64,000 nt of DNA from Jaapia argillacea MUCL 33604. Lineage: Eukaryota > Basidiomycota > Agaricomycetes > Jaapiales > Jaapiaceae. The stretch's first letter is position 1; each line of letters opens with the position of its first letter. A model generated the notes under the pieces. It saw nothing but the letters and a program-made list of their open reading frames with translations, did not search any database and had not been told where the DNA came from. This document shows, piece by piece, positions 1-64,000 of the stretch. A program made the translations under genes and the position numbers. The stretch lies in NCBI GenBank assembly GCA_000697665.1, contig KL197752.1:149498-213497 (forward strand), in the 5' to 3' direction.

Positions 1-297
1 CACAGTTGATCTTGAGACTGTAGATGCGATTCTCGTGGACGGTCTGAACGACGATGAATGGGTGAGACATCAGCGGGAGAGGAACAAAGCTTACGTGTCC
101 TGGGCCAATGATAGTGCCATTCCAGTTACTCATCAGCATATCGTCTCCATCCTCAAGACCGTATGAGCAGGAGCCGTCGCCGATTCCCTTCTCGCCCTTC
201 TCGAGCTCCTCCAGGAGACGGAAATTGCGGGGAACTGAGAGAATATTTCAGAACAATAATTAATATTTCGAAGGGTGTCGACGATACCTTTGGCCAT
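1..297 (-). CDS. MMS2: Ubiquitin-conjugating enzyme variant Mms2/Uev1, 5' part only
   Basis: Catalytically inactive E2 variant that pairs with Ubc13 to build K63-linked ubiquitin chains in post-replication DNA repair. Read on the minus strand, three exons are visible: 288-297 (ATG GCC AAA G), 95-234 and 43-1. They are joined by introns 235-287 and 44-94, both with GT..AG ends. The protein begins [20 protein letters not shown] and continues through [26 protein letters not shown] and [11 protein letters not shown], matching the family's N-terminal half almost residue for residue. The C-terminal half lies outside the window, so the absence of the catalytic Cys cannot be checked directly. The gene is divergent from HSE1, with 189 bp between the start codons. 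Confidence 0.95.
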
Positions 298-486
298 CAA
301 GACTGGTATTAGCGAAAGAAATGAGCGAGATACACCAGATACACCCGGGAATGAGGTCGACTCAGTATAGCTCGGCAAGTTCCGTAAGGCCGAGCGCTGC
401 TGTCATTGCCTCAGTCCCAGACAAGCACACCCTCTGCCGCAGTTCATTTCAAGTCTACACCATTGAACCATAGTAACGACCGAGAT
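298..486. promoter_or_regulatory. Shared divergent promoter of MMS2 and HSE1
   Basis: 189 bp separate the two start codons, so both promoters and both 5' leaders must fit here. I see no clear TATA box. Both flanking genes act in ubiquitin pathways (K63 chain synthesis and ubiquitin-cargo sorting), but co-regulation is only an inference. Confidence 0.5.
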
Positions 487-3400
487 ATGTTCAAGGGCGG
501 GCAACCAAACCCTTACGACGACATAGTCGGTGAGTGACCTGCTTGATCCCCTGCTTCCGAGTCCTGATCTGGAGATAGCCAAGACGACCGACGAGAATCT
601 GACCGGGGAGAATTGGGAATTAATCCTCAACCTCTGTGACAAGGTCGTAGACGAAAGAGAGGAGGGGTAATTCCACCACTTGACTTCGACATCTCATATG
701 CTTACCCTGTTCCAGGGCCCGAAATGTACTCGGTGCCATCATCAAACGTTTGGCTCACCGAAACCCAAATGTCCAACTATACTCCCTTTCCCTGGCCGAA
801 TCGCTTTCGAAGAACTGCGGAATTGAACTCCATCGTGAATTGGCTTCCCGTGCATTCACACAAGCTTTGGAGAAGTTAATCACCGATCGGGTGGGTGGCT
901 TGCGACGTCTGGCTTGTTGTGGCACGATCCTAAAGATAAATAACTACAGACTACACATGACAAAGTGAGAAAGCGAGCGTTATCGCTGATAGCTATGTGG
1001 ACGTCGGAATTTCACAAGGATCCCAATCTCAGCGTCATGGAGGAATGTTATAATAACCTGAAGTCGAAAAGTCAGGCCCCACTCACGCGCTCTTATCCGA
1101 GATATTGACGCACGGTGTCTAGATTATAAATTTGAGGCACCGCAAGAGGCCCCTCCTCCCGATGTTGATGATGAAATTCGACGACAGGAGGAGGAAGAGC
1201 TCCAGCGGGTGCTTGAGATGTCAGTTAAAGATAAAGGAGGTCGAGGGAATTGGGACCAATACTCTGCGTACACATCTTCTGCAGCTGGGGGATCTTCTGC
1301 CAACGCTAGGCCCGCCGCCACTACCGCGCAAACTTCTACGCCGGCATCGTCCCGACCAAGAGATAGTTATTCCGCTCCGTCTTATCCCTCCGGATATGTT
1401 CCAGCTCGTAGCCCTTCTCCCAAACTTCAACCTCAAGTACAGGCCCAGGCTCCTGCTCCTGCTCCTGCCCCTGCCCCCGTCGCCGTTGTCCCGGCGTCCG
1501 CACTTTCAGCCACTCCTGCGCTTGCCTCCGTTCCTGGACCCAGCACCTCACCTGTATCTGCTGCATCTCAGGCTATCATCACTCGAGTTAAGGCTTTGCA
1601 TACCTTCGAGCCAACCGAGCCCGGGGAACTTGCCTTTGAGAAGGGTGATATCATCAAAGTTGTTGATAGGGGGTATCAAGACTGGTGGAGGGGGCAGCTG
1701 AAAGGCAGAACTGGTATTTTCCCTGTGAACTATGTGGTGCGTAGCACGTGCGTGTGGATTATCGCCATTTAGGCTGAAATCGCCACTCGAAGGAACCGTT
1801 ACCAGAGCCTACCGCGGCTGAATTGGCCCGAGAAGCTGAGAAGGAGGCAGCAGTCTTCTCGCAAGCGGCTAATGTTGATAGACTTCTCAGTCTGTTACGA
1901 CAACTCGACCCTGCCAAAGACAACCTTGCTGATAATGAGGAGATTCAGGTCCGTTCGTGATCACCCTCTGCTTTCCTTCTCTAATCAGTCTTTGTAGGAA
2001 CTCTACAGGTCGTGTATGACCTTGCGACCAAAGATTGTCAAGCTGATCGACAAGTATAGTCAGAAGCGAGGTATGCGTCCGTTTTCTCACCCTTCCTGCG
2101 CATGCTTAATTATCTTGCTCATAGCTGATCTTATCTCAATGAACGAGAGTTTCGTCAAGGCTCGCACGATCTTCGACACCATGATGGAGGAAAGTTTGTC
2201 CCGACACACGCAAAGTACGTCACCTCCGAATTTACACTTTTTATCTCCTTACATTTTTGCCAGTGTACGAATCACGGTCAAGTTATACTGCGCCTTCGAA
2301 GTATCAGGCACGCCCAGGATCTCGCGGTCCACCAGAATTTGGTCCCACCCCTGGGCCACAATCTTATGGATGGAACCCAGCTGTATATAATCAGCCAGGC
2401 TACAACGCATACCCCGCCCCCGCCCACGCTTACCAAGGTCAAGAGAGCTCTTATCCCCCCGTCGCGCAGCCATCACAGCCATACCCTGAGCAGTCATCCT
2501 ACGGCGGGCCGACCCAGCCAGGGTACGGTCAACCCCAACCTTATGGTGGCCCAGCGAGGGTGGCATCCTACGCTCCCCAACCTCAGCCTCAGCCTCAGCA
2601 GCAACCGGTGGAGCCTCAGCCTTACGGGAGCACCCCTCCTCAGCAGGGTCAACCAGGACCTGGGTCAGTTCAATCGCAAGCTGCGCCGCCGAATGCATAT
2701 GTTCAGCCGCAACAGCAATCGGCACAACAACTTACCATCCAACAACAACCTACCATCCAACAACAACCCACCTCGCAATCGCAACCCCAGCATCAACAGA
2801 CCAGCCAACCGCCTACCTCTCAACAACCTCCCGTCATCCAGCAGCAACCCCTCCCGTATACCTACGACCCGAAGGCCACGTATGCGGACCCGAATGTTCA
2901 GGCTTGGGCTCAATACTATGCCCAAGGAGGTACAGATCCCACTGGATCTGTGTATTTCCTTTCGGTGCCAGGTGTCAAGGAACCTCCTCCTCAACAATCT
3001 GCACCTCCGTCTGCTGTTGATACTAATCCAGTTGCACAACAATCGTCGCCTCAGCTCAGCACCTCCCCGACTCAGGGTAGTGGCGCATACCAGAACTATG
3101 CTGCTTATGGCGGTGGACAGCAGCTGGATAGACCAGGATATCAGAGCCAGCCATCGCAACAGTCACTGCCTGGGAGTGCGGCTCAACCAATGACGGGAGG
3201 AGGTCAACCACATTCGGCTATTGGACAGCCGTCCACTTCAGATCTTAATCGAGGGGGAGGACCCCAGCAGCCGCCTGACAGGAGAGCGTCATTGATGTCA
3301 ACGCTGCCAGGTCAAGGCTCCCAGACGCAGCTGCCGATCACAAGTGGTTCGCCAGGGTCGCCCCAACCGGCTAACGCTGTGCCTGCTGGATTTGCTCAAC

Positions 3401-3822
3401 AAGAGCAACGCCCAGCTTACTCGGCCCAAGCCGCCCCTACATCACCTATCTCTCAACAATCTCTCCCAGGGTATTCTCAGTCTAACCGCAGTCCTACACT
3501 GACGTCGCCTTGGCCTCAGCGATCTTCGATGGACCAGCCTCCTGAGCGACAACAGCAACAACAGCCAGCTCAAACGTCCCATCCTTCCAGTGTAGAACCT
3601 TACGGAGCTTCGGCACCAACCGCACAGCCTGGATATTTCCCCGCGGGTCAGGACGTAGGGGGCGCCGGTGCACTGGGCAGTGAACAGGCTTGGCATTCAC
3701 AATATAACGCTTTACCGAATCAGCTAGCTAGCGTGGGCCTAGGCGGAGACGGGGGCCAAGTCCCCCAATATTCTCAGACAACGTCTCAGCAAGGTCAGCA
3801 GAGTGTCGGTGCTCATGTGTGA
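487..3822 (+). CDS. HSE1: ESCRT-0 subunit Hse1 (STAM homolog)
   Basis: Endosomal sorting protein that binds ubiquitinated membrane cargo together with Vps27. The start MFKGGQPNPYDD at 487 opens a VHS domain (about residues 1-145, with ENWELILNLCDKV and RNPNVQLYSLSL) spread over several small exons. It is followed by a ubiquitin-interacting motif (EEEELQRVLEMSVKD, about 170) and a Pro/Ala-rich linker. The SH3 domain comes next (VKALHTFEPTEPGELAFEKG to FPVNYVEPLPEP), then a GAT-like helical region (DRLLSLLRQLDPAKD, ELYRSCMTLRPKIV). A very long Pro/Gln/Ser-rich tail of more than 500 residues ends in GAHV at 3822. Introns include 530 to about 567, one after ITDR near 890, and short ones near 1070, 1735, 1948, 2070 and 2215. 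The tail is much longer than in yeast and holds tandem TIQQQP repeats near 2735-2770. Confidence 0.95.
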
Positions 3823-4117
3823 GATGTGGGTTCACGGGATGGATTGTGAACCCAGAGGTTCATCAGCTTTCTTCATTGTATTGGACTTCAAGATAAGTAT
3901 GTTGTATGTACATTCTGCTAATAGTAGTGTTTGCTCAAGGACCGCTTGCCGTGCTTTGTCTCCTCTATGTTAACTTGAAACTATCTTGCTTTCCGTCCCA
4001 TCGGACGTTATCGCAACAATATATGGAACCCATTTCGAAGGGGAACACTTGTAAGAACATATAGAATACAGCTTTAGAAAACACAGATTAATGGGATCTA
4101 CATAACACAAGGACACC
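3823..4117. other. Intergenic 3' flank shared by HSE1 and HNH copy A
   Basis: No gene seen. From about 4005 the sequence resembles the segment downstream of HNH copy B (5575-5686), so it belongs to the duplicated HNH unit. The two genes converge here. Confidence 0.6.
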
Positions 4118-5423
4118 TCAACGAACTGCAATTTGCATGTGACTCTTAAGTAATGCGGCAGTCAACACATGAGCGGAACCGCCATCGTATGCCAACACTT
4201 TTAACTCTTCAATATCTCTGAGAGTTTCATCTACAATCTCGCCTGCTCCGGAAAGATGAGCGACCTTTGCGCAAGCAGCATGGAGGCGAAGAATACGCGG
4301 ATCGGGTAAGGGGAGGTCGGGGTCCGTGGTGGTGAGCTCGATCTCGGGATTACTGGGGTTGAGGCCCAAATATTGGAAAAGATCTGACTCTGTGACGCAA
4401 ACGCGATAGCGATTCGTGTTGCCCTAGTCAAAAGAAGACTGTTCAGTTCGACCGTTGACGAAGGAATAAACCTCGACCCACAATTTGTTCCAGCCATAAT
4501 TGAAGCCCGTCAAACGAAGCTTGAGCATCGAGGCACATGGTCATCACGTTCGTAAGGCGATGAATGCCTTCTCCGTTTAGCTGGTCGTCTTCAACGTCGA
4601 CCTTGCCGAAGCGGTCTAGAACTGCCCACGCGGAAGCAGCATAATAATTGCGCTGGGTTGGATGGATTCTGTTAGGTCGTACGGAACCGGAGGAAAGGAC
4701 ACACCTTTAAACCGCCCGCTTGAATATCTGCGTTCGTCGATTCGGCGATTATATGCGCCAGCTGTGTGTAACATGGAGGAGCCGGGGCTACAAAGGTTCT
4801 ATCCTTCTTCCTTTTGCGGAGGAACGTGGCAGTATCGTATCCTCCCGTAATGACGCACCGATAGTCATCGCGGACAAGACACTTATGATGGCGAGGGGTC
4901 GTTATCAAATGAGATGGAGTGTTACTAGTCATTGGCAACATAACTCACAAGCTTCTTGGCCGCTCTATGGTCCTGAGGAGCCTCCTGAAGTAGCGCGTGC
5001 TTCTCTTGTGCGGTCAGGTTGAATGACGGTCGTGAAGAATGCGTGGAGACCGCAGGTGTGCGACCCTCGAAAGCCTTGACTTACAAGGATCATCAATGGA
5101 GCATGAGATACAAACACTCGATATTTTGCATGAGCCGACATACAGACTAGAATGAAGTGGTCCATATAAAACTGCGCGAGCAACGCTAAACGATTAGAGG
5201 TATCAGAGGCCGATACACAGGATTGAATCTCCACGGCGACATTGTGACGGCCTTCTGGAGTAGGTGCATGTAGCATCATGTATCCCAAGACACGTCCGTA
5301 TAGCTGTGGCGACTGTCTACCAACTTCAGTCCCTGCAAGTAGACTTTCCAGGTGAAGACATCTATCATAGGCTGCCTTCTCGGCCCCGTCAAATGGATTG
5401 GGGGGGAGGGGTGCGCCAGACAT
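4118..5423 (-). CDS. HNH-nuclease-like protein, tandem copy A
   Basis: Member of the expanded fungal HNH_2-type family; the biological role in mushrooms is unknown. The start is the ATG of MSGAPLPPNPFDGAEKAAYD at 5423, because the same start is used by copies B and C. An in-frame upstream ATG at 5504 is possible. Five exons are visible: an N-terminal helical region, a linker (TAQEKHALLQ), the core CLVRDDYRCVITGGYD with QLAHIIAEST, the segment DDQLNGEGIHRL with FDGLQLWLEQI, and a C-terminal region ending HMQIAVR. CxxTG and LAHII fit the HNH fold. The usual histidine of the last motif (LDxHxxFD in my memory of relatives) reads LDAQASFD here, so activity is doubtful. About 365 residues. Confidence 0.8.
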
Positions 5424-5686
5424 TGTTTGGTTAGGCGAGAAGGTGGGCAAGATGGCGGTTACTGTACCGACGGACATTGGACAAGCCCCTGTCTGGAATT
5501 TCACATCGTCCCAAAATGGGTTGCTTCACACGGATTAGAATTTTAAGCTCGTGCAAGTGCCTATGGATCCTTCGGCCGTTGTATCAACAATAAATGGAAC
5601 CCATCTCGAAGGGCCACCTGTAAGAATATGCAGAAAACCGTCTCAGATTACACGGATTAATTGGGGCGACATGACACAGGAACACT

Positions 5687-6984
5687 TCAATGAACGCCGA
5701 CTTGCATGCGACTCAGGCTGTTGAGTAATGCGGCAGTTAACACATGAGCGGAACCGCCATCATGTGCCAACACATTCAACTCTTCAATGTCTCTGAGGGT
5801 TTCATCTACGATCCTGCCTGCTCCGGAAAGATGAGCGACCTTTGCGCAAGCCGCATGAAGGCGAAGAAGACGCGGATCTGGTAAGGGAAGGTCCGGGTCC
5901 GTGGTTGTGAGCTGGATCTCTGGATTACTAGGATCGATGCCGAGTGAGGTCAAAATAAGTGGCCATATGGCGCAAACGCGATAGCGATTTGTGCTGCCCT
6001 AGTCAAAAGACTGTTCAGTTTGACCGTTGATGAAGGAATAGACCTCGACCCACAATTTGTTCCAACCATAATTGAAGTCCGTCAAACCAAGCGCGAGGAT
6101 CGAGACACATAGTCATCGTGTTTGGAAGGCGATGAATGCCTTCCCCGTTCAGCTGGTCGTCCTCTACGTCGACCTTACCGAAGCGTTCCAGAACTGTCCA
6201 CGCGGAAGCCGCCTAGTTGCGCTGAGTTGGATGGATTCTGTGAGGTCGTATAGAACCGGGGGAAAGAATATACCTTTGGACCGCCCTCTTTGATATCTGC
6301 GTTCTTCGATACGGCAATGATATGTGCAAGTTCCGTATGACCGATAGGAGCTGGGGGTACAAAGTTTCCATCCGTGTTCATTTTGCTGAGAAACGTGGCC
6401 ATATTGTATCTTCCTGTGATGACGCACCGATAGTCATCGCGAACAAGACACTTGGGACGGCGAGAGATCGTTATCAAATCAGATTAGTCTTGGCAAGATG
6501 ACTCACGAGCTTCTTGGCCGCTCTATGGTCCCGAGGAGCCTCCTGAAGTAGTGTGTGCTTCTCCTGTGCGGTCAGGTCGAATGCCGGCCGTGAAGAATGG
6601 GTGGATGGCACCGCCGGTGTGCGGTCCTTGGCAGCTTTGACTGAAGACACACAAGGACCATCAGTAGAACATGATAGACCGATGTTTTTCACGAGCTGAC
6701 TTACAGACCAGAATGAAGTGATCCATATAGAACTGCGCGAGCGATGCCAAACTGTCAGAGGTATCGGAGGCCGATACACAGGTTTGAATCTCCACGGCGA
6801 CATTTTGACGGCCTTCTGGAGTAGGTGCATGTAACATCATATATCCCAAGACACGTCCATATAGCTGTGGCGACTGTCTACCAGCTTCAATCTCCCCAGG
6901 TAGACTTTCCAGATGAAGACATCTGTCATAGGCAACTTTCTCGGGCCCGTCAAATGGATTGGGGGGGAGGGGTGCCCCAGACAT
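5687..6984 (-). CDS. HNH-nuclease-like protein, tandem copy B
   Basis: Paralog of copies A and C with the same five-exon plan. It starts MSGAPLPPNPFDGPEKVAYD at 6984. Exon joins include FILV/FKAAKDRTP across a GTAAGT..CAG intron and KKL/CLVRDDYRC. The core reads YRCVITGRY with ELAHIIAVS; the later segment is LNGEGIHRLPNTMTMC followed by LDPRAWFDGLQLW. The final exon (5687-5953) ends MQVGVH. The first histidine (LAHII) is kept, while the position where I expect the last catalytic His is Arg. The frame looks open throughout. A MITE begins only 20 bp upstream of the start codon, so its promoter or leader differs from the other copies. Confidence 0.8.
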
Positions 6985-6996
6985 TGTTTGGTTAAG

Positions 6997-7374
6997 GCGA
7001 GAAGAGGACCTCTGATAATAGAGGGAGGGGTCAGATCACAATCCCGGTCGGAATTACCATCAAAATGCGTGGAGGTTGGGTATAATCCAGGTCAAAACTG
7101 TCTGTTTTGGCCAGTAGGTCGAGAATTGTCCAGGTCAAACCCCCGGAGGGACCGGAAATTTTGGCAATGAACCACCCACAAGCCTGCCAAGCCGGCGACA
7201 AAGAGGTCGGATATACTCATCCCGGCAAAAATACCCATCGAAATATGAAAATGTAGGATATAATCCAGATAGTTTTGGCCGCATTTAGCCCCAAAAATGT
7301 CCTGGTAAGTGCAATGGGAGGCTCAAATTCTTATATCCGACCTCTCCCTGTATTATCAGGGGTCCTGCGAGAAG
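6997..7374. mobile_element. 362-bp MITE with 32-bp TIRs and 8-bp target duplication (hAT-like)
   Basis: The element spans 7005-7366 and is flanked by direct GCGAGAAG copies at 6997-7004 and 7367-7374. Its ends, read inward, are AGGACCTCTGATAATAGAGG and AGGACCCCTGATAATACAGG. They continue as imperfect inverted repeats of about 32 bp with four mismatches. Paralogous units A (5431-5460) and C (8875-8895) show the empty site, GCGAGAAGGTGGGC, with a single GCGAGAAG. No transposase is encoded. An internal direct repeat of about 75 bp (around 7036-7110 and 7210-7282, both ending near TTTTGGCC) is present. The 8-bp duplication suggests hAT, but the TIR sequence alone does not settle the superfamily. 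Confidence 0.85.
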
Positions 7375-7557
7375 GCGAGCAAGATGGCGGTCACTTTACT
7401 GACAGATATTGGACAAGTAGCAAACGGATCAGCAATCAGTTGTCTGGAATTTCACATCGTCCCCAAATGGGTTGCTTGACGCGGATTAGAATTTTAAGCT
7501 GCCTTGCATTCCGTCGCAGTGTCGGAAAGGTGTATTCCCAAGATCTTTGCGAACACG

Positions 7558-8866
7558 TCAATTGTGAACGCCGACTTGTATGCGACTGTTGAGCAATGCG
7601 GCAATTAATACATGGGCGGAACCGCCATCATATGCCAACACTTCCAGTTCTTCAATATCTCTGAGAGTTTCATCTACGATCTTGCCTGCCCCGGAAAAAT
7701 GAGCGACCTTTGCGCAAGCCGCATGGAGACGAAGAAGACGCGGATCGGGTAAGGCAAGGTCGGGGTCCGTGGTTGTGAGCTGGATCTCGGAATTACTGGG
7801 ATCGATGCCGAGTGAGGTCAAATAATCTGGGTCTGTAGCGTAGACGCGATAGCGATTCGTGCCCTGGTCAAAGACTGTTCAGTTTGACCGCTGTCCCGTT
7901 GACCAAGAAATAGACCTCGACCCACAACTTCTTGCAACCATAATTCGAGCCGGTCAAAATAAGCGCGAGGATCGAAACACATGGTCATCACATTTGGAAG
8001 GCGATAAACGCCTTCCCCGTTCAGCTGGTCGTCCTTAACGTCGATCTTGCCGAAGCGTTCCAGAACTGACCACGCGGAAGCAGGATAATTGCACTGGGTT
8101 GGATGGATTCTGTTAGGTCGGACGGAACTGGGGGAAAGAACATACCCTTGAGCCGCCCTCTTTGATATCTGAGTTCGCCGATTCGGCAGTTATATATACA
8201 AGCGTCGTAAAACCGACAATACCTGGGGCTACAAAGGTTCTATCCTCCTTCTTTTTGCTGGCGATTGTGGTCACATCGTATCTTCCCGTGATGACGCACC
8301 GATAGTTATCGCGAACAAGACACTTACGATGGCGAGAGGTCGTTATCAAATCGGATGGAGGGTTACTAGCCATTGGCAAGATAACTCACGAGCTTCTTGG
8401 CCGCTCTATGGTCCCGAGGAGCATCCCGAAGTAGAGTGTGCTTCTCCTGTGCGGTCAGGTCGAATGCCGGCCGTGACGAATGTGTGGATGACACCGCCGG
8501 TGTGCGGTCCTTGGCAGCTTTGACTGAAAAACACAAGGACCATCAATAGATCATGAGAGACCGATATTCTGCATGAGCTGACTTACAGACTCGAATGAAG
8601 TGGTCCATATAGAACTGCGCGAGTGATGATAAACTATCAGGCGTATCAGAGGCCGATATACGGGTTTGAATCTCCACGCCGACATTGTGACGACCTTCCG
8701 GAGTAGGTGCATGGAGCATCATGTATCCCAAGACACGTCCGTATAGCTGTGGCGACCGTCCACCAGCTTCAATCCCCCCAGGTAGACTTTCCAGGTGAAG
8801 ACATCGGTCATAGGCAGCTTTCTCGGCTCCGTCAAATGGATTGGGGGGGAGGGGTGTACTGGACAT
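7558..8866 (-). CDS. HNH-nuclease-like protein, tandem copy C, degenerate core
   Basis: Third paralog with the same exon plan. It starts MSSTPLPPNPFDGAEKAAYD at 8866 and ends IQVGVHN. The zinc/metal-type segment CLVRDNYRCVITGRYD is kept. The LAHII motif of copies A and B is changed to LVYIT (codon CAT to TAT), removing the first HNH histidine. The later GIHRL motif is GVYRL, and LDxHxxFD reads FDPRAYFD. The frame and splice sites still look intact, so this may be a non-catalytic but expressed protein or a gene in early decay. It is the most divergent copy and lies furthest upstream. Confidence 0.75.
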
Positions 8867-9356
8867 TGCTTGCTTAAGGCGAGAAGGTGGGCAAGATCAA
8901 GAGGTAAACGAATCAGCAATCCCAGACACTCGGGTCGAGAGTGCTGGTACGTTATGCACCGTTATGCAGCAACAGAAGTTAACAGAAAAGAAGAAAAAGA
9001 GGATTTCGGTCAGAGAACTGGAGGGAGTCGCGATATCGGGGACTCAGTGGCCTGAATTGCCGGCGGCGGCCGCACGCTACGATGTCCGAATCGTCCAATT
9101 TCTTACCCAAGCTTCAGGTTGGGCAAAGGTTCCTGGTTCATACTTGCACGACATGGCCATACCTCCAGATCCTCCTGCTTTACTGTCAACCCTACGCTCG
9201 TGCCTTCGCTGTTCTATTTTAAGATCTGTCAACCTTGACTATATTGCTGCTTTATGTTTCTTACGTACGACAAGTTCAGAATTGATGCCTGTACAGCTGT
9301 ACAGGTTACCGTTCTCGAGCTCTATCGTCGTGTAGTAGCAGTCGAGGTAGCATAAA
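8867..9356. other. Divergent intergenic region, HNH copy C and anoctamin 1
   Basis: 490 bp without a recognisable gene. The left edge (8870-8930) keeps the duplicated HNH upstream segment; the right part is the presumed promoter of the first anoctamin. No TATA box stands out. Confidence 0.5.
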
Positions 9357-11735
9357 ATGCCGCCTCAGGTTGACCTCGTCGTCGTATTCCGTACCGCGAC
9401 CAAGAGTCACACCAAGCAGCAACTTCAGGAGGAATCAGAAGAGGCAGAATTTCAATATTCCAAACTTGTCACGACCCTCAAAAATGCAGGCCTTCAAGCT
9501 ACAGCTCGACGTGGTCAGAAGGAGGGACATCTATTGGTGCTTGTTCGATGTCCACAGAGTCTCCTCACTCAGCTTGTGCACCGTGAAAGGTACGCCCACT
9601 CTACCCATTGCTCCAAGTCTAGAAGTCTCAGTTAGTTTTCAAATAGATATTCAGACTTTCTTTCTGGCTTGCCCCTTACCAACGTCCGCTCCATTGCGGG
9701 AGAACTCGATTCTCCTGACTTGTGTGTTGCCCATCGTCTCCGCATTGTCTACGCCTTTCTCACGTCCACCGTTGCCGATGGGGGACTAGGAATAACACCA
9801 GGATCGGCGGAGTGGAATCGCGTCGAGTCCTTAATGGTCCTTCATGACCACGAGTTCAACAGTCGCTGGATCCGCACTTGGTCAACCCACCAAGTAAACG
9901 CCGTTGAACTGGACAAGATTCGTGAGCAGGTAGGTTTTTCCACCTTTACCTGCTTCATAGTATCCAGTCGTTCAGGGATAACCTCGTTCGATAGTTTGGC
10001 GAAGCTGTAGCTCTCTACTTCACATTCCTCTCGGCTTACTCCAAGTTCCTCCTCTTCCCATCCATTCTGGGCGCTGCCTTCTATTTCCTAGGAACGGCCT
10101 ACTCACCGATCTACTCTATCCTCCTATTTCTGTGGTCCATCGTCTTCGTGGAATACTGGCGTATGCAAGAGCGCATCATCTCGGTTCATTGGGGAACAAG
10201 TGGATCGGTCCGCGTTGAGAAACGTCGCCCTCAGTACCAACCAGGATTCGCATGGTGGAAGAGAGAGCTTAGGATGATTGCGAGTGTGCCTGTCATCGTC
10301 TTGTTTGCAGGGATACTGGCTACACTTTTGACAGCCATATTCCTCTTTGAGGCGTTTATCTTGCATCTGTATACAGGTCCTGGAAGTCAATACATGGTCA
10401 GCAGCTATTCTGTTCCACATCATGCTCAGTTCTAAACTCAGTTTCCAGGGTTTCGCGCCGACTATCATCTTCCTCGCTTTGGTACCTCGATTCTTGGATT
10501 ACTACCGGTCCTACGCAAAGAGTTTCACGGAATGGGAGAACCACGTCCACCCATCCACTCATGACGCATCTTTAACGATAAAAACGTTCTCCCTCGCCTC
10601 TATCGTCGCTTATCTCGGTCTCGCGCTCTCAGCCTTCGTTTATATCCCTCTTGGCGACCAGGTCACACAATACGTTCAAGCCTATCTATTTCATACCGGG
10701 GTTCCTTCACCTGCCGGTGCAGCAGTCGTGAATCAGACCCTTAGCAGCGTTGGCGAACAGCTGAAGATTGCCTTGAACGCGACGAGCAGCGGAATGTCTG
10801 CCGCTGGCGCTGGAGTTGTTCGTCAGCAACTTGATACATCAAGGTTGCAGAACCAGATGTATGCGTATACGGTGACGGACCAGATCCTTGACACATTCTT
10901 CGAGGTTGGGTTACCATACATCATGCGTGCCGTCGACTCGATCAGGGCCGGTAGCGGGGTGTATGATGCTGTCTCTAGGCGCCACTCGATGCATTTTGGC
11001 TCACAAAAAGCGAAGAACATTCTATTGGAGAACGAGACCCCCGGTGCCGATGGGAAGGACGAGACGGAGTTTTTGGAGCAAGTTAGGAGGGAGGTAGGGT
11101 TGCCGCAATATGAACTTTTCGACGACTACAGTGAAATGGTAACACAGTTTGGATATATCGTGCTCTGGTCGACCATCTGGCCATTGGCCCCACTCATGGC
11201 GTTCCTAAACAACAAATTGGAGTTGCGTTCGGATGCATTCAAGATCACGGTGCATGCTCGTCGACCTATCCCTTCGCGCGCGGATACCATTGGTCCATGG
11301 TTGGATATGATGACTTTCATCACCTGGCTTGGTGCTCTGACCAACTCAGCCCTCGTCTACTTGTTCCGACCTCGCTGGGACGATCACGTATACCCACCAA
11401 CGACAATTCAAAATAATACAGGTCAAGCTCGCCCGACTTCAGGTCACCTCGTGCTGACTGCACTGTTGATCGCCCTTGGTGCTTCGCATGGATCTATCCT
11501 TGTCAGGGGTCTTATCGGGCATTTGATGGAGATGTTTATGTGGAAGGGCAGTAAGGAGAACGAGGAAGCGGATAACTCGGCAAAGGAGCTGAAGGAAGCC
11601 TACTTGGAGAGCTTGGGCGTGAAGAATGAAGCAGAGGTAGACAAGACAAGCGAAGATGGGGATGAACATGAGCATGGGTTCTGGGCCAGGGATGAAGGAT
11701 TGGATGAGATTAGGAGGGTGTTGAAGGATGCTTGA
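9357..11735 (+). CDS. Anoctamin / TMEM16 family protein (Ist2-like), copy 1
   Basis: Multi-pass membrane protein of the TMEM16 scramblase/channel family. Fungal members act at ER-plasma membrane contacts or as lipid scramblases. Exons are 9357-9589, 9647-9929, 9995-10396 and 10449-11735, giving 734 codons. The N-terminal cytosolic domain (QVDLVVVFRTATK) is followed by about ten hydrophobic spans, among them FLLFPSILGAAFYFLG, VPVIVLFAGILATLLTAIFL, FSLASIVAYLGLALSAFVYI and a stretch ending WPLAPLMAFLNNKLELRSDA. The acidic DDYSEMVTQFGY segment and NNKLELRSDAFK lie in the conserved core. The C-terminus is charged and lacks the long basic tail of yeast Ist2. A tandem copy follows 339 bp downstream. 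Confidence 0.92.
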
Positions 11736-12074
11736 GGGTGTTGGGGATAGGCGGGCCAGTCAGAATACTCACTGGCAGCTCTCCTGAAAAAATTTGCCAG
11801 CTGTCTTGTAGTTTAGATACTCCCACTCCGAGTCCATCGTTCTATGCTTGGAAAGTAGTCCGTTCGTTTCTGTGAGTTCTTTTGCCGTCTGCCTCCAGGC
11901 TGCGGTGCCGCGTAACGAGGTCGTCAGATTGGCTTCAGGTTTGCCTCGTGTTTACGTCATCGGAAGTTCAGGCACGAATGACGTGCAGGCCTTCTCCTGC
12001 CGTATATCTTGCAAGACAGACTTTGTGGTCCTGTACCGGCCGACTCGCACCTCAAGCCCAGTGAAGGCCTCAAG
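11736..12074. other. Spacer between the two anoctamin genes
   Basis: 339 bp holding the 3' end of copy 1 and the promoter of copy 2. No other gene seen. It does not visibly resemble the region upstream of copy 1, so the copies probably have different promoters. Confidence 0.5.
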
Positions 12075-14493
12075 ATGCAGCCCCAAGTTGACCTCGTCGT
12101 TGTCTTTCGCACCGCGACCAAGAGTTTCTCCAAGCAGCAACTTCGGGACGAGGCAGAGCAGGCAGAACTTCAATACTCCAAACTTGTCACTGCCCTCAAG
12201 AATGGTGGCCTTCAAGCTACAGCTCGGCGTGGTGACAAGCAGGGTCATCTCTTAATACTTGTCCGGTGTCCACAGAGTCTCCTCACTCGCCTTGTGCATC
12301 GTGAAAGGTATAGTCAACTACATCGGATTGCTGGAGTGTGCTGCACTAACCGTGAAATAGATACTCAGACTTTCTTTCCGGACTTCCGCTCACCAACGTC
12401 CGCTCTATTGCTGGGGAGCTTGATTCACCTGATTTGTGTACTGCCGATCGTCTCCGCATCGTACATGCGTTTATCACGTCCACCATTGCCGACGGAGGGC
12501 TGGGGATAATGCCAGGATCGACCGAGTGGGATCGTGTCGAGTCCGTGATGGTTCTTCATGACCACAATTTCAATGAACGCTGGATCCGAGCTTGGACAAC
12601 CCATCAAGTTGGTGCAGTTCAGCTGGACAAAATTCGTGACCAGGTGAGCTTCTTTCCTTTCATTTAGCTATCCGACCTGGTTACTTACTACTAGTTTTCT
12701 CCTTCGATAGTTCGGCGAAGCTATGGCCCTCTACTTCAACTTTCTCTCCACTTACTCCAAGTTCCTCATCTTCCCATCCGCATTAGGCGCAGCCTTCTAC
12801 TTCCTGGGTACAGCGTACTCCCCGGTTTACTCTATTCTTCTCTTCCTGTGGTCTGTCATTTTCGTTGAATACTGGCGGATGAGAGAGCGTATTCTCTCCG
12901 TCCGTTGGGGTACCCGTGGATCGTTCCGCGTTGAAAAACGTCGGGCTCAATATCAACCTGGATTCCCATGGTGGAAGAGAGAACTCAGGATGATTGCGAG
13001 TGTACCTGTGATGATATTGTTCGCAGTGGCACTGGCCGTCCTTTTGACGGCGATGTTCATCTTTGAGGCCTTCATCATGCATTTATACACTGGCCCCGGA
13101 AGTCAATACATGGTGAGAGTCACGTTATTCATTTCCATGACCAACATTTAACATCGGTTTCAAGGGATTTGCGCCTACCATACTCTTCCTCGCTTTGGTG
13201 CCCAGATTCCTCGCATACTACCAATCCTACGCGAAGAGTTTCACCGCTTGGGAGAATCACGCCCACCAGTCTACTTACGACGCGTCTCTGACGATCAAGA
13301 CATTCTCCCTTGCTTCTATCGTCGCCTATCTCGGCCTTGCGCTTTCGGCGTTCATTTATATCCCTCTCGGGGATCAAGTCATGCAATTTGTTCAAGTCTA
13401 CCTATTCAAAACTCAGACCCTATCGCTCAAGGCCGCACACGCCGGAGCAACTATCGTGAATGAGACCCTCGGCAGTGGTGGCGAAAAGTTGAAGAAGACG
13501 CTCAACGAGACCGCCAGTGGACTCTGGATGGCCGATGCCAGTGCTGCTCGGCAGAAACTCGATCCCTCGAGGTTGCAGAACCAGATGTATGCGTATACCG
13601 TGACCAACCAGATCGTCGGCACCTTCTTGGAGGTTGGTTTGCCATTCATCTTGCGTGCCGTCGATTCGATCAAGTCGGGTCGAGGGTTTTCTGGTGCTTT
13701 CGTTTATGCCCATTTGAGGAACGGTAGTAGCTCAGGGAAGGGTAAGAGGGTCGTGTTCGAGGATGAGACCTCTGGTGCTGATGGGAAGGAAGAGAGGGAG
13801 TTTTTGGAGCAGGTTAGGAGGGAGGTCGCGTTGCCAGATTATGAACTTTTTGACGACTACAGCGAGATGGTCACACAGTTTGGCTATATCGTGCTCTGGT
13901 CGACGATCTGGCCGTTGGCTCCAGTCATGGCTTTCCTTAACAACAAACTGGAGTTGCGCTCGGATGCGTTCAAGATCACGGTCCATACCCGTCGACCTAT
14001 CCCTTCGCGTACGGATACCATTGGTCCATGGTTAGACATGTTGACTTTCATCACCTGGCTTGGTGCTCTGACGAATTCTGCCCTCGTTTACTTGTTCCGA
14101 CCCTGTTGCGAGGACCACGCCGGCCACACTACCACGCTAGTCAAGGACCATCCACATACTGTCGCAGCGATTGGTTCTCACACGGCACACGCTCGGCCAA
14201 CTTCAGGTCAGCTCGTGGTGACTGCTCTGTTGATCGCTCTCGGTGCTTCACATGGTTTCATCATCGTGAGGGCTCTCATCGGACATTTGGTGGAGATGGT
14301 GGTGTGGAAGGGGAGTAAGGAGATTGAGCAGGCTGAAACGTCCGCGAAGGAGCTGAAGGAGGGTTATTTGGAGAGTTTGGGCGTGAAGAAGGATCGGGAG
14401 GTGGAGAAGACGAGTGAGGATGTGGATGGGAACGGGTTCTGGGTGAAGGATGAGGGATTGGATGAGATTAGGAGGGTGTTGAAGGATGCTTGA
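12075..14493 (+). CDS. Anoctamin / TMEM16 family protein (Ist2-like), copy 2
   Basis: Tandem paralog of the preceding gene. Exons 12075-12307, 12361-12643, 12711-13112 and 13165-14493 give 748 codons. The first three exons have exactly the same lengths (233, 283 and 402 nt) as in copy 1, and intron phases are identical. It starts MQPQVDLVVVFRTATKSFSK. The membrane core is nearly the same as copy 1. The largest differences are in the loop after the fourth exon's second span, which has extra residues (TQTLSLKAAHAGA), and in the region near HTTTLVKDHPHT, where copy 2 carries a His-rich insertion. The duplication is recent but the loops have diverged, suggesting different regulation or partners. 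Confidence 0.92.
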
Positions 14494-15001
14494 ACGTGAT
14501 GGGGATGTTTTTGATGAAAGTGTGCGGTTCTCCCCTCATGTTGCCCTGCTTTCTTTGATTGGGTACATCCCAAAATCCAAACCGGCCCCTATGTCTAGAT
14601 ATACTGTTATCCCTTGTTCTTGATGGACTCTGTTATCGAACCCCCTTGTATTTTATCGCAAACAAGATCGTTAATGTAATACCGTAAGTTGTCGAGAAAC
14701 TTTCATCTTGTTGCCAGTGTTCGTGCTGAGACTCTTGGGAGAATCTTTAAGTTTGTCATTTGATTGTTGCAGCAGCGACATTATCTAGAGATACGATAAA
14801 CAGATAGAGCTCTACTCGGTTACACCAAACCAGTCAGTACAAGCAAAAGTAGGATAGACGAATAGGAAGCGGAAGGTTCGTACAAAGGCACATGAATCGA
14901 GAGCGAAAATGCGATGCAGTTGGAAAGCAGGATTGTATGATAGAAAGTTCGATGATGTAGTCAATCAATAAGACAAAAATAAGGAAAAGAATCCAGAAAG
15001 T
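14494..15001. other. Convergent 3' flanks
   Basis: About 500 bp of AT-richer sequence between the ends of anoctamin 2 and the NRPS-like gene. I see only probable 3' UTR sequence. Confidence 0.5.
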
Positions 15002-18000
15002 TCACGCCCTTGAAGGGGGGTCACTACTCGGACGACTTCTAGGGAGTCGATAGTATCGGACACTCCGGGGCGGGTCTTGATTGTCCAACTCAACCTTGTC
15101 CATCAGCTTTTCTGCCTTGCGCAACATCTCATCAAGGCGTTTTCTATCATCCATCAAGTCACTCTGATGTCGCTCCATTTCAAGGCAACTGGGAAGCCGG
15201 CGAGAGGACGATGTGTTGGACTTGAAAGATTTGAAGTCCGCAAGAAGGGGGTATCTATCCAGAGACCTGGCGGGCCAACCAGCGTAAACGGAGCCCGATT
15301 CGGCTGTTTCTCCAGAGGTGAGAAGAGTATGCTCCAGAAGCATTGAGTTGTCCTCCATGGAGGCGCCGGAGAGCAGTCGGGAACCCGTACGAAGAGCACA
15401 ACTGAAATCGATGTGAGAATGAGATGGAGAGATGTACAATTAACACTCACGAGTTCCCGATTTTCAGGGTATGAAGAGAAAATTTCCCTCGTGAATTGAT
15501 ATGAGCGACGACCGAACAGTCGTCCAAAGCCACTCTATCACCCAACTGGACGAGATCCGGCTCTGTCATCAAACCCACTCTCCCTCCAGCAAAGATCGAG
15601 CAGTCTTTGCCGATCTTGGCGCCGATAGCGCGGAAGTACCACACAATGTAGGCGGAACCCGTGATGTTACCCAAGATACCGCCATTTCCGAAAGCTCGGT
15701 AGAGGGTCCGAGAAAGGACGAGATGCAACTGCCAGCGTTGACAGTATGAACTCTTGTCCCAATCGTAGCTTCCCTCCTTCCGACGCCCAATCAGAACCCA
15801 CTTGGTGATAAGCACCCAAGCGATAGCGATCCAAGTCAAAATGTTCAGGCCGATGACGAAAAGAGTGGCGATCAGACCATACAAGGTGAAGACCTGATAC
15901 CAATTATCATTGAAAATGTGGAGTTTTGGGAGGTGAATGCGCATTTGATTCAGTATTTGGGTGGCGAAGACGGCGGGTATGGACCAGTACCCAGCGGATC
16001 CACCGGCGACGAAGAGGTTGATGGCGATGATGATGGGAAGGGGGAGGACATAATACGAGGCGTCGCGCTCGTAAAAGGCCTTTCCGAATGGGCTCATCGT
16101 ACTTCCCCCAACATCTTTATGCGGCTTGGTAAAACATACCGCATGTCCATTTTCGACTCCCATCCACACTGAACCATCCCCGTAATAACCGTTGCGAACG
16201 CCCATAGAACCAGAACCCATCACAGTACGCCTGCCAACTCGAGTGCCGGGGAGTAACACCACGCGGTCGGCTATCATGGCCCCGTCTGCGATCGTGACTT
16301 TTGCGGAGCCATTCAAATCTGTGGTGAATATTTCGGAACGGGACCCAAAGACAACGTCGTCGCCAATCTCGAGGAGCTCTGGATCCGGGCAGTAGACACC
16401 AGACCCCGGCCAGTAAACACGATTACCCACCTTGGCACCCATTGCTCGCATAACAACGGAGGCTGTCTCATAATGAGTCCCCAAGATGTCAAACGTACGG
16501 CTCAGAGCATATTGAGAAAGAAGCTTTTCGTTGATATGACGGCGGAGTATTGACCACTGAGTAGCATCAGCCATCAACCCTTCGGTGTTCAGCCCCATTA
16601 GTCGCTTGACGATGATGCCCAGGAAAGTTTGGATGAGGGGAGGGACGACGATCCTAATGATACGGGCGAGGGAGTGCCACATGATCCGGGTGGGGGAAGC
16701 GAACCATTTGATGACTGTCTCCAGGGAATTGAGGCCGGCCTGAGGCATCGACTGGGTCAACAGCGCGAAAAGTGCGCCGAACCAGGGAATGTAGGAGACG
16801 AATGTGACCAAAAAAATGATGGGCATGGCGACAAATATTTGAAGAGCCCAATGGGGTTTGGGGAAGTTGGTTCGGTTATAGCTAGAATGGCTTTCGGGAA
16901 CGGCGTCGTCGTAAGATGAAGCATGAGGACCGTATACGGCACCGTCGGGAATTACAGCGCCAGGGGAGATCTGGGTGTATGTGTTCAAAACAGCCCCTTT
17001 TCCAATGACGATTTTGTCCAACCGGAAATACCCATCTCGCTCAACGCAGAAGCCTCTCAACAAAGCCTTGTCAATCCTGGCACCGTCGTGAATCGTCAAC
17101 AGGTCGTACTCTCCTAGCTTGGCCATCTTCTCGATCCTGACATCTTTCCCGATTTTTGCACCCAATAATCGGTAGTAGGTCAACTCCAGTGATGGATGCA
17201 TCGAGAAGACGCCACGGCCAGCAACCCGAATAAACTGGTTCGTAATCCACCACCGAAGATGATAATTGCTCCAGAATCGATAAACGCCAGGCCTGTACTT
17301 CCCGATGACAACCCACTTGAAGGCAATCGCTACAAGTGGCGACACGACTCGAGCAATCAATCTGGCTCCGATGATAGCCGTCATCAGCGACCCGATCCTC
17401 TCCCAGTACGTCCCATCGATGAAACGAGTGAAGCCTGCGAGGATGAAAACGATAGCCGTCCATGTCATGGCCGCCTTCAGAGGATAGAAGAACATGACTG
17501 GAATGGCCTGGACGACAAGGGGGAAGGGATGAGTCTGCCTCCTTCCTTTATCCTCTCGTTCGAAGACAAAGTTAAGAGTCTCCAGATCGTCGTTGCTCCC
17601 ATTCCGACTGCTGAAGAACTTCTCCGATCCAAGAGCCGTCGGGGTTGCAACAGCGGTCTTCGACATCGCGTCCAGCATCTCAGCATCGACAAGAGTCGCG
17701 ATCCCGTTGATGGTGCTGTAGTTGAAAATGGAAGAGACCTTCAAGCTCGCGCCGGTCTCTTTCCGAATGAAATACGCAAGCCGACCGAGGAGCAACGAGT
17801 TTCCTCCGATGAGGAAGAAGTCAGAGTCGCCAGTAATTTCAGTGGGGTCGCGTTCCAACAACCTCGCGACCATATCCCTCACCATCAACGCCCTATTGGA
17901 CATCTTCGAAGCATGACGGCGCTTGATCTCCCTCTCCATCAAATTCCAGTCCACCTGTCCGTCGTCGGTCCTCGAAAATAGTTCATGAATGACGTGGATG

Positions 18001-20191
18001 GGGTTAGGCACACAATAGCCATGCAAAACCTGTAACATTCGATTGGTGATGATGTTGGTGTCCAATCCAGCTTCGGGAAGAACGGCGACCAAGGCTTCGA
18101 GCGACCCGTCTCTCCTCATCCTCACAGCAACCTCCTGGACACCCGAAATTGTTCCCAGCATCCCTCCCACTTCGGACACATTCAACAAAACCCCAGCGCA
18201 AGGTATCGGGTCGGAGAGTTTCGAGTGTCTCGGAGGAACCTGTGCCTCAAAGTGCCTCGAGATGACTGGCAAGTCGTCCGACACTGTTCCCAGAGCCAAC
18301 CTCTGGGCCAACCTGATCCTAAGTGGTTTCCCAGCGACGTTCTTCGGCAGGTCGTCCATGTAGACAATCAAGAATGGCCATTTCGAAGGATGGAGAGTAT
18401 CTCTCAGCAACTCCTGCAGCTCACTGATGCCGGTACGAGGTCGATTGTGAACGGGGACGACGACGAGCCCAATAGTTTCTTGTAGAACATCATGGTCGAC
18501 GGAGAACGCCAACACAGCGTCCACGCGATCTTTGGCAACCTGGAGGACGGCTTCCTCAATCTCGAAAGGGGATATGACTTCACCACCTTTGTTGATGATC
18601 TCCTTGGAACGACCGGTGATGTAGAGGTATCCATCCTCGTCCATGTATCCAAGATCACCTGAATCGAACCAACCCTCGCTCGAAAATGCCGACGTGTCGA
18701 GGGGCGCATGGGGATCATGGGAGACTTCGTATCCTTCGAAAGTTGGGAATCCTCTAACGCAGACGGCCCCCACCGCGCCTCTCTTGCACTCCCTCTCAGT
18801 ATTGCCGGGTTGCCGTATACTCAAATGAGGTCCGCAGGCGATACCGGAGCACCCGGGACGATCAAGGGCGTAGGAAGGCGGAGGAGAAGCGATAGGCATA
18901 CATTCTGTCATTCCATAGGAAGGTAGGATGGTAGCGCCGAACGTAGAGCGCAGGGCGGTAGCTAAAGTCGGGAGAAGACCTCCTGCTGCGTTTGCGATCA
19001 TGCGCAGTTTCATCAAGGATGTGGGGAAAGGGGAAGGTGCCGAAGAGAGGATTGCGTGATGCATTGTAGGGGCGGCATAATACCTGCGGAAATGCGAAGG
19101 GTGAATGGAAGGAGTCAAGTGGAAGGGAAAAAATTAGAATGTGTCTCCAAAGAGGGCAAAGTGGGACTTACCACGTAGCTCCACGCTCAATAATGATTGA
19201 CCAAAAGGCCTGAGCGTCAAACCCTGAGCACATGATCGCGCTACCGCCGGAGAACATCGGTGTCAACAGATTTCGGACGATACCTCCGACATGAAACAAG
19301 GGCATCATGTTCACTGAAAACGAAGAAGGATATGATTGGTATATGCGCATATAGCGAGACGGAGAGGAAAATTGGAACTCACTGTTCACATCTTCTTCCC
19401 TCAAATCCCATGATTTAATCACGCAGCAAGTCCCAACAATCAAGGATCTCAGAGAGTATGGGACGACCTGCGATTATAAGCATGGTCAAGTCCACTCAAA
19501 AAAGAATAAAGGAAAAGTAGCTTACTTTCTTCTTGCCGCTGGTTCCCGAGGTATGCAAAACCAAGCTCTGATCATCCAATCTATGCAGCCTAGACGGATG
19601 AAGTCGCCCTTTACTCTCAATCACACTCCAGGTCCTTTCTTCGTCATTGTCCTCCATAACCTCCATCTCAAACAATCCAGCAGGTCCATCCGTCCTCCCT
19701 TGTACCAAAATGATCTCACAGTTCAGCTGCTTCCTCAACTCTCTCAACTCCAAGCGATCTGCCGCGTCCGGCGTGGTAACGACCGCCTTTGCTCGTAGGT
19801 TCCTGGCGTCCTCGAATAGCTCAGCCGATGTACACGAGGAATTGACGGGGGCACACGTATGGTACGCGGCTACTGCCAACAAAGCCAGTGCATTCTCAGG
19901 ACCAGTGGGTAAAACGACCATAACCCGGTCATTGGGACCCAGTTGTTGTTCACCATGTAAGCCAGATGTCGGTAAACAGAAATTAGATATGAAATGATGT
20001 AGAGTTCGATGTATTAGAGGTGGACGTGTCGACTCAGGGGACCAGAGAGCCGGTTTGTCGGTGGAACAAAGACAGTCGAGTAGCGTGCTGTAACTGCCAG
20101 ACAGTGAGAGGAAATCCGCGAGGTGGTCGCCAAGTGAAAAGCCACGGGGAGGGTCGGGCAGGGTGTGTAGGAAGGCGAGAGGAGGAGGCAT
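15002..20191 (-). CDS. NRPS-like protein: adenylation, carrier domain and membrane/beta-helix terminal region
   Basis: Single-module enzyme predicted to activate an amino or other carboxylic acid as an adenylate and load it on a phosphopantetheine arm. Five exons (about 20191-19526, 19471-19382, 19317-19170, 19084-15451, and about 15401-15002) give roughly 1,640 residues. Adenylation motifs are LHTSGTSGKKK, YGMTECMPIASPP, GWFDSGDLGYMDEDGYLYIT and GRSKEIINKGGEV, with the catalytic lysine motif NVAGKPLRIR. The carrier motif is DFFLIGGNSLLLGRL with its attachment Ser. Then come many hydrophobic spans interleaved with left-handed beta-helix hexapeptide-like segments (GAKIGKDVRIEKMAKLGEYD, GSGVYCPDPELLEIGDDVVF, GSMGVRNGYYGDGSVW). 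This fits the NRPS terminal domain family TIGR02353, also found in poly-epsilon-lysine synthetase. There is no condensation, reductase or thioesterase domain. Substrate unknown. Confidence 0.88.
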
Positions 20192-23100
20192 GTCGACGAT
20201 GGTGGTCGTATCGTGAAAGAAGGGAGTGACAGGGGATAAAGCCTTTTCAAAAGGACGGGGTAAGGAAAGGATGGGCCCCTAACAACAGTCGAACAGGGCG
20301 GCGTGCGTCTTTAAAATTCATCAAGAAAGCAGCCTAGGGGTTGCGAATGTAAATGTCATGTTTTCGCTCGGGCCTTGTTACTTCCTTCCAGGCGATCAGC
20401 CCGGTTTTCATTCTTCTTCGTAACACTATCTGACACCATTCGACTTTTTGCCAGTTTGAACACGGCTGAAGGCCGGCAGAGTCTCGCATCCTCAACTCGG
20501 AGGCCTAGGAAAATGCGAGCCTTGGATGAGGTTCCGGCATGGTCAGGATACACCGCATGGGAAACACGACATACCTAGACAGATACCCTGTTCACCTTGT
20601 TTTTATCCGGGTCTCGGCGGGTGTTCCTCGCAACGTGTTAGTGCGAGGAACGAAGCGCATCACTTGCATCAGGTCTGGAGTACTTTTGTGGCACGGATTA
20701 CGCGTATACGGATCCGAGCATCCACACTACAAAAAAGGGCACAAAAGACCAGGATCCTGATAGTGCCGAGGGTTCCAGAGTAATCCAAGCATTCGAGCTT
20801 TCATTGTACTTTCAGTCCTGTCCACTGTCAAGACCGTCGACGAACAAGAAGAATGAGCGCCACCTCTGCCTTCGAATCTCTTGGCGTTCCTTTTTTGGCC
20901 ACTTGCACAGCCACAGCCCCTCTAATTACTGCGTCTAGACGCACGTAAGCAACTTTGTCACTCCGCGAAACATCCTCCACCTCAGACACCCCCTCTCGAA
21001 ACTTGAAGTCTTTGCCAAAACACCCGAGAACTCGACATAGAATAAAAGCTGCGGTCTCTACGGAATCAAGTTTCGCCCATACATACTGCGCTGAACTACA
21101 GACCCGTTCCTCTGAAAGAACTGTGGTGATACATGGAAGAATGGTCAGCTGCTTGCTCATGTCTTATCTGAACGTTTGAACATTGACGTACCACAATCAA
21201 GGTCAAGATCGAAGGCCTTGGCGCTTGTTTTACGAAGGTAGTTTCCAGTGGCTGGTTGTTAATCAGACAAGCACTGCTCCATATCAGTGTGGTCCTGCTG
21301 GGCCGTCCAGACGCCGATGTTAGGAGTTCTGAACCTCCATCTGTCGGTCATCCATTAATAAAATGATACCGAATCGGTGCCCTCTTCTCCCCGCCCACGT
21401 CCCATGCCAAGACGACAGCTGTTGCCAAGTCCCGGATGACTTACTATGGAGCGAACAGACGATGGTACCCATACATCCCGGCATTTCTCAACTTTCTTTG
21501 AAGAATTCTACACACGCTTCGCTCACCAACCATCCCACAGACTCTGCGAACATGACTTACCTCCACCAGGCGACCGAAATCGATACACCCCGAGAAACGT
21601 CACCGACGGGCGACGGAGCGATTCGCGAGTCTTCTCGCAGCCTAGAGTCACTTGCTGGCGGGGTGTATGGATACAGCTGTAGAGTAATTATCAAAAATTT
21701 CGATGCGGGGGATTCCTTGAACAATCTGTACACTTCAGTATCATGAAAAACCATAAGTTATCCCGTCCGCGTCAGCAATGAATTTTCCTCCGGTACCTTG
21801 TCGTCCAGCCAGAAGCTTAGGAACCTTCCACCCTGCGCATCTGAGCCTTTTCGTCTTCGGCAACAACTCCAGGAACCAGGGATCTCTCAGGATAAAAATT
21901 GCGGAATAATTCGAAGGGGTCTAAGACCTACGGGTGCTGTAGTCCTTAGTCGCTACTCAGTAACTTTTCGAGGGGGTACGCCGGGTTCGACGTTGTACAC
22001 CCATCCATGTGGGATACACTCGAGCGATAATGAAAGAGCCAATTTTAGAATCGGGAGTGAAGGTCATGAGAGCACATGTAGACAGCTGGCATCAATGGAA
22101 TACCTCCATCCCCAGGGCCACCGTCATTGAAACATACCCAACCCTCTTTCTCAACGTATTTGAAGAGGACTTCGACATGTTCACATGTTTTGAACCATAT
22201 ACACCACTTCCTGAAACGTAGATCTAAGCCGCCGTAGATACCCGTGAATTGGAATTTCAAAATGGCTCACGAGGAAATGTGGATGAAGGATGGGCGCCCG
22301 AGGCCCGAGGAGGTGTGGTCGTCATTGGTCGAAATTGTTGGAGGATGGCGCAAGACCGTTCATGGTGTCGTGTGCTGGGAAGCTCGTCACGGTTATGCGT
22401 GACAGGAATGAAGAGTGCTTGGCAGGTGATACTGCATGTCAGGAGCGATTCTGAGATTTGAGGCAATGTGAAGTCTCGTGAAGTTTTATTGCATGCGATT
22501 AGTGGATGGGGTCACGGCGTACCACGTCACTGCCAAGATGCATGTTGGACCGAGCAAAACGAACCCTATCTGATTCGTAGAACGTTTCAATCATAAAGAC
22601 CTGTACGTCTGATAGAGCCAGATGTCCACGTCTCATCCTAGATCCTCTACTGCAGATAGTCGTTATGTACGATGTCTCGGGTTGTCTGGGACGCAAACGC
22701 CAAGGCAACCCTTCCCAGTCTTGAACAGTGAAAAGCGAAAGCAGATGCCCACGTCGGAGAAAACAGTCATGAGACACCGGTATGGAAGGTTCGGGAGGTA
22801 AAAGGCGTCGTGGCGCAGCATGCGGGACTTGAAGCATCATCAGATGGTTTGCGAGGAGAGTTGCCGACGAGCCACTCGAAGATGACGGAGAATGGGAGAG
22901 TAGGGAGATCATTGAGGTTGAGTGAAGCAAGAAGAATTGATAAGGTAGCTCTCAAAGAAAGAAGACGGGAGACATGGGGCAAGAGCAGAATTTGTGAGAC
23001 GGAGGTGTCCAGTAGGTTAAGGGATAGCAGGCAGTATCAGGAGCCTGGATGTTGTTGGTAAAAATACAAGTGCTAGTCAAGCTGGAACCGAGCGTAAAAG

Positions 23101-23305
23101 TAGCATAGGTTCATGTCAATTTGAATCTGCATGGTTGAGAACCAAGCGACAAGAAAATTGAGGGGTAGACGAGAAGGTTTGATGGTACAGTGGCGGTGTC
23201 CCAAAATATGGATCACGTGAGTTACTCATTTGGCGGCTCTGTGCTTCCATAAGCAAGCAGCGCAAGACTACATCGACGACGACTCCGACAACATAGAAGG
23301 GTAAG
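20192..23305. other. Gene-poor 3.1-kb region
   Basis: No gene I can name. Two minus-strand stretches have somewhat protein-like composition. One is 20828-21160, an open frame of about 95 residues including KVAYVRLDAVIRGAVAVQVA, possibly preceded by a short exon near 21190-21240. The other is about 22045-22980, where open segments in several frames (LPTLPFSVIFEWLVGNSPRK, TCEHVEVLFKYVEKEGWVC) could be a decayed F-box-like gene. Neither has a complete, consistent splice model. The rest holds nothing I can support. Confidence 0.3.
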
Positions 23306-24068
23306 ATGGGCTCAACAAGGTCAGTCTCGCTATCCCCGCTGCTTCATCGTTCTCCAGGATGCATACTATGTGGTCGAACGGAGAGAATGTGTCGGGAATT
23401 GGATGGATGGCTCGATTTATCTTTGGATGAGGCTACCCCAGACACAGAATTCCTCCACAGACTCGGCATACCATCCTTTCGATCTCCTCGCCTTCGCAAT
23501 TACTCCCATTCGGCAATGAAACTGACGACGTATTCGTTTGCAACAGACTTTACAGCAAAGGACGTGTTCTCGGCCACAAACGAGGCAAGCGTAACACCCA
23601 CCCCAACACTTCCCTACTCCAAATCGAGGGTGTCGGTTCCAAGGAGGACGCCCAATTCTATCTCGGAAAGGTACATTTCTATCACTTTTGAATTTCCGGA
23701 CCCGGCATAACGGGAGATTGGGGGTTCGACTAGCGTGTCGCCTATGTCTACCGGGCAAAGACAGAAGTGCAGGGTTCGAAGGTCCGGGTGATCTGGGGGT
23801 ACGTCCTGTTGCTCCTAATGGAGGCCGAATCGTGTTCGGTTTACTCATTCACATCTATCTAGACGTGTAACACGACCCCACGGCAGCTCTGGTGTCGTGA
23901 AAGCAAAATTCAGGCATAACATGCCTCCCCACGCGTTCGGTGCCAGCGTCCGCATTGTACGTCGTAATCTCCATCCCTCATCTCCCGTTGTTCCTCCCAT
24001 GATTTGAACGTACTCCGTGCTAACTTGAATCTATTTGAATGTAGATGCTGTACCCCTCGAACATCTGA
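23306..24068 (+). CDS. RPL33: 60S ribosomal protein eL33 (L35A/L33)
   Basis: Large-subunit ribosomal protein of 106 residues. Five exons: 23306-23319, 23547-23670, 23734-23798, 23863-23956 and 24045-24068. The reconstructed protein begins [20 protein letters not shown], runs through [20 protein letters not shown] and [20 protein letters not shown], and ends MLYPSNI, the family's invariant C-terminus. The first intron (227 nt) is about four times longer than the others, as is common for the first intron of fungal ribosomal protein genes. The last exon codes only eight codons including the stop. An open frame of 134 codons starting at the same ATG runs through introns and is not the product. 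Confidence 0.96.
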
Positions 24069-24729
24069 TGTGTATGCTGTCACTGGTGTCCTCCCATTTA
24101 TACTTCACTTCATATTACTGCAAATATGACATGGCCCATGATTTCGCATGCACAGTATACACGACGTCCTAGCAATCTTGAGTGATCACACCACTGTATC
24201 CAACCTCCCTCCCAAAAATGGGGATCTGCGGAGTACGCTCGGCAGTCTGTACCATAGTGACTCAGTCTCCGGAGTTGTGTGGGTCTCAGGAACTTGCGAG
24301 AAGCCGGCGATGAAGATTCAGAGGTTCCCACCATATAGGCACCCATCTCCTCATGGTCAGCATGCCACAACTCAAAGGTAGTCGTTCTATACACTCTGGT
24401 CTGACTGATGTTGTCAAAGCAAATAATTGATTCGTCTGTCAATCCCCGCGGAACTGGCGACACCTCCTTTTCAGCTCTCATCCCTCCATCGCATTCTGAC
24501 CAACAAGATATGCATGAATCCATACAGGATCAGAGCACCAACCAAGTACACCGTGGAGTCACCGTGGTTCACTTGAGCAGCGACTAGGGGATGTGTCAAT
24601 TACCCCGCATAAAGCACACTGGGTCAAAAGCATGTTGCTCGTTGACCAACACCGTGGCAAGGACTGTGGGATGATGTGTGATGAGATGACTAGAATGAGG
24701 CCCTCAGGTACTGACAATCTGAACCAACC
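24069..24729. other. Convergent gap between RPL33 and BUD20
   Basis: 660 bp. A minus-strand open frame (24110-24523) of about 137 residues has no recognisable domain. I cannot tell whether it is translated or is 3' UTR of the flanking genes. Confidence 0.4.
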
Positions 24730-25305
24730 TCATGTCTCCCCTATCACGACATCAGTCTCCACCATCGGCCTTTTTCCCTCCTTCCCCAACCCTGCAGCCC
24801 TCTCTGATTCCTCTATCGTATACGCAGGCTCCTTAAGCGCCTTACATCGCCGTTTGTGAACCTTTCCTTTCCAATGTGATCGTAATGCATGGTCTGTTTC
24901 GTAATACCTACGAGTTGAGATATGTCAGTGAAAAATAAGTTGGGATGGAAAAAGGGTTGGCGAGGAAGGATGGACCGACTTTGCGCATTCGACGCAGTAG
25001 TGCTGGGCGAGACCTGGTTTTTCGTAGTCGATAGGTTGGGCTTCGAGTTTGGCACGGTTCTTTAAGGGATGGGTTAGGTTGGGGATGCGATGTGTGTGGA
25101 GGTGGAGGAGCAGTTGACGTACTTTGGGATCAAGGTCAATTAATTGAATCTGGTCCAAGTCCTTCGTGCGAGCCTGTTGGGAAGAGGGTGTAAGTTCACA
25201 TGGAACCGAGAAGTTTTGACACGAATTTCGACTGACGCGAGTACGAGAGAACCTGTGGACTTCACGAGAAGCTCCATGCGTTCGAGATCGACGAAGTCTG
25301 CCCAT
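24730..25305 (-). CDS. BUD20: C2H2 zinc-finger ribosome export factor Bud20
   Basis: Shuttling factor that accompanies pre-60S ribosomes out of the nucleus. Read on the minus strand it starts MGRLRRSRTHGASREVHR at 25305 and continues RTKDLDQIQLIDLDPK, then RAKLEAQPIDYEKPGLAQ. The zinc finger is HYCVECAKYYETDHALRSH followed by KGKVHKRRCKALKEPAYTI, with CxxC and two histidines. It ends ETDVVIGET before a TGA at 24730-24732. Introns interrupt after RTRV, after LDPK and inside the finger after ECAK. The start lies 157 bp from the divergent APN2 start, so the two share a promoter region. Ribosome-biogenesis function fits the neighbouring RPL33. Confidence 0.93.
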
Positions 25306-25462
25306 TATAAGTCGGTAAAGGTGAGATCTGGTTTGGTGATGTGAAGTGTGACGGACCCGGACAAGCAAAATGACAGTACGTGTTGCGGCTGTTTGGTTAC
25401 GGTGGCAGGTTCGCTGGAGCGGCCTTCATCTTGCATCGCTGACCGTATAACTTGGCCTCTAC

Positions 25463-27603
25463 ATGCGAATTCTATCCTGGAACATAGTACGTCTTCTCTG
25501 AATTGTGTCTACGTGACCCCCGAGTTAATATTGCGCAGAATGGAGTCAGGACTCTCCCTCAGTATCACCCGTAAGAATGTGACCTCTTCGCCGACCCTCC
25601 CAAATGAAGTGAATGATTTCTATTCAGATGGAACACCTTTAAATCTTTCGAAGGTATATTAGAGGAGCTAAAAGCAGATATAATATGTTTCCAAGGTATG
25701 CCCGTATCGAATTCGCTCTGTTGAGGCCTCACCTCGTCACAGAAATGAAGACTTCGCGTTCGGGAATCGAACGTACCGCTGCTATCCCCGGTGTCTTTGA
25801 TTCCTTCTTTTCATTCCCTGTCAATAAGGGCGGATATAGCGGCGTCGCAGTTTATACGGATTCGCGTCATGTCGTACCGCTCAAGGCGGAAGAAGGACTA
25901 TCGGGCAAGCTGCAACCAAAGCCACCACTCACATCCGAAGAACGTGTCTCCTCCTCTTATCCATACGCGCATGAAATGGACCTCATGGCTGACGAGGACG
26001 GGAATACCCCCTCTAATTTCATTGACCTTGACTCGGAAGGCCGTGCATTGGCGGTGGATTTCGGCTTATTCGTTCTGATCAACGTGTACTGCCCAAACCA
26101 AACCTCCGAAGCGCGTCTATCTTTCAAGATGAATTACCACCTGTTGCTCCAAGAACGCGTTCGAAAACTCGTCGAGCAGGAGAAACGTGAGGTTATAGTG
26201 GTTGGCGATATGAATATCTGCGCAACCCCCCTTGACCATTGTGATGGCCATTTGCCCAGTAATTCGTCGAACTTTTGGGAACATCCCACCAGGGCTTGGT
26301 TTCGTGATTGGATAGGTCCTGAAGGTCCTATGGTTGACGTTGTCCGCAAATTCTGGCCGGAGAGGAAGGATATGTATACCTGTAGGTTCCCTGTTCTTCC
26401 ATCATCGCTCGTCCTCAACCTTGACAGGCTGGAATACCAAAATCAGCGCCCGGGAGTCGAACTACGGCACACGCGTCGACTACATCCTCACCACGAAGGG
26501 TCTACTGAAATGGATAAAGCACGGCGATATCCAACCTTCGATCAAAGGCTCTGACCACTGTCCAATATTTATCGACCTATTCGATGAGATCACGTCAGAG
26601 TCTGGCGAAACGGTCGTTTTGCAGGAAGTCATGAAGTTCGGTGATGGGAGAGAAGTACCACGTCTCGCTGCCAAGTACTGGAACGAGTTTTCTGGAAAAC
26701 AGAAATTACTATCATCTTTCTTCGGAAAGAGGAGTAACGTCGATCCAGAAGTCCCTCCTCCTATCGAGTCAATGGGGGCTGCAGTAATCCCTTCTCCGCC
26801 CGGTTCCACGCACACGCAGACCCCCAATGATTTATCGAATTCCTCTTCACCGGCACCCATACCCTCGAGCTCATCACAGCCAGAGCCCTCCCAATCACTA
26901 CCGGAACCTCCATCCCAGTCTAAACCTTTGAAACCGTTGAAACGAAAGAAATCGCCCGACCCAACACTTCATTTCACAAAGGGCAAGAAGTTAAAATCAG
27001 GTCAAACTAAACTAAACACCTTCTTCGCCAAACCCAAAGCACGCACCGCTCCTACGCCCAAAAATCCCGTATCAAACTCGCACTCCCATGAAACCTCCAA
27101 AACCATCACAATAGATGATGAGTCTACCGGAGAAGACTCGATACCTCTCAGCCAAGTCGACGCGGACTATCGGCTCGCTTGCGAGCTATCTGCGATGGAA
27201 GACGAAGGCCAAGGAACGATCCTCTCCCAAGGCGAACTCGCATCCGCCTCTGCCTCCTCTTCCTCGGAAAGCAAAGCGGCTTGGTCCCAACTCTTTGCAC
27301 GCGTCGAGCCTCCTAACTGTACAATCCACGGTGAACCTGCGAAGCTATTCACTGTGAACAAACCTGGTCCGAACAAGGGCAAGACCTTCTTCCTTTGTTC
27401 TCGGTGCGTTTCCATCAATTCCCTGTGATACGTGTACTTGACTTGACGTTTTCCTTAGACCTGTTGGGCCAGGTTATGACAAGGGCAAGTCGGAGCGATT
27501 ACGAGAAGAAGTTGATCATCGATACAAGTGCAATTACTTCAAATGGGCGAGTGAAGTCAAGCGGGAATCTCTTCACAAATCGAGTAATGGTAGAGGATCG
27601 TAG
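25463..27603 (+). CDS. APN2: AP endonuclease 2 (Apn2) with PIP motifs and zf-GRF
   Basis: Class II AP endonuclease / 3'-phosphodiesterase of base excision repair. Small 5' exons read MRILSWNINGVRTLPQYHP and WNTFKSFEGILEELKADIIC, with the metal-binding Glu in CFQEMKTS. Later catalytic motifs are GDMNI and SDHCPIF. An intron after DMYTC joins to WNTKISARESNYGTRVDYIL. The C-terminal third is Ser/Pro-rich and carries two PCNA-interaction-like motifs, QKLLSSFF (26700-26723) and QTKLNTFF (27003-27026). It ends in a zf-GRF domain (CTIHGEPAKLFTVNKPGPNK, FFLCSR, then after an intron PVGPGYDKGKSE and CNYFKWASE). The family normally has one PIP box; two are unusual. Confidence 0.95.
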
Positions 27604-27858
27604 TTGTTGGTTTATTTGCGAGTCCCGTTTATGGGTACGACGTTATGCTGGCCCTGGGCTCGAATTTGGATTCGTTACACTCCTCCCCTGGCTATTTATC
27701 TTGGATCGAACCGCAAACCGGGAGAAACGCTTGCCAGCGTCAAAACGAGCGGTAGCACCAAGAGGCCACCACGAATAAGTTGACTATGTACACTACAGTC
27801 CATACAATAAATACACCACTCCGCCGCAACCTCTGAACCTGCAAAGACAACAACCCTA

Positions 27859-30409
27859 TCACGAACTCTTAATCTGCTTCTTCGCAGTTCCAATAGTCGT
27901 GTTGTTAACCTAGCCCCGATCTAGTCAGCGGAGAAAAGGAGGGAGAGGCGACGAAACGTACCTTTGTGGCGAAACGCAGGGAACACAACGACTCGTTGAG
28001 ATGGGCTGCAAGGGGCGACACATTCAAGATCATCTACACAACACTTCATCGTCAGTTCTCAAAACCATTGTAACATCGCGCGAGGCACTCACCAAAGTCT
28101 TCGAGTTCCCACTCAATGAATTTTGCAACAAATAAGTCAACTACACCCAAATCAGCGCAATTCCCACCATGTTGACCAGCGAGAAACACCAACCTTTGAA
28201 TTCCTATACGGGATATGTTTCTCCCCCTTCTCACTCTTCTCCCCAAGAGCAGCAACAACATCCCCAAGCGCACTCAAACTCCTATTAATATTAACAGTCT
28301 CCTTCAACCTCTCCCTATCCCCCAACACCCCACTTTCCTTCAACCTCTCACTCCCAGCCAAATCAACAAGATTCAAACTCCCCCTACTCTCTTCTCCGGT
28401 CTTTGCATTCTTGCCTGTGATACGGAGGATGAAGATGGAGTGGGAACGGGAGGAACGTTCGTTCATTAGAGTTGAAGCTACTGAGCGACGGGAGGCGGCG
28501 AGGGAGAGGAGGGAACGGACGCGGGTGGGAGAGGGGAGGGGAATGGTGGTCGTTTCGGTTATGGAGGTTTGGTGGGTTTTGGGATCATGTTTGATTTCGT
28601 GTTTTTTCTTGTCGAATTCGTGTTTGCCCAAGAGGTCGTTGATGGTTTCGTTGTACTATCACACACACAGCAAAATGACGATATGTAAGTGTGTGGGGTT
28701 GAGAAGAGAGGAGGGGTGGGGATTTACGATTTCGAGGAATTGACCTTCCATGGTATATTCCCAACCTTTATGTTTCAAGCCTTCTGCTGCTCTGAATACT
28801 TGTTCGACGGCTCGGGGGATCATACCCGCAGTCGCGTCCGTCTAACACCAACATGTTCAATTTTACGACAGTAGGCGGAGAGGAAAGGGGACGTACGGAA
28901 CCACCTTCCATAGTCCACGACTTGCCCGAACCAGTCTGTCCATACGCAAAAATACAAACGTTATACCCATCCACACAGCTCTGCGCCAAATGTGAGATCT
29001 CTTCAAACACTTCTACCTGAGTCGAAGTGGGCTCGAATACCTGGAGGGTAAGAACGTCAGAAAATCACCTTCTCGTTAGAGGAAACGAAACGCACCCTAT
29101 CAAAATTGAAACCCCACAATTCCTGGCGTTCTTGTCCCGTAGCGCTCTCACTAACGGAACTCAACACGATCTCTTTGTGGTCTCTCTTATCGGGAAACTC
29201 GATACTAGCTTGTACCTCCGCCCGTATCCTGCCCAAATCTTCCGGTGAAGGACTAGGCGGCGCGACGCCATTCGGAGTAGATGATCTCGAAGACGTTGAT
29301 GAGGACGCAGCAGAAATGTCGGAAGGCAAGACAGGCCTAACGCGACAAAACACCCTAATATTCCCTTTCAACTCTTGCACCATATTATGCAACTTCCTCC
29401 TAACACCCTCAGCTTCCAAAACCTCCCTCTCCAACTCTCCCTTCTTCCTCTCAGCCGTTTCCAAATCCAACTTCAATTGCGAGATGGTCTCGTGCGCTAG
29501 GTCCAACGAACTCTGTATAGCGTGTACTTGAGCTTGGAGGGCATTGTTTTGAGTGGTTAAGCCGAGGTGTGCGGTGGATTGGTGAGAGATCGTAGCTTTC
29601 AATTGAGAGACGCTCAAACGTTCCCTCTCCAAATCCTCTCTACACACTCTCAAATCCTCCTTCAACTCTCTACACTCCCTCTCCTTCCTCCTCGCCTCGC
29701 CTTCCAACTCCTCCACCTCCCTCCTATGCTGTTTCTTCAACTCTGACACCTCGTCATCAAAAGCGTCGAGTTTGCGTTGATGAGAGAGTTCGGCAGATTT
29801 TGCAGCTGCTAGTTCGCGAGAGAGGGCTAGGTGGTTAGATTGGAGTTCGGAAACTTTTTGACGTTCGAGGGACATTTCGTGGGAGAGACGGGCGGCGTCT
29901 GTTAGTCGGGCATGTTCGAGGGAGGAGAGTTGATCTGAGAGAGCTTGGAAACGTTTGTCGTCTGTGCCTGAGGGGGCACGAGGAGCTGAACCTGATGCTA
30001 CGCGACCTGCTGTTGGGCGAGCATTTGGAGCGCCGCGGTTCGAGGCGGCGGAGTTGGAACGGGTGGTGGTGGTGGACTTGGATGGAGGAGCGCTGGTGGC
30101 TCTCGTTCCTCGACGAGATGTTGAGGATGAGGCGAATGATGGGGCTTTGGGTTGGGTGAGTGGAGGCGGACCTTTACCCAGTAATTTGGAGTTTGAAGTT
30201 AGGTTCAGCGCCGTTCGAGAAGACTGTAGGGGGCGTTTGGGGCCACCCTCGCCGATTGCTGGGAGTTTTGAGGGACGGTCGAGGGCTTCGAACTCGTCGT
30301 CGTAGTCGTCATCGGGCTTTCGCTTGAGGGATGTTGAGGGGCCTGGCATTGATGGCGCAAAGAGAAATGTTCGGTCGGGCGAAGAGTGCAGACGCGGTAA
30401 CCGAGACAT
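27859..30409 (-). CDS. KAR3: Kinesin-14 (Kar3-like C-terminal motor)
   Basis: Minus-end-directed microtubule motor of spindle and nuclear movement. The start chosen is [15 protein letters not shown] at 30409, followed by a basic NLS-like stretch ([12 protein letters not shown]), a Ser/Pro-rich tail, and a long coiled coil (about residues 150-330, for example [18 protein letters not shown]). The neck and motor follow: [16 protein letters not shown]-loop GQTGSGKS, switch [10 protein letters not shown], switch [10 protein letters not shown], and [20 protein letters not shown]. Motor placement after the coiled coil with the neck [14 protein letters not shown] defines kinesin-14. Introns lie near 29050-29090, 28850-28895, 28655-28725, 28110-28200, 28000-28080 and 27910-27960. 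The C-terminus is TAKKQIKSS. Start is divergent from the ornithine acetyltransferase gene. Confidence 0.95.
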
Positions 30410-30835
30410 GGTGTAACGTAATAATCGTGCGAACCTGGCGAACCACGACGCGAACCAACACTCGCGTCGGGTCACGTGAACACGTGGCCGTATGTTTATT
30501 ACTTCGGTTTTCTTTTCTTTTCTTTCTTTTCTTGAGCATCGATGCAGTTCAGAGCTGCACTTTTGCGTCGACGATTCAGCGATGCACGAGTAACGGAGCG
30601 ATGCCAGAGCGATTCCCTTTCTTCTGTTTTGATTCATCATTGCAGTACCTAGCCTCGCTGTTCTTAGCCACCAGCAGCGCATCCATCTATTTGAAGGGGA
30701 AATATATTTCGCCATTGGTCGCCAAATCATCTCGCATAGCATATATGACTCTGAGCATCCGAGCAATTCACCACACATAAATACCAGCCACCTCGAGTTA
30801 CCCAAACCCAGTGTTGACAACGTTGACACCCCACC
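30410..30835. promoter_or_regulatory. Divergent promoter, kinesin-14 and ornithine acetyltransferase
   Basis: 426 bp. Two CACGTG E-boxes stand at 30473-30478 and 30481-30486, separated by two bases, about 65 bp from the kinesin start. A pyrimidine run rich in TTTTC lies at 30505-30533. A TGACTC motif at 30746-30751 matches the core of Gcn4/Cpc1 sites, 85 bp before the arginine-biosynthesis ATG. An ACATAAATA sequence near 30773 could serve as TATA. Function of each is inferred from motif identity only. Confidence 0.5.
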
Positions 30836-32682
30836 ATGTCCGCCGCATCTCGCATATCTAAACGTCTCGTCTCCACCTTCACTCAACGTCCCACCCCTCC
30901 AAAATCTCACCTCCACTCCCCTCTCCCCTCCTCCTCCTTCCCCAAAGGCTACATCCTAACCGGCACCCACTGCGGCATCAAAAAAAAGAAACCCGGCATC
31001 CCAGACCTAGCCTTGATCCTCTCCACCTCTCCCCACCCAACCTCAGCAGCAGCGTGTTTCACCCGAAACGCTTTCAAAGCCGCTCCCGTACTCGTTTCAC
31101 AACAAGTGTTGGAGGGGAGCGGTGGTAGGGACGTTAGAGCGTTGGTCGTTAATAGTGGTTGTGCTAATGCTGTTACTGGGAAGAAGGGAATGGAGGATGC
31201 GTGGGGGATGGTTCGCGCTGTTGATCAGCTCCTCGAACCTCCTCCCAGTGAAGGGAAGAACGCTACTCTGGTCATGTCCACAGGAGTCATAGGCCAAAAC
31301 CTCCCCATCGACAAGATCATCAAAGGCATCCAATCCCTCTCCCCCAAATCTCCAACCACACAAGAACCCAAACTAGCGTCAAACTTCGAATCATGGGAAC
31401 TGGCAGCGAAAGCGTTTATGACAACCGATACTTTCCCCAAACTTCGTTCCCGAACCTTTACCATCAAGGGTAAGGAATACCGTATGGCGGGGATGGATAA
31501 GGGTGCGGGGATGATTCATCCTAACATGGGACCTCCTTCGTCTTCATCCTGGCCTACATCCTCCGGTACGTCTCCTTCTCATCTTTCTCAAACCTTTAGA
31601 GCGGTCGTTGATTCGGGGAGGGGTACAGGACAACTCCATGCAACACTCCTAGCATGTATCCTAACAGACGCAGCCATCTCACCTCGCAGCCTTCAATCCG
31701 CCCTAACCTACGCCGTCGACAGAAGTTTCAACTCTATAAGTGTAGACGGTGACATGTCAACCAACGACACCATTGTCGTTCTCGCAAACGGTGCCGCCGC
31801 CGCCGCCGCCTCCCAATCACAAGGTACGCCTCCCTCACTCCTCTCATACCTCTTGCCCTCGTCTCTAATCCTCCTCTAACCTCCGACCTGGGCATATAGC
31901 TCCAACAATAGAAGAAATCGACGAAGAAACGGATAAAGAATCATACGAGATTTTCAAATCGGAATTAACAGCTTTCGCTATCGATCTCGCTAAACTGGTG
32001 GTTCGAGATGGAGAAGGTGCTACGAAATTCGTCACTGTTTCCGTTCACGTGAGTCTTTCCTTTCTTTGACGGGCGTCGTCTCGTTTCGATCGAGAGGGTG
32101 TTGGGTTTCTTTGCGGGGGGAGATGTCACCTATCCTCTGATCGAAAGAAGACAGAAACTGATTCTATTCGTTGGGTATTTTGGTGAATAGGGCGCCCCAA
32201 CATACGAAGACGCACATAAAGTAGCTTCTCGGATCTCCACTTCCGCACTAGTGAAAACAGCCCTATACGGCGAAGACGCAAAGTAATTTCCCCTCCTCCT
32301 CCCCTCTCCTCGCACTGACCTGAGCACTCCCTCAGCTGGGGCCGCATCCTAGCCTCAACAGGTTCAATCCCCCTCTCCACCCCCCTCCTCCCTCACAAAG
32401 TCTCAGTATCCTTCATCCCCTCCGACTCCACCTCCCCCCTCCCAGTCCTCCTCAACGGCGAACCCGAAATAGTCGACGAAGTCCGCGCTAAAGAGATTTT
32501 GGAAAAGGAGGAGTTTGAGGTTAGGGTTGAGCTTGGGATGGGGGATGAGAGTGCGGTTTATTGGACTTGTGATTTGAGTTATGTGAGTCCTGCGCTTTTC
32601 TTTGGGGGTGGGTGATTTGTTGACTGTGTTTTTTTGGTGCGTGTAGGAGTATGTGAGTATTAATGGGGATTATAGGAGTTAG
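30836..32682 (+). CDS. ARG7: Mitochondrial glutamate/ornithine N-acetyltransferase (ArgJ)
   Basis: Bifunctional enzyme that recycles the acetyl group in arginine biosynthesis, made as a precursor that self-cleaves. The N-terminus [18 protein letters not shown] looks like a mitochondrial presequence. Conserved blocks are [47 protein letters not shown] and [15 protein letters not shown], whose ATLL threonine is the self-cleavage nucleophile. Then come [35 protein letters not shown] and [10 protein letters not shown], ending [13 protein letters not shown]. One intron (about 31567-31630) removes the sequence between TSSG and QLHATLL; further introns lie near 31825-31900, 32050-32190, 32285-32335 and 32584-32646. 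A long open frame through the first intron misleads simple ORF calling. Confidence 0.94.
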
Positions 32683-32689
32683 GGGATGG

Positions 32690-33115
32690 TGGTTGTTTGG
32701 GAGGGCAAATGTATCCTCGGACGCACAATTTTTCTTTTGGATAGATGATAACAATGCAACAATCATCATCATACATCTCAGACTACATACAATACAAGAC
32801 GTCAGCGCTGTGCCCAAAACACCCATCGCCTCTACAAATTCTGGATACTAAACTGACGAGTAAAATCAGGATAATCGCTCACAGCAAACAATCCATTATA
32901 TGAAACGTCCCCAGCTTGGCTAGACAAGAACACAGTACGTCCATCCTGTCCTTGATACCCACTGATGGTGGAAATTGACAAAACCATCAGAGAGGTAGAT
33001 GATCCCAACGCTCAACCCTCCAGTGGGTCCTTTGTATTTGACGTCGCTGATATCCATGAACGTTTTCCATTCCCACATAATCTGGTTTTGACTGTCCCTA
33101 AACCATACAAGCATG
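32690..33115 (-). pseudogene. Truncated copy of the small unknown gene at 34186-34691
   Basis: Direct-repeat copy of the 3' half of the gene at 34186-34691 together with its downstream flank. Shared blocks include DVKYKGPTGGLSVGIIYLSD and the final FSIQNL. Only the last exon is represented, and its frame is not continuous, so I read it as a decayed copy. The matching flank (about 32690-32840 against 34060-34200) shows that the duplication extended past the stop codon. It lies just beyond the SDR stop codon, so the two copies bracket the SDR. Confidence 0.65.
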
Positions 33116-33182
33116 TCGGTACTTCAACTCCCACCGAGGGAATAAATCTGCCTCAATTCCCATCTGCCCTCGAAAGCTAGTC

Positions 33183-33926
33183 TCAAGATTCTGCCGTCCC
33201 TCCATGAACCTCCACCACCGATCCATTCATATACCGAGCACCATCACTGAACAAAAAAGCCACAACGTCCGCACACTCTTCCACACTCCCCAACCTGCCC
33301 AACGATACCTTCGCCTCCAAACTCTTCACGCCTTCCTCACCCATCACCACGCCGCTATTCGTAGGCGTATCGATAGAGCCTGGGGCCAATACATTCACCC
33401 TTATACCCTTCGGTCCCAATTCCAAAGCCATCGACTTTGAAAATCCGATGATGGCGTACTTGGTGGCGCAGTAGATGGAGAAGGTGGGGAAGGGATGAAG
33501 ACCACATATGGATGAGACGTTGACAAACGAAGAGCCTGATTTGAGGAACGGAATGGCAGCGCGGGTAACGTTATACGTTCCCTTCAAGTTCGTATTCACT
33601 AGTATATCCCAATACTCGTCCGTTGTGTCCTCTAGCGAGATTGGAGTGGGGTTTATACCAGCACAATTGAATATCCCATCGATCTTTCCGTATCGTGATA
33701 TAGTGTCTTTGATGAATTGGGTACAGTCGGACGAGGAGGCGATGTCGAAGGAGTGCGTGAAATGGGAACCGGTGCAGAGGGATGTCGTGGTGATGAGGGA
33801 GGTCGCGTTGATGTCGCAGAGGGCGAGGGAGGCGGCGAGGGAGGACAGCTTGAGAGCGGTGGCGCGCCCGATGCCCGACGCCGCTCCCGTTATGAGGAAT
33901 ACTCGGTCCTGGAAGTCGTAGGTCAT
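33183..33926 (-). CDS. Short-chain dehydrogenase/reductase
   Basis: Intact single-exon classical SDR of 247 residues, unusual here because most neighbours carry introns. It binds NAD(P) through TGAASGIG (residues about 13-20). NCAG follows at about 88-91, the catalytic Ser lies in FVNVSSICG, and the catalytic pair is YCATK. The C-terminus has the SDR block GIRVNVLAPGSIDTP and ends YMNGSVVEVHGGTAES. The acidic residue in ALCDINA after the second beta strand suggests NAD preference. Substrate cannot be told. It is enclosed between the two copies of the small unknown gene in the same orientation. Confidence 0.92.
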   Translation of the reverse strand: MTYDFQDRVFLITGAASGIGRATALKLSSLAASLALCDINATSLITTTSLCTGSHFTHSFDIASSSDCTQFIKDTISRYGKIDGIFNCAGINPTPISLEDTTDEYWDILVNTNLKGTYNVTRAAIPFLKSGSSFVNVSSICGLHPFPTFSIYCATKYAIIGFSKSMALELGPKGIRVNVLAPGSIDTPTNSGVVMGEEGVKSLEAKVSLGRLGSVEECADVVAFLFSDGARYMNGSVVEVHGGTAES

Positions 33927-34185
33927 GTTTGTCTTGTGAGAGTCTGGGGAATTGGAGGTAGGTGTGGGTTTAGATAAGATAAGGTTGGATTGCGGAGATT
34001 AGATTAGATCTTGGCAGACGTGCACCCTGATGCGATGAGTATCCGAACTTTCGTTTTCCTTTCATTGGTCGTTTGGAGGGTAAATGTATCCTCGTTCAGC
34101 TATTCGTTTGGATGGACGATACCAATGCAAAAATCTTCATCTCAGACTACGTACAATACAAAACCCCAGCGCCCAGCACCAAAAT

Positions 34186-34691
34186 CTACAAATTCTGGAT
34201 ACTAAACTGACAAGTAAAATCAGGATAATCCTTCACAGCAAGGGATCCATTATACGAAACGTCCCCAGCTTGGCTAGACAAGAAAGCAATACGTCCATCC
34301 TGTCCTTGATACCCACTAATGGTGAAATTGACAAAACCATCAGAGAGATAGATGATCCCGACGCTCAAACCTCCAGTGGGTCCTTCGCATTTGACGTCGT
34401 TGATATAATACATGTTGACGTATTTGCCCTTGTTGCCTGTGCATTGAGTAAGTACGCCAAACCTTCAGCTCAAAGTACCCAAGGTTGATGCACTATATGA
34501 AGGCGGGGGGGGAGGACGTACCAACGAAGCTGACTTTACCTCCATCTTGAGATTTGACTACAAACTTGGCATTATCGTCAAGTTTCTGATCTGCAAAGAC
34601 CGTTGCTACTGGTCACTTTGAGGTATTTGCGGTCGACGCCTTGGATGGCGATCGTGCCTGTTACTTTGGCGTTAATGTTGGTTGTGGCCAT
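34186..34691 (-). CDS. Small unknown protein, duplicated locus
   Basis: Not recognised. Two coding blocks are visible on the minus strand. The first starts MATTNINAKVTGTIAIQGVD at 34691 and leads to FVVKSQDGGKVSFVG before a GTACGT donor. The second (to 34186) continues NKGKYVNMYYINDVKCEGP, GLSVGIIYLSDGFVNFTISG and ends DFTCQFSIQNL. The alternating hydrophobic/Gly pattern suggests an all-beta fold such as a small lectin-like or trefoil protein; this is inference. No signal peptide. The first block does not read through cleanly into FVVKSQD in one frame, so either an unrecognised splice is used or this copy is damaged too. About 140 residues. Confidence 0.5.
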
Positions 34692-35617
34692 CGCTGCGTC
34701 ATACGAAAGTCATGAGAGAATACGGGCGGTAGGAGGGGTAGGGATTACTGATGGAATCGATTTAGGAGGCTGGGTCATGAAGGGTTGGTTAGTGTTCGCG
34801 TGGCAGGTGTGAAGGATATCGATAACTCACTTGAGCTTAGGTGAGGAATGCTCCGGGCTTGAAGATGGCATCGAAACCGTGGCTTTATATCCTGGAAGTT
34901 GCCAAGTGAGGCGAGATGGAATGGTGGTTTCCCGAAGGAGAGGGAGCCAGAGAGGGAGTGTGTTGGACATTTTCAACCGTCATTCAGACACTGGTGACAA
35001 CACATGGATTCAAGAATGTTCGACGTCGATACTGCTCCGGTGGTGTAGGCTTCCGGTGAATAGAAAACTGGGCAGTAAGGAGCGAAAATGAGCAGAGGCG
35101 GCAGCTCTTGGCGACTGGGAAGGAGCTGCTCGACTTCGACACCGCCCACGGAGTTGAATTACTGTCTGGAGTAAACCGAGATATCATAGATTTCATCCTG
35201 GTATGGCATGTGCAAATCATTCAAGTCTTCAGATAGAAGAAGTATCTTGCGAATAACCATCTATTCGGGAGGGAGATTCACAATCCGGATTTTGCGATGG
35301 GCGCGGAAATGGAAGATGGAGGGAGTGTGTAGCAGCGGCGGTATAGAGATTCCGCCGAAACTCATTCTCGTCGCCTGACGGTTGGGTGCCCAGGAGTGTT
35401 GTGGTGTGGTAAGCATGTGACAGGGAATGTTGGGAAGATGAAAGGATGGTGCGTGCTGAGCCCATACCTTGACATCCGCAAGACAGGCGGTATATATCGT
35501 CATGGCCAAGAAAAGAGTCGCATTAACTTTTCACGTTTCAACCTGGGCATGACGATTTTTGACGAGACTCGTGGAGTGGCAGAGCGTTAGGAACAAGAGG
35601 ATACAACAACCTCCCTG
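34692..35617. other. Intergenic, no supported gene
   Basis: 0.93 kb between two minus-strand genes. It must contain the promoter of the small unknown gene and the 3' end of the NTF2-like gene. No open frame in it looks coding. Confidence 0.5.
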
Positions 35618-38471
35618 TCATTGATACAGACTTCGGATGGTCATGACATGTGAAACTGCTACAATAGGCCAGAGGTTCGAGATGGAGCTAGGTGCACCGT
35701 TGAGTAAGATTCGAAAGCAAAGGAATATTGAAAGCCGTACGCGTCCTCTGCAGTCCACTCCTTTCTTCTCAACACAAAGCTCATCTCAACACCAAATTCG
35801 GGACCGGTATCCCCCATCTTGCAAAAGATCACCGCCAAGATACCTCCACAGCCGGTTGTGTTCGTCCTAGCTCCCAGGTTGACATGCTCTATCGAAAGGG
35901 GTGAAATATCATAGACGACCTCTACGTTCTGCTCCGCCGGCCAACAAAACTTGTACTTTGGAGGAACAGACATCAACTCGGGTAGTATCCGTTCACGACC
36001 TTGATACAGTCCCTTAGAGGAGCTGAGTCGGGAATCCTGACTGGAATCTTAATGCAAAAAGAACGATTATGATCAGCGGCTGTGGGTAAGTTGCCAATAT
36101 GAAGGCTCGCCTCTGCATGAAAACGTCGCTTGGCTTGCGTATGCACCAGATAGCTTCAGGCGGTCAGTGTCGAACAACCGTATATACCTACAATATTAAT
36201 CAGAGCGACGAATTGAGTGGATGTTCAGACGCTTAGCAGACCATATGAGACGTACCTTTTGAGGAAACCAATGGACCTTTCAACCAGGTCGTCAATTTCG
36301 GAATCAGGGCCAGGCGATTCAAGTGCGGGAAGATTGGAGGAGGAAGACAGCCTATGATCGTTTGAAACACCATCACGACCACTTGTCCGAGGGCCATCCT
36401 GGGAGTCGGAGACAATGGCATCATGGGGAGGTACAATGTCGTCCTGGGAGATGGTGGGAGTAGATACTATGTTGGCATTCTTATCGCCAACTCGCGTTAC
36501 GAAAGGAAGGTTTTTCGTCTTGCGACCCCTCCTTCGAACTCTTCGGGCTCCATTATTAGGGAGCTGATCGGGAGGGGGTAACATACCGGGACCAGACCCA
36601 AAAGTTGACGGACCTGGACTACCCTCAATGATATCGCCCCCCAGAAGCTCATATCGTTGGTGGCCCGACGAAGGAGGCTCCGACTCGGCACGACCTGATA
36701 TCTGACGTTGCGGACGTGATTCGCCTTGTTTTTCAACTGGTTCGAGGAATCGATTTGGAGGGGTTCCATTCTTCGGGAGAGGGATAGTGGGGCGAGTATG
36801 TATGGGTAACGACTGCTTTGTGTGGGCAGGGGGGCCCGACGCCCGAGGAGAATCATCGGAAACTTGATCATGCAATGGCTGAGAAGGGGCGAGACTCAGA
36901 CGAGGCGCATCCAAGGTAGAACGATGCCGGGTATCGAGAATCTCAATAGCCGCTAGAGAACCGTCGTCGCCGATCACGATAATGTCTTCTTCCTGAGTTA
37001 CGAATTTCTGCCCAGAATTCTTCTTTTGAGGTGAATGTGCTTCGCCGTTGGGTAAAGCTCTGCGTGCATAAATGGGGGCCACCGAGTCAAGCACCGCGGT
37101 GGCTGGCGTCAAGGTGGGAATGCCATTGGCTGGAAGTGGAACGATGGGCCCTTGGGAAGTCGAAGGTCCAGCGTCGTCATCTGACGATACAATGTCGACG
37201 ACCTCAATCTCTCGTGTTTCGCTGGCCACGCGTGCTGGCGGGCTTGACTTTCTCTTTTTCAATGGGGGTGACTGGTCGAATACGAGGGCTTGGATAGCCA
37301 CGTTAACCTGATCGCGAGTACTGTTGACTGGATCTGGAGAGTCCAGAGGGGAAATGAGATCCAGCGGCCTCTCTGGCATCAGAGTGTCGGACCATACAGG
37401 TCGAGGGCTCGTCCTGAAGAAAAGTGATTATAAATAATTATAGCCTGCCAAATTCGTCAGGTACATACCAATCGAGAGCCAGCCCATCATCCCTTCATAC
37501 CACCAAAAGCAAAAACAAAAACATCCACAAATTCCAATCAGTTCGAAAATGACTGCGCGCACACAAACCACTTACCTCAGGAACCACTTGACGACCTTCA
37601 GCCCTTTCCCTTCCAACTTCTTCTTCTGTTCATCCGCCCATTTCTCTCGACTCCGCTTCCATAAAAGATTCTTAGCTGTTTTCCGACAATGGATAGGCAG
37701 TGGTGTGATCAACTGCGACCCTGATGTGACTCGACGGGGGAGCGAGAAGGGTTGTGGGGAGGGTGTCCGTTCGCGCTTGATTGTCTTGGGTGGGGAGGAG
37801 ACAGACGCCGAGTACGGATGTGTTGGCTGAGGAGAAGATGGCAATGGGGAAGTCTCATTCGACGGCGGTGGGGGTATTCGTTCCTGCTTGACTTTCGGTG
37901 GTGAAGTTGATATGACATGTGCTTGAGGCATGGTAATTGCAGATTGTGGTATGTGGTAGGATCGGGACAGAAGCATGGTCGTGATAGGACCACCCTCCGA
38001 GATTGAAGGGACATCAGCTGTCTTGTCCTGAACGCTGGCGACCTGGCCAGAAGTCTGCGAATCCTCCTTTACATGGATCGCATTCGAAGGTCCGTGGTGC
38101 ACAGGCGGCCCTGCCGTCGATGGTGCGTTGGTCGACCTGTCCAGGGCGCCAAACCTTGAACGTGAAGGTGTAAGGGACGACACACCCATCACACGATCAT
38201 CCCCACTGACTGTTGGACCCAAAGGTCGTCCACCAGGATACTCAGCCCTATTCAGCCCCCGGCCCATCCCCCGTCCTCGCGCTCGTGAGCCCCACCCGGA
38301 GTCACGGTTAGCGCGAGGAGGCGCGGTACAGCGAATGAGCGGTGGGACCGTTTGTGCTCGCCTAGGACCTGCTTCATTTGGCTGCGAGTCTTCATTGTGG
38401 GTGGGGGGCTGAGGGGGTGGTTGGCGGGTTCCTTGGCGGTGGTAAGGCTTTGCGAAGCGGTTTTGGTACAT
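35618..38471 (-). CDS. Disordered protein with SUMO-type motifs and an NTF2-like C-terminal domain
   Basis: I do not recognise a named family. Exons joined by eye: 38471-37576 (from MYQNRFAKPYHRQ to KVVKWFLR), a short exon near 37470-37495 (DDGLALDW), about 37413-36257 (from TSPRPVWSDTLMPERP to SIGFLKR), a segment reading YIRLFDTDRLKLSGAYASQA near 36190-36111, 36047 to about 35742, and a last exon ending TIRSLYQ. The first 600 residues are Pro/Ser-rich. They hold two hydrophobic-acidic SUMO-interaction-like motifs (EVVDIVSSDDD, EDIIVIGDDGS) and sumoylation-consensus sites (VKQE, IKRE). The C-terminal 160 residues, including FLKRYIRLFDTDR, GGILAVIFCKM and FGVEMSFVLRR, resemble the NTF2-like domain of Mex67/NXF. 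A nuclear role is inferred. One intron (36048-36110) appears to have GC..AG ends. Confidence 0.7.
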
Positions 38472-38910
38472 GCGAAAATGCCCGGCGCTAATGCCACGAT
38501 CTGGTGAGCTCTACTTGAACAGGTCTCAGTATCGTTACCGCAGAGAAGTAGGAGATAGCAGGTGGAGAAATGCACGAGTGAGGGGATACACGTCAGTTAA
38601 GCACTTAGCATGTTGAGCCATCGAAAGTTTCGAAACAAGGCTCAAGGCAGGCTCGCTCGTGATCAGTACGGAAGCGAACACGTGGCAACATCTTATCTTG
38701 GTCGGCTTCCACATCCAAGTTACAACAGTTACAACAAAAAAAATACATTTCATGCAGGATACTCAAACTCGAATTGGAACACATATATGCGTCGCAACCA
38801 TGATTGCCACTGCTTCGATATCCACTCTCCCATGCTAACAATTCTCATCCAACCAACCTCCAGACCAAATTTAACAGACCATTTCGAGCTCCGGTTCGCC
38901 AGATCCACAA
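38472..38910. other. Gap between two minus-strand genes
   Basis: 439 bp, presumed promoter of the NTF2-like gene and 3' flank of the Bud6-like gene. I see no further feature. Confidence 0.5.
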
Positions 38911-39512
38911 CTAAGCCCTCCCCACAGCCCTCCAATATTCCGCCTGCTTGCTCTTCAAACCCTCCAGCAGATTGAATAATGTCTGTCTCACTTGCGGCAT
39001 GAATGATTCCAAAACCTGCGGGGACGGTTCTTCTCCGAGACAATGCTCAAGAATACCACGAAGTTCTCTTGGAACAGAATAGATTTCACTGCAGTGGAGC
39101 ACAACCAAGCGCGTCAGATCTTTGGAAGTACACGATGTGAAGGAAGGGAGACGGGAAGCAGAAATCGATGACGCACCTCATGTCGATGTTATGCCGAGCA
39201 AAAGCCGTAATAGTTGTGTTGAACTCGTTCCCTACGAGAACGTATACGTCGCTGACTTGACTCTCTGAGGCCTGCGCAACGCTCCATTGCCGCAGGACGT
39301 CTTGCAGTCGTTTTGTAGATTGTAGTAGGTTTTGGACAGCCGTGGGGACGTCAACTGTAGGAGACTGCTTTTGGCCAACAATCAGATCGTGGGCGAAGAG
39401 TAAGATAGAAAGATGCACTCACGGGAGGTGAAGCTTGCGTCCTGCTGGATACGGATGATGAAGACGAGCGATTTGCGGTGGGGTAACCTGCAACAGCTGG
39501 ATTTCTCTGCAT
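38911..39512 (-). CDS. Short protein matching the Bud6/Aip3 N-terminal domain
   Basis: Three exons on the minus strand: MQRNPAVAGYPTANRSSSSS at 39512 to QASPP; then QSPTVDVPTAVQNLLQSTKR through VLVGNEFNTTITAFARHNID; and finally SEIYSVPRELRGILEHCLGE through LLEGLKSKQAEYW, ending RAVGRA. Introns are GTGAGT..AAG near 39371-39422 and GTGCGT..CAG near 39090-39177. The helical block with QVSDVYVLVGNEFN and PSPQVLESFMPQVRQ resembles the N-terminal domain of the actin/formin regulator Bud6 (Aip3) as I remember it. The C-terminal actin- and formin-binding core of Bud6 is absent, so this is a stand-alone domain of about 160 residues. A polarity role is inference. Confidence 0.65.
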
Positions 39513-41583
39513 ATTGTCCAGTGATCGTCGGTCGGGTGAGATAGGGGATAAGACGGCCAAAAAAAATTGCGAGATAGCTGGAAGCGAACAGCTGAAAGGG
39601 CGTGTCCTAAGTGGATGGTTTACAACCCAAGACCCTGTCGATTTATAGGATTTCGCAAAGAAGACTCGGAAGTAGGAGTCAGACGGAGGAAGAAGTGCGG
39701 CGGTCACGTCCCAGAGAGTCCAGAAAGCATAGCAGCCCGGGAAAATATTAGATACTGGCAGGCGTGTCTTGTGATTTAACCGAAAGGTTGGGCAAATGGG
39801 GTGTTCACGCCAGATAGCACTGTCAAATGATGCGAAGGCGGTATTGGAGTAAAATGATCGCCAGCCACAATGGCTCATTACTTTTCTCGGGTCAAATTAG
39901 AAGCAGGGTGGCTATGCCGTTGACAGGTACTTTTGATGACTCGTTCATTTCGTCTTCATCTCTTCCTGATTCTCACTGGCTCACGGCTCCCTTGAACAAA
40001 ATTCGCGTCGCAAAGTCTCCAGATCCACACCCTTTGTCGGGCGTCAACGGGCTTTTTGGCTTGGTTGACACCTGATCATATGGTCAAAGACAGGAACTGG
40101 ACAGCATGCCCACTGGCGGCGGCTGTGTCATTTTTCTCAGCTCAGGGTTACCCAGTCCTCGACGATCTTCTATTCAGAAAACGACTCTTTCTACACCACG
40201 TCATTTCGTTACAGCTTTCAAAGTTTCTGGCATCCAAAAGCGAAAGCAGTACGCCAGAAGTCCCCAAAATACGGTTCACGCTGACAGACGACCCTCCACG
40301 AGTCCTTATCGTCTCATCTCTCCATGAGTGAGTTCACTGCTTTTGACTCACTTGTGTAGTGGTTACTCTATTTGCACGGTGTTATTCGGGATACAATGCT
40401 TGCGATGTTCATAAGCGCCGTCGTGTTCTCATCCGGCACGCGGCAACGCTCTCATGTGGTCGGACGAACCAGGAACTGGACCGCTGCGAAGTTCCCAGTT
40501 CCTTTCTCTACCTTACAAATTCCGACATCGCGTCCATGTCGGTCCCGATATATCCTGGTGTACTATCAGGCACTATCCCATGCGGAGCAATGTGCAGTCG
40601 TCATCCGATGAATGCGCTGAATGAAAAACCCTATCTTGCGACGGCCTCTCTCTAGATACGCTCATCTCGCAACCTTGTCATTCACCATGGTTCTCGGTCC
40701 TTCGGTCCTCCGTCAACCGCGAGGGTGAATATCTTCCTGTCCTTTGGCTGCCCTGTTGTATGGCATCGCGAATTGGGGTTGGAAAGGTCACCACCCACTC
40801 GAAGTCATCGGAGTCAGGATTCCCAGACAAGAGGCTTTCGATGTCGCCTGACCCGCGCCTGGCCTTCGGTCCGAGTCCAAGTTTGAGACATCTTGAAAGT
40901 ATTCGGGCCAGCTCCCAATCCTTTCCATTCGCCCTTCAAACCATCCGCATAGTGGCCAGTTGCGCAAGTCTCACGATTATATTGGTCTCTACCCCGCCAG
41001 GATAGCCTCGAGCATACTCGGCGAGGCGTCGTCCCTTCAGACAATCCCAGCGCTGGATTCGTCCTACCCTTTTATCTCGTATCTCGTTCACATTTTACGG
41101 CGCATCATCAGAGACTGTCTCCCTACCACCTACCCCGGATCCCGCCATTTTCAGACGCTTGTCGCTATACTAGTGGCGACGGGCTACGCCATGAAATTCG
41201 GCAAACGTTGACCTTTCAATTTGGACTGCTGCTGGTTAGGGCCCCAGTCATCCGAGACATTCCGAACCCGCCCGGGTCGGTTTCCAACAGCCACTCGAAG
41301 TCTCCCGCCCTTTCCGATTGACAATCATTCACTCGAGTTTCACAATTATGTTGGCGCATTGCCCCCTCCCCCCACCAGCTCACGGACGGTATCTTGGACT
41401 GCTTCTAGTATCCGGGAAACCTCTCGTTCCCTTCAGGTTCACTTCGGCTCCATGAATCAACCCTCCGCCAGATGGGCTCAAGGGGCTCAGCCCTTTGCGT
41501 ATAAAAGGCTGACCATCCCTTAGGTTTTCCTCACTCTCAACACCATTCATATCCACTACTCTACTTCCCTTTATTCATTCACA
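39513..41583. other. Gene-poor 2.1-kb region before the aspartic protease
   Basis: No gene supported. Plus-strand open frames such as 40056-40331 lack domain signatures or splice-consistent continuations. The right end is the protease promoter. Confidence 0.4.
41500..41506 (+). promoter_or_regulatory. TATA box of the aspartic protease gene
   Basis: GCGTATAAAAGGC lies 78 bp upstream of the ATG, a canonical distance once a leader of about 45 nt is allowed. It is followed by a pyrimidine-rich CTCACTCTC stretch typical of fungal start regions. Confidence 0.7.
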
Positions 41584-43107
41584 ATGATTTTCACTGTCCC
41601 AACTGTGTTGGCTATTCTTCCCCTTTTGGCGGCTGGTTCTCCGCTTCAATCCACCTCTTCATCTGGCATGAAGATACCCATCTCAAAGCGCTCCAATATC
41701 TTGAATCCCGACGGCTCAGCCAATGCAGACACATTGCGCAAGCAGGTTGCATATGCCGCAGCGTGAGTCTTCATTCTCATATCCACTCCAAAAGCTCAAC
41801 TGATCGTCTTCGCATAGTAAAATGCAACAGGGTTTCATTTCTTTCCAGAGGAATACTGGTACACCTCACCCGCTAGCTCCTCCGGGTCTTCTTCCTCGTA
41901 AGACTGGTGGCAATACACTCAACAACGATGCCGAGCAGTTGTGGTATGGTAGCATCTCGGTTGGAACTCCAGCCAAAACTTTCACAGGTTTGTCCCATCG
42001 TTTGCTTCGTCCAACTACCCGTTTTCATCACTCTTCTTTCACTGCAGTCGACTTTGACACGGGAAGCAGCGATCTGTTTCTTCCTGGCCCCACCTGTAGC
42101 ACCAACTGTGCTGGCCATACAATTTATGACCCCAAGAAGAGTTCGACTTCCTCCGATGCGCACAAAACATTTCAGTTGCAATATGGCGACGGCTCCTCCG
42201 TTGAGGGAGAGCAATATAACGACGTAGTCAGCATCGCCGGTTTGGCGGTAAGCATTTCCATGGTTATCATTCAAATAACCCCGCTCATCATATAAATACC
42301 ACAGGCGACCAGTCAAAGACTCGGCGCTGCTACCCAATATTCCAATGGGTTCTCCAAAGACCAGTTTCCGGCCGACGGCTTGTTGGGCATGGGTTTCCAG
42401 TCCATTTCCGACTACAACACCAGCCCCGTCTTCCAATCATTCACTTCCCAAAATCAAGCCTCCTCCCCCATCTTCGCCTTCAAGCTCGCGGATTCGGGAT
42501 CAGAACTCTATGTTGGAGGAACCAACAGTCGGCTTTATTCAGGCAGCATCACCTACACGCCCGTCACACAGCCAGCGTACTGGCAAGTGAATATGGAGAA
42601 CGTGTCGGTGAATGGGGAGAAACCAGTCGGCCAGATGTCTGCGGTCATCGACACTGGAACTACGCTTGTCCTCGGTGATCAAGTCAGTGTTCGTGCTTTG
42701 TATGCTGCCATTCGGGGGTCCAAGGACGCATCCACTACTTTCGGAGAAGGATTCTACACTGGTATGTCACCTCACCTTTGGTCAATCGAAGTAGATTCTA
42801 ACGGAATTGCCCCTCACATAGTACCCTGCAACGCTGTTCCTACCGTCAGCCTCACATTCTCCGGGAAGTCCTTCCCCATCTCTCCTCGCATCTTCAACCT
42901 TGGAAAGGTTGCGGCTGGTTCTTCGGATTGCGTTGGCGGGATTGTCGGATCTGATATTAGCGAAAGTTCGTTGAATCTTCCACTTTCCTCCGAACTCAGC
43001 TGACCAGCCGGATAGGATTCTGGATCGTCGGGGATATCTTCTTGAGGAATGTCTACTCGGTGTTCGACTTGGGTAACACTCGTGTTGGTTTCGCCACGCT
43101 GGTGTAG
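41584..43107 (+). CDS. Secreted aspartic protease (pepsin family A1, polyporopepsin-like)
   Basis: Extracellular acid protease. Signal peptide [20 protein letters not shown], then a propeptide ([25 protein letters not shown]). The mature part begins around [15 protein letters not shown]. First active site is [13 protein letters not shown] after an intron; second is [13 protein letters not shown]. The flap Tyr is in [14 protein letters not shown]. Substrate-groove blocks are [12 protein letters not shown] and [12 protein letters not shown]. The protein ends [20 protein letters not shown] and GFATLV. Introns lie near 41765-41819, 41986-42047, 42249-42304, 42762-42820 and 42966-43018. The Cys pair CSTNC and the later pair CNAV/DCVG fit the usual disulfides. 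A strong TATA box suggests regulated, high expression. Confidence 0.93.
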
Positions 43108-43535
43108 TAGATTGACACCCGTTGTGGGGAAGTGCCGGGGGCTTTTTCCTACCGGATACAGTTCTTCTGCGAGTAGAGGGCGAAGGTTTCATTTTGTATT
43201 CGACGCTTCAAACACGTCACCTGCCCTAATATATCCTTGCTTCATTAATATTCGCATGCATCCGAGTCATCAACTAACGGTCTCAGCACTGGCTTCCCCC
43301 TCATGATTCTCTGATCATGCCCAAGGTCAAGAGACCTCAGCAGGCCTCCGTCCCTGCCTTGAACAGTCCTCTAAACCATCTTCGTCTTATGATTTTCGTA
43401 TTCTCTGTCGAAAATAGTGCCTAGATTCCTGTCGTCGGAAGCCCAACGGAAGGCAGAAATGTTTATCGATGAGTTCCAACGGCTGCTGTTTTACCCCACA
43501 CTCCAACCCACATTCCCGGAGCCATCTCTACTAAA
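43108..43535. other. Gap between protease and hydroxylase genes
   Basis: 428 bp with the protease 3' end and the hydroxylase promoter. Nothing else recognised. Confidence 0.5.
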
Positions 43536-44828
43536 ATGTTTCGCATCGCAAACCAAGTCCGCACCACTCACAAACTTCTTCGACGATCGTTTGCCTCGGT
43601 CACTACATCCGACACATCCTTGACAGTTTCCTCCGTTAACGCCACATTCCCTTACATCTGGCTCCGTGATTCTTGTCCGTGTCCCAGTTGCATCCACCCA
43701 TCCAATCGCCAAAAACTTCATCGTAGCTCTGATTTCCCCGATCTCCCATCGGAGGTCAAACCATCTCCGGGAGGTGTAAAAGTTACAGACCAAGGGCTTT
43801 CCATCAAATGGGAGTCGGGCCATGAATCTACCTACCCCAAGGAATTCCTCGAGACGTATGCGTCTTCGAAGAAGCTATCCGCTTTCCACAAGGACGTCGA
43901 AAAGAAGACATGGACTTTGGAGTCCATCTCTAAAGTCAAAGAGCTGTACGTTACCTACGACTCACTCTCCACGCCGACCGGTCTCTTGACTGCCATCGAT
44001 CAACTTACTCAATACGGCCTGCTTTTCGTGACCGGCGTGCCCAACAAGGAGACTTCGCACGAGAAATGCGAGCTGAGGAACTTGGGAGAGAAGTTTAGTG
44101 AAATTCGGACGACATTCTACGGGCAGTTCTTCGACGTTCAGAATGTTAAGAACAGCATCAATATCGCCTATACCAACTTAGACCTTGGCGTCCATATGGA
44201 TATTCTGTATGTTCCTCTATGCTTCATTTCCGTGGCTGCATCTAAAAGGGGCGTTCACAGATATTTCCAAAGCCCACCTCGCTGGCAAATCCTCCATTGC
44301 CTGCGTAATCGCGTCATCGGGGGCGCGTCCTACTTCGTTGACGCCATCCATGCAGCGCACGAACTCTACCGCGCCGATCCAGAGGCCTTCGCGCTCCTTG
44401 CGTCAACCCCAGTTGCGTACCACTATATCAACGACGGACACCACTACCACCAGACCCACCCCACCATAGAGTTGAACCCTGAGCCTGAGGTCAGGTCTGA
44501 CGGTTTACCTGACATTGCATACGTCAACTACTCTCCGCCCTTCCAAGCTCCCCTTCCTCTCTCCACACCTCCGGCATTCTATTCGGCCCTCAGCAAATAT
44601 GCGAAGATCCTTAACGATCCGGCCAACACCTATACCTATACGCTGAAGGAGGGCGATGCGGTATTATTCGACAATAGACGAGCCCTTCATGCTAGAACTG
44701 CGTTCGAAGAGATAGAAGGACAGGGGGCAGAAGGAGAGACGAACCGATGGCTGAAGGGTTGTTATCTTGAGGGCGACGCTATTTACGATCGAGGACGAGT
44801 TTTGAGGGGCTTCCATGGATCAGGCTGA
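43536..44828 (+). CDS. Gamma-butyrobetaine hydroxylase-like 2-oxoglutarate dioxygenase
   Basis: Fe(II)/2-oxoglutarate dioxygenase of carnitine synthesis. Exons 43536-44206 and 44261-44828 give 412 residues; the 54-nt intron is in frame, so an open reading frame runs through it. The N-terminus MFRIANQVRTTHKLLRRSFA looks like a mitochondrial presequence. The N-terminal DUF971-type zinc domain is present (WLRDSCPCPSCIHPSNRQKL). The catalytic TauD fold has the iron ligands HMD (in GVHMDILYFQ) and the distal His in RALHAR, followed by the oxoglutarate-binding Arg region. Gamma-butyrobetaine hydroxylase is more likely than trimethyllysine hydroxylase given the zinc domain spacing, but the two families are close. 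Confidence 0.88.
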   Translation: MFRIANQVRTTHKLLRRSFASVTTSDTSLTVSSVNATFPYIWLRDSCPCPSCIHPSNRQKLHRSSDFPDLPSEVKPSPGGVKVTDQGLSIKWESGHESTYPKEFLETYASSKKLSAFHKDVEKKTWTLESISKVKELYVTYDSLSTPTGLLTAIDQLTQYGLLFVTGVPNKETSHEKCELRNLGEKFSEIRTTFYGQFFDVQNVKNSINIAYTNLDLGVHMDILYVPLCFISVAASKRGVHRYFQSPPRWQILHCLRNRVIGGASYFVDAIHAAHELYRADPEAFALLASTPVAYHYINDGHHYHQTHPTIELNPEPEVRSDGLPDIAYVNYSPPFQAPLPLSTPPAFYSALSKYAKILNDPANTYTYTLKEGDAVLFDNRRALHARTAFEEIEGQGAEGETNRWLKGCYLEGDAIYDRGRVLRGFHGSG

Positions 44829-44976
44829 GATTATTGGGAAGGGACCATAACGGAGAAACAGCCATAGGAAGGAAACCAATGTACAGAATTTATCTTTGTG
44901 AGACACCACAAGCATCAAGCGAGTGGGATTGACTATACATCATGCTCCCAAACATCCCGCCTTGGGATGGCAACAG

Positions 44977-46332
44977 TCACAACAACCCCTCCTTCGTCCT
45001 ATCCCTGACACCCTTCAAGAATGGTAGCAGTTCTGTCCCTCCCGTCCCCATCACTTTCTCAGGTGCCTTACCCGTCCCGACACTTTCTGCCTGAGCCGCA
45101 CTCCTGGAAGGATTGATGATATAAAGTGTCACTACGCGAATATGAGCATCTCTGAACTCTTTCAAAGCCGTAACAGCCTTGTTATACGCCTCTACAAGAC
45201 CACTAGACGGTGACTGGCATTGAATGAAGGAGCGCAACTTCTGCCCTCTTGGAATCATCTCCTCGATGAAAGTGCGATGGGAAGGTAGCATATACGATCG
45301 CATCCCCGTCAGCACCGAGTTCTCCGACTTGATGGTGGGATTGGGAATCTGACCATCGGCTGTATGCGTCAGGTACTCCACGCCGAGGAAAGCATCAAGG
45401 CACTGGATGGTTGGGCTTTGCCCGGCAGTCGACCCAGCCATTTTTGTGGGCTGTCTGTCAGGGCCTTCGACCCCGTCGAAAACCCAAGGCTTGGGCGAAG
45501 CTCCGTTCAACCATGGTCGAATCTGGGTGTAGAAAATGGTTGGATCGCATCCCCTTCGAATATCAAGCAGGGTGGACGTCATAGACTGGATGATGGCGCT
45601 CAACTGGAGAAGGGCAGACGATATTGTTGTAGGATCGGGAAAGGTAGCGGACTGCTGGGTGGGGAACAATAATTTCATGACCTTCAAAGCATCGTTACCA
45701 CGGAGTTCGATTCGAGCACTAGTGAGATTGAAATGCGATTCGTCGGGGGTAGAAGTGAAGGAGGTGAGACACTCTAGTTCATCGTCGGCCGATGGGGTAG
45801 AACTGGACAGATCCACGGGGGACCAGTTGTACAGCACGTTATCGGAGTAGGTGAGCACCGGAGGCATGCCCATTGCTTTGGAGATGTTATGAAGGAGAAC
45901 CGCAATTGACGTTGGGATGTGAACCACATCATCCATGGAGGGAGGCTGGGTGTGAACGTAGAAATGGAGGAGCATTGTGAGAACAAGGCGAGCGCGACGC
46001 ATGTTGGCTACGGAGTCGAGCAATCCCTCAATAGATAGTACCGGGAGCTATGGATAGGTGAGACTCTGAATTGGCTAAATATACTTAGAGATGCTGACCT
46101 GAACAACAGAACGACGCCAATTGCCCGACTCCGAACGCTCCCCATCTGAGATGCCCTGGCTTGAGCCGTATTTCAAACTCTGGCGAATTGCTTGCGACAA
46201 GCTCTGCTCCCATATGTTCCAGCTGTCAGGCAGGCGTCGGATAGGGGTACTCGGGGAGACGAATGAATCGATCGAACCGCGCTTTGTGTCTGTCTCTGGA
46301 GAGACCGCCGGCGAAGAGAAGTCGTTGGGCAT
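44977..46332 (-). CDS. Indoleamine 2,3-dioxygenase
   Basis: Heme dioxygenase opening the indole ring of tryptophan, the first step to kynurenine and NAD. Exons 46099-46332 and 44977-46047 give 434 residues, starting MPNDFSSPAVSPETDTKRGS. Family blocks are STAGQSPTIQCLDAFLGVEY, MRSYMLPSHRTFIEEM (proximal heme His in PSHR) and the C-terminal helix VEAYNKAVTALKEFRDAHIR. The active-site loop motif after GSTAGQS is intact. Basidiomycetes often carry several IDO paralogs; which one this is cannot be told, so I give no symbol. The gene is divergent from RPL37 and convergent with the hydroxylase gene. Confidence 0.92.
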
Positions 46333-47052
46333 ATCAGGGTAGAGTAACTGGGTGATGGCTCAAACGTCAACGAGCAACTGCCGATAGCGCTTCGCCCTGC
46401 ACACTTTATGTCGAAATCTATGCTTGGCTGATTCAGTCCTATTGCCAGCCAGCGTTGAGCAAGAGACACTCGGATCGTTAGGAACGATCCGGGCGATGAT
46501 GTGAAAAACATGTGATGGTGCCCTCAACGTCATAAGTCAAACCTGCCGGAGGCCCTCCGCCGCAGCTGCGGAGGGGATATCAATGCCAGTCGTGAGTTCA
46601 CAAGCAATGACACTGTGATGGTAGGGAGGTGGCACGCCACCAATCCAGCATGACAGATCTTGATGCGGTTCGAATAGATGGAACATAGTGAAAGGGGGGC
46701 AAAGAAAGTCGGAATCTTGGAGATATCAGACGGCATCAGAGCCGTGTAATAAAGTGTAGAGACGAGGGCGCCCCGCCGCCATTGTGTACTTAGGTGTCGA
46801 GATGTTCGCAAGGACAGCGTCCACCTAGAGAGTAGTTTGTCGCACCGAGGCAACCAGCCCTGGGGGGTTAAGAGATATGGAAATAGGCATGCGCCCAGGT
46901 AGAAACCAAGCCACTGAAGAACTTTGAAACCTTGAAAGTCAGTCAGGTGGTGAGTTAGCCACGTGGACCACGTGGGAACGACCCATCCACCAATTTGGCA
47001 CACCCGACCAACACCGCAACACCCAACCTAAAATCCTCAAGACAACGGCAAG
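46333..47052. promoter_or_regulatory. Divergent promoter region of IDO and RPL37
   Basis: 720 bp. A compact palindromic site lies at 46553-46575: CCCTCCGC and GCGGAGGG form an inverted repeat around CGCAGCT, and the nested CCGCAGCTGCGG (46560-46571) is a perfect 12-bp palindrome. CCG..CGG pairs are typical of Zn2Cys6 factor sites. Everything else is unremarkable. Confidence 0.45.
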
Positions 47053-47827
47053 ATGGTGAGTCTCTATGTCCAATTCTCAGCCCCAGACGCCAGGAGAGAC
47101 CCATGCAAAGTGTTGGAACGTTGGATTGGGAGGAATGAGTGCGGTAGATGGATGGATGGAGTTGGTTCGATGTGGATGTCGATTGGGGTCTTCTTGGCGT
47201 GAATGGTTATATCCTACTTGTGATGTTGACTGACGGTTTTCATTTGCTTTGTAGACCAAAGGTTCGTTCGTTGAAGCTATGATTTCACGCCAGAGAACAC
47301 TTGAATTGATCGGAATCCACTTTTCATCTCGCGACGCATAGGTACTTCGTCTTTCGGGTGTGTTTATCTCTCTCCCCCATCCAACACGATCTGATCCTCA
47401 CAATTTCTCGCCTCCAACAGTAAGCGGCACACCAAGACCCACACTATCTGCCGGCGCTGCGGCAACCGTGCCTTCCACAGGCAACACAAAAGTGCGATTC
47501 TCAATATCATCCCCTACCAATTCATCAACCAATAATTGACTTGATTATATTTTAGCCTGCGCACAATGTGGATATCCCAGCGCAAAGTTGAGGTCGTATG
47601 AGTGGGGTCAGAAGGCCAAGCGCCGAAAGACCACTGGTACTGGCAGGATGCAGTACCTCAAGCACGTCTCCAGGCGATTCAAGAATGGTTTCAGGTACGT
47701 TTTGCACTCGAATCCCTCTCCACCTTTCCCTATTGTTCCTATTCGCTCTTCTAACGGCTTTTGTCTTGGCCTTTGTAGGGAAAACACTGTAGCCAAGAAG
47801 AGAGTCAGGGCGACAGCAGAGGCGTAA
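47053..47827 (+). CDS. RPL37: 60S ribosomal protein eL37
   Basis: Zinc-binding large-subunit ribosomal protein of 94 residues. Six exons: 47053-47055 (ATG only), 47255-47261 (seven bases, ACCAAAG), 47342-47357, 47421-47491, 47556-47694 and 47779-47827. Joined they give [20 protein letters not shown], the zinc ligands [10 protein letters not shown] and CAQCGYPS, then [19 protein letters not shown], ending [10 protein letters not shown]. All junctions have GT..AG ends. The start codon alone occupying the first coding exon, followed by a 7-nt microexon, is common in fungal ribosomal protein genes but easily missed by gene finders. Confidence 0.96.
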
Positions 47828-49596
47828 TGACATGGTCTCTCCTACGCTCTACCATTCATGCATGCCCCTCTATACGATTGCTACAAGCATCCTTCATCTC
47901 TCGCGTCGTCGTCCGTCCCTTGTTGTTATGTATAACAAAATACATGACCCTACATGCCGCATGCTCTGAATATCTTGCTTGCTTGTCCACCTTTGCCTGT
48001 CTCGATTCTTGGTTTACGGTTGTGTCGTTCTTTTGCGCTCGATTCGCTGATCTCGCGCCATCCCGCTGCTCTGAACGAGATCTTCGACGCGAGCGGACGT
48101 CAATCGTGTCTTCTGCGTTTCAGAACAGCACAATGTTAGCGAGGTTGAGGTGAGTCCAGTCTGTTTTTAGCTGGGGGAGATCCAAGTAAAATTCGGCAAC
48201 AAAATTCGAAAAAAGCTTGGCGTGGAAGTGATCAATCGGCACAACACGAGTCCGAGAGAGAGCGCCCTGAGAGCGTGTTAGAGCTTGATAAGATTTCTCC
48301 ACATCGTGTGTTGAGATTGTGTTGGCTTTGAAGTCCGCGATGCTGAGGACGGTGTTTTTCTTGCTCTTGATGGTTTCTAACGGGTGGAGAAGGAGACAAA
48401 GTGCGCCATCTGACGGTAACCGTACTGGTACTCGTCCTCCAAGCCCGAATCTATGTTGAATATAGGTTCTTTACCCATGCCAGAGCCCCACATCCTCCCC
48501 CGAGATCCAAAGGGAACCAGCAGCGATAGACAGGTCTTGACAATGTTCTAATGATACTTAATCTCAACGGACAAAATGGACGATTTGGGTAATGATCGAC
48601 ACGGGCATTTGTATGAGCCCCAAGCCAAGGTGAGAGGTTTGGTCCTATCGGAGGTAAAGGGTCGTTCTTGCCGTTGGGTTCGATTTTTTTGATGAGTGAG
48701 ATGAGCTGCGCATTTCGGCGCCCATCCCCCTTGTAGGGAATCGAATGTGAGGGGGAGGGGGGCGGTGAGTGTTTGGGAGGTACGGTGATACATCATTCTC
48801 CAGAGCAGGTGTTGCAGCTATGTTTGACGCCATCTATGATTGGGTTTCGGGTTCGGTTGGCGAGCATTCTACGATTGGGACCCTGCATCACTCCCCTAAA
48901 AATATGGAAACAGTTGTTATGCTACTTGGTGACTTACGTATGGGATCCCATCGGGATACCGAGGGCTTTGCTCGCCGTTACAGTGGCTGGCTCATCGAGG
49001 GATGCGTCGTAGGCTACATATTATCTGCCCGTAAAGTCTTTCACGATCGGTACGTTCCATTGTTAATTGTTCCGGACATCTTTCATGTCGCCGTCCGATC
49101 TTCGTAATCCTCTCGGAGATGGGGCGCATTTGGCACTATCTTATCGAACATTAACTTTCTTCCTTATCCTTAATCACGGTGCAATCGAAGAACAGATGAT
49201 CAAGAGATGCGACACTCCAGGTTGGGATGATTTGTCTTTCCACTCTATCATCTGCTCGGTACCTGCGTCAGGCAGGACCTCTAGAGTTGGGATACCGAAT
49301 AACCTCGGTAGAGTTGGCAAAAGACGCCATACCCCTCGACGATGCAACGTGGGCGATGCGAACTATTTCTTGATCCCATTCGATCTCGCCCGTAAAAATC
49401 ACTAATAGATCCGGTTGAAGCTCAGGGTTTGTATAAGCTTTGATAACTGTTACGGTAGATCTTCCTGGACGAGGCCGGAAGTTGCTATGATGAAAGATTT
49501 GCCCGATAAATACAATGTGGAGGGAATGTAGATTGGGGGGGATGGGACGTAGGAATGACGGAGGATTGGAGGGGTCTTGTGTCCATGATCTAAGAC
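47828..49596. other. Gene-poor 1.8-kb region
   Basis: No named gene. A minus-strand open stretch (48120 to about 48420) encodes a protein-like C-terminus with SIADFKANTISTHDVEKSYQ and FSNFVAEFYLDLPQLKTDW. Upstream of it the minus strand reads SGMGKEPIFNIDSGLEDEYQ in another frame. This may be a decayed or wrongly split gene; I cannot assign it. The plus-strand frames near 48770-49400 look random. Confidence 0.3.
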
Positions 49597-49734
49597 AGAT
49601 AAGGGGAATGAACCAGGAGGCTGTCGTTCCCAGGATGCATCGGAATGAAATAGGTTATCTCCCATCGGAAGCATATCAAATTAGACGTTTGTGATTGGTT
49701 GACGGTTGCCGCCCCTGTTATCTTGTTTTTATCT
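49597..49734. promoter_or_regulatory. Cluster of four AGATAA boxes upstream of the GATA repressor
   Basis: AGATAA at 49597-49602 on the plus strand, and its complement TTATCT at 49655-49660, 49718-49723 and 49729-49734. All lie 195-335 bp upstream of the start codon of a gene whose own product should bind (A/T)GATAA. The last two are 11 bp apart, about one helical turn. Confidence 0.6.
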
Positions 49735-49843
49735 CCCAGTTCGTGTCCCGCTCCTGTCCTTCTTCTCCTCCCCCCACCTCCATCACCGTCCTCGCCTTCC
49801 GCCCCCAGCGCTCCTCCCCGACTCGTTCTGCCCACCCGTCGCG

Positions 49844-49852
49844 TATATATAA
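49844..49852 (+). promoter_or_regulatory. TATA box of the GATA repressor gene
   Basis: GCGTATATATAACCC lies 77 bp before the chosen ATG at 49929, after a CT-rich stretch. This supports choosing MSPVVLEPP rather than an upstream in-frame ATG at 49695 as start. Confidence 0.6.
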
Positions 49853-49928
49853 CCCTTTTATAGGCCCCTTGCCAACTGCTTACCATTTCACCTGCTACGT
49901 GGACGCAATTGCGAAAAAAAAACCTAAA

Positions 49929-52900
49929 ATGTCCCCAGTCGTTCTGGAACCGCCTATCATGAACATGCACCATAATTCGCTCTCGTCGATCTCCAGAATG
50001 CCCCAGTTCAACTCTAACATATCTAATCCACAAGATCATCTCTCTGCCAGACACGACCACCATCACCCGAACTCGGCCACATCATCACCCAATTCTCCGA
50101 CTACTCACTCGCGTTCTGGTATGCAGGGCCAGCAGTCCGACTCGTCATACCAGTCTATCCGCTTGTTGGAGGAGGCAAGTGCAACCGCGAACCCCCCTGG
50201 TAGCGCTGCCCCAAATCCGTCCTGCGCCAACTGTGGAACCCACACTACTCCGCTGTGGAGGCGTGATGGCGAAGGAAACCTCATATGCAATGCCTGCGGT
50301 GAGTTTAGTGTCTACGCGTCCCTCTTTGCGATCTCCGCTCTTTGTCCGCGATATCTTCGTAGCCACGTGTTCGCGATGTGTTGAACCCTATCATCATATC
50401 ACACTCGCTATTCAGGCATGGAAGCATGGAAACGCTTGTTGGCTCATGTCTTCAGCGAGGATATCGTTCATCTCCCACACGTTCCCGTTGTCCTGGCGTT
50501 AAAAAGGCTACAGATTGCTGACGAGAACATACGATGTGCATGCTGGTTTTGCACTCCGTTTGTGCACTATTGTTGTCACCTATTTTATCCAGGTCTCTAT
50601 CTTAAATCTCGCCATATGCCCCGTCCTCCTTCCCTAGCAAGGACGCCGACACCCTCGAATCAGAATCAAAACATCCATCCCGATTTGCTCCCAGGTGCGA
50701 AATCGGAAATGAATGGCCAGCGCCAGAGGTCCTCGTCTCCCCGCTCCGCCTCGGTGAGTTGGTTGCCTGCCAACAAGATGCAACGAAACGCTAATATCTG
50801 CCCATCTACAGCAACCACAGCGTTCGCCTGTGCAACCACAATCATCACCAGCGGACCGTCACTCAGCACCTACGCCCGTTCCTCATCTGACAGCCTCAGG
50901 GGGCACGTGTCCCGGAGACGGTCGATGCGACGGCACTGGAGGTACATCCGCGTGTTCGGGCTGCCCAACGTTCAACAATGCAGTTTCATCTGGTCTCGTT
51001 GACCCTCAAGAAGGTAGTCAAGCACCTCCTCAGAAAACCAATGGAAGCCCCGCTAATCCAAGTGCAGAAGCAGGCAAGCCGAGCGCATCAGGGGAGACTA
51101 CCGATCCGGCGTCGCCGAGCGCAGGTGCTGCTGCTACTCCAGGTCCTGGCCGAAACGTCCGAGGGCGAGGGGGTGTCGGCGCTTTGAGTTGCGCGAATTG
51201 TGGGACCAGTACCACTCCACTTTGGAGGAGGGATGATGTTGGCAATAATATCTGTAACGCCTGTGGTGAGTCCTCCGACGCTCGATTCCTATTTTTTTCA
51301 TCCACCCCCTACGCCGTTCGTCTCGCTGGCACGGTCTCGGAGCGACTCGAAATCTCGCGCTTTGACACCCGTGGGTGATAAGGTGCACGTGTTTTCAGCG
51401 AGCGGAGCTCCAAATATCTTATCAGATAATTTTTGGGGAGTTCCCGTTATCTTTGAAGATTACCGGACAGGCTCTAGCTCGACGCAGGAACTGTAACTTT
51501 GATTTACTTCATTTCGTCTCCATCTCGACAGTTGATGACCCACATTCTTATCTCTATTCTATGTCTGATCTGATTCCTCGTTCACCGTAATTTCTCATTC
51601 CAAAACGGTATTGACCATTCTAACAGGATTGTACTACAAACTGCACGGCACGCATCGTCCAAACTCCATGAAAAAGACGGTAATCAAGAGACGGAAACGC
51701 GTTCCCGCTGCTGGGCCCGGTTCAGGTTCGGGTTCGGGAAGGTTGTCCGATCAGGCGGCAGCCGAAGCGCTTGTCAGTGTCGGTCGGGTTCATCAGGATC
51801 GGATGAGCGGTGCTGAAGGTGGAGATGAAAGTGATACTGAGGCTGCTGAGCAGCCGAAGAGGAAGCGGGCAAGGAAGGGAAAGTCGGAAAAGGCGGGTGG
51901 GAAGGGCAAGAGTAAAGTTGGTGGGGCAGTAGATGAAGATGCTGCCATGGATGACGATGAAGAAGAGGAACCTCCAGCCCCCCCTTCAAGAAGGGTTGTG
52001 GAAAGGCGGCGTTCTGCGAGGGAGGGTGGATTAACAACTGCTGCGCCGGCTGTGACCCCGTCTTGGGCGGATATGCAGCAGATCATGCAGGTGAACGGCA
52101 CTTCACCTGTTCTAGGTGTCGATACTCAGCGTTCGCAGAGTGTTCCTCGACAAGGAACTCAAGAATATAATGAAGCTACCGCAGCTGCGCAAGCGCGTGG
52201 ATCTGGCGGGCACGGTCCGTTCGCCCATCATGGAGGTAGCGCTGGGGGCTTTGATCTTCCACCTTTGAACCATGCACTTGGAGGGAGTGGGTACGGTGGA
52301 TATCACAGTATGAGCAGTTATCTCCGATCAGGGTCGACGCCTAGCAGGACCCATTCGCCTCTTTCACAAGTGACTGGTGCCGCTGCAGGCACTTCGGCTT
52401 ATATGTTGCCTCCTCCCCACAGCCTTGGGTTGTCTCATGGTCTGGGTGGTGGTACTGGAGGGACCCAATCGCAATTCTACGCCGGTGGACCGGGGCGGGG
52501 CTTGTCTGCCTCTCCGCCTGCACACTCCCACTCGCCTGCGCCACCTGGATCTTCTCATTCACACCATGCTCATCACGGCTTGACCGGACCTGGATCGGCT
52601 ATGGGTATGCCGCCTCTACCTATCGCAGTATCTATGGCTATGCCTGCTTCAGCTTCTGGGATGGGTGGCATCCCCACGTTGGACGAATTGGAGGGACATT
52701 ATCACCAGCTGAGAGAGCACAAAAGACGGTTGGAGGATATGATGGAGAAAAACGACATGATGATGGAGAGGGTTAAGAGGGGAATCGACGAGTTTCGGTC
52801 GATCTCATCTGGTGGCACTGGTGGCACCGAAGGCGGCAATGGGAACGGTGGTCGAGGAAGTGTTGCACAAGCCGTGCCGCTCTCGCGAGGTGGGGAAAGG

Positions 52901-52969
52901 CGAGAATCCATCTGGCCCATCGTTCCGGCCGACTCATCCAGTGGCGCTCACGGGGGCAACCGCGAATGA
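49929..52969 (+). CDS. Two-finger GATA factor of the Fep1/SreA/Urbs1 iron-responsive family
   Basis: Transcriptional repressor of iron uptake and siderophore genes in fungi. First GATA finger: [19 protein letters not shown] with ICNACG, then after a 294-nt intron [14 protein letters not shown]. The central cysteine-rich box [20 protein letters not shown] is the hallmark that separates this family from nitrogen or light GATA factors; it is linked to iron sensing. Second finger: [19 protein letters not shown] with ICNACG, then after a 361-nt intron [17 protein letters not shown] basic NLS-like stretch follows (KRKRARKGK), an acidic run (DDDEEEEP), a Gly/Ser/His-rich region and a C-terminal coiled coil ([20 protein letters not shown]). 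It ends GGNRE. Start chosen at 49929 because a TATA box lies 77 bp upstream. Confidence 0.92.
51376..51553. promoter_or_regulatory. GATA boxes inside the second long intron of the GATA repressor gene
   Basis: Within intron 51266-51626 there are TGATAA at 51376-51381, the palindromic TTATCAGATAA at 51419-51429 (containing ATCAGATAA at 51421-51429), and TTATCT at 51447-51452 and 51548-51553. ATCWGATAA is the published consensus for SreA/Fep1-type repressors. Binding here is inferred. Confidence 0.55.
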
Positions 52970-54978
52970 CGGTGATGTGGGGGGTATGTCTCCAAGCCGA
53001 TAGATCAATGTTTATTGATTGGATTGCCTTCCCTGCCCTTTATTTCCCGCCCTCGCCTTGCGTCTGGCTGCGGTGATTGGCGTAAGCTAACCGTGCGTTT
53101 CATTTAATTTACGTCGTCGCGCCTCTTGTTTTTCGCTTTGTTGCATCCTGCCATCATGGACTTCTGCATTTATTTCGTTGGTTGGATTGATTCCTCCCCT
53201 CGATTCCCTCCCACCCCACGTTTCTATTACTTATCGCTCTATGACTGCGGCCAACCTCCACCCCCTCCCCACTTGGGTTATCTTCGCTTATCGTCTATTG
53301 TCTATTCCCCACTTAAATCATTCGTAAATTACTTGATCTTTTACAATGTTGATTTCTTTCGTTTTTCGGCGAACATCTATTCTTCGTTGGCGGTGCGGTG
53401 TTGATTCGTTCTGTTGTGGATTTTAGCTTCTGGTTTGTTCGTGCGGCCCTTGTGCCTTGGAAACGAAATCCTGATACGACTGTCTTTTGTGATGTTTATA
53501 ACATAGCCAACTATAATGTCCACGACTTGCATGGCCTGGTACCTTCTTCGTGATCCACTGAATAGGCCCATCCGAAGCATCCCTACCAGCAACCTGCAAG
53601 ATCTCGAGCTTCGCATTACGGTAGAACATTATCGGAGTGTGGCAGGTGCGTGTTCTCCCCTGTATCAAGAAGTCTTGCTCTTCCTTCTTGTTAGGATCTG
53701 GGTCACCAGTTTAGTGACCGACTCCAATGGGAGTCTCTGAACCCCGAGCAGCCGACTGGCGGCTCCTGGTCATAGTTTCGTATATCAACTACCCACCAAA
53801 CGTCCCACGTCACGCTATTCGCATGTCGCTACGCACAGCGACAAAGAACCTTTGGCCAAGGTCCTCTGCCGCTTTGTCTTCGCGTGTATCTAACGCTAAC
53901 ATCGCGATTTCCTTTCCAATTTTCGAAGACGCTGCAATCCCTGTGACGCATCGAGGCTGGTCTCACTCCATTGTGCCTCACCTTTCAGCCTTAAAAGTCC
54001 CTCTCCTTCCACTACTATCATGCATCCTTGGAAATGCCGATTTTCAGTAGGGTACGTCGCGACGCCCTGTCAGTTTGGTCTCTCGCTGACCCTGTTCAGC
54101 CGTTGAGCAAAGCTCCCTCATCATGCGCGTGCCAGAGCGACGACCGTGAATGCATATAGGCATCACCTAGCGTTTGTCCTCCGCTCCATTCTTGTCAGCA
54201 ACAAAGTCAGTCGGGGTCGACTGACAATCGCCGCTGACAATTCTCAGGCACCATGACATCGCTCTGGCTGGGGAGGTGTGGGGACTCGTGCGGCGAGTGG
54301 AATCTTAGACATCTCGACATCGTATGCTGACCACACCGAGCGTCTTCCGGCATACAGAAGTGGGGGAACGATTCTCCCCCCTCTACTGCTCTGACTGGTA
54401 TTGGGACACCTGTCTTTCCTGGAACGACGAGCAGAAAGTTGAGCGTATAACGCCATCAAAACCTTGGTCTCAGTCATAATCACCACATCCCCTTCTTGCA
54501 CCTCCATGTCTAGTAAGTATGCATGTACACTTTTTCAGTCCGATGCCACCCAGTTGCGCTGTGCATAATCCCTGCCCAAGCTTTAATGTTGCCAGTGGAG
54601 TTGAATGCCGTTGTCTTACCATAGCCCTCTGTCGCGTGAGCTCATTGTATGCTACCAACAATATGTACTCACCTTGGCGTCGGATTACCGCTAGCCAAGT
54701 TCGTCTCAACGGACACGGCTGGTCAAGCCAAGTATTTGAAGCTTGTGGGTTGATATGGTCCTCTCACTCATTGATTTAAATCCCCATATTCCCAAGTCAA
54801 CGATGAAGGTGTGGCATACTACGTACCATACACTAAGACTACGGACTACGTACACTGAACAAAACTAAAAAAGAAATTGTTGTCCCATAAACAAAATAAA
54901 ATTAAAGAAAACGGTTCCAATACGACGAAGCTGGTATCGCACGTCCTCCCTAAGTACCCCACCCTAACAATATACCAA
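52970..54978. other. Gene-poor 2-kb region
   Basis: 3' flank of the GATA gene and 3' flank of the next minus-strand gene. It is rich in pyrimidine runs near 53100-53340. No open frame looks coding. Confidence 0.45.
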
Positions 54979-56236
54979 TCAATCCCAAACCAACTTCCCC
55001 TTCCCATCAACACTAGCAACGCTCTTTTCCCCCATCCTAATCTTCTCCAACTCCCTCTTATGTTTCGCCAACGCGGCAGCTTGCTCAGCTGCCGACTCCG
55101 CTTTGGCAGCTTTTTGAGCTTCACGTTTGGCGGCGTTTTGGCGTTGCTTTTTTGTTAGGGACTCGGGGGCTTTTGTTGGGCCTTGTGAGGCCGAGTCGGA
55201 GTGGGAGGAGGATGTGCGCTCAATTTCTGGAAGGGAGATTGGGTGAGGAAAGGGGGGGTATTGGAGGATGAGGAGAGGGACTTACTGGAACGACCACGAC
55301 TCTTGACTACGCCCCAACCACCGTCATCTTCCCCATCCGCATCGTTCGTACTATCGACATGCACATCTTCATAGTCGGCCCAAGAGAACCCTGATGCGGG
55401 TTTCTCTCCTGGTTGGGGTGAGACGCGCATGACGCGAGCTACACTGGGATGATCCGGTATTTCCAACATGCTGCAAAGCAAACAATGATCGTCATTAGAA
55501 CATGAACGAAACGACGTGAAGAGAGGGGAACGTACTCTTCGACACCCGTCTTGCGAGGTTTGGGGAGCATCTTCTCAGCCAACGTCCTTCTATTCTCCTT
55601 CTCCTCTCGAGTGCTACGCACCTCGTCCTCTGTCCGTTCATTAACAGGCGACGAGGTCCCAGTAGTGCTCCCTCCAACCTCACTAGTGGGAACATTCAAC
55701 CCAAGATCCTTCTCCGAGTCCCCAGCCTTCTTCTTCCGCGAGACTTGGGTCCAAGACGAGTCGGTGTCATTTGGTCGCAATGGTTGTTGATGTTTGCCAG
55801 TAGATGGGCCAGCCGCTGAGGAATCGGATAACGGTTCGCCTGAAGGAGGTGAAAGTGTACCCTTCTTCGTAGCCTTTTTCTTCTTCTGCTTCTTCGCCTT
55901 TGAGCTGGATTCTGGCTCTGGGGTGGCAGAAGCATCGTTGGCTGAACCGGAGTCAAAGTCGCCTGGGATGACGGCAGGGAAGGGGACTACGATGGGTTGG
56001 GCTGGTTCTGGGGAGGGGGTAGGTTTCTTCTCCTTCTCTTTCTCCTTCTTCTTGTTATTCTTCTTCCCACCACTGGCGGTAGTAGCAGGGGTGGCCTTGG
56101 ACGGCAGAAGAAGGTCAAGACCATTCACCGCTGCCGTGTCTCTGCTATGCTGAACATAGGTGACGAAGATGAGAGAGATGACGACGACGACAGCGACGAC
56201 GGATTCCTTGTTAATGTAGCTGTATGCTGAGCCCAT
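54979..56236 (-). CDS. Single-pass membrane protein with charged, repetitive cytosolic tail
   Basis: Not recognised. Start MGSAYSYINKESVVAVVVVI at 56236; residues about 11-28 form one hydrophobic segment near the N-terminus, suggesting an ER-anchored protein. The tail is low-complexity: runs of Lys/Glu (KKNNKKKEKEKEKK), Pro/Ser and a second Lys block (KAKKQKKKKATKKG). Then comes a more conserved-looking stretch (DTDSSWTQVSRKKK, MLEIPDHPSVARVMRVSPQP, GFSWADYEDVHVD) and a C-terminal coiled coil (TKKQRQNAAKREAQKAAKAE) ending GKLVWD. Introns interrupt after TGVEE and after KSRGRS. An in-frame ATG far upstream (56521) is unlikely because its stretch lacks coding character. A ribosome- or RNA-associated role at the ER would fit the basic tail but is only a guess. 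Confidence 0.75.
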
Positions 56237-56718
56237 GGTGGCAGCGGACTGGGTAAGTTGGTGGGAAAGAACAAGGAGGGGTGCGACGTGGAGGTTGTGA
56301 GAGCAAAGGGCGCTATCACCGAAGGCCATATATGGAAAAACGTCGGCGTTATAGATCGCGTCAACAACTATAAACAACACGTCCGCTGGCATAGCGCTGG
56401 CATGCCACCGGCAACTTAGTCTACCATCACAAATCACATCAAAAATGTTACATGGGCAGCGTGTAAATTCAGGCTGCACGACATGCACCAGGGTATCCAA
56501 AACACCAAAGAACAAATACACAATGATATATTATGCGATTATCATAACCGTTTATCGGATAAATGATGTTTGGTTGTGGCGGGGAGACGGGGAAACAGTG
56601 TGGTGTGTGTGGGGGGTATAATGGTAATGAACAGAAACGACAGTGAACAAAGATCCAAAGAAAAAATGCACCTCGACAACTAGGAAAATGCTTGTATGAT
56701 AAACGACCTTGCCAGAGA
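56237..56718. other. Gap between two minus-strand genes
   Basis: About 480 bp, promoter of the membrane protein gene and 3' flank of the next gene. Nothing else seen. Confidence 0.5.
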
Positions 56719-59700
56719 TTAAGCTTCCGAATAGTTTGAGAACCGGATGTTATCCGACATCAATCCCGAACCCCCAAGCTTGATAGTCCCACCAGCTCTC
56801 GCGCTCCTCTCCAACAAATCATCCCACAATTCGGCCTTATCCTTCTCCGTCCGTCTACTATTCTGGCTCCCACCCATCTCTCGAAACACGAGCGTCGTAT
56901 GACCCTGCGAGTCCGTGATGGAAGACAAGGAACCCGAACGTGGTCTCGCCTTTGCTGTAGATGCACTGCTAAAAGCGCCAGAGGAGTTACGGTCCGGATT
57001 CTGTGGTGGTGGGGAGCTACTGTCAGATAAGTCCGACGATGAGGAAAGGTCTTCGTCCCCAGTGAACATGAACGAAGGCAACGTCGTCGAAGGTCCCAGC
57101 GTACCCGAAAACGAAGCAGTAAGGTCCGTACTAGAACTAGGTGGAGGTCTTCTCGGGCTTCTCGAAGGCCTCGGAGGTGCCGACAACGCACCAAACTCAG
57201 AGAGCGGACGTGTAGCAGGCGGAGGAGGGTGATGCGATGATGACGAACTGCGTTCGGGAGACTCCTCTGGCGAAAACGAATTATTCCGGCTCTTGAATAA
57301 ATTCACAGCATTGGTAACCGAAAACGCCGGCATGTCGGGAGAGGTAGGTGAATACTGCGGTGAAGGCATATCCCTCCCACTACTCCCCAACCTCCTCTTC
57401 GGGAACGGCAACGAAGTCAACCTGACATCATCCACAGAATACGAAAGTGGATGATCGACAGACGGTCCAACCAGCGGCGACCGACTAGATGGCGAGGATG
57501 ATTCTTCGCTAGAGGCATTGAATCGATAGAGTTCACTTGGTGGGATGATATACTGACCCAATTTATCATTTTTAGGAAGGGGAGGGATCTCTTCACCATA
57601 AGACGAAGTGGATGAACGAGTCGATTGTGTCCTATGGAAGAACCGTGAGGAGGCGATATCAGAGGATACCGGCGACGAGGACCTCGTTGTTGTGCTCGGT
57701 CGACCTGTCTTGCTACCGCTGTGTCCAGTGGACGATCTCGGCTGCTGTTGCTGATGAGTGGGCGTATCTGAAGTCGATAGTGTTCGCAGAGGAACGATGG
57801 TAGAACGACCAACAGACATTGACGGGCGGGATTGGTAAAAACGGGAAAGAGCGCCACTTGATTCCGTTTGTTGGTCGATGGTGGCTGTTCGATGAGGTGG
57901 GGTGAACAACAGGTCTTTAGGGATGGCGGGAACGGGAGGTGGGGCAGAGTCTTGGAACTTCTCCCTTAAACCTCCACTACTAATCCTCTTCATCAACTTC
58001 CACAACTTCCCACTGGGAGATGCTTCCTCCTCCTTTTCCTTGCCCTTCTTCCCTTCCTTCCCCTTCGGCAACCTGCCACCTTTCGCAACCCTTCCGCGAC
58101 CTGAATCCTCGTACCCGCCATCCGGACTCCCATCACAAGGCGAACTCCATAGCTGTTCCCTTCGTTTACCAGAAGGTAACGACCGAGCAGTATGCAAAGG
58201 ATCCTGTACCCGCTCCCCATCCCCAACACACTCATCCAAACTCAACCTCAACGACTTCCTATTCTCCTTCGGCAAACTAATCGACCTCCGATCCTGTAAC
58301 GTAGGCCTCCTCAACGTCCCTCCCTCATAAACATAACCACCAGTCGGTAAAGCAGGTTCAGGTTCATCAGACTTCACTCCACCCTGCACCTTCTTCCAAG
58401 TCTCAGAAACTTTCCTACTCAAACTTCTCTTCCTCCCAATCCCAACCCTAATACTCGATTTCGGGGATCGATAACGCTCACGATCGTCAACAGGATACTC
58501 GGAAGTGACATCCCAATCATTATCGTCCGGTCCACCGACAGCCACCACTCTTCCCGAGGTACTCCCAAAGACGGTGTAGTAGGGTTTCGGTGACGGTTCA
58601 CCTGGTTCGCGATCGTTCGAGTCCCGGGTTATGGAAGCTAAATGTTCCCTTCGCTCTTCTTGTTGCTTGTACGCCAGTGCTACAGCTCCAGCAGGGGTCA
58701 AGGTAGCAGGGTTGGGTTTAGGTGCACCACTCTTGGATGAAGAGGAAACCTTGGTTTTGGATGTTTCGATGGGAGCGGTTTGAGGACGGGGAGAGGGACG
58801 TGAAGTATCCAATGATAAATGGAATTGGTTGCTTTTGCGTGAGGGAGTGGAGACGATTGGAGTAGCTGGTGGAGAAGGCCCAGATTTCACGGTCTTGCCA
58901 CTTGGTCGTCGTTTGAGGACGTTACGAGTTCTTGGCTCTTTTTCTCTGGATGCCGATGCCTCTCGAGAGGAAGTAGGCTGCGAGAGCGCCGGAGGTGCAG
59001 GTTGTTGCTGTGGTTGTTGTGGTGGTGCTGGCTGCTGCTGCTGCTGATCGACAGCAGAAGGGCGAGTGGTGGAAAAAGAGGGTTCTCGGCCTCTAGACGT
59101 GGACCGTGAACTGTGCCTCCCAGAACTAGAAGCCATCGAAGCCTCCCTTCTATCGCTCCCACTTCCACTCCCAGTCGGCGTGGAAGATCTGGGTGCTAAA
59201 TACCCCTTCTCCCTCCCGACCGATGATGATGCCACCCGCATCTCAGAGTCAGATGGCAACGAAATGATAGAAGAACCGCATGAATGGGCGGGGGCTGGTT
59301 TGCTCAGCAACCGCTTCATGTCGAAATGAATGGGAGTGCCGCCGTCTGAGGTGTTACCTGAAGTTTTGCGAGGAGTGGATGCTGAGGCTGAGGCTGCTCG
59401 GGAAGGAGATAGGCTGGGGCGGACGGATACACGTTGACTTGAAGCGGATTTGGGTTTCAAGCCTGATGCGGGGGAGTCACCCGGGGAGGACAGGCTCGAA
59501 GGGGAGCTTCCAGGGATTGTACGATCACGAGGTGAAGGTGGACCGGTGAAAGTTTTCGACGTTGGGGACGACTTTGGACCTGGGTCGCTCCGTGTATGAA
59601 CGACCTCAGTGCCGAACGTATAGTTCGTATCGGCACTGGCGAGTAACCCAACTGGAACGGATTGGGATACATAGTTTCCAGGCAAAGCTTCGCGTTCCTT

Positions 59701-59904
59701 TGGTGGTCTTGAGGGCGATCGACCAGTATGTTTGGAGGAGGAGGATGGGGATTTCTGGAATAGGGAGTGTATTGCATTAGTTGGGTGATGGTTTGGTGAG
59801 GGTTGGGATGGGAGAGATGGTTGTTGTTGTTGTTGGTCGTTACGTCTGATAGGCGAGTTGTCTTCTCGCCTGGACGTGGATCGTCTACGGGTTTCTGGGG
59901 GCAT
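56719..59904 (-). CDS. Large intrinsically disordered Ser/Pro-rich protein
   Basis: Not recognised. One uninterrupted exon of 1,061 codons, start MPPETRRRSTSRREDNSPIR. Composition is dominated by Ser, Pro, Arg and Thr with RS/SR dipeptides, a poly-Gln stretch (near 59030-59050) and many SP/TP sites, as in a kinase-regulated scaffold. A few islands look more ordered and could be conserved: KPYYTVFGSTSGRVVAVGGP with NDWDVTSEYPVDD, the basic-helical GRKRSLSRKVSETWKKVQGG, GKLWKLMKRISSGGLREKFQ, PPLPKNDKLGQYIIPPSELY, and the C-terminal LWDDLLERSARAGGTIKLGG. No transmembrane segment. The lack of introns over 3.2 kb is unusual for this window. Function unknown; a cytoskeletal or polarity scaffold is possible. 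Confidence 0.8.
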   Translation of the reverse strand: MPPETRRRSTSRREDNSPIRRNDQQQQQPSLPSQPSPNHHPTNAIHSLFQKSPSSSSKHTGRSPSRPPKEREALPGNYVSQSVPVGLLASADTNYTFGTEVVHTRSDPGPKSSPTSKTFTGPPSPRDRTIPGSSPSSLSSPGDSPASGLKPKSASSQRVSVRPSLSPSRAASASASTPRKTSGNTSDGGTPIHFDMKRLLSKPAPAHSCGSSIISLPSDSEMRVASSSVGREKGYLAPRSSTPTGSGSGSDRREASMASSSGRHSSRSTSRGREPSFSTTRPSAVDQQQQQPAPPQQPQQQPAPPALSQPTSSREASASREKEPRTRNVLKRRPSGKTVKSGPSPPATPIVSTPSRKSNQFHLSLDTSRPSPRPQTAPIETSKTKVSSSSKSGAPKPNPATLTPAGAVALAYKQQEERREHLASITRDSNDREPGEPSPKPYYTVFGSTSGRVVAVGGPDDNDWDVTSEYPVDDRERYRSPKSSIRVGIGRKRSLSRKVSETWKKVQGGVKSDEPEPALPTGGYVYEGGTLRRPTLQDRRSISLPKENRKSLRLSLDECVGDGERVQDPLHTARSLPSGKRREQLWSSPCDGSPDGGYEDSGRGRVAKGGRLPKGKEGKKGKEKEEEASPSGKLWKLMKRISSGGLREKFQDSAPPPVPAIPKDLLFTPPHRTATIDQQTESSGALSRFYQSRPSMSVGRSTIVPLRTLSTSDTPTHQQQQPRSSTGHSGSKTGRPSTTTRSSSPVSSDIASSRFFHRTQSTRSSTSSYGEEIPPLPKNDKLGQYIIPPSELYRFNASSEESSSPSSRSPLVGPSVDHPLSYSVDDVRLTSLPFPKRRLGSSGRDMPSPQYSPTSPDMPAFSVTNAVNLFKSRNNSFSPEESPERSSSSSHHPPPPATRPLSEFGALSAPPRPSRSPRRPPPSSSTDLTASFSGTLGPSTTLPSFMFTGDEDLSSSSDLSDSSSPPPQNPDRNSSGAFSSASTAKARPRSGSLSSITDSQGHTTLVFREMGGSQNSRRTEKDKAELWDDLLERSARAGGTIKLGGSGLMSDNIRFSNYSEA

Positions 59905-62062
59905 TGCGGCAAACGTTTCTCAAGGTAGTAACCAAACGTAAACTGAACAACCGGTGAACATCCGCACAGGTGAGTGGGTAAAAGTGGTGGACATACAATC
60001 GTTAAGATCACTGGATCCGAAATATGCAGGAATGGTCGTCGGAAGGACGAAGACCTAGGAAGAGTTGGTTGGTTGCTGAGTGAGCCGAATCACAGGGTGT
60101 CACGTACGAGATGTACACCCAAGAAACCAACGATATGATCAACTACCAGCAGTTTCCAAAATCAAATGGCCCTAAAGAGTACGAGGGGCGAGTGAGACGA
60201 TGGGACTGAGATGGGATGTTCACACTGACATTACAGGTGGGACCCAAGTGAAGATAAGGCGGGAAAGAACCCGATACCAGATCGCAACGAGGAGAAGGAA
60301 AGAAAGGTCGTGGCCACAAGATGGGGGTGCAACGGTGGCACGTGCAGAAAATAAGAAAATTTAGGGGCAACGGTCCGTCCGTAGGGTAAACTGAGAAGAT
60401 TCTGGATGAGCAAGCAAGTTGCCTCGAAGATGGAGGTAAGAGAACAAGTAGTTCGGGAAAGGGGAAAGACAGTAGAGTTGAATGAGCGACAGGTATAAAA
60501 GAGTGCAAGAGGCAAAGCTTGAAAAGAGACGCTGGGGCTGGGAATACACAGCAAATTGTAACGCTATCCAGAGCCCTGAATATTGATCCACGTGGCTTCT
60601 GCGGTTTACCCGAAACGCCTGGTTGTCGTGTCGCTCTCCCTTTCACAGTGATCACCCAGCAACTCCGGATAGTAAAGACAATGCAAACTGGAGGAATTTC
60701 GACGAAGATGAGCCTCTGCAGCGACCTTGTTTATTTAATTTTTGTTCAGCTGGGCGGTTTAACAATGAAACATGGAGTTACGGGTGTCACATCTGGCCAT
60801 GGCAACGGTTGTCGCTTCTTTTAACCTTTGACAGGGAAGCGCGCGTCCATGTCCGAACTTCCGGTCCCGATCATCACCTTGCTCACCATCCACAATCAAT
60901 CCACAATCGTTCGACCCTTTGTGCATCTGCTTCGACCACCAGGGTCCTCTGCTGGTACATGTAGTTCTAGCTTATCCTCTCTCAGTTCCTATCACCACCG
61001 TTCCTCTCCCCTCATATCCACCCTGACGTCCTGGTGTGCTATTAACTGTTCCCCGCGGAACCAAATTTCCGCTCTATCTGATATGTCAGCTGGTCATCTG
61101 CGCATCTATGTATCTTCACCATCTGTCAACTCCCTCGAGTCTATCTTTGCACCCCCAAACTCTCCGCACCAGCGCCGAACCTAAATCCCTGACGAATCCC
61201 GAGACTCGAACATCTTCTCTTTTCTTTGATGCTCCACTTGTCTCGACTCGGTCGGGGAGGGATTTGTTTTGCAACCATCGGTTGGGCGCAGAGAACCCAA
61301 GATTGGCAGCCAGTCCACACCATTCATCAAGTCATGCGGGAAAACTGGCCCCTCCATCAATGCCAATGCTTAAACCGTGCGATCCGTTGGTGGGACATAC
61401 AGGGGTTAAATCCCCACTCAAGATAAACGAATCGTCATCTGGTTCTCTCCTTCATGGCACGACGACCAAGACATCCAGAAATATCCATACTACCCCCGCT
61501 TCAGTGACCACTAACCTCCCGATACCCACCCCCAAGCGCCCATTTTTCCCGTGCTCCCTTCATCCCCTGCCCACTAGTCCTTCTGTAGCTCATTACCGCG
61601 CGTTCTATTTACCATAGGAGCTCCGGCCATCTTCCGACACCTGGATCACGACTTTACCCGTGAAATGGATCAATGCCGACCTCCTCGGAGCTGCGGTGAG
61701 ATGTCGAAAGCCCACTAAAGGCCCTGTTCGGGAAACCCAGGTAGCCTCAGTCTTCATCCCCTTCGGCGAATTATCGATCCTTTATTACCATCCATCAGAG
61801 GTATTGCATTTCCATCTGGTTCTGTTATCTGAATTTGCTTTCGATGGAGAGTCGCGTCATGGCCTGTAGACGCCATTCCGGCCCTTTCGCAATGAGTACT
61901 CCGTTTAGATTTCTGTCCGGCCCTTTCCCCCGAAATTTTCGCGGGGCTATCGTTACTAAACTGGAGCTACGACTTCAGAAACTTGTGGATACCAACGGGC
62001 TGAAGCGCAGAAGACTGAAGCCGGAAGGCGTGAATCACGTGGCTGATCCAATTTCAATCGCG
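59905..62062. other. Long divergent intergenic region, disordered protein and HAUS6
   Basis: 2.2 kb. A TATAAAA sequence lies at 60494-60500 on the plus strand, but no convincing coding exon follows. Pyrimidine-rich tracts occur around 60980-61020 and 61500-61570. I support no gene here; a long regulatory region or non-coding transcript is possible. Confidence 0.4.
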
Positions 62063-62077
62063 ACGCGTCGAACGCGT
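62063..62077. promoter_or_regulatory. Pair of MluI cell-cycle boxes upstream of HAUS6
   Basis: ACGCGT at 62063-62068 and 62072-62077, three bases apart, 38-53 bp before the HAUS6 start. ACGCGT is the palindromic binding site of the fungal G1/S factor MBF. Two copies this close are unlikely by chance and fit a spindle gene. Confidence 0.65.
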
Positions 62078-62115
62078 CGTCGCGGCTAAGCTTTCCTCCA
62101 ACTCCATCGCACAAC

Positions 62116-63149
62116 ATGGTCGAAATGGTTCCTCCCCTCACAAAACTCCCACCCACCCTCCTTCTCCTCGTCCACCTCCACCTCCTAGGGTATCCACATG
62201 TGGGAAACCCAGAGTATGATCGCAATCTTTTCAATTCCACCTCACATGGTCTACGAGATCGGACGAAGAATATGCAAGATGTTTGTTATTTTCTCGTTGA
62301 GTTCATCGAGGGTGGCAGGTCTCAAGCCAAAACGGTATGTATGCGCGTTCACCACCGAACGACAAAAGGACTTAGTTGAGCTGGATGGAGATCCTGCCCT
62401 CATATCCATGTTTACAACCTTCAGACACGACTGCTTTCCGGTTGTCACTGTCAAAGTATATAGAAACCCTCCGTCATCGATCTTTGCATTCCGCAAAACA
62501 ACCTCCTCAAGCCAGAAGACCTGCAAAAGGCGAAGAATCTTCATCCGAACAAGGAATTGCATGGTGGTGGAAAGACGTTATCGTGCGCAAGTCATTATTG
62601 GAAGAGTGTTCTGGGGATCGGTATGTAGTGTATTTATCGAAAACGCCATCTAATGTTGACATTGCGGTTTCAGATTTGAGCGTCTTGCACTAGCTTTATC
62701 AACACATGCCGTCTGGAAGGCGGCAGCAGCCTCACCTGTGGACGAAGGAAACTCGCAGGTACGTCAATTTTGATAAGTGTACTGCGTACCTTGGTGACAA
62801 TTGCGTAGACACTCTTATCCACCCAAACAAACGAATATGCAACCCTCCTCGCAATAGCCCAATCAACCCGCCGAAAATGGGAAACCAAGGCGCTTCACCT
62901 TCTCCACCGACAAGCCGACCTCAAACTCATCCAGGTAAGTGTTTTCTCACTTGATCCTGGTATTTTCATTTCTTAACCCAGTTCGGCGAATATAGGAGCG
63001 AATCACGAGCTCGGGTGACGTTTCGCAATCGCGATATGACATACTAAGCACAGAGAGGCTGCGAGCTCTGTGTGCTTCAAGGCGTCAGGATCTGCTAAGT
63101 GGCCATTGGAGTAACCCCGAAGGGGAGAGAGCGTTGACTACGCTTACCG
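62116..63149 (+). CDS. HAUS augmin-like complex subunit 6, N-terminal part, interrupted
   Basis: Augmin subunit that recruits gamma-tubulin to spindle microtubules. Exons 62116-62334, 62391-62620, 62674-62758, 62809-62934 and from 62996. The protein begins MVEMVPPLTKLPPTLLLLVH, then LHLLGYPHVGNPEYDRNLFN, HGLRDRTKNMQDVCYFLVE, ILPSYPCLQPSDTTAFRLSL, AWWWKDVIVRKSLLEECSGD and RFERLALALSTHAVWKAAA. This is the HAUS6 N-terminal domain (PF14661). The last exon reads ASRRQDLLSGHWSNPEGERA and then loses similarity near 63149, where an LTR-like sequence begins. The first 340 residues or so are otherwise clean, with normal splice sites, so interruption is either recent or allele-specific. The 3' part, if present, lies beyond the window. 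Confidence 0.78.
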
Positions 63150-64000
63150 TTGTCACGTTCTTTTTACTTTTGATCACCTGACCTGTAGAACATTCGTTAG
63201 TATTCCGACCAGTAGCATTAAGATCTCGGTATGACGCCTTATGGTACCACGGACTATTCTTAGGGTAGCCATGTAGTATATAAGCTTGTACCATCTTAAT
63301 GCAAACCCCAGTCTTGAGCTGGTCTATTCCAAACCAGCCACTCTTGTGTGTCATCGGTCGACCTCATTACTCCTTGATTGCTACTCGCACTCTTCATCCA
63401 GCGCTGCTGCCAGTCACATCCCTGGTTGTTGTTTGTTGCTGACATTAGCTCAAGACTTTCTCATTCCCAACCGCCCTTGTTGCTCGCATACGGCAGCGCA
63501 GGAGTATCCGACGTCGACACCGACCTATACCGCGTCAAGACGCTCGAGACTAGTTCTACATCCGACATATGACCATCAAGATCTATACCAGCAAATATTG
63601 TTGCAGCTACCTTCGCGACCCAGCCTATTCATACGCCGACGCCGTCCGTGGGCTTCGACTTCGACACGCCTTTGAACACTGGTCCTTCTGCAAGAAGTCC
63701 TACTGCAGGTACCACGACCGCTTCTGATCACTGCGTGGAAAAGTCCCCCCTAGAATACAAAAGCCGTTCTTCTGATTACTCCCACTTGCACACTCTCGGG
63801 GTTCCCCGGTTTGTGTTGATCATCTTCACTGGTGATCAGGTCCGGAATAAGCTTGTGTTTGAATAGCGGGCCGTCATACCCCTATCGCACTCGCAGGACT
63901 TCAAGCGAGTACAGTTGAAAGGTTTCCCACACATCGTCGTCTACGTATTACATAAATAGAAAAACACCATAAGGCCGCAGTATAGAAGTCACGGTGCTAG
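63150..64000 (+). mobile_element. Probable LTR retroelement, Ty3/gypsy-like, 5' end only
   Basis: Begins TGTCACGTTC at 63150, a start common for gypsy-type LTRs in basidiomycetes. It contains TATATAAG at 63277-63284 as a likely LTR promoter. The LTR may end near 63444, about 300 bp, and internal sequence runs to the window edge. The second LTR and target duplication are outside the window, so family, age and whether it is whole cannot be judged. It lies within the HAUS6 coding region. Confidence 0.4.

What the first reader, a model, noticed from the sequence alone, without database searches (positions are those of the whole stretch)
51376..51553. Perfect siderophore-repressor box inside an intron of an iron GATA repressor
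The gene encodes a Fep1/SreA/Urbs1-type factor (two GATA fingers plus the CPGDG..CSGCP box). Its second long intron holds ATCAGATAA, an exact match to the known ATCWGATAA consensus, embedded in the 11-bp palindrome TTATCAGATAA, plus three more GATA-type hexamers within 180 bp. The intron (361 nt) is about six times the local norm. This suggests autoregulation through an intronic enhancer/silencer or an alternative internal promoter that could make a form with only the C-terminal region.
Basis: partly seen in the sequence, partly recalled or inferred. Interest (0 to 1): 0.7.

Follow-up and report, generated by a model that had tools for sequence, protein, structure and literature searches.

The report
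GATA-site cluster in iron-regulator gene intron
A fungal gene for a likely iron-sensing GATA repressor carries, in its third intron, an unusually tight cluster of the DNA sites such proteins bind; it may be where the protein controls its own gene, but no relative or experiment was available to prove it.

Summary
TTATCAGATAA lies at 51419-51429 in a 361-nt intron (51266-51626) that splits the second finger of a two-finger, Cys-rich-box GATA factor of the iron type (775 aa, 4 exons). ATCWGATAA alone is weak evidence: about one match per 64 kb is expected, and the genome total fits Markov expectation. The palindrome (32 in 43.7 Mb) and the local density (5 WGATAR in 178 bp, the only such cluster in 264 kb sampled) are unusual. 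The gene's promoter holds another of the three merged clusters in that sample, which points to control by a GATA factor.

ATCWGATAA looks like an iron box here: all 3 FTR1 permease loci found carry it upstream, one beside a FET3-like gene. But 4 of those 5 sites read TAATCWGATAA, a form the intron lacks, and HapX (0 of 1), ferric-reductase-type (0 of 5 tested) and weak SidA-like (0 of 3) loci lack ATCWGATAA.

Autoregulation is plausible (0.4) but unproven; chance is nearly as likely (0.35). The internal-promoter idea has no support: no TATA box, and short ORFs precede the long one. Cross-species conservation could not be tested.

The parts
49929..52969 (+). iron-type GATA factor gene, exons 49929-50298, 50593-50753, 50812-51265, 51627-52969; 775 aa
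   Evidence: spliced frame open with two complete GATA fingers; Pfam GATA 6.4e-31, 2 stretches
51266..51626 (+). intron 3, 361 nt, phase 1 inside the Gly codon of CNACG|GLYYK of finger 2
   Evidence: splice signals and restored finger
50299..50592 (+). intron 1, 294 nt, at the same codon position in finger 1; one WGATAR only, no ATCWGATAA
51419..51429 (+). TTATCAGATAA, ATCWGATAA on both strands
51376..51553 (.). GATA cluster: WGATAR at 51376(+), 51419(-), 51424(+), 51447(-), 51548(-)
   Evidence: only such cluster in 264 kb
51376..51391 (+). TGATAAGGTGCACGTG, a GATA site next to an E-box (CACGTG at 51386-51391); the TGA is also the in-frame stop if the intron is retained
49441..49734 (.). promoter GATA cluster: 5 WGATAR in 294 bp, including TTATCTTGTTTTTATCT at 49718-49734
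49844..49851 (+). TATA box of the ordinary promoter (inferred role)
   Evidence: TATAWA matches
50908..50967 (+). codes for the Cys-rich box [20 protein letters not shown] between the fingers
   Evidence: translation; coordinates counted by eye

Best explanation
Intron 3 of this iron GATA gene contains a real GATA-factor binding module. Together with a second GATA cluster in the promoter, it lets a GATA factor, most likely the gene's own two-finger product when iron is plentiful, bind its own gene and adjust its transcription. The near-palindrome would be held by both fingers at once and the neighbouring single GATA sites would add avidity. Shown: the sites, the intron, the gene's sequence features, the clustering, and the presence of the core motif upstream of the iron-permease genes of the same genome. 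Inferred: binding, who binds, the iron dependence and the direction of the effect (mild self-damping is my guess).
For: The cluster of 5 WGATAR in 178 bp is unique in 264 kb. Counting overlapping sites once, 2 of the 3 clusters of at least 4 in 178 bp in 264 kb belong to this gene, at 49597-49734 and 51376-51553 (12 third-order simulations averaged 0.75 such clusters). TTATCAGATAA occurs 32 times in the genome against 14-19 expected by third- to fifth-order Markov models. ATCWGATAA lies upstream of the 3 FTR1 loci found, 5 sites in all, one promoter shared with a divergent FET3-like gene. In the paralogous C5/C6 FTR1 promoters (85% identical over 310 aligned columns) the three GATA words that both have lie in identical runs of 22, 17 and 29 bases. 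Across 14 iron-related loci (42.8 kb) there are 7 places in 5 loci against 0.62 expected; leaving this gene out, 6 against 0.54. The one VIT1/CCC1 match of the genome has TTATCAGATAA about 300 bp past its predicted end. Precedents: the A. fumigatus ftrA promoter has ATCAGATAA plus a preceding GATA site (PMC10294635, passages); [quoted passage not shown]
Against: No conservation data. The genome count of ATCWGATAA (660) is what third- to fifth-order models give (601-738), so most copies need no function. The FTR1 form TAATCWGATAA is not in the window. HapX 0 of 1, ferric-reductase-type upstream stretches 0 of 5 tested, SidA-like 0 of 3. The C5 and C6 FTR1 promoters are paralogous, so not independent; two of the five HGATAN words of C5 are not kept in C6, and other identical runs of 17 bases hold no GATA. 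The VIT1 site is past the gene, not in its promoter. urbs1 mRNA in Ustilago is not markedly iron-dependent; A. fumigatus sreA rises with iron. 'Autoregulat' has no occurrence in the A. fumigatus SreA paper, and the passages that I saw of the Blastomyces SREB ChIP paper name HAPX and others, not SREB, as targets. The cluster and neighbour tests were chosen after seeing the site. The fungus has other GATA genes that could be the binder.
Confidence: 0.4

Rival explanations
1. Chance. A long intron happens to hold several short GATA words; the reader noticed it because the gene is a GATA factor.
For: ATCWGATAA has a 7% chance of falling in a 5-kb stretch such as this locus and no genome-wide excess over third- to fifth-order models. 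There are 32 palindromes in the genome; among the 20 loci that I fetched I recognised iron genes only at L038 and L048, though most neighbours were judged by eye and not annotated. Intron 1, at the same finger position and nearly as long, has no box and one WGATAR.
Against: The palindrome has only a 0.4% chance in this locus, the cluster is unique in 264 kb and the promoter of the same gene is also clustered.
Confidence: 0.35
2. The module is real but serves another GATA factor of this fungus (nitrogen, light or development type), so the iron regulator is fed by another signal.
For: WGATAR is shared by GATA factors (recalled). The genome has 11 GATA finger matches, including two further genes that appear to have two fingers, on C15 and C18. 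The intron lacks the TAATC flank of 4 of 5 FTR1 sites, and an E-box lies 4 bp from one GATA site.
Against: The extended ATCWGATAA core is the SreA/Urbs1/Fep1 type (PMC2610380, passages) and is upstream of the 3 FTR1 loci found here.
Confidence: 0.18
3. Internal promoter or retained intron giving a shortened protein.
For: The intron is long and site-rich; retention would end the protein after 365 residues, at TGA 51376-51378 followed by TAA, keeping finger 1 and the Cys-rich box.
Against: No TATAWA or CCAAT in the intron; ORFs of 12 and 9 codons precede the 433-aa one, which lacks a whole finger. Splice signals match consensus. The intron RNA folds no better than shuffles (z 0.41, 66 of 100 shuffles fold at least as well). 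No Rfam match in 48500-54000.
Confidence: 0.05

Closest known systems
SreA/Urbs1/Fep1/Cir1 iron-regulatory GATA factors and the ATCWGATAA box
   Same: Two GATA fingers with a Cys-rich box between them (family features recalled); ATCWGATAA upstream of FTR1/FET3 genes, as described for A. fumigatus (PMC2610380, PMC10294635, passages)
   Different: Here the box is inside an intron of the regulator's own gene; in this genome 4 of 5 FTR1 sites have the longer form TAATCWGATAA
Vertebrate GATA genes controlled through GATA sites upstream and in an intron (Gata2)
   Same: [quoted passage not shown] a palindromic GATA site there lies 1.8 kb upstream (PMC2936534, passages)
   Different: Those were tested in cells and mice, and the palindromic one is upstream; this one is a sequence prediction in a fungus with the palindrome in the intron
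Yeast Dal80 spreading over gene bodies
   Same: A fungal GATA factor found across transcribed regions (PMC6413948, abstract and outline)
   Different: Dal80 spreading needs active transcription and starts from bound promoters; here a site cluster in an intron is proposed

Membership tests
Iron-regulatory GATA factor (SreA/Urbs1/Fep1) | two Cys-X2-Cys-X17-Cys-X2-Cys GATA fingers | tested here: met
   Pfam GATA, 2 stretches, 6.4e-31; spacing read from the translation; nearest solved chains are GATA-4, GATA-3 and GATA-1 (the query was the two fingers joined)
Iron-regulatory GATA factor (SreA/Urbs1/Fep1) | Cys-rich box with four Cys between the fingers (feature recalled) | tested here: met
   [20 protein letters not shown] in the spliced protein; the family consensus is recalled, no member was aligned
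Iron-regulatory GATA factor (SreA/Urbs1/Fep1) | C-terminal coiled coil (recalled) | not tested
   a stretch [35 protein letters not shown] is visible in the translation; no prediction run
Iron-regulatory GATA factor (SreA/Urbs1/Fep1) | binds ATCWGATAA and represses iron uptake genes | not testable with these tools
   indirect only: core motif upstream of the 3 FTR1 loci found
Autoregulatory intronic GATA element | site conserved in the same intron of relatives | not testable with these tools
   no relatives held for this genome; one viral-contig scan confirmed no relative; the prokaryote collection genome contigs was not scanned
Autoregulatory intronic GATA element | GATA sites denser than chance | tested here: met
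FTR1-type iron box of this genome (TAATCWGATAA) | TAATC flank | tested here: not met
   33 genome places, none in the window

The most novel reading that the evidence does not exclude
The iron-loaded repressor binds the palindrome inside the intron that splits its own DNA-binding finger and acts there as an iron-dependent brake on elongation or splicing, so that iron tunes how much complete two-finger protein is made: an intragenic feedback switch that none of my ten literature searches showed for a fungal iron regulator.
Probability: 0.1. Interest if true: 0.65.

Novelty: new member of a known kind. Interest (0 to 1): 0.3.

Why it matters
If true, an intron would be part of the feedback wiring of the central iron repressor in this fungus, and promoter fusions that leave introns out would miss it. 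Independently, the genome survey gives a short testable list of candidate iron boxes (33 TAATCWGATAA places, 4 of them upstream of FTR1 genes) for this unidentified fungus.

Tried and rejected
Tried without result: RNA structure of the intron; Rfam (0 matches); similarity of introns 1 and 3 (local alignment no better than shuffles, P 0.37), so their same position in both fingers is not backed by surviving sequence similarity; repeats in the gene (short pairs). Internal promoter rejected for lack of core elements. Further siderophore genes as controls were inconclusive: SidA-like hits were weak (22-28 bits), NRPS condensation gave 2 weak hits, TRI12 transporters 3 weak hits, and for MFS only 9 of 153 candidates were scored; none was used as support. 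Of 12 ferric-reductase-type exon hits only 5 upstream stretches were read. Of 32 palindrome places 20 were fetched at 10 kb, their gene models came from a crude home-made gene finder, and only 3 of their proteins (from L033, L035, L048) were among the 5 scanned against Pfam. The P value that can be computed for TAATCWGATAA at FTR1 promoters is circular, because that form was read off those promoters, and I do not rely on it.

Literature: ten searches; the library lacks most subscription journals. Passages seen: PMC7457929, PMC2610380, PMC4232046, PMC4482641, PMC9959139, PMC2936534, PMC10294635, PMC10672361. Abstract and outline: PMC6413948. All else is search listings.

Full report
What is there. 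The window is part of a 43.7-Mb genome in 95 contigs with no relatives held. I take it to be a basidiomycete from the gene models, which I did not test. The gene runs from ATG 49929 to stop 52969 in four exons with introns of 294, 58 and 361 nt and encodes 775 residues, with two GATA fingers and the box [20 protein letters not shown] between them. Both long introns interrupt the same glycine codon, CNACG|GLY, one in each finger. Of the other finger matches, those of C18 and C1 run straight through this codon, C27 and finger 1 of C15 run past it, and finger 2 of C15 breaks elsewhere; the matches on C11, C12 and C5 were not resolved. The family search gave 11 finger matches in the genome.

The sites. 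TTATCAGATAA is at 51419-51429; WGATAR sites are at 51376, 51419, 51424, 51447 and 51548. ATCWGATAA alone says little: the window should hold about one by chance, and the genome total of 660 matches fits third- to fifth-order expectations of 601-738. Its excess over the reversed pattern (660 against 217) is therefore composition. The 11-mer is modestly over-represented, 32 against 14-19. The cluster is the better evidence: 5 WGATAR in 178 bp is found once in 264 kb and once in 12 simulations of that length. Counting overlapping sites once, the sample holds three clusters of at least 4 in 178 bp, two of them in this gene (promoter 49597-49734 and intron), against a mean of 0.75 in the simulations. 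Twenty of the 21 stretches sampled were picked for holding the palindrome, which should raise, not lower, the count elsewhere.

Does the motif mean iron in this fungus? The three FTR1 permease loci found have ATCWGATAA upstream of the start: two copies 21 bp apart on C12, one on C5, and two on C6, where a FET3-like reading frame is divergent. The C5 and C6 promoters are paralogous, 85% identical over 310 columns, so they are not independent. The three GATA words that both have sit in identical runs of 22, 17 and 29 bases, while two further HGATAN words of C5 are not kept in C6 and other identical runs of 17 hold no GATA. The single VIT1/CCC1 match has a TTATCAGATAA about 300 bp past its predicted end, which is not a promoter position. 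Another palindrome lies about 2.6 kb past the exon matches of the C6 FTR1 gene. Over 14 iron-related loci (42.8 kb) 7 places were seen against 0.62 expected, in 5 of 14 loci; without this gene, 6 against 0.54. Against: HapX 0 of 1, ferric-reductase-type upstream stretches 0 of 5 read of 12 hits, weak SidA-like 0 of 3. Four of the five FTR1 sites read TAATCWGATAA, which has only 33 places in the genome and none in the window. So the intron carries the general core, not the local FTR1 form.

How it may work. The simplest reading that fits all of this is feedback through GATA sites in the promoter and in intron 3. A two-finger protein could hold the near-palindrome with both fingers, as in GATA-3 and GATA-1 two-finger structures (names seen; the palindromic contact is recalled). 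The direction is unknown. In Ustilago the urbs1 transcript does not differ markedly between low and high iron (PMC10672361, passages), and in A. fumigatus sreA rises with iron (PMC4232046, passages), so strong self-repression would be unlike these relatives. An internal promoter is unlikely: no TATA or CCAAT in the intron, and short ORFs precede the long one. If the intron were retained, the first GATA site, TGATAA at 51376, would itself give the in-frame stop.

Verdict. The missing test is conservation in relatives, which the tools could not provide: one viral-contig scan confirmed no relative and the prokaryote collection was not scanned.

Noticed in passing
L018 (G000:C15), reverse strand, position 1662 of the reverse complement: A second GATA gene, apparently with two fingers, has a 12-nt micro-exon (TTGTGGGCTATA) between introns of 90 and 60 nt; joining it restores a complete finger [12 protein letters not shown].
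   Followed up: partly
window 50299-50592 and 51266-51626: Both long introns interrupt the same glycine codon of their finger, and each holds one CACGTG E-box (50364, 51386); the introns themselves are not detectably similar.
   Followed up: partly
G000 C5:1306095, C6:402562, C12:152144 and 152165 (L028, L038, L027): FTR1 promoters share the extended box TAATCWGATAA; the genome has only 33 such places, a candidate list for the iron regulon whose other 29 places were not inspected.
   Followed up: partly
L048 position 4995 (G000:C13:611628): The only VIT1/CCC1 vacuolar iron transporter match of the genome has TTATCAGATAA about 300 bp past its predicted end.
   Followed up: partly
window 10163-14493: Two neighbouring predicted genes start alike (MQERIISVHWGTSGSVRVEKRRPQYQPGF and MRERILSVRWGTRGSFRVEKRRAQYQPGF), a likely tandem duplicate.
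   Followed up: no
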